From: Dysgonamonadaceae bacterium
GTDB taxonomy: Bacteria; Bacteroidota; Bacteroidia; Bacteroidales; Azobacteroidaceae
DNA length: 25,648 nt
NCBI GenBank assembly: GCA_031284225.1
Contig: JAITAH010000196.1
Location: 1-25,648, forward strand
Reading direction: 5' to 3'
Shown in pieces: positions 1-25,648 of the stretch. Position numbers and translations under genes: made by a program. The notes under the pieces are model-generated. The model made no database searches and was not told the origin of the DNA. It saw only the letters and a list, made by a program, of their open reading frames with translations. Numbering within the stretch: the stretch's first letter is position 1; every line of letters starts with the position of its first letter.

Positions 1-518
1 CAACCGCGCGAAGCATGAAACAAATCCACCATTTGCACGCCTTTGTAATTGTATAAATCACTCTTGTAGAGGTCGCGGCGAGCGGGTCCAACACTTTCAA
101 TCGGCGGGTGTTGCAACATAAAATTGTACACTTTTTTGAGCGTTCCGTTACGGAAATCGGCTAAAACGGCTTCCATTCTGCCTTCCGCCTCGCCGAGAAA
201 AACGCTATCGGCATGTTCAATCGTATCTTCGGCGTGTAACATTGTAGAAATTCCGCCGAAAATCACTTTCTTTCCCCTTGCACGAAATTTGTCGGCGATT
301 TCCCAACCACGTTTTACTTGCGTAGAAAGCATCATCGAAATGGCCACTAAATCGCAGTTGGCGGCAAAATTTATTTCTTCGACATTTTCGTCAACGAACT
401 CGACTTTTACATATTCGGGCAATGCAGCCGCAAACACCACCGGGCCGTGCGGCGGCAGGTTAAAGGTGGTTTGCCTCGGTAATTTTTCCCATTTCGGATA
501 AATCAGTAATAATTCCAT
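1..518 (-). CDS. B12-binding-type radical SAM protein (N-terminal part, runs off the window)
   Basis: Reading the minus strand from the ATG at 518-516 gives 172 open residues starting MELLLIYPKWEKLP. The first 140 or so residues look like the cobalamin-binding (Rossmann-like) domain found before radical SAM domains in the BchE/HpnJ type: a conserved opening LPPHGP, a strand LVAISMM, then VIFGGIS followed by LGEAEGR. The usual DxHxxG cobalamin ligand motif is not visible, so B12 binding is not assured. The visible part stops at FHASRG followed by the bases TG, which fits the first Cys of the radical SAM CxxxCxxC cluster motif. It starts 2 bases after the stop of the upstream FAD oxidoreductase, so it belongs to the same operon. 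The family does methylations, cyclisations and other radical chemistry; the reaction here is unknown, but tailoring of the pigment is plausible. Confidence 0.85.
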   Translation of the reverse strand, partial: MELLLIYPKWEKLPRQTTFNLPPHGPVVFAAALPEYVKVEFVDENVEEINFAANCDLVAISMMLSTQVKRGWEIADKFRARGKKVIFGGISTMLHAEDTIEHADSVFLGEAEGRMEAVLADFRNGTLKKVYNFMLQHPPIESVGPARRDLYKSDLYNYKGVQMVDLFHASRG

Positions 519-520
519 AC

Positions 521-2029
521 CTAATATTTGTTGATTTCTTTTAGTAAATATTCCTGTCCCAGAAGTTCGCCGCAAGTGTTCAGTGCAGTAAGCGTCGTAC
601 CGACCATTCCGTGCAGGTCGAGGTTTTGTCCGCTCAAGAGCAGGTTTCTCAACTTGGTGCGCACCGGAATATGCGACAGCAGGATGTTGTTGCAATCTTT
701 TTTCACACCATAGAGAGCGCCTTCTTTTTGATTATAAAAATCCCTGATAGTGAGCGGACTTGAACTATACGCGCTTTTAATACACGCGCGTATATCCGGA
801 TATATTTTTTCCAATTTGTCTATAATTTTTTCCTGGCAACGTTTTTTGAACGCCAAATACTCTTCGCCGCGCTTGCCCACAGTGGTATTTTCCCACCGGC
901 GAACGGTGTTGAAATTCATGATGCAATTGACGATCATTTTCGAGGCGTACTTGTCATTCATTGTTACCGGCGGAGTGAGATACATCATTCCGGTTGGGCG
1001 CCATTCTTCGGGTGGAAAATAATCGCCCTGTCGCCATACATCTTTATAATCGTCTATGTAATAGCTGGTATGATTGATATAAGGAAATGTTTCCGGTTTG
1101 AATATAATATACACGGTAAAAGCCGAATAGCTGTTTGAGATACTGTCAATTCGTTGCCAATACGAGCGTTGAATTTTCGAAGTGTCCATCAGTTTGAACA
1201 TCGAAGAAGGATGTATTGACGAAATATACCAGTCGGCGGTATGCCGTTCGTTGTCAACGGTTTCAATATATTGTATTGCTTTGTCTTCGATTTCGATATG
1301 TTTCACGCCGCGCCGGGTAAAGACTTTTCCGCCGGATTGTTCAATAATTTCCACCAAAGCGTCTGCCATCTGCTGACTGCCACCAACAAAACGAGCCGCA
1401 CTTTCGATATACAAAATACTGATAATAGCATGAATATAAACAGGCGTAGAATATTGATCGCCGCCATAAAGCGGGTTGACAAATGCCAAAACGTAGCGTA
1501 AACGTTCATTTTCAGTAAAAGAATCAATAAAATCGCCCACACTCTGTATAAATTTTTCCAAAGGTTGAATATTGAAATTATTATTTTTTAAGTTGTAGTA
1601 TTGATCCTCGCGCACAATGTCGTACATTGCCTCCACATAGCGTGCAATATTTTCGCGTTCTTCGGGAAAATCCTGCGCCAGCGTATTTATGAAACATTCA
1701 GCGCCTTTGGCGTATTTATACGTTTTACCATCGCTGCCAATTTGGAAACGCTCAAAACAGTCGTCATCACTGGGTAAAATGGAAAGTTTGTCCATTATAC
1801 CCAAATATGAGCAAATTTTGTTCAGCACGCCCCCTTGCTGAAAAGCGCCGATAACGTGCATACCGGTTTCAAATTCAATACCTTCGCGTCGAAAATGATG
1901 TAATCCTCCACCGATCTTGTAATGTTGTTCAAAAACCTGTACATCATAGTTTTCTTTACTCAAAATCGCAGCACAAAACAGCCCTCCTATTCCGCCGCCG
2001 ATAACGATTACCGATTGTTTTTTATCCAT
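521..2029 (-). CDS. CrtI-like FAD-dependent oxidoreductase, second of a tandem pair
   Basis: This 502-residue protein has an N-terminal FAD-binding fold with GGGIGG at residues 11-16, the ribose-binding acidic residue E34, and a second glycine patch IGGGLHHF near 39-46. The C-terminal segment SGQNLDLHGMVG followed by CGELLG is the FAD-contacting end typical of phytoene desaturase / carotenoid isomerase / retinol saturase relatives. It is clearly a paralogue of the gene immediately upstream, sharing RREGxxFETGMHxIG and the same C-terminal signature. Its start overlaps the upstream stop by 8 bases. Relatives desaturate, saturate or isomerise conjugated polyenes, so action on the aryl polyene chain or its lipid is a reasonable inference; substrate and direction are not shown by the sequence. 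No transmembrane segment is evident. Confidence 0.9.
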   Translation of the reverse strand: MDKKQSVIVIGGGIGGLFCAAILSKENYDVQVFEQHYKIGGGLHHFRREGIEFETGMHVIGAFQQGGVLNKICSYLGIMDKLSILPSDDDCFERFQIGSDGKTYKYAKGAECFINTLAQDFPEERENIARYVEAMYDIVREDQYYNLKNNNFNIQPLEKFIQSVGDFIDSFTENERLRYVLAFVNPLYGGDQYSTPVYIHAIISILYIESAARFVGGSQQMADALVEIIEQSGGKVFTRRGVKHIEIEDKAIQYIETVDNERHTADWYISSIHPSSMFKLMDTSKIQRSYWQRIDSISNSYSAFTVYIIFKPETFPYINHTSYYIDDYKDVWRQGDYFPPEEWRPTGMMYLTPPVTMNDKYASKMIVNCIMNFNTVRRWENTTVGKRGEEYLAFKKRCQEKIIDKLEKIYPDIRACIKSAYSSSPLTIRDFYNQKEGALYGVKKDCNNILLSHIPVRTKLRNLLLSGQNLDLHGMVGTTLTALNTCGELLGQEYLLKEINKY

Positions 2030-3533
2030 TTTCTTTAACCGTTTTTATCTGTTCTACAATATGATTTACGCCTAACAGTTCTCCTGAAGTAAGAATCGCG
2101 CCGATAATTACGCCCAAAATGCCGTGCGAATTCACATTTTGCCCGGTCTGAAACAAATTGGGAATACGTGTGCGTTGCGACACCAACGAATGTATTGATT
2201 CGTTACAATCGGGCAGTACGCCGTACATCGAGCCGCGTTCGGTTCCCGTATAATCAAGATAAGTGAGCGGCGACGAAGTGTAATAATGTTCTATATGACT
2301 GCGCGTTCCGGGAATTTGCTTTTCCAAAAGGTCTAACAGTTTTTCCGCTTTCTCGCGTTTAAATTCTTCGTAATCTGCTCCACGCCGACCGACTTTCGTT
2401 CCCGCCCATTGCGCCACATCATCAAAATTCATATAAGTAATCAATACTGCAGAATTAGTAAACTGTTGATTTTCAGACGAACGCAGGTGCATATACAGAA
2501 AACTTGAAGGATAAGTCGCTTGGTCGTAATTTCTAACTCGCCAAACATCGGATGGCGATTCGTAATGGTAAAGATTGCTGTTAAAATACGGTTCGGCGTT
2601 TTTTTTGAAAGCAATATAGACGGTGAAATTGGAAGTTGTATTATTCAAACTTGTAATCCTGTCGCGATAAGATTTGCGTAACAAATTGCTTTCGACGATT
2701 TCCACCATTCTTGCGGGATGCATATTAGATATAAAATAATCGCCTGCGATGGTTTCTTTATTCCTGTTTTTGATTGTAACGCTAACCGCTTTTTTGTCAT
2801 CGCAATTAAGTTTTACAACTTCGGCCGACAGCACAACTTCGCCACCCATCGCCCGAATTGATTTTATCAAAGAATGGGCAATGGTTTCGCTACCACCCAC
2901 AATGCGGTAAGCGCTACAATTGTAAAAATTATTGATAAATGCAGGAATGTATATGGGCATTTTTCCACGTTCGCCGGCATAAAGCGGCAAATTTCCCGCC
3001 AATACAAGGCGTAATTTTTCATTTGGCGTAATGGTTTCGAGAAAACTGTCATAACTGTGTTTTATGTGCGCAGGATTGAGCATTATCGGTTCGTTCGTCG
3101 TTTTCAACGAGTAAAACGGCGAATTTTCAGTTATTTCGCGAATAACCTGCCAATATTTTTGCAAATTATCCTTTTCATTCGGAAAAAATTTTCCCAAATA
3201 TTCCGTGAAATTTTCTACTCCGTTGGCAAACGGAAATCGCTCGCTGCCAATAGAAATCAAATCGTAAGCCTCGCGGTTAAGCGCACACAGTTTCACGTCG
3301 GACAACAAGTTTAAATAACGAAAAAAGTTATGCAATAGTTGCCCTTCTTCCATACTGCCGATGTAGTGCATACCGGTTTCAAACTTCATGCCGCGCCGGG
3401 TGAAGGTTTGCAGACAGCCGCCGGGTTGCGCGTTTTTTTCCAAAATCGTTACTTTGCAACCATTTTTGGCAAGAATATAACCGCAAGTCAATCCACCCAG
3501 TCCGCTACCTATAATGACGATGTGCTTTTCCAT
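2022..3533 (-). CDS. CrtI-like FAD-dependent oxidoreductase, first of a tandem pair
   Basis: This 503-residue protein carries GSGLGG at residues 9-14, E32 at the end of the second strand, PGGCLQTF near 37-44, and the C-terminal FAD motif TGQNVNSHGILG followed by SGELLG. It belongs with phytoene desaturase-like and retinol saturase-like flavoproteins. It overlaps the 3' end of the MMPL exporter gene by 25 bases and the next FAD gene by 8 bases, so all three are probably co-translated. The start at 3533 is supported because the FAD motif begins eight residues in, as is usual for the family. Similar oxidoreductases are known near flexirubin and aryl polyene genes in Bacteroidota, but the step catalysed is not settled; desaturation, saturation, isomerisation or hydroxylation of the polyene are all possible. 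Confidence 0.9.
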   Translation of the reverse strand: MEKHIVIIGSGLGGLTCGYILAKNGCKVTILEKNAQPGGCLQTFTRRGMKFETGMHYIGSMEEGQLLHNFFRYLNLLSDVKLCALNREAYDLISIGSERFPFANGVENFTEYLGKFFPNEKDNLQKYWQVIREITENSPFYSLKTTNEPIMLNPAHIKHSYDSFLETITPNEKLRLVLAGNLPLYAGERGKMPIYIPAFINNFYNCSAYRIVGGSETIAHSLIKSIRAMGGEVVLSAEVVKLNCDDKKAVSVTIKNRNKETIAGDYFISNMHPARMVEIVESNLLRKSYRDRITSLNNTTSNFTVYIAFKKNAEPYFNSNLYHYESPSDVWRVRNYDQATYPSSFLYMHLRSSENQQFTNSAVLITYMNFDDVAQWAGTKVGRRGADYEEFKREKAEKLLDLLEKQIPGTRSHIEHYYTSSPLTYLDYTGTERGSMYGVLPDCNESIHSLVSQRTRIPNLFQTGQNVNSHGILGVIIGAILTSGELLGVNHIVEQIKTVKENG

Positions 3534-6500
3534 TCCGATTTACTGTAAATTGTTAAATTTTCAGGCAAGCCTGCACAGGCGCGGGCTATGGCGACTTTAT
3601 CTTCATTTTCCTCAATAGCAATCACTTGCGTTTCTTTATTTGCCAGCGCATATAAGAAACTGAACACGCCGTAACCGTTGTTTTCGATTAAAGCGCCGGC
3701 GGACGTATGTGATACGCCTTTGTCCCAGTCTTTAAGTCCTTTTAAGTTTTCCAATTCCTTTTTCGCGCCATGCCAAATTTCATTACCTTTATACATATAA
3801 TTATACAACACAAACGATTGGAAGTATTCCCGCGTTTCTATTTTGCGACACATTTCAGCAAACGTATTGCGATAATACCGGCGAATTTGTTTTGCCCGCA
3901 TAGCATAATCAGTAGCAAAACGACTATCGTCGAGCGTGATACGCCGATGCGTCTCCACTGTAATTTTACCTTCGCGCAATAGAAAATCATTTTTCGGGAG
4001 TACATGTCCTACGCCGTGAAGAAATACCGGCACAATATCCAATTTCAATCGTTCCGCCAAATAGAACGCCCCGCGATGAAAACGCCCAATATTACAATCC
4101 GGCGAGCGCGTACCTTCGGGGAAAATTACGATGGAATATCCGCGCTGCACGGCATTGGAAAGCCGGTCGATACTGTTTTCAATACCTTGCGATACGGGAT
4201 AGAAATCGGCGTAACGGATAATCCGCCCATAAAACGGACTGCGCCACACCCAATCGTTTGTAAGGATTATCAATTTCGGCGTGAGCATCATCAAACACAT
4301 TAAGTCAAGATGCGATTGATGATTGCTGATAATTATAGCAGGTTTGTCAAACGTTTCGCCGGAAAGGTTTTCGTAATGAAATTTTACACCCGGAACACGT
4401 TGTATCACAAATTCGGCTATTTTCTTTAAGAAGTTATGATAACGAAGTTTATTGTTTTCTCTATGCTTTTTGCGGAAACCTAACAAGATAAAGCCGTAAA
4501 CAGTTGTCAATAAACTACCTGCAAGGAAAACGACAAAGGCATAGGTCATCATCCAAAAGCGTTTGAGAGTCCAAGGCGCTTCGCGCGGATTTCCTTTCTT
4601 TGTTGTCAAAAACTTGAAAATGAGGGGCGGAAAGAGATATGCGCAAGCTACTACCGTTACCATTCCCACAATCGTCAGTTGTGCCAACGAGCGCATTGCA
4701 GGGTGTTTGGCAAAAATCAACATTCCTATCGCAATAAACAGAATGGTCGCCGACAAAATGATAGAATTTTTGAACGATGCAAGCATTTTCTTGCGGTAAG
4801 TGTATTCGTATATCAGTCCTTCTGTAACGAAAATCGTATAATCGTCGCCTTGCCCGAAAATAAATGTGGCCAAAATGATATTGACGATGTTGAATTTCAA
4901 ATCAAAAATATTCATCAGTCCTAAAATCCACACCCAACCGACTGTGAGCGGAACAAAAGTCAAAATAGCTAACTCAATGCGTCCGAATGAGAAAAATAAA
5001 AACACAAATACAATAAACCCGCAGAGGTACAGCACGTTATTAAAGTCTTTGGAAAGCGCATTAACCATTTTTATGGCAATAGACGTATCGTCGAAAGTAA
5101 AAACAGAATCCTCTTGTTTTGAAAACTGATTTTCAATAGACTTAATCTGTTTTTCATTGCAATTTAAGATCGTGTAAATAAATGTTTTGTCATCAGAAAT
5201 GGAAAAATAGTTTTCACCCATATTTTTATAAATGGGGGCAAAATACTCAAAATCCTGCGGCTGAAAATCAGTATTTAGCGCTTCGACAAAATTTTCAAAA
5301 ACGCCCTTATTAAATCCCTGTTTTTCGGACGTTTGATTAATATTTTTAATTACAATATCTTTTCTATTTTTCCAAAATTCCTTCCATCGTTCATTTTTTT
5401 GTTTTTGCAACTCTTGGGATGGAAAGAAATTGCCAATTCCCGACACGTTAACGGACGTATCAAATAGACAATAACGTTCATAGTTTTCCAATGCATCGTC
5501 AATCGTTTTCCCTGTAGTTATCACATACAGCGTTTCGCCTTTTCCTTGATTTTCTTCAATCAATTTATTCATTTCCGCACGCTGTTCAACAGTCATATAA
5601 TTGATTTCCTGTAAATTAGTTTCAAATTTCGTTCCAAAACTGAAAAAGAACAGTATGACGGTAAAAATCAGAAAAACATAAACGATTATTTTATTTTTTT
5701 CAGGGGAAAATTCGGCTAATCGCCCAAATCGGAAAGGATTCAAGCATTTATCCGGTTTTAATGTTAACAAATGCGGCAGAAAGAGCAACACAAACAAGAT
5801 CGTTCCTACCAGTAACAAAGAGGCAAACAGCCCCAAATCCTTCATGGCGTCGCTACTGATAAACAAAAGAGAAAGAAACGCGCCAACCGTAGTTATATTT
5901 CCTATTAACAGCGGATTAACAACTTCTTTGAGAGTACGTTTGACGTCAGCCACGTGTTGATTGTGCGCTAAAAAATGCAGCGGATAATTGATAGCAATAC
6001 CCAAAATAATTGAAGCAATACCGATGGCGATTATCGAAACCGTCGATTTGAAGAGCACAATCACGCCGAGCGAAAACAATGCCCCAAAAACCACCGACAA
6101 GGCAATGAAAAACAAAGCTTTGACATTCCGGAAAAAATAGAACAACAACACGAGAATCAAAATGAGCGCAATAGAAACGGCAAAAACAGAGTCGCTTTTG
6201 AGTTGCTCCGCATTGGTAATCGACACAAGCGTTGCTCCAAAAGGCGTTACTTTTATTTCCCCGGAAAATTCTTTAACCGTTTTGTTTGCAGCCGAATAGA
6301 TCTCATTTGCCAGCAGCTTATTATTAGCCGTTTCGCTAACGGAATATTTCGAGGTTATGATTACCAGACATTCTTCTTTATTGTTGAAAATAAATCCATT
6401 ATCCGTATTATAACCGTCGTTTTGTTTGAAACCTTCGAGTTTTTTCAGCGCATTTTCCGAGAAATGCAGCGGGTCGCGCACAATTATCTCGCGAACAAAA

Positions 6501-7003
6501 CCGCCCATCGGAGACGTCAACAATTCTTTATCGGCTTTCAGCAGGCTTTCAATATTTTGAGGACGGATCAGAGTGTCGATCCGGGCATAATCTTCTTCTT
6601 CAAGGAAAAGCGGCAAGTTTTGAGTAATGAAATTGGTTACTTCATTCAATTTTTCGTTATCAACTTCATACATCAACGCTTCGATATGTCTTGCGCTGTC
6701 GCTTTCCTGTAAAATTTCAGCAAAACGGGTAGCAGCCTCAGCCAGCAAATCCGCATCAACGTCGTTTATCGTGTCGTTTTGCGAAAAAGTAACAATGATT
6801 TTGTTTGCCGCTCCAATATGCTGATACGCTTCGTTAATTTGCTTGTTATCAGCATCGTTAGGCAAAAACGAAGAAATGTCTTCTACAAACGAAATACGTG
6901 AAGCGGATACTGCCAACAGGGCGACCATCCCCGCCAAAACCAACCACAACAGCAATTTTCGACGCTTTAAAAAAATGAATATTTTGATAAACAGGTTGCT
7001 CAT
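3509..7003 (-). CDS. MMPL/RND-type exporter fused to a PlsC-like acyltransferase and a Rossmann-like tail
   Basis: The protein has 1164 residues. Residues 1-800 form an MMPL/RND exporter: membrane helix near 17-33, periplasmic domain to about 270, a helix bundle at about 272-410, a helix near 438-455, a second periplasmic domain to about 650, and a second bundle at about 655-800 containing GQGDDYTIF near 718-725. A further hydrophobic helix pair lies near 817-842. Residues 850-1060 are a 1-acylglycerol-3-phosphate-type acyltransferase with the H895-x4-D900 motif (NHQSHLD) and FPEGTRS at 961-967. The last 90 residues (NNGYGVFSFLYAL, then VIAIEENEDKVAIARA) resemble the start of a class I methyltransferase Rossmann fold but stop early. 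It follows the glycosyltransferase by 4 bases. Separate exporter (ApeM-type) and acyltransferase genes are known from aryl polyene clusters; here they are one chain. The likely role is acylation and export of the pigment lipid at the inner membrane. Confidence 0.93.
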   Translation of the reverse strand: MSNLFIKIFIFLKRRKLLLWLVLAGMVALLAVSASRISFVEDISSFLPNDADNKQINEAYQHIGAANKIIVTFSQNDTINDVDADLLAEAATRFAEILQESDSARHIEALMYEVDNEKLNEVTNFITQNLPLFLEEEDYARIDTLIRPQNIESLLKADKELLTSPMGGFVREIIVRDPLHFSENALKKLEGFKQNDGYNTDNGFIFNNKEECLVIITSKYSVSETANNKLLANEIYSAANKTVKEFSGEIKVTPFGATLVSITNAEQLKSDSVFAVSIALILILVLLFYFFRNVKALFFIALSVVFGALFSLGVIVLFKSTVSIIAIGIASIILGIAINYPLHFLAHNQHVADVKRTLKEVVNPLLIGNITTVGAFLSLLFISSDAMKDLGLFASLLLVGTILFVLLFLPHLLTLKPDKCLNPFRFGRLAEFSPEKNKIIVYVFLIFTVILFFFSFGTKFETNLQEINYMTVEQRAEMNKLIEENQGKGETLYVITTGKTIDDALENYERYCLFDTSVNVSGIGNFFPSQELQKQKNERWKEFWKNRKDIVIKNINQTSEKQGFNKGVFENFVEALNTDFQPQDFEYFAPIYKNMGENYFSISDDKTFIYTILNCNEKQIKSIENQFSKQEDSVFTFDDTSIAIKMVNALSKDFNNVLYLCGFIVFVFLFFSFGRIELAILTFVPLTVGWVWILGLMNIFDLKFNIVNIILATFIFGQGDDYTIFVTEGLIYEYTYRKKMLASFKNSIILSATILFIAIGMLIFAKHPAMRSLAQLTIVGMVTVVACAYLFPPLIFKFLTTKKGNPREAPWTLKRFWMMTYAFVVFLAGSLLTTVYGFILLGFRKKHRENNKLRYHNFLKKIAEFVIQRVPGVKFHYENLSGETFDKPAIIISNHQSHLDLMCLMMLTPKLIILTNDWVWRSPFYGRIIRYADFYPVSQGIENSIDRLSNAVQRGYSIVIFPEGTRSPDCNIGRFHRGAFYLAERLKLDIVPVFLHGVGHVLPKNDFLLREGKITVETHRRITLDDSRFATDYAMRAKQIRRYYRNTFAEMCRKIETREYFQSFVLYNYMYKGNEIWHGAKKELENLKGLKDWDKGVSHTSAGALIENNGYGVFSFLYALANKETQVIAIEENEDKVAIARACAGLPENLTIYSKSEWKSTSSL

Positions 7004-7007
7004 TTCT

Positions 7008-7757
7008 TTAAAATACCTTTCGTAAAATCATTCTTGGATAACCATATACAACCGCAAAAAAGCACAAAAATGTATTCAAAACTGAAATTCTGAAAAAATC
7101 TTTGCCCTTTCTGAAATGTGAAAGCCGCTCTTTTGTAGGAGGATAGTACACATTTATTTCTTGCGGAATCAATTTAATACCTCGCCACGCCGAACGCGCC
7201 AAAATTTCCAATTCCGCTTCATAACGGTTTGTAAACAAGCGCATCCTTCCCATTCGGAGCAAAGGATACAAACGAAAACCGGTTTGCGTATCGGGCAGCG
7301 AAATTCCGGTCTGCATCCGAAACCAAAAATTTGAAAAATTATTGGCAAACCGACTACTTTCAGGCATATTCGGATTATCAAATTTGCGCGAGCCAATGAT
7401 TAATGCGTCAGGATTTTCGCGCGATTTTTGCTGCAAAACGGCAATATCCGTCGCTAAATGCTGACCGTCGGCGTCCATCGTAATAGCGTGCGTAAAACCG
7501 AGTTCCAATGCCTTTTTAAAACCTTGATGCAAGGCATAACCTTTACCGCAATTTGGGGCGTAGGAAATAAGTTCAAACTTATTAAATTTTTGAAATTCAA
7601 CAAGCTGTTCAAGCGTTTTATCTGTCGAGCCATCATTCACAACAATCAAATTTTCAGCATGTTGCATAACAGATTTGACGACGTTGGTTATTAATTTTTC
7701 GCTGTTATAAACAGGAATTATTACGCAAAACTTTATGTCTTGAATCCCGCATTTCAT
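7008..7757 (-). CDS. Family 2 glycosyltransferase
   Basis: This 249-residue protein has a GT-A fold of the GT2 / dolichol-phosphate-mannose-synthase type: VIIPVYNSE at about 12-20, VVNDGSTD at 39-46, and the metal-binding DAD motif within ITMDADGQH at 92-100. A segment DTQTGFRLYP further on matches the acceptor region of such enzymes. There is only a weak hydrophobic stretch near the C-terminus (about 225-240), so it is probably cytoplasmic or peripheral. The start overlaps the stop of the upstream dehydratase by 4 bases (ATGA). Glycosyltransferase or GT/acyltransferase genes are regular members of aryl polyene clusters, which fits attachment of a sugar to the pigment or its lipid anchor. Donor and acceptor cannot be read from the sequence. 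Confidence 0.92.
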   Translation of the reverse strand: MKCGIQDIKFCVIIPVYNSEKLITNVVKSVMQHAENLIVVNDGSTDKTLEQLVEFQKFNKFELISYAPNCGKGYALHQGFKKALELGFTHAITMDADGQHLATDIAVLQQKSRENPDALIIGSRKFDNPNMPESSRFANNFSNFWFRMQTGISLPDTQTGFRLYPLLRMGRMRLFTNRYEAELEILARSAWRGIKLIPQEINVYYPPTKERLSHFRKGKDFFRISVLNTFLCFFAVVYGYPRMILRKVF

Positions 7758-8116
7758 TTCAAAATCATACTCATTTTTGCAAAAACCGTATTTTTATCAT
7801 TAACAAGCGCCTTGACTTGCCAATGGTTTTCATCTTCCGAAAATTCAAGCATAAAATCCGTTTCGGGATATTCCAATGGATTGATAGGCGCAGTAAATTT
7901 TATATTTTTTAGCGCGTGGATATTGAAATTTCTTTTTTTCAATACGCCAAAAAGTTCGACCACCGTTTGAATCAGGCACACGCCCGGCGTAATCGGATTG
8001 TTGGGGAAATGGGCTTTGTAGATAATATTTTCCGAATTCCATTTGACACGGAATGCCGCTTTTTCGTTATCTAAATCCTGCGCTTTTATTGTGAAAAAAT
8101 TATCTTTCAGTATCAT
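7754..8116 (-). CDS. Hotdog-fold dehydratase-like protein (FabA/FabZ/ApeI type)
   Basis: This 120-residue protein has the hotdog-family signature AHFPNNPITPGV at residues 35-46, close to the conserved HFPGxPxxPGV of FabZ. The residue where FabZ has its catalytic Glu appears to be Gln50 (VCLIQTVVEL), and the N-terminal LPHR catalytic His motif is absent because the protein starts with a short different strand. It resembles the small dehydratases of aryl polyene clusters (ApeI type). It overlaps LolA upstream and the glycosyltransferase downstream by 4 bases each. The probable role is dehydration of 3-hydroxyacyl-ACP intermediates, perhaps only as a partner of the other hotdog protein at 13762-14199. 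A thioesterase-like role is an alternative. Confidence 0.85.
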   Translation of the reverse strand: MILKDNFFTIKAQDLDNEKAAFRVKWNSENIIYKAHFPNNPITPGVCLIQTVVELFGVLKKRNFNIHALKNIKFTAPINPLEYPETDFMLEFSEDENHWQVKALVNDKNTVFAKMSMILK

Positions 8117-8745
8117 TTTACAGTAAATTTATCTGTATCAATTTCTTCATTTATCTTTTTGTTATTCAAAATAATAACTGTTTTATCACCCGATTTTTCG
8201 CGCATCGCAATTTCGGAAGCGAGAAAAGTATTTTTTTCCAGTTTCAGCTCGATAGATTGGTAATACTCTTTTAATCGCTTCTGAATGGGCGTTAAAACCA
8301 CAACAAAATCTTTTTCGTTTTCAAAAACTTTGGTCGAAAATTGTTTGCTCTGCCGTAAACTTTCGCCGTTTATTATCGAAATGATCATGTTTCCGAGTTG
8401 TTTCAGTACATGGCCGTTGCCTTGCCGTTTACCGTCTTTATCGAGAAGAACTGCATCTTTCCCGTTCAAAATCAACACAGAAGGCGTAGGCATGGTATAT
8501 TCCCAGCGCAACATCGACGGCGACAGATAAAGCAAAATTCCCTTTGAAACCGCTTTTTCCGTAATTAATGTCGAAAATTTTTCCTGTACAAAACTACATT
8601 GCAGCGTGCTGATTTTTGTTGCCTGTTCAAGCATCTTTTGCTCGAATATTGCTTTTTCGCTATCATTCAAACAGTGAACATTTTGTGAAAAAACAGTATT
8701 ACAAAAAACTGAAAATAAGATAAATAAACCGATTCCCTTCTTCAT
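8113..8745 (-). CDS. LolA-like periplasmic lipid/lipoprotein carrier
   Basis: This 210-residue protein begins with a signal peptide (MKKGIGLFILFSVF, probable cleavage after S20, before Q21), so it is periplasmic. The mature part contains LQCSFVQEKF near the start and GILLYLSPSMLRWEYTMP in the middle, the typical pattern of LolA-family proteins whose half-barrel binds acyl chains. A cluster-specific LolA-like gene (ApeL in enterobacteria) is a standard member of aryl polyene clusters. Here it sits between the EamA-like transporter (27-base gap) and a dehydratase (4-base overlap). The inferred role is carrying the hydrophobic, lipid-linked pigment across the periplasm to the outer membrane after export by the MMPL protein. 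Confidence 0.9.
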   Translation of the reverse strand: MKKGIGLFILFSVFCNTVFSQNVHCLNDSEKAIFEQKMLEQATKISTLQCSFVQEKFSTLITEKAVSKGILLYLSPSMLRWEYTMPTPSVLILNGKDAVLLDKDGKRQGNGHVLKQLGNMIISIINGESLRQSKQFSTKVFENEKDFVVVLTPIQKRLKEYYQSIELKLEKNTFLASEIAMREKSGDKTVIILNNKKINEEIDTDKFTVK

Positions 8746-8772
8746 AATGATAGAATTACTTTATGTCATTTT

Positions 8773-9126
8773 TTACTTCGCAATTAACATTACGCCCAAA
8801 ATGATCGACCCGACGCCCAGCCACCGCGTTAACGGCACTGTCTCGTGGAAAACAAAAATTGCAGCTAAAACTCCGAAAATATATGCAATCGCCGTAATCG
8901 GATAAGCCACCGAAAACTCGAAATGTTTCAGAATATAAGCCCATAAAATGGTTGCTAAAATCAGATTAACGCCACTGGCCAACAGCCACCAGTTGGTCAG
9001 AATATCCGCAATATATGCCCATGAAAGAGTGAATTTGCCGATTTTTTGTACTGCAAATTTGAAACACACTTGTCCTCCTGATAAAAACAGGCATTGCAAT
9101 ATGGTTAAAAGTGTTATTTTCAGCAT
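8773..9126 (-). CDS. Four-helix EamA/SMR-like small membrane transporter
   Basis: This 117-residue, very hydrophobic protein has four predicted membrane helices (about 3-20, 33-54, 62-90 and 97-115). The segment YILKHFEFSVAYPITAIAY at about 64-82 and the end GVGSIILGVMLIA match half-size EamA/DMT proteins, including ArnE/ArnF-like flippase subunits. The membrane-embedded Glu of classical SMR drug pumps is not seen in helix 1. Its start overlaps the chain-length-factor gene by 7 bases. Because it is co-encoded with a GT2 enzyme, exporters and LolA, it may flip a lipid-linked intermediate, probably as a dimer; this is inference from the family and neighbours. Confidence 0.87.
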   Translation of the reverse strand: MLKITLLTILQCLFLSGGQVCFKFAVQKIGKFTLSWAYIADILTNWWLLASGVNLILATILWAYILKHFEFSVAYPITAIAYIFGVLAAIFVFHETVPLTRWLGVGSIILGVMLIAK

Positions 9127-10139
9127 TTTGATAAGAGTATTAATGAATGATTTTTGCCTTCAAAATTATTGTAAAACAAGATTTTCCGTAACGACGAAAA
9201 ATTTTCCATCGCTGCGTTCACAAACAAATGTTCGGGAATTTTTCCGTTTTTCAAACACATTGCCGCCACATAAATTCCTAAAGCCGGAGCCGTGTAACTT
9301 TCACCGAAAATATGCTTGTAATGTAGTAACGGAATATTTGGAAACTTTTTTTTGCAAATTTCATAATAACGGCGGTCGTTTTCGGACTGTCCATTGGCGC
9401 CGATCATAATGGCGTCGAAGTCTTGCAAGGGCGAGATTAATCGCTCTTCTGCGAAATTACCGTAAAACATTTCAAGGTTTTCAATTTTGCACAATGCATT
9501 TTTCGTATTTTCGCTCGATAACATCATCGCAACGGCTGTTTCGCCGGCAAAACTCTGTTTTGTATCTGAAAATTCAAAATATCCTGTCTTTTTTAGCAGT
9601 TTAAAATAATCGGGCGTCATTTCGTCGTGTCCGCCAACGAGAGCTGTGGTAATTTTTCCGCTTTGCAATTGAAAGAAAGCATCTTGCAACGCGCTTTCAA
9701 AAGAAACGCCCTTCTGAACGTAAGTGGAATTATATCCGTAACATTTGACGTCTATCGCCACAAGCGACGAAACAGTGTTGTGCGTAGAATTCATAAAATG
9801 CGTAGGTTTCAGCATTTCCTCGCCGCCAAAAACGAGGTCTTTGAGAAAAAATTCCGTATTTTCAATGCAGCCTAAGCCGGTGCCTGTAATAATCGCATCG
9901 GGGGTTGTATGCTGGGCGCCCGTACTTTGTTCCATCGCCTTGCGTGAAACTAAAAGAGCGCGTTTCAGCAGTTTTCCGTATCGCCGCACTTCCAATGCCG
10001 TAAAATATTCTTTATAATTCGGCTCAATCGCACGTACATATTCTTCATTATAAAAAATCGGATTTTCGATCCAATCTTCGCGCAAAGGATTTTGAGCAGA
10101 AATTTGAGCGGCGGATAATATGTAAATGGGGTTATTCAT
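9120..10139 (-). CDS. Chain-length-factor-like degenerate ketosynthase
   Basis: This 339-residue protein has a beta-ketoacyl synthase fold but none of the catalytic residues. Where active ketosynthases read xxACxS, this one has QKGVSFESA (Gly144 or a neighbour replaces Cys). The first His motif NAHGTGT is IGANGQSEN (Asn249), and the second, TGH, is FGE (Glu280). The structural elements GGHDEMTPDYF and GETAVAMML are kept. It overlaps the stop of ketosynthase 3 by 4 bases (ATGA), the classical arrangement of a KS/CLF heterodimer. In aryl polyene clusters the equivalent is ApeC, partner of a catalytic ketosynthase. Its likely role is to shape the cavity that sets polyene length. It is shorter than catalytic ketosynthases (about 400 residues). 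Confidence 0.9.
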   Translation of the reverse strand: MNNPIYILSAAQISAQNPLREDWIENPIFYNEEYVRAIEPNYKEYFTALEVRRYGKLLKRALLVSRKAMEQSTGAQHTTPDAIITGTGLGCIENTEFFLKDLVFGGEEMLKPTHFMNSTHNTVSSLVAIDVKCYGYNSTYVQKGVSFESALQDAFFQLQSGKITTALVGGHDEMTPDYFKLLKKTGYFEFSDTKQSFAGETAVAMMLSSENTKNALCKIENLEMFYGNFAEERLISPLQDFDAIMIGANGQSENDRRYYEICKKKFPNIPLLHYKHIFGESYTAPALGIYVAAMCLKNGKIPEHLFVNAAMENFSSLRKILFYNNFEGKNHSLILLSKC

Positions 10140-11326
10140 ATTTTGCTAAATATTAAGCTCGTATCATTTCCTCCGAAACCAAAGGAATTGGAAAGAACGT
10201 GTTGTAGGGACGTTATTAATCGTTTCCCTGCGGACGGCGTAAAACACAATTCTTCCATTTTATTCTTAAAATTCAGATTTTCAGGAATAAAATTATTTTG
10301 CAATGCCAAAATGGAAATTACCGCCTCTACGCCGCCCGCCGCACTTGTCGTATGTCCTGTGAATGCTTTTGTAGAACTTACCGGCGGAATTTTATCGCCA
10401 AAAAGTCGCTGAATAGCTATGCCTTCGGATAAATCGTTGTTCGCAGTGCCGGTTCCGTGCGCATTAATGTAGCTAATATCAGAGAGTTGTAATCCGGCAT
10501 TTTCGATCGATTTTTTCATTGCTAAAAATGCGCCTTCGCCATTGGGAGACGAGGCGGTTTGATGGTAGGCGTCGCAAGTGTTAGCATAACCGGAAAGCGC
10601 TGCAAGCGGTTTTGTCTGCATATTGTTTTCGCGCTGCATGACAACATACGCCGCGCCTTCGCCTAAATTCAGTCCTGCGCGGGTGGCGTCAAATGAACGA
10701 CAACATTCTTTATCCAAAATCATCAGCGTGTTGAAGCCGTTCAGGTGGAATTTGGTAATGCTCTCAGCGCCGCCCGCAACGACAATATCCGCTCGTCCGT
10801 TTTTCAACATTTCCGCACCGAGTAAAATGGCGTTTGCTGCTGATGAACAAGCTGTTGAAATAGTATAAACCTGAGAAAAAATACCGAAATAATCGGCAAT
10901 CATTTCGGTACAAGCGCCGCAGTCGTGAGTGGAAATGTAGGCGTTTTTAGTGTTGTTTTCTATAAAATCGAGGTAAAACTGCTCGCTTTTATCCATACCG
11001 CCAACCGTAGTGCCTGAAATCAGCGTTATTCGTTTTGTTTCAGCGGATTGCGAGTCAATTCCGCAATTCCGCAACGCTTCTTGTACCGCCAACATTCCCA
11101 TCAACGAAGTGCGGGTTGTCGGTCGATTTTCGGGAATATTCAACAGGCGCATGATTTCTTCGTTAGTCAGTTTCACTTCGCCGACGGGAAATTCGGTATG
11201 AGCGGTTTTCAAATAACGCACAAAATCAATACCGCTACGGCTTTCCCGCAACGACTGCAATGTTTCTGCAACGTTGTTGCCGATCGCCGAAACAATGCCC
11301 ATTCCACGAATGAGAATTTTAGTCAT
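10136..11326 (-). CDS. Beta-ketoacyl-ACP synthase 3 (FabF-like, aryl polyene type)
   Basis: This 396-residue type II ketosynthase has an intact Cys-His-His triad: C160 in STACSSAA, H290 in NAHGTGT, and H325 in STKAFTGH with the supporting K320. GGAESITKFHLNGF and LNLGEGAAY complete the FabF pattern. It follows ACP 2 with a one-base overlap (TAATG) and overlaps the catalytically dead chain-length-factor gene by 4 bases, so ACP 2, this enzyme and the CLF are likely made together and work as one extending unit. It performs decarboxylative condensation of malonyl-ACP with the growing polyene in the cytoplasm. It is one of three ketosynthases with full active sites in this operon. Confidence 0.95.
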   Translation of the reverse strand: MTKILIRGMGIVSAIGNNVAETLQSLRESRSGIDFVRYLKTAHTEFPVGEVKLTNEEIMRLLNIPENRPTTRTSLMGMLAVQEALRNCGIDSQSAETKRITLISGTTVGGMDKSEQFYLDFIENNTKNAYISTHDCGACTEMIADYFGIFSQVYTISTACSSAANAILLGAEMLKNGRADIVVAGGAESITKFHLNGFNTLMILDKECCRSFDATRAGLNLGEGAAYVVMQRENNMQTKPLAALSGYANTCDAYHQTASSPNGEGAFLAMKKSIENAGLQLSDISYINAHGTGTANNDLSEGIAIQRLFGDKIPPVSSTKAFTGHTTSAAGGVEAVISILALQNNFIPENLNFKNKMEELCFTPSAGKRLITSLQHVLSNSFGFGGNDTSLIFSKI

Positions 11327-11580
11327 TATTTTGTTCTGTTTGCCGCAATATAATCTGCCATAACTTTTATTGACACAAAAATATCTTTTCCCTGTGCAGG
11401 ATCTTTTATTTTGATGCCGTAGTTTTTTTCCATCAGCACGATAAGTTCAAGCGCGTCGATAGAATCTAAACCAAGATCGCCAAAAAGAGTGTCGTTTTCG
11501 TCGATGTCTTCAGGTTTAACATCTTCGAGATTTAATACTTCAATAATTTCTTCTTTTAATTTTACGATCAAATTGTCCAT
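11326..11580 (-). CDS. Acyl carrier protein 2
   Basis: This 84-residue acidic four-helix carrier protein has the phosphopantetheine attachment serine at S40 in GDLGLDSIDALE. It resembles FabF-partner ACPs of aryl polyene clusters, which usually encode two ACPs (ApeE/ApeF). The stop overlaps the start of ketosynthase 3 by one base, and the gene begins 14 bases after the half-ketosynthase. It presumably carries the aryl starter, malonyl units and the growing polyene. The two ACPs of this operon differ clearly in sequence, which suggests different partners rather than simple gene dosage. Confidence 0.95.
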   Translation of the reverse strand: MDNLIVKLKEEIIEVLNLEDVKPEDIDENDTLFGDLGLDSIDALELIVLMEKNYGIKIKDPAQGKDIFVSIKVMADYIAANRTK

Positions 11581-11594
11581 TTTCGTTAATTAAT

Positions 11595-12176
11595 TTATTT
11601 ATTGTATAATTCATTTAATTTATTTTCTTCCAAAATCATTTTTTCCTCTCCGCTTTCTTTTGCCAAAAACATAAAAATCTCGTGCGTATTACCCAAACTT
11701 TCTACCCATGCAACAAGGGCAAGAGTTGTCAATCGATCGGAAAAAGTATTGTTGACAATGCGGCAAATTTGCTTTGCATCAAAATGTTCGCAAACGTAGA
11801 ATGAAGTTTCGCCGTAAAATTTATTGCGAATGGCGATTTCTCCCGCAACAATGTTCGGCAGTGTGTAAACAAAGAGCGAGGGCGATGGGAAATAATTGTC
11901 GTTGTCTTGTATTGTCGTCTGATACTGCATGTCTATTTCGAGCGAACTGCTTCGGTTAAAGCAAATAACAGAAACATCTTCGCGCCCGTCGATGCTCTCT
12001 TGAGAGGAAATGCCGGAGGATTTCAATAGCATTTCCGATGCAAGAAATCCTAATTTAGACAGATTATCCATTTTGAAGAATTTAGGATAATCTACCTGTA
12101 AATTCCGAAAACATTCGATCATTGCTGTCGAAGAGTCGAATGATAATTTGATATGTTTTTCTATAAATAACTTCAT
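11595..12176 (-). CDS. Half-length ketosynthase-like protein
   Basis: I place the start at 12176 (MKLFIEKHIKL), 7 bases after the upstream stop, rather than at upstream ATGs inside ketosynthase 2. The 193-residue product resembles only the N-terminal half of a ketosynthase or CLF: DVSVICFNRSSSLEID, then PSPSLFVYTLPNIVAGEIAI, then NKFYGETSFYV parallel the CLF stretch HFMNSTHNTVSSLVAIDVKCYGYNSTYV in order and spacing. At the active-site position it reads CEHFDA. The C-terminal half with both histidines is missing. The gene is open and conserved in layout with its neighbours, so it does not look like a decayed remnant. It sits directly after ketosynthase 2 and may be a structural partner of it. 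The homology is my own visual alignment and the function is unknown. Confidence 0.8.
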   Translation of the reverse strand: MKLFIEKHIKLSFDSSTAMIECFRNLQVDYPKFFKMDNLSKLGFLASEMLLKSSGISSQESIDGREDVSVICFNRSSSLEIDMQYQTTIQDNDNYFPSPSLFVYTLPNIVAGEIAIRNKFYGETSFYVCEHFDAKQICRIVNNTFSDRLTTLALVAWVESLGNTHEIFMFLAKESGEEKMILEENKLNELYNK

Positions 12177-12183
12177 AATTAAC

Positions 12184-13338
12184 TCAGTTACAATCAGCAT
12201 TTTTTTCAAACAACACAGCCGCATTGACGCCGCCAAAACCCGAAAGCAATTTAATAAAATACCGTTTATTGGAAAGATGATTCTCTCGCAATATATTTAT
12301 TGGATTCTCAAAGTTTTGTTCATTATAGTTGAACGATTTAAGCGCCCTGTTTTCTTGCAATGCACACATTGAGACGATGCTTTCTAATACGCCTGCCGCC
12401 CCTAATGTATGCCCATAATATCCTTTTAACGAATTGACAGGCGCCGATTGCAAACCTGCTCGCCCAATTGCAACCGCTTCCATGGCGTCGTTGTAAGAGG
12501 TTGCTGTTCCGTGTGCATTTATAAATGCAATTTGTTCTTTATCAATATTTTCTATAATATTTCTCAATGCGCGAAAGCTGCCTTCTCCTGTTCGGGAAGG
12601 ACCGGAAATATGATTTGCATCATTGCGGATAACTCCATTAATCAAGCAAACCCTATGCTTTGTGTTTTGCATCTTGCGACCATAAATGATTGTTGCCACC
12701 GCTTCGCCTAAATTCAATCCGCAACGTTCTTTGTCGAACGGGCGACAAATGTCGGGCGACAAGGCTTTGAACGACTGAAAACCTGAAATAATGAATTTGG
12801 ATAGAAAATCTGCGCCTACGACTACCGCGTAATCAAAAGGACCGTTTTCCAATTCGCGCATCGCGGTAATTTGAGCCGCTGCTCCTGAAATACAAGCATT
12901 TGAAACGACAATCGGCACATTCGGATTTCCAAAGAAACGAGCAATTGTTTTTGAGGTATGCCAAAGAAATACCGGCAGAGCTAAAGTTCGCTTTGTTTCT
13001 GTATCGTCTAACAAATCGACATTTCCTTTCGTAGTTGAAAGAACAAAAATTGTTTTTTCACCGGACAAGTCAATATTTGCCTGCTTGTTTGCATCAAGAA
13101 CCGACAAAATAGCCGCTTTTTCAAGGTTGGTCGCTAAACCCGACAGTTTTGCGTTCGAGCATTCATCATTTAAGCGTTCTTTATCGATCAACGAAGCTAC
13201 AAATGCTTCCGGCAAATCGTATAATGTGTTGGCTTCGTAACGTTTAAGTCCGGAAACACCTCGTTTTACATTTTCAAAGTTTTTTGCTGTTGTAAAACCA
13301 AGAGAGGAAATAATATTTGTGCCAAGAACATTCATCAT
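12184..13338 (-). CDS. Beta-ketoacyl-ACP synthase 2 (FabF-like, aryl polyene type)
   Basis: This 384-residue ketosynthase has C149 in SNACISGAAA, H276 in NAHGTATSYND, and H310 with K305 in LKGYYGH, so all catalytic residues are present. LNLGEAVA and GPSRTGEGSF fit the family. It is the most divergent of the three active ketosynthases: the N-terminus lacks the usual GxGxxSxxG pattern and reads GTNIISSLGF. The start overlaps the thioesterase stop by one base (TAATG), and the half-ketosynthase gene follows after 7 bases. It may perform the first condensation with the aryl starter (role of an extra ketosynthase such as ApeR) or pair with the half-length protein; both ideas are inference. Confidence 0.93.
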   Translation of the reverse strand: MMNVLGTNIISSLGFTTAKNFENVKRGVSGLKRYEANTLYDLPEAFVASLIDKERLNDECSNAKLSGLATNLEKAAILSVLDANKQANIDLSGEKTIFVLSTTKGNVDLLDDTETKRTLALPVFLWHTSKTIARFFGNPNVPIVVSNACISGAAAQITAMRELENGPFDYAVVVGADFLSKFIISGFQSFKALSPDICRPFDKERCGLNLGEAVATIIYGRKMQNTKHRVCLINGVIRNDANHISGPSRTGEGSFRALRNIIENIDKEQIAFINAHGTATSYNDAMEAVAIGRAGLQSAPVNSLKGYYGHTLGAAGVLESIVSMCALQENRALKSFNYNEQNFENPINILRENHLSNKRYFIKLLSGFGGVNAAVLFEKNADCN

Positions 13339-13775
13339 TATTCGCTATCCGTTAAACCATTTTTTTGTTTCCATTCTTCATAAAACGGCGGATTCGACCA
13401 AAGTAACTGATATTGTTTGTCTAAAAATACTTGAACGGAATGGCCGGTAACTATCAGAGAATGGTCTTCCATATCAAAAACGGCGTAATCAAAAATGATT
13501 TTTGCCGCCTCTGTATTTCTGTAAGTGATTTCGATGCGGGCTTTGCGTCCGTAAATCAGCGTTTTTTTGTATTCAAAACGCAAATCAACCAACGGGGCAT
13601 AATAGCCGTTACCAAAAATGTCGAGATAACCCAAACCGTATTTTTTGCCGAATGCCTCGCGTGCATCTTCAAAATACAATGCATACGAACCGTGCCAAAC
13701 GATATTCATGGAGTCCACCTCGCTAAATCGAACATTTATTTCTTTTTCCGCTTTTAATATTTTATTTTTCATCAA
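13338..13775 (-). CDS. Hotdog thioesterase (4-hydroxybenzoyl-CoA thioesterase / YbgC type)
   Basis: This 145-residue hotdog protein carries INVRFSEVDSMNIVWHG at residues 13-29, the 4HBT signature with the catalytic Asp21 and the following YALYFEDARE (E36). This distinguishes it from the dehydratases of the operon. It begins with two Met codons (13775 or 13772) inside the end of the dehydratase gene, an overlap of 11-14 bases, and ends with a one-base overlap to ketosynthase 2. Thioesterases of this type occur in aryl polyene clusters (ApeK type). They may release the polyene from the ACP or edit stalled intermediates. It acts in the cytoplasm; no signal peptide is present. Confidence 0.92.
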   Translation of the reverse strand: MMKNKILKAEKEINVRFSEVDSMNIVWHGSYALYFEDAREAFGKKYGLGYLDIFGNGYYAPLVDLRFEYKKTLIYGRKARIEITYRNTEAAKIIFDYAVFDMEDHSLIVTGHSVQVFLDKQYQLLWSNPPFYEEWKQKNGLTDSE

Positions 13776-14199
13776 TATCCGTTATTGCTATTTTCATTTC
13801 ACAGGATGTAATCAATTCGTTTCCAACATGAACAGTTGCATCGACCAGCGTTGTTTGAAAAACTTCCTGTATCGTTTTTATTTGCGTAACCAGCGTTTCA
13901 TTAATGAGCGGCAAACGCAAAAATTCCTGATTACGTATTGCTCCTATAAAACCGATTTTTATCGCATTGCGATACACGCATTTATTGATGTAACCGATTC
14001 GTGCTGCGCAGGTTTGGGCAATATTTTCGGCAATTCCCGCTTCAGATAAAACTCCGTTGTCGCAAAACAGATTATCCTCTTTCACTGTAAATGCAGTTCG
14101 TGTTGTTTGCGGGTCGCAATACAGCAATTTATCTACCATAACAAACGGCGGACGTTGCGGCAAAAGTTCTTGTATGTCAATTATTTCAAAGTCAGTCAT
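13762..14199 (-). CDS. FabZ-like hotdog dehydratase with Gln in place of the catalytic His
   Basis: This 145-residue protein has the FabA/FabZ start LLPQRPPFVMVDKLL at residues 12-26, where canonical FabZ has LPHRxPFLLVD. The catalytic His is thus Gln15. The position of the catalytic Glu seems kept as E58 in IAENIAQTCAA. It resembles the ApeP-type dehydratase of aryl polyene clusters. The start overlaps the methyltransferase stop by 4 bases, and the thioesterase begins inside its 3' end. The dehydration step is certainly needed for a polyene, so this protein is probably active with the hotdog partner at 7754-8116, or uses a modified mechanism. The lost His is visible in the sequence; the consequence is inference. 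Confidence 0.88.
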   Translation of the reverse strand: MTDFEIIDIQELLPQRPPFVMVDKLLYCDPQTTRTAFTVKEDNLFCDNGVLSEAGIAENIAQTCAARIGYINKCVYRNAIKIGFIGAIRNQEFLRLPLINETLVTQIKTIQEVFQTTLVDATVHVGNELITSCEMKIAITDIDEK

Positions 14200-15284
14200 C
14201 TTCCGATTTTACACTGGATTATCGAATGTCCCTGTCCTATTCCGTCGTAAATATGTTCCACAACTAAACCTGTTGTTTCAATACAGCGAATCATATCTTC
14301 GCTGTGATACATTTTGCTGTTGCCGTTGGCTAAAGCCGTGAAATAAAGCGAAATTTGAGCGAGGGCGTAGGCGGCGGTCTCGAAGCGTTGCCTGTCCCAA
14401 AGCGTTTCCATAATAAAAAGTTTGGAGTTCTTATTCATCGACTTACAAGCACGAGTAAGAATACTTATCACTTCTTCTTCTGAAAAACAATCAAGGAACT
14501 GACTCATCCAAATCGCCTCAAAATCGGATGGGAATAAAACATTTTTATCCAATATATTGCAACCGTATCCGCTAATTCTTTCCGCACCTTTTTTGTCGGC
14601 GATTTGGCAACGCATCATTTCGAGTTGCCGAGGCAAATCTATTATCGTAACTTGCACATTTTCATCAAAATCAACGCAGCGCAACGCCCAACGTCCGGTG
14701 TTTCCACCAACATCAAGCAATGTTTTCGGACGGTCGGCGAAGACAATTTGTAATGCTTCGTCGAAAGATTCATCGCTGTAAAAATGGTCGAAAGCCAACC
14801 AGGATTTTTGCACATTTTCAGGCAGTTCGGACAATCCTTCGTAAATGGTCGCCCAATTGCCAAAAACTTTCAAGCCTTCCGGCTTACCGTTTAACAGGGC
14901 TTCTTCGAGGCGAAAAAGTCCGAGATAATTTACGTCCTGATTAAAATCGACATTGACACGAATAGCGGGGTCGTTGAGTAGAAACCACCCGGCTTTTGAG
15001 CAGATAAATTTGCCGTCTTTTAACAGAATCGTACCAATCGTTAGAGACGATTCGAGCAAACATTGTACCGCATAATGCGACAGATTGGTTTTTTCGGCAA
15101 CTTCTTTTATCGTCAAGCCATCGACAGAATCAAGCAGGCATTGCAAGATACCAAACTTAATCATTAGCCTCGACACTTGAAAAACGATTGGGCCTTGCGA
15201 AATTTCGTGCGCCAAACGCTGCGCTTCCAAAGCCGTCAAACGCTCTTTGGTATATCTTTTTTCTAATGCAGGGAAAAGTTTCAT
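14196..15284 (-). CDS. SAM-dependent methyltransferase (O-methyltransferase fold)
   Basis: This 362-residue protein has an N-terminal winged-helix dimerisation region (about 20-110, with LTIKEVAEKTNLSHYAVQCLLE) as in plant- and polyketide-type O-methyltransferases. It is followed by a class I SAM domain with motif I LLDVGGNTG at about 189-197, IIDLPRQ about 25 residues later, and ISGYGCNILD before the catalytic region. The usual catalytic His of O-methyltransferases is not obvious. It starts 4 bases after the acyltransferase stop. Aryl polyene clusters commonly encode one methyltransferase (ApeB) that methylates the aryl head group; that is the best guess here. A C-methyl or an O-methyl product cannot be told apart from sequence. 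Confidence 0.88.
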   Translation of the reverse strand: MKLFPALEKRYTKERLTALEAQRLAHEISQGPIVFQVSRLMIKFGILQCLLDSVDGLTIKEVAEKTNLSHYAVQCLLESSLTIGTILLKDGKFICSKAGWFLLNDPAIRVNVDFNQDVNYLGLFRLEEALLNGKPEGLKVFGNWATIYEGLSELPENVQKSWLAFDHFYSDESFDEALQIVFADRPKTLLDVGGNTGRWALRCVDFDENVQVTIIDLPRQLEMMRCQIADKKGAERISGYGCNILDKNVLFPSDFEAIWMSQFLDCFSEEEVISILTRACKSMNKNSKLFIMETLWDRQRFETAAYALAQISLYFTALANGNSKMYHSEDMIRCIETTGLVVEHIYDGIGQGHSIIQCKIGR

Positions 15285-15288
15285 GTTT

Positions 15289-16197
15289 TTATTTCCAAAA
15301 TTTATAATAGTTAAACCAGTGTTCGGGATATTGTTTTACCATTTTTTCTAATTCTTCAACATACGAAAACACTAAATTTTCGATTTTTTCCTTTTTATTT
15401 TCAAGCGATTGCGGGTCAATTCCATCCCGATAACAAGAAAGCGGTTGCGCATAAATTTTGTACTTTTTCGCGCTTTCTTTCATGCAAAACACAGCCAAAA
15501 CCTCTACTTCCGCATTTACCGCCAACGCAAAGGCGCCGACAGGAAAATCGGCTTTTCCTCTAATAAACTCACATTCAATGCTTTTTGATGAGCCAAAAAC
15601 TCTGTCGGCAGGCATACTGACGATTTCGCCATTTGCCAAAGCGGCATTAGCAATAAACAGATGCGACATGTCCGGAGAAACAGGCACAAGATTTATATTG
15701 TTTCCATTCAATATTTTAGTGCGGTTTTGTTGAACAATTTGCGTTTCGCCGCCAAAAACAAGCGCGTTGATGCGTTTCTTTTCGCCATTCAACAGATAAC
15801 CAGCAATTTCAAAATTCCCTGTATGCGAACCGACAACAACAAAACCTTTTTCGCCGTCGGCCAAGCGTTCGTAATATTCATAGCCGACGATTTCAATCTC
15901 AAAGTCGTTTTTTCGACCTGCAAAAACAGCAAAACGGTCAAGAATTACCTGCCCGAACAAAAAATGGTTCCGGTAGGTTTTGCAAAAACTTTTCCATACC
16001 GAAAATCCGAGTTGTTCCCTGAAATAGTGATAAATAGCCAGATAACTTTTCCAGGCGCAGAGCATATAAAATAATACGACCACAGCCATTATTGCATAGC
16101 CCAGGCGCAGATTCCACCAACGGAAAAAGAAAATCAACCCGCGTTGTCCCAAAGTTCCACCGCCGGTATTGCCTTTCCATTTGAGATTTTCCGCCAT
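15289..16197 (-). CDS. LpxL/HtrB-type lysophospholipid/lipid A-like acyltransferase
   Basis: This 302-residue protein has an N-terminal membrane helix (about 33-49) and the H125-x4-E130 catalytic pattern in VVVGSHTGNFEIAG, typical of the LpxL/LpxM family. FGGETQIVQQNRTKILNG and SMPADRVFGSSKSIECEFIRGKA, cut here into pieces of the family pattern, match its further blocks. Such acyltransferases (ApeD-like) are regular members of aryl polyene clusters. It lies between ACP 1 (3-base gap) and the methyltransferase (4-base gap), so the acyl donor may be an ACP of the cluster. The role is probably transfer of a fatty acyl or the polyenoyl group to a lipid acceptor at the cytoplasmic face of the inner membrane; the acceptor is unknown. 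Confidence 0.9.
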   Translation of the reverse strand: MAENLKWKGNTGGGTLGQRGLIFFFRWWNLRLGYAIMAVVVLFYMLCAWKSYLAIYHYFREQLGFSVWKSFCKTYRNHFLFGQVILDRFAVFAGRKNDFEIEIVGYEYYERLADGEKGFVVVGSHTGNFEIAGYLLNGEKKRINALVFGGETQIVQQNRTKILNGNNINLVPVSPDMSHLFIANAALANGEIVSMPADRVFGSSKSIECEFIRGKADFPVGAFALAVNAEVEVLAVFCMKESAKKYKIYAQPLSCYRDGIDPQSLENKKEKIENLVFSYVEELEKMVKQYPEHWFNYYKFWK

Positions 16198-16200
16198 AGA

Positions 16201-16446
16201 CTATTTTTCTACTTTCGATTCTATATAATCGCAAAATTGACTCAAAGTGGTTACGCCCTGCATCTCTTCGGCTTTGATTTTAAAACCGAAATTACGTTCT
16301 ACGATAACCACAATGTCCACAAAATCAAGGCTGTCAATACCTAAATCATTTTTCAGACTCGCATCGGGTTTAATAACTGCCTCCTCGACTTCAATGTCTT
16401 CAATGAGAAAGTTTTTTACTTTTTCTTCAATTTCTGTTCTTGTCAT
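16201..16446 (-). CDS. Acyl carrier protein 1
   Basis: This 81-residue acidic carrier protein has the phosphopantetheine serine at S39 in NDLGIDSLDFVDIVV. It is shorter and clearly different from ACP 2 at 11326-11580. It starts 29 bases after ketosynthase 1, one of the larger gaps in the operon, and ends 3 bases before the acyltransferase. Two ACPs are typical of aryl polyene clusters. Whether this one serves the starter unit, the extension cycle or the acyltransferase cannot be decided from sequence. Confidence 0.95.
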   Translation of the reverse strand: MTRTEIEEKVKNFLIEDIEVEEAVIKPDASLKNDLGIDSLDFVDIVVIVERNFGFKIKAEEMQGVTTLSQFCDYIESKVEK

Positions 16447-16475
16447 ACTATTTGATTGAAATAAAATATATTATC

Positions 16476-17693
16476 CTATAATTTCTTAATTATTAACGCT
16501 GAATTTGTTCCGCCAAACCCAAACGAATTGGATAAGATCAAATTCAATTTTTTATGAACGGTTTTTGTAACAATATTCAGATTTTTAGAATATTCATCCG
16601 GCGTTTCAAAATTGATATTCGGCGCGATAAATGAGTTTTGCATCATCAATAGCGAATATGCTATTTCGCTTGCGCCCGCCATCCAGCATTCGTGTCCGGT
16701 CATTGATTTGGTGCTGCTAATTTGTGTTTTGTTGTCGCCGAAAATTTGGCTAAGCGCTATTGCTTCCACAGCATCGCCCTGTGGTGTGGAAGTAGCGTGA
16801 GCGTTCACGTAATCAATCGCTTTCGCCGGCACTGCCGCATCTTTCAATGCGCGTTCCATTGCGATGATGCAACCTCTATCGCTTGGTTGCGAAATTTGCA
16901 TCCCATTGCTCGAAAAGCCGTATCCGACTATTTCCGCATAAATTGTTGCGCCACGTGCAACGGCGTGATCATAGTCTTCGAGTACCAGTGTCGCTGCGCC
17001 GCCGCTGGGTACTAATCCATCTCTACTTTTGTCGAACGGACGGCTTGCCTTTGTCGGGTCGTCGGTGTGGACAGAAAACGCGCTCAATGCATCGAAAGAC
17101 GCCATCGAATGAATGTTGGTTTCCTGTGCGCCGCCGCAAAGTACCATTTTTTGAAGTCCCTGTTTAATAAACATATAACCCAATCCTATGGAATGTGAAC
17201 CGCTTGCGCAAGCCGCCGAAATGGTCATATTGATGCCGCGCAGTTTGAAAATCGTTGAGAGATTCATGGTTATGGTCGAATTCATCGATTGGAAAATATA
17301 ACCCGACCCCATCAGTTGCGTATCGCGTTTTTCCACCACAATATTATAGGATTCGATCACAGGTTTTGCCGACGAATCGTTGCCATAGAAAATACCTACT
17401 TCGCTTTTTTCGAGATAATCCATATCCACGTCTGCATCTTTCAACGCTTCAAGCGTTGCCACATAAGCATACTCGCCTTCTTCCGCCAAACCGATGCGCA
17501 AACGGCGGTCAAGTACGCCTTTTAGCTGTGGATGTTCCACCATGCCGGTTAGCGGCGATCGGTAACCGTATTTTGTTCTTTCAGGATCGACGCCAATTCC
17601 CGATTTGCCTGCGTAAAGCGATTTAGCGACTTCGTTCCTATTTTTACCAATGCAAGAATAGATACCCACTCCTGTGATTACAACCCTTTTCAT
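16476..17693 (-). CDS. Beta-ketoacyl-ACP synthase 1 (FabF-like, aryl polyene type)
   Basis: This 405-residue protein is a full-length FabF-type ketosynthase with C162 in SAACASGSH, H299 in NAHATSTPQGD, K329 and H334 in SSTKSMTGH, and a C-terminal NSFGFGGTNSALI. It is the most FabF-like of the ketosynthases here. The start overlaps the ketoreductase stop by 4 bases (ATGA), which couples KR and KS synthesis. In enterobacterial aryl polyene clusters a ketosynthase (ApeO) next to the FabG-like reductase (ApeQ) is typical. It extends the chain by malonyl-ACP condensation in the cytoplasm. Which of the three active ketosynthases pairs with the CLF at 9120-10139 is uncertain; ketosynthase 3 is the physical neighbour. 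Confidence 0.95.
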   Translation of the reverse strand: MKRVVITGVGIYSCIGKNRNEVAKSLYAGKSGIGVDPERTKYGYRSPLTGMVEHPQLKGVLDRRLRIGLAEEGEYAYVATLEALKDADVDMDYLEKSEVGIFYGNDSSAKPVIESYNIVVEKRDTQLMGSGYIFQSMNSTITMNLSTIFKLRGINMTISAACASGSHSIGLGYMFIKQGLQKMVLCGGAQETNIHSMASFDALSAFSVHTDDPTKASRPFDKSRDGLVPSGGAATLVLEDYDHAVARGATIYAEIVGYGFSSNGMQISQPSDRGCIIAMERALKDAAVPAKAIDYVNAHATSTPQGDAVEAIALSQIFGDNKTQISSTKSMTGHECWMAGASEIAYSLLMMQNSFIAPNINFETPDEYSKNLNIVTKTVHKKLNLILSNSFGFGGTNSALIIKKL

Positions 17694-18412
17694 AAACCTC
17701 CGCTGATTGAAATTATTTGACCGGTTATATATCCGGCTTTTTCACTTGCCAAAAACGCCGCCAATTCCGCCACTTCTTCGGGTTTGCCGAAACGCTGCAT
17801 CGGCACAAGTTTTTTGAGTTCATCTTGCGGCAAATCCTTTGTCATATCGGTTTCGATAAAGCCGGGCGCTACGGCATTGACAGTTACGCGCTTTTTGGCC
17901 GTTTCTAATGCGAGCGATTTCGTCATTCCGATAATGCCGGCTTTGGCGGCCGAATAATTGGTTTGTCCGCTCATTCCGGTTATGCCCGAAATGGATACCA
18001 CATTTATAATGCGTCCGAATTTTTTATTCATCATATATTTTACCAAAAAGCGAGCGGCATAGAATGCTCCGTTTAAATGGGTATTAAGTACATTAGTCCA
18101 TTCTTCATCAGTCATCCAAAACATTAGATTGTCTCGACGGATTCCCGCATTATTTACCAAAACCGAAACATATTCGTCGGGATTGCGTTCCATCCATGCC
18201 GACAGAGCGGCGTTTGTTTCCTCACATTTTGCCACGTCAAAAGGTAAAAGTTCGGCTTTTCCGCCGTTTTGCTCAATCAACCGTTTTGTTTCTTCGGCGG
18301 CGGCTTGGTTCGATTGATAATTTACCAAAACCTCAAAGCCATCTTCGGCTAATTTCAAGGAAATGGCTCTGCCTATACCTCTTGACGCTCCTGTTACTAA
18401 TGCATATTTCAT
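17690..18412 (-). CDS. FabG-like 3-oxoacyl-ACP reductase
   Basis: This 240-residue short-chain dehydrogenase has TGASRGIG at residues 7-14 for NADPH, NNAG at 87-90, and the catalytic S140, Y153 and K157 (NYSAAK). The ending YITGQIISISGGL is typical of FabG. It starts one base after the ammonia-lyase stop and overlaps ketosynthase 1 by 4 bases. It should reduce 3-oxoacyl-ACP intermediates of the polyene (ApeQ-like role) to the 3-hydroxy form before dehydration. A general FabG could look the same, but its position inside the operon argues for pathway-specific use. Confidence 0.95.
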   Translation of the reverse strand: MKYALVTGASRGIGRAISLKLAEDGFEVLVNYQSNQAAAEETKRLIEQNGGKAELLPFDVAKCEETNAALSAWMERNPDEYVSVLVNNAGIRRDNLMFWMTDEEWTNVLNTHLNGAFYAARFLVKYMMNKKFGRIINVVSISGITGMSGQTNYSAAKAGIIGMTKSLALETAKKRVTVNAVAPGFIETDMTKDLPQDELKKLVPMQRFGKPEEVAELAAFLASEKAGYITGQIISISGGL

Positions 18413-18413
18413 T

Positions 18414-19937
18414 TTATTCGTTATTCATTAAAAAAACTTTCACTTTTTCTATTTCTTCAGAATGCGTTCTGTCTTCTATCAACACCGGAAATATATTGCG
18501 TATTTCCCTGTAAAATTTTCTTGTTTCAGAAGATAATTTTTCCTCAATTTGCAAATAATCAACGGATTGAGCGATCGCCATGCTTTGTATGGCGGCAACC
18601 AGAAAGGCGTTGTCCGCCACTTTTGCCGTCAAAAGTGCAGAATTTGTCCCCATGCTTACAATATCTTGATTATCATTGTTATTTGGGATCGAATGAACAT
18701 AATTTGGGAATGAAAGCGTCTGACATTCTGCCGTTGTGCTCGTGGCGGTAAATTGCACTGCCTGCAAACCGTAAGTCAGACCAAGTGTGCCAAGATTGAG
18801 GAAGGGCGGCAAAATCTCGTTGAGTCTGTCGTGGCAAAGATAATTCAGTTGCCTTTCCAATAGCATTACGAGGCGCGTAAGGGCGATTTTGAGTTTATCC
18901 ATTTCCAGCGAAACATAATCGCCGTGAAAATTTCCGCCATGATAAACATTGTGATGTTCCGCATCGACAATCGGGTTGTCGCAGGCAGAATTAAATTCGT
19001 TAATTATCACTCGTTCAGCATTTTCTATCGTTTCCAAAATCGGCCCTAAAATTTGCGGCACGCAACGAATGGAATAATAACTCTGCACTTTTTGCTTGAA
19101 AATCTTTTCTTCGGGACTCACATTTTCGTACAATGCGTGCTCGCGTTTTTTCAACAATCGGCTGTCAACAGCAATTTCCCTCATACGTTGGGCGATTTTT
19201 TGCTGCCCGGTTTGAGATTTTACGGCATTGAGTTCTTCGGAAAAACTGTCGTCGTAGGCAGAGGTAATTTCGTTTATCAAGACCGATAATTTTATCGCCG
19301 TATCAAGCAGTTTTTTTGCATAAACGACATTAACAAAACCGATTCCAGACATTACGCTTGTGCCGTTTGTAACGGAAAGTCCCTCGCGAATATGGATTTT
19401 GAAAGGCTGCAAATGATTTTCCTTCAAAACTTCGGCAGACGCTCGATATTCGCCTTTATAATGCACTTTCCCTTCGCCGATCAAAGCCAGGGCAATATGC
19501 GCCAGCTGTACCAAATCGCCGCTTGCGCCTACACTGCCGTGTTCGGGAATAACCGGGTAAATTTCGCGGTTAATAAATTCCGCCAGCAAATTTACGAGTT
19601 CGATATGTACTCCCGATTTTGCCTGCAAAAACGTTCCCAACCTCGCTACAAGAGCTGCCCTAACATATAAATCGGGCAAAGGATACCCCGCGCCTGTAGC
19701 GTGGCTGCGAATGATATTGTATTGCAGTTGCATGAGATAAGCATCATCAACGCGATATTGCGCCATTGGACCAAAGCCTGTGTTAATTCCGTAAATAATT
19801 TTATCGGACGAAAAGTTCTTCAAAAACTCGAAACAATTAGTTATTTCCTTTTTAGCATATTCCGAAAGGGTTATCTTTTTATTGTTAAATATGATATTTT
19901 CTAATGATTTAAATAGCAATTCATTCTGAAGTACCAT
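18414..19937 (-). CDS. Tyrosine ammonia-lyase (MIO-containing HAL/PAL family)
   Basis: This 507-residue enzyme has the Ala-Ser-Gly triad (138-140, in GSVGASGDLVQLAHIA) that cyclises to the MIO cofactor, the catalytic Tyr49 in IYGINTGFG, and later family blocks (REGLSVTNGTSVM, RCVPQILGP, VYHGGNFHGD, SIPNNNDNQDIVSMG). The substrate-selectivity site reads R77-S78-H79. Histidine ammonia-lyases also have SH there, but the overall sequence, including NIIRSHATGAG, strongly resembles the highly specific F. johnsoniae tyrosine ammonia-lyase as I remember it, which has the same RSH. With the pigment genes downstream, 4-coumarate production as the aryl starter is the best call. It is the first gene of the operon, behind a roughly 190-base leader; the stretch before the ATG is A-rich, with no Shine-Dalgarno. 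A histidine ammonia-lyase cannot be excluded without an assay. Confidence 0.9.
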   Translation of the reverse strand: MVLQNELLFKSLENIIFNNKKITLSEYAKKEITNCFEFLKNFSSDKIIYGINTGFGPMAQYRVDDAYLMQLQYNIIRSHATGAGYPLPDLYVRAALVARLGTFLQAKSGVHIELVNLLAEFINREIYPVIPEHGSVGASGDLVQLAHIALALIGEGKVHYKGEYRASAEVLKENHLQPFKIHIREGLSVTNGTSVMSGIGFVNVVYAKKLLDTAIKLSVLINEITSAYDDSFSEELNAVKSQTGQQKIAQRMREIAVDSRLLKKREHALYENVSPEEKIFKQKVQSYYSIRCVPQILGPILETIENAERVIINEFNSACDNPIVDAEHHNVYHGGNFHGDYVSLEMDKLKIALTRLVMLLERQLNYLCHDRLNEILPPFLNLGTLGLTYGLQAVQFTATSTTAECQTLSFPNYVHSIPNNNDNQDIVSMGTNSALLTAKVADNAFLVAAIQSMAIAQSVDYLQIEEKLSSETRKFYREIRNIFPVLIEDRTHSEEIEKVKVFLMNNE

Positions 19938-20125
19938 GATTTTTTTATTTTCTTTTTTAATATGTAATTACTTTTCTTCATTTCTATCCATTCTGTATTG
20001 GATGCTGTCTGACAATTCATTATGACGTTTTTTTTCTTCGGATAACTTGCCCGAAATTAAACTCAATTATTCAATTCACGAAGAGTCAATTTTAATTGGA
20101 AAACAGCCTCCAAAGCAAAAATTGA
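19938..20125 (-). promoter_or_regulatory. Untranslated leader of the pigment operon
   Basis: About 190 bases lie between the inferred transcription start and the ammonia-lyase ATG. The region is AT-rich with no convincing gene. It begins with a nested inverted repeat (20086-20125) and ends with an A-rich run immediately before the start codon, which is a usual substitute for a Shine-Dalgarno in Bacteroidota. A small inverted repeat (ATCCA ... TGGAT, around 19986-20003) is also present. I recognise no known riboswitch. Confidence 0.5.
20086..20125 (-). repeat. Nested inverted repeat at the 5' end of the operon leader
   Basis: On the plus strand TCAATTTT (20086-20093) pairs with AAAATTGA (20118-20125), and inside it TTGGA (20096-20100) pairs with TCCAA (20109-20113), leaving an 8-base loop. 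The structure begins at or very near the inferred transcription start, so the mRNA would open with a stem-loop. This could protect the 5' end or regulate expression; neither is shown. Confidence 0.55.
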
Positions 20126-20130
20126 ATTTT

Positions 20131-20143
20131 CACAAAGGTATAA
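20131..20143 (-). promoter_or_regulatory. -7 promoter box of the pigment operon
   Basis: The minus strand reads TTATACCTTTGTG here, containing TACCTTTG (20133-20140), a match to the Bacteroidota -7 consensus TAnnTTTG. No convincing -33 TTG box is seen 19-21 bases upstream, where the sequence is AT-only. The inferred start of transcription is near 20125. An identical 13-mer lies before the tRNA-Leu gene. Confidence 0.6.
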
Positions 20144-20292
20144 AATATTTTATAATCATATATACTATCTATTTAATATTTTTTTAACAAATTGATATCA
20201 CACACATAATCGACTAAACAATATACACTTAGCATGTATGAAATCTATACTGGCAGCCATTGAATATTGTCGTTTTTTGTTTTTTTTTGAAA

Positions 20293-20331
20293 TAAAAAAA
20301 TCTCTGAAATTCCATTGATTTTCAGAGATTT
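20293..20331 (-). terminator. Rho-independent terminator after tRNA-Leu
   Basis: A perfect 12-base inverted repeat (AAATCTCTGAAA at 20298-20309, TTTCAGAGATTT at 20320-20331) with a 10-base loop is followed on the minus strand by a T-run (A-run on the plus strand at 20294-20300). It lies 29 bases after the tRNA 3' end and separates the tRNA from the pigment operon promoter. Confidence 0.85.
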
Positions 20332-20359
20332 GATAAATTTTGCTTTTTTTCTTTCTATG

Positions 20360-20441
20360 TACAGCTGAAGGGACTCGAACCCCCACGCCTTGCGGCACCA
20401 GATCCTAAGTCTGGCGTGGCTACCAATTACACCACAGCTGC
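20360..20441 (-). tRNA. tRNA-Leu (anticodon TAG)
   Basis: The 82-base cloverleaf is readable on the minus strand: acceptor 5' GCAGCTG pairs with 3' CAGCTGT (one terminal G-U), discriminator A at 20360. The anticodon stem-loop is CCAGA CTTAGGA TCTGG with anticodon TAG, the long variable arm (TGCCGCAAGGCGT) is typical of class II leucine tRNAs, and the T-loop is TTCGAGT. CCA is not encoded, as is common in Bacteroidota. A Bacteroidota-type promoter precedes it and a terminator follows it, so it is an independent unit. Confidence 0.95.
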
Positions 20442-20452
20442 ATAAGCCGGCA

Positions 20453-20483
20453 CAAAGGTATAACTATTTTTCCGATTTGGAAA
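20453..20483 (-). promoter_or_regulatory. Promoter of tRNA-Leu
   Basis: On the minus strand TACCTTTG (20453-20460) matches the Bacteroidota -7 box TAnnTTTG. A weak -33-like TTTCC begins at 20483, about 20 bases upstream. The box ends 11 bases before the mature tRNA 5' end, and it lies just behind the S41 peptidase gene. Confidence 0.65.
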
Positions 20484-20491
20484 GGCCTTCG

Positions 20492-21544
20492 TTATTTTCT
20501 TGCTTGGAGAAGTTGCCGGGCGGTTTCGATCAGCGTATCTTTGCCTTTTTCGATATCGTTTTCCAATAGACTGATGGAAATATCCGGGTGGACGCCAAAC
20601 TCAATCTGTTGCATATCTTTATCATACATCGGGCAGGCGGAAAATCGTACCGACCAGCCATTGGGCAATTCGGACGAAAACGGCAAACCGCTGCCGCCGC
20701 CGGTTTTATCGCCCAGAATGGTCGCGTTGGGAGCATAGCGCATCGCATTCACAAAATCGTTGGTCGCGCTGAAACACTTGCGATTGGTTAACACAACGAC
20801 CGGTTTTTGGTAACGCAAACGGGTGGATGGCTCGATATACGTAGGATAGGGCTTGGAAAAATCCGTATGCTTTTTGCCTGTTTTGTGCTGGATGTAACCG
20901 ACCAGCGTCTTTTCATTGAAAAAGCGGGCGGCTAATTTATCGGAATTAGTTAGCAAACCGCCGCCGTTATTGCGGACGTCGATAATCATTCCCGAACAAA
21001 GGCTCAGTTTATCAATCACATAATCCAAACCGCTTTCGCCGATGGCGGATGAAAAATCGGCGTAACGCACATAACCGATATTGTCTTCCAACACCTTATA
21101 GCTCAATCCTCCGGCGATGCGGTAATCCGTTCCGAGGTAAGCGTCGATCAATTCTTGCCGGTAGTTGGCGGGATAATCTTCAAACCATTTCCAGTAGCGG
21201 CCGACTTCAAAAGCGGAGGATAGATTGACATGCCCGTCTTTCAATTCCTGAAGCATTTCGTCCAGCAGAAGGAAAAGCGACTCGTGGCCCATTTCATTGT
21301 CGATACGGCGCGAATAGTCGCTGTGAATCCGGTTCCAATCGACGCCTTTGTACTCGAAAAAGCAATAATGTTCGTCCAAAATTTGCCACAAGGCTTCGAA
21401 ATTACCGCGGGGCGTATTATCGTAGGTTTCTATTTCCATACAGGAAGACAACAGGCAAAGGCAAACGGTTATCATTCCGGTTGTAACGAACCGAAACCGG
21501 CTTTTCCGGTCGGTCTGTACGATAGAAGGTTTATTCGAAAACAT
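20492..21544 (-). CDS. S41-family (C-terminal-processing-like) peptidase, lipoprotein
   Basis: This 350-residue protein has a lipoprotein signal: a basic n-region KSRFRF, hydrophobic core, and lipobox LLSSC with C35 as the lipidated residue. I keep the first Met (21544) because Met24 would leave too short a signal without positive charge. The peptidase part shows LKDGHVNL (101-108, H105), GYVRYADFSS near 157-166, DVRNNGGG at 189-196, and the catalytic Ser259 in CFSATNDF, matching the tricorn-core/CtpA-like S41 family without a clear PDZ domain. The start overlaps the DUF3316-like gene by 14 bases. It probably sits in the cell envelope; its substrate is unknown. Confidence 0.9.
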   Translation of the reverse strand: MFSNKPSIVQTDRKSRFRFVTTGMITVCLCLLSSCMEIETYDNTPRGNFEALWQILDEHYCFFEYKGVDWNRIHSDYSRRIDNEMGHESLFLLLDEMLQELKDGHVNLSSAFEVGRYWKWFEDYPANYRQELIDAYLGTDYRIAGGLSYKVLEDNIGYVRYADFSSAIGESGLDYVIDKLSLCSGMIIDVRNNGGGLLTNSDKLAARFFNEKTLVGYIQHKTGKKHTDFSKPYPTYIEPSTRLRYQKPVVVLTNRKCFSATNDFVNAMRYAPNATILGDKTGGGSGLPFSSELPNGWSVRFSACPMYDKDMQQIEFGVHPDISISLLENDIEKGKDTLIETARQLLQARK

Positions 21545-22367
21545 GGCGATACTTGTTTTTATCCGTTTTCTTTCCGGAAACGGTATGAAAATACTTGGAT
21601 ATCCCTATATATGCCGAATGGGATACGATTTGCGTTTTCAAATCGTTTATCTGCGTTTGGTACAATCGGTTCATGACGGCGATTCGCAACGTACAGAAAG
21701 ATAGCGGCGCTTCTATGGAAAGGATGCTCCGTATGGTCAACCGGTTGTGCCAGGAGGAGAAATAAACCAAGGTACTTTCGTCGCCCATTCCGATTTCGTA
21801 ATACGATTGCCCAAATTCCGGCGAAAACATCACCCCTACCGCCGGCAGATTGATTTGATAACGCAACTGTATCGGTTGTCGTTTGATTTGAAAAGGATAA
21901 ACCGCCATGGCCGACAAACTGAGATTCAGGTTGGCTTTGGCATTGGCCGGATTGTTGGTGTTTCGTGAGTTATAGATGGCTCCCGCAAAAACATTGCTTT
22001 GCAATCCGGCGAAAAACCGGAATCCCCGAACCGGGCGCCACCGATAGTATAAACCGTAATCATATTCCAAACTGCCCACATAGGCGTTCGCTGATCCGGA
22101 TGAGTTTTCCGTTTCGGCGAATTCCAGATTAAACAAGTGTTGGGAAGCGATACGGTTGTGTAACAGACGGGTAATTTTCATTTGTTCGCCCATTAAGCCG
22201 ATATTTTTTCCCGAATATTTCAAAGGAGATAAATAGGAATCGTAAGCCGACGTATTTCCTGCGCCGATTAAAAGGGATTGATAGGTAAGCGGGATGCGCG
22301 TTTCTTCCTGAGCGTAGCAGAGCGCTCCGGACAATACCCCAATCATATAAAATAGCAACTTTTTCAA
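21531..22367 (-). CDS. DUF3316-like secreted protein
   Basis: This 278-residue protein has a signal peptide (MKKLLFYMIGVLSGALCYAQ, likely cleavage after residue 19 or 20). The mature part has many alternating polar/aromatic beta-strand stretches (EYDYGLYYRWRPV, FFAGLQSNVFAGAIYNSR, RYQINLPAVGVMFSP), which suggests a beta-barrel or beta-rich outer-membrane protein. The pattern fits the Bacteroidota DUF3316 family as I remember it; no function is established. It starts 26 bases after the topoisomerase stop and overlaps the S41 lipoprotein gene, so the three genes probably share one transcript. Confidence 0.8.
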   Translation of the reverse strand: MKKLLFYMIGVLSGALCYAQEETRIPLTYQSLLIGAGNTSAYDSYLSPLKYSGKNIGLMGEQMKITRLLHNRIASQHLFNLEFAETENSSGSANAYVGSLEYDYGLYYRWRPVRGFRFFAGLQSNVFAGAIYNSRNTNNPANAKANLNLSLSAMAVYPFQIKRQPIQLRYQINLPAVGVMFSPEFGQSYYEIGMGDESTLVYFSSWHNRLTIRSILSIEAPLSFCTLRIAVMNRLYQTQINDLKTQIVSHSAYIGISKYFHTVSGKKTDKNKYRHVFE

Positions 22368-22393
22368 GGGTGTTTTATTTCATGAATATTGTA

Positions 22394-25102
22394 TTAAAAT
22401 AATCGCTGTTGTCCCGTAATTTGGTCGAGCAGTTCAGAATCGAACGGTTCGTCTTCTTCCGTCGGAAGATCGACGTCGGCCGGAGGCGTTTCATTTTCTT
22501 CCGGTTCGGGGAAACGTTCCGGTTCGATCTCTTGAATATCGGCTACGGCAAACGTACTGATTCGTTTTCCTTTGGCTTTGAATCCTTTGACGGAGATAAA
22601 TTCATCCACGTCGATAATCGCCGGTTCGCGGAAAGCGTCGTGGCCGCCGAATGTAACTTCGATCCGCGGATACGCCGTTCCGGTCAGCAAAATAAGTTTC
22701 GACGCCGGATTTTCGCCCAGAAAACTTTGCGATTTATGACTGTTGACCTCAAACACAAAGCGTTTCAGGTAGGGGAAATGCTGCTGATCGGCGTCGAACA
22801 GTGCGGCCGACCATACTTTGTTGGGATTGAATTTCTCAATAACACGTATTTCTCCCTGATAATGATTGCTGGAATCGAAATTGGTTGTGTAAAACTCCCC
22901 ATTGGCAGTAACGACCAGAATCAGATCGTCGGCAAAAAATTCGCCCAGATAATCGCCCCTGCCGTCGTAATTTACGCGCAGCACATCGCGGTCGAACCAG
23001 ACTTGCCGGCCGCCCAGCGTAGAACCGCCCTTGGTTTTCAGCGTTATTTTGTGAACATCCGCCTTGGTGAGGATGTTGCCCATAGATGCGCGGCCTTTGA
23101 CGGCTATTTCTCCGAAATTTTTGTCAAAAACCAGTATTTTTTGGCGCGGCTTGGGTTTCAGAATGATTTTTATAGTTTCCGCTTCGCCGTTGGGATTGGC
23201 CGTAAAATACAGGATGCGGCTGCCGGGGGAACCTTGCGTCAAATCGTATTCCTTGTCGCGCGTGATACCGGTTACGGCAAACCGTTTGATGAAATTGCTG
23301 CCCGCTTTGCCGTCGCGATAAACCACGTTGTATATCGTGCGGTTATCGTTGCGTTTGAAAACGTTGAGGTAAAGAATATTCTTTCCGACAAACATTTTTT
23401 CGCTGATTTTCACGATTTTATATTTACCGTCTTTAAAAAAGACAATCACGTCGTCGATGTCCGAACAGTTGCAAATGTATTCATCTTTTTTCAGTCCGTA
23501 ACCGATAAAACCTTCGTCGCGATTGACATAGAGTTTTTCGTTGGCTTCCACTACTTTGGCCGCTTCGATCGCGTCGAAGTTGCGGATTTCCGTTTTTCGC
23601 GGGAAGTTTTTGCCGTATTTTTCTTTCAGGCGGGCGAACCAGTCGATGGCGTATGCAACGATATGTTCAATGTCGTAGTCGATGGTTTCGATTTGCGACC
23701 GGTAAGCGGCAATTTGCTCGTCGGCCTTGTCCTTGTTGAATTTAAGGATGCGCCCCATTTTAATTTCCATCAATTTCAGCAAGTCGTCGCGGGTAATGTC
23801 GCGGTGCAGGACAAATGCCTGCGGCGTTCCGGCGGTCAGGTTAGCCAAAAAACCGGCGATGCGCCGGAGGATGTGCGCCAATGCGGCGTCCATATCTTTG
23901 GCGCTTTCAAATTCCTTGTCCTTATAGATGCGTTCTTCGATAAAGATTTTTTCCAGAGAAGCAAAATGCAGGTTTTCGAGCAGTTCGCCTTTCTGAATTT
24001 CCAGTTCCAGATTCAGGAGGCGCAACGTATTGTTGGTAATGTGTTTCAAAATGTCGGAAACGGTTATAAACTGCGGCTTGTTCTCTTCGTTGATTACGCA
24101 ACAATTGGGCGAGATGCTGATTTCGCAATCGGTAAAAGCATAGAGCGCGTCGATGGTTTTATCAGATGAAACGCCGGACGCCAGATGAATCACGATTTCC
24201 GCCGTTTGGGCAGTCATATCGTCCACTTTCCGAATTTTGATTTTGCCTTTGTCGTTGGCTTTGAGGATGGATTCTTTGAGCGTATCGGTCGTTTTTCCAA
24301 AAGGGATTTCGGTGATAACTAAGGTTTTATTGTCCAATTTATTGATTTTGGCGCGTACTTTGACCGATCCGCCACGTTCGCCGTCGTTGTAACGCGAAAC
24401 GTCGATCCATCCGCCGGTTTGGAAATCGGGATACAAAACGAACGGTTCTCCTTTCAGACAGGAAATGCTGGCGTCCAACAATTCGTTAAAATTGTGCGGC
24501 AAGACTTTCGATTGCAGGCCGACGGCAATACCTTCGCCACCCTGCGCCAGGAGTAAAGGGAATTTAACGGGCAAAGTAACCGGCTCTCGGTTTCGTCCGT
24601 CGTAAGAAAGTTTCCATTCGGTAGTTTTCGGATTAAAAACCACGTCCAGAGCGAATTTCGACAGTCGCGCTTCGATGTAACGGGGAGCGGCCGCGCCGTC
24701 GCCGGTGAGGATATTTCCCCAATTGCCCTGACAGTCGATAAGCAATTCTTTCTGGCCGAGTTGCACGAGGGCGCCGCCAATCGACTGGTCGCCGTGGGGA
24801 TGGAATTGCATGGTTTCGCCGACAATATTGGCCACTTTGTTGTATCGACCGTCATCCTTGCGTTTCATGGCGTGGAGGATGCGGCGTTGCACCGGTTTCA
24901 GTCCGTCGTTGATGTGGGGTACGGCGCGGTCGGTAATCACGTAGGACGCATAGTCCATAAACCAATTCTTATACATGCCCGAAAGCACGTGATGGCTGTC
25001 GTTGTCCGTATTTTCCGGGACTTTATAGTCCGAATGTTGTTTGGCCGACGCTTCGTTATCGGTAAATACTTCGAATGTTTCGTCTAAATCTTCAGGGTTC
25101 AT
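22394..25102 (-). CDS. parC: DNA topoisomerase IV subunit A (GyrA/ParC family)
   Basis: This 902-residue type II topoisomerase A subunit cuts and rejoins DNA together with the ParE ATPase for chromosome decatenation. I start it at 25102 (MNPEDLDETF), because upstream codons run through the promoter. Motifs in order: LKPVQRRILHAM at about 68-79, the quinolone-contact region HPHGDQSIGG at 101-110, and the catalytic R141-Y142 in APRYIEARLSKF. A C-terminal beta-pinwheel region and an acidic tail (EPEENETPPADVDLPTEEDE) follow. The residue equal to E. coli GyrA Ser83 is Gln106, and Asp87 is Gly110. GyrA is an alternative name, but the overall type is the one usually called topoisomerase IV A in Bacteroidota. 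Confidence 0.92.
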   Translation of the reverse strand: MNPEDLDETFEVFTDNEASAKQHSDYKVPENTDNDSHHVLSGMYKNWFMDYASYVITDRAVPHINDGLKPVQRRILHAMKRKDDGRYNKVANIVGETMQFHPHGDQSIGGALVQLGQKELLIDCQGNWGNILTGDGAAAPRYIEARLSKFALDVVFNPKTTEWKLSYDGRNREPVTLPVKFPLLLAQGGEGIAVGLQSKVLPHNFNELLDASISCLKGEPFVLYPDFQTGGWIDVSRYNDGERGGSVKVRAKINKLDNKTLVITEIPFGKTTDTLKESILKANDKGKIKIRKVDDMTAQTAEIVIHLASGVSSDKTIDALYAFTDCEISISPNCCVINEENKPQFITVSDILKHITNNTLRLLNLELEIQKGELLENLHFASLEKIFIEERIYKDKEFESAKDMDAALAHILRRIAGFLANLTAGTPQAFVLHRDITRDDLLKLMEIKMGRILKFNKDKADEQIAAYRSQIETIDYDIEHIVAYAIDWFARLKEKYGKNFPRKTEIRNFDAIEAAKVVEANEKLYVNRDEGFIGYGLKKDEYICNCSDIDDVIVFFKDGKYKIVKISEKMFVGKNILYLNVFKRNDNRTIYNVVYRDGKAGSNFIKRFAVTGITRDKEYDLTQGSPGSRILYFTANPNGEAETIKIILKPKPRQKILVFDKNFGEIAVKGRASMGNILTKADVHKITLKTKGGSTLGGRQVWFDRDVLRVNYDGRGDYLGEFFADDLILVVTANGEFYTTNFDSSNHYQGEIRVIEKFNPNKVWSAALFDADQQHFPYLKRFVFEVNSHKSQSFLGENPASKLILLTGTAYPRIEVTFGGHDAFREPAIIDVDEFISVKGFKAKGKRISTFAVADIQEIEPERFPEPEENETPPADVDLPTEEDEPFDSELLDQITGQQRLF

Positions 25103-25122
25103 GCTTTTTGATTCAATGCCCG

Positions 25123-25154
25123 CAAAGATACATGAAATAATTGAAATTACACAA
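25123..25154 (-). promoter_or_regulatory. Promoter of parC (-33 TTG, -7 TATCTTTG)
   Basis: On the minus strand TTG (25152-25154) is followed after 21 bases by TATCTTTG (25123-25130), a good match to the Bacteroidota -33/-7 consensus. The -7 box ends 20 bases before the chosen ATG, leaving a short leader of about 15 bases. This supports the start at 25102 rather than further upstream. Confidence 0.75.
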
Positions 25155-25161
25155 TAGTTTG

Positions 25162-25297
25162 CGGCTGCGCAAGCCGAAGTCCACAAACTTCGCCTGCTGC
25201 TAACAAGACGGCGTTTGTGGACTTCACTTAACGGCGGGCAGTTTCATTGTGAGCCTCTCTTCCTTTACTATCAAGCGACAGAAGAGAGGTGAAAGGA
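25162..25297. repeat. Cluster of inverted repeats between parC and a FISUMP gene
   Basis: Three hairpins follow each other: CGGCT (25162-25166) with AGCCG (25172-25176); GAAGTCCACAAAC (25176-25188) with its exact complement GTTTGTGGACTTC (25213-25225), extendable by GCC/GGC across a 3-base bulge; and CCTCTCTTC (25254-25262) with GAAGAGAGG (25281-25289). None is followed by a T-run, so simple rho-independent terminators are unlikely. No gene is seen in 25155-25332. Confidence 0.7.
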
Positions 25298-25332
25298 ATC
25301 AAATAATCGTATGAACGCAAACAAGTTGCGGA

Positions 25333-25648
25333 CTAATGTTGAAGGACGCAACGGACGGGATACCCGTACCCCCGAAGGGAGCCGGCGAGGCTCGTAGTGA
25401 CGACATTTCTTTTGAAGTTCAAGTAGTATGCGGCCGTGCTACTCCAGTAGAAGCCGACGTTGCCCGTACTGGTCAATATCCCATCGTTGTAACGATACCC
25501 TGGCATGGGTAAAACAGTAGTAGTATTACAGTAAGAAGCGCCCCAACGCCAATGGGTACTTTCCTTGCCGTAAGTGCCGTCGGGATAACCAGTAGTCCCT
25601 GCATTATTAATATTCCAACTCGTCCAACTACCAGCATCGCCATCTTTC
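25333..25648 (-). CDS. FISUMP-domain (Fib_succ_major) surface protein, C-terminal end
   Basis: The minus strand is open from the window edge (frame starting at 25647) to a TAG at 25333-25335, giving the last 104 residues. They read GTYGKESTHWRWG, then PMPGYRYNDGIL, GNVGFYWSSTAAYYL and GYPVRCVLQH. The pattern GFYWSST ... GxPVRC is the end of the Fibrobacter succinogenes major paralogous domain (TIGR02145-like) found on many Bacteroidota surface proteins. The N-terminal part, including any signal peptide, is outside the window. No function is known for the domain. Confidence 0.85.
   Translation of the reverse strand, partial: KDGDAGSWTSWNINNAGTTGYPDGTYGKESTHWRWGASYCNTTTVLPMPGYRYNDGILTSTGNVGFYWSSTAAYYLNFKRNVVTTSLAGSLRGYGYPVRCVLQH

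Follow-up and report, generated by a model that had tools for sequence, protein, structure and literature searches.

A 193-residue protein encoded in a flexirubin-type gene cluster is likely to be a half-size subunit of the chain-length factor (CLF) type, joined in an asymmetric heterodimer to KS2, the ketosynthase (KS) encoded beside it. The protein, called half-KS here, was found in the window, meaning the whole 25,648-nucleotide stretch of DNA that was analyzed. The pairing is supported by the predicted fold of half-KS, its lost catalytic residues, its co-occurrence with the cluster, its fusion to and co-movement with KS2, and the kinship of KS2. We did not place our confidence higher because 4 of the 25 genome loci had no KS2 in view, and because KS3 and the CLF of the cluster were still nearby in a locus (L071) where the KS2-half pair had moved.

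The window contains a flexirubin-type (aryl-polyene) cluster on the minus strand. Read along that strand, the genes encode an ammonia-lyase, FlxB reductase, KS1, ACP1, an acyltransferase, FlxJ methyltransferase, a dehydratase and a thioesterase; then KS2, half-KS, ACP2, KS3, CLF, a small membrane protein and LolA; and then a dehydratase, a glycosyltransferase, an exporter and two FAD proteins. Family scans were run on ten cluster proteins; the ammonia-lyase, ACP1, the acyltransferase and the genes past the CLF were named from sequence inspection alone. FlxB and FlxJ equivalogs, KS, ACP and weak FabZ matches were found together with the ammonia-lyase, as expected of a flexirubin-type cluster. 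The features are as follows.

11595..12176, minus strand: half-KS, 193 aa; N-terminal half of a thiolase fold, proposed as a half-size CLF and probable FlxL equivalent (open reading frame, model, fold matches)
11793..11891, minus strand: most conserved segment of half-KS, residues 96-128, homologous to the KS segment preceding the nucleophile (column conservation)
12184..13338, minus strand: KS2, 384 aa, Cys149-His276-Lys305-His310 present; proposed catalytic partner of half-KS (family scan, alignment)
11326..11580, minus strand: ACP2, 84 aa; fused to half-KS in some relatives (family scan)
10136..11326, minus strand: KS3, 396 aa, the catalytic member of the cluster's second KS-CLF pair (family scan, alignment)
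9120..10139, minus strand: CLF, 339 aa, PF13723-related; fused to KS3 in some relatives (family scan, profile comparison)
16476..17693, minus strand: KS1, 405 aa, grouping with FabB/FabF/ApeR, the homodimeric type (family scan, tree)
17690..18412, minus strand: FlxB-family reductase, cluster marker (NF053542, 382.8 bits; NCBIfam cut-off 340)
14196..15284, minus strand: FlxJ-family methyltransferase, cluster marker (NF053543, 610.8 bits; NCBIfam cut-off 560)

Elsewhere in the window, the exporter-like protein (1164 aa, positions 3509-7003) seems to run on into an acyltransferase-like domain, with NHQSHLD and EGTRS motifs seen by eye. The two FAD-dependent oxidoreductase genes (positions 521-3533) are of the same kind and overlap, and in several relatives one open frame matches both. 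In two relatives (L038 and L043), a KS1 and second copies of the acyltransferase, ACP1 and dehydratase sit between KS2-half-ACP2 and KS3-CLF.

The half-KS open reading frame is intact and encodes the N-terminal half of a KS fold with the C-terminal half absent; a plus-strand reading of the same interval was rejected on account of stops. The AlphaFold2 model (pLDDT 89.6) resembled ketosynthases over their N-terminal half only, and its top Foldseek matches were CLFs, including ApeC. The ishigamide CLF was the best match in both Foldseek and VIA, the latter of which did not separate CLFs from other ketosynthases. A PDB sequence search with the half-KS family profile gave no match up to E 10. The earlier note had described the product as an N-terminal KS- or CLF-like half without its C-terminal half; the reading frame, the model and the alignment confirm this, and the fold check it proposed came out KS-like rather than unrelated.

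Conservation and nucleophile counts were taken over 82 sequences: the window, L083, L084 and 79 of the 80 loci of the genome scan below (L035 fell below 70% coverage). Mean column conservation was 0.86 for residues 96-128, 0.77 for 29-55, 0.41 for 129-150 and 0.34 for 151-193. In ketosynthases, the segment preceding the nucleophile forms a dimer contact and lines the pocket of the neighboring subunit, and the N-terminal thiolase half carries dimer-forming elements. The nucleophile position was variable, with Cys in 1 of 82 sequences; the column of residue 131 (n = 82) held H in 20, E in 17, A in 9, D in 9, S in 8, K in 6, N in 5, Q in 4, G in 2, T in 1 and C in 1. The Cys-His-His triad of active FabF-type ketosynthases is thus missing from half-KS, which has no C-terminal half and no conserved Cys. 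Half-KS is a real, conserved, half-size relative of ketosynthases.

Of 5866 candidates from a protein search, 5806 were half-KS homologues at E <= 0.001; in 3 of 31 aligned rows (P0007, P0008, P0078), the sequence runs on from the C-terminal region of a KS2. A half-KS match was present in 33 of 296 Bacteroidota genomes, comprising 25 strong matches (E 1e-42 or better) and 8 weak KS frames. FlxB exceeded its cut-off in 25 of the 296, the same 25 that had the strong half-KS match. The earlier note had named loss of the gene from otherwise identical clusters as evidence against its proposal; because the two sets of genomes coincide, no such cluster was found among the FlxB-positive genomes sampled (half-KS in 25 of 25). 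Half-KS was also present, in the same gene order as in the window, on plasmids of Aureispira and Persicobacter, where it is annotated as "beta-ketoacyl synthase N-terminal-like domain-containing protein" and "hypothetical protein".

The genome scan yielded at least 597 pattern matches and at least 578 confirmed places, from which the best 80 loci were kept. KS2 lay directly upstream of half-KS, adjacent or fused, in 77 of these best 80 loci (exceptions L003, L006 and L073), and ACP2 came next after half-KS in 75, fused ones counted. KS2 and half-KS formed one open frame in 16 of the best 80, and KS3 and CLF did so in 28, as a natural single-chain KS-CLF. The fusion label needed 8 changes on the KS3 tree (79 rows, 15 fused), where well supported branches forced 3, and 6 changes on the KS2 tree (79 rows); since both trees were built quickly and have long branches, we claim only several gains or losses of the fusion. 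The natural KS2-half fusion of L069 had a predicted fold with a pTM of only 0.75. Searching with its half part found 5049 proteins of fusion-compatible length; among the matches listed, 119 of 120 carried PF02801, and one 307-aa protein carried the ACP domain PF00550.

Half-KS stayed with KS2 where the usual gene order was broken. The fused pair of L058 sat between a capsule-type gene and TamB/Omp85 genes, and in L064 KS2 and half-KS had an acyltransferase gene before them and an EmrE-like gene after, near GrpE/DnaJ; KS3 and CLF were on other contigs in both genomes. The KS2-half chain of L071 had moved as a unit across KS3-CLF to a place behind DH2. In L077, KS2 and half-KS ended the first cluster part, and no ACP2, KS3 or CLF was matched in the next 10 kb. 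Together with the CLF-like fold, the fusions and the kinship of KS2, these loci give good support to the mini chain-length factor for KS2, one of the two roles (the other being a scaffold) that the earlier note had proposed.

KS2 is, as far as its sequence can tell, catalytically intact. The catalytic Cys was kept in 78 of 79 sequences, and the His, Lys and His in 79 of 79 (the window, L083, L084 and 76 of the 80 loci; L001, L003, L006 and L073 were missing). In a 42-row tree, KS2, KS3 and ApeO fell on one side of a 100/98 branch and FabF, FabB, ApeR and KS1 on the other, and the same split was recovered in an 82-row tree. Among the first three, KS2 grouped with ApeO at 92/81, and the groupings KS2 with KS3 and KS3 with ApeO were not rejected (p-AU 0.126 and 0.123, respectively). 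According to PMC8358021, ApeC is the partner of ApeO, whereas ApeR is homodimeric. Because ApeO has ApeC and KS3 has the CLF, half-KS would be the partner left for KS2.

We consider it unlikely that half-KS instead partners KS3 or CLF, or bridges KS3-CLF and ACP2, with its adjacency to KS2 a matter of operon history. In three loci with KS2 displaced, half-ACP2-KS3-CLF stayed in a row: a methyltransferase (MT) lay between KS2 and half-KS in L138 and L139 (order KS2-MT-half-ACP-KS3-CLF), and two other frames did so in L140. Within 1.5-kb flanks, KS2 was in view at 21 of the 25 strong genome loci (missing at L095, L105, L107 and L110); L140 is the same genome as L095 and has KS2 further off. In L073 (genome G298), half-KS lay with ACP2-KS3-CLF, with no close KS2 and no FlxB over the cut-off in the MAG, reflecting either an incomplete assembly or a real change of partner. 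As for the other exceptions, L003 lies at a contig end and its KS2 is on another contig, and in L006 (9069-11696) half-KS stands by itself, flanked by genes for an integrase and an RlmL-like methyltransferase, with KS2 and CLF on other contigs. A mirror tree (distance correlation) of 41 non-redundant loci, out of 54 holding all five proteins at 70% coverage, gave half-KS a partial r of 0.385 +- 0.122 with KS2 and an almost equal 0.312 +- 0.102 with KS3, values that do not separate the two partners. Sequence profiles showed no link of half-KS to KS2. Against a KS3 or CLF partner, none of the best 80 loci had half-KS fused to either protein, compared to the 16 with a KS2 fusion; KS3 already has its own CLF, often in the same chain; and in L058 and L064 it is KS2 that accompanies half-KS, with KS3-CLF on another contig.

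Half-KS and ACP2 formed one open frame in 8 of the best 80 loci (L011, L012, L017, L019, L020, L021, L022 and L029), which suggests that the KS2-half pair uses ACP2 as its carrier. These fusions, and the position of ACP2 next to half-KS, would also fit a role in ACP docking or as a scaffold, in which half-KS, perhaps as a homodimer, delivers ACP2 to the condensing enzymes and forms no KS-CLF-type dimer. We find this less probable still: fusions to KS2 are twice as common, the most conserved residues (96-128) are a KS core segment and no new surface, and the known half-size relatives ApeC and AmcG each bind a KS, as described in the available text of PMC8358021 and PMC10698177.

According to PMC10698177, AmcG is a short KS partner without functional motifs; on its own it is insoluble, and it becomes soluble in a heterodimer with the KS AmcF. 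Its NCBIfam model has 157 positions. Half-KS could by analogy alter the reaction rather than the length, as AmcG is proposed to do as a cyclization factor in cispentacin synthesis, but there is little to recommend this. The AmcG model (NF058659, cut-off 80 bits) did not list the half-KS of the window or of Persicobacter at E <= 0.1 and gave the Aureispira homologue just 13.0 bits, and the flexirubin chromophore is an aryl-polyene chain for which the available text of PMC3992019 describes no ring closure. Finally, despite its missing active site and its halved fold, half-KS is almost certainly not a decaying fragment of a former ketosynthase, given that 9 of 40 tabulated positions are invariant in 82 of 82 sequences, that every marker-positive genome sampled has it, and that it is kept alone on another contig in G297.

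Half-KS keeps only the N-terminal thiolase half; its nucleophile is gone, and so is the C-terminal half, where the catalytic histidines lie. In the KS2-half heterodimer that we infer, KS2 would provide the complete Cys-His-His site. Half-KS would cap KS2 at the usual place of the second subunit, stabilizing it, and would contribute the lining at the distal end of its acyl pocket; with ACP2 as the presumed carrier, the pair may have a role in setting polyene length. A single aryl-polyene (flexirubin-type) polyketide synthase would then contain KS2-half and KS3-CLF as two parallel condensing heterodimers, and the FabB-like KS1 would be its third condensing enzyme. We offer a broader reading only tentatively, and hold it to be more doubtful than not: flexirubin-type synthases may run two KS-CLF-type heterodimers side by side, each with its own ACP and a different stretch of polyene growth, and KS2-half may be a minimal "one and a half" ketosynthase, often a single chain, from an undescribed CLF family whose half size evolved independently of ApeC.

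Half-KS is probably the equivalent of FlxL, as judged from the gene order seen in L138 and L139. Flexirubins are a chemotaxonomic marker pigment of Bacteroidota, and FlxL of Chitinophaga pinensis was listed merely among putative ketoacyl synthases in 2014, in the available text of PMC3992019. The open PMC literature on flexirubin ketosynthases, CLFs and half-size KS proteins, as far as its text was available, gave no assigned function for half-KS or FlxL and no individual role for each of the several flexirubin ketosynthases. The earlier note's statement that the protein had no assigned function thus holds for half-KS itself; it does not hold for the kind of protein, since half-size KS partners are already known from the published ApeC and AmcG. 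What is new is the separate family, its fusion to KS2, and two KS-CLF-type pairs in one cluster. Half-KS appears to represent a family without a name that is linked to clusters of the flexirubin type, and the finding gives one flexirubin ketosynthase, KS2, a concrete proposed partner. It also predicts a condensing subunit overlooked under "hypothetical" or "ketosynthase" annotation, and the natural single chains of KS2 and half-KS are simple constructs with which to test the minimal size of a chain-length factor.

In aryl-polyene synthesis, ApeC serves as a half-size CLF to ApeO (PDB 6QSP, 7F28), and half-KS is read as working alike. Unlike ApeC, which matched PF13723 at 191 bits (L082), half-KS is not assigned to that family, and it occurs in a cluster that already holds a KS-CLF pair; none of the three half-KS proteins tested (window, Aureispira, Persicobacter) matched PF13723 at E <= 0.1. 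In profile comparison, ApeC matched the 339-aa CLF of the cluster at E 1e-10 but was not linked to half-KS (E 0.097 over 50 columns); the ApeC-like protein of this cluster is that CLF, not half-KS. AmcG, the cispentacin "cyclization factor", belongs to another sequence family by NCBIfam score and to another pathway. The full-size CLFs of ishigamide (6KXD/6KXE/6KXF chain B) and actinorhodin (1TQY chain B) synthesis are likewise KS partners and share the fold of the N-terminal half with half-KS, in chains that are far longer at 358-402 residues.
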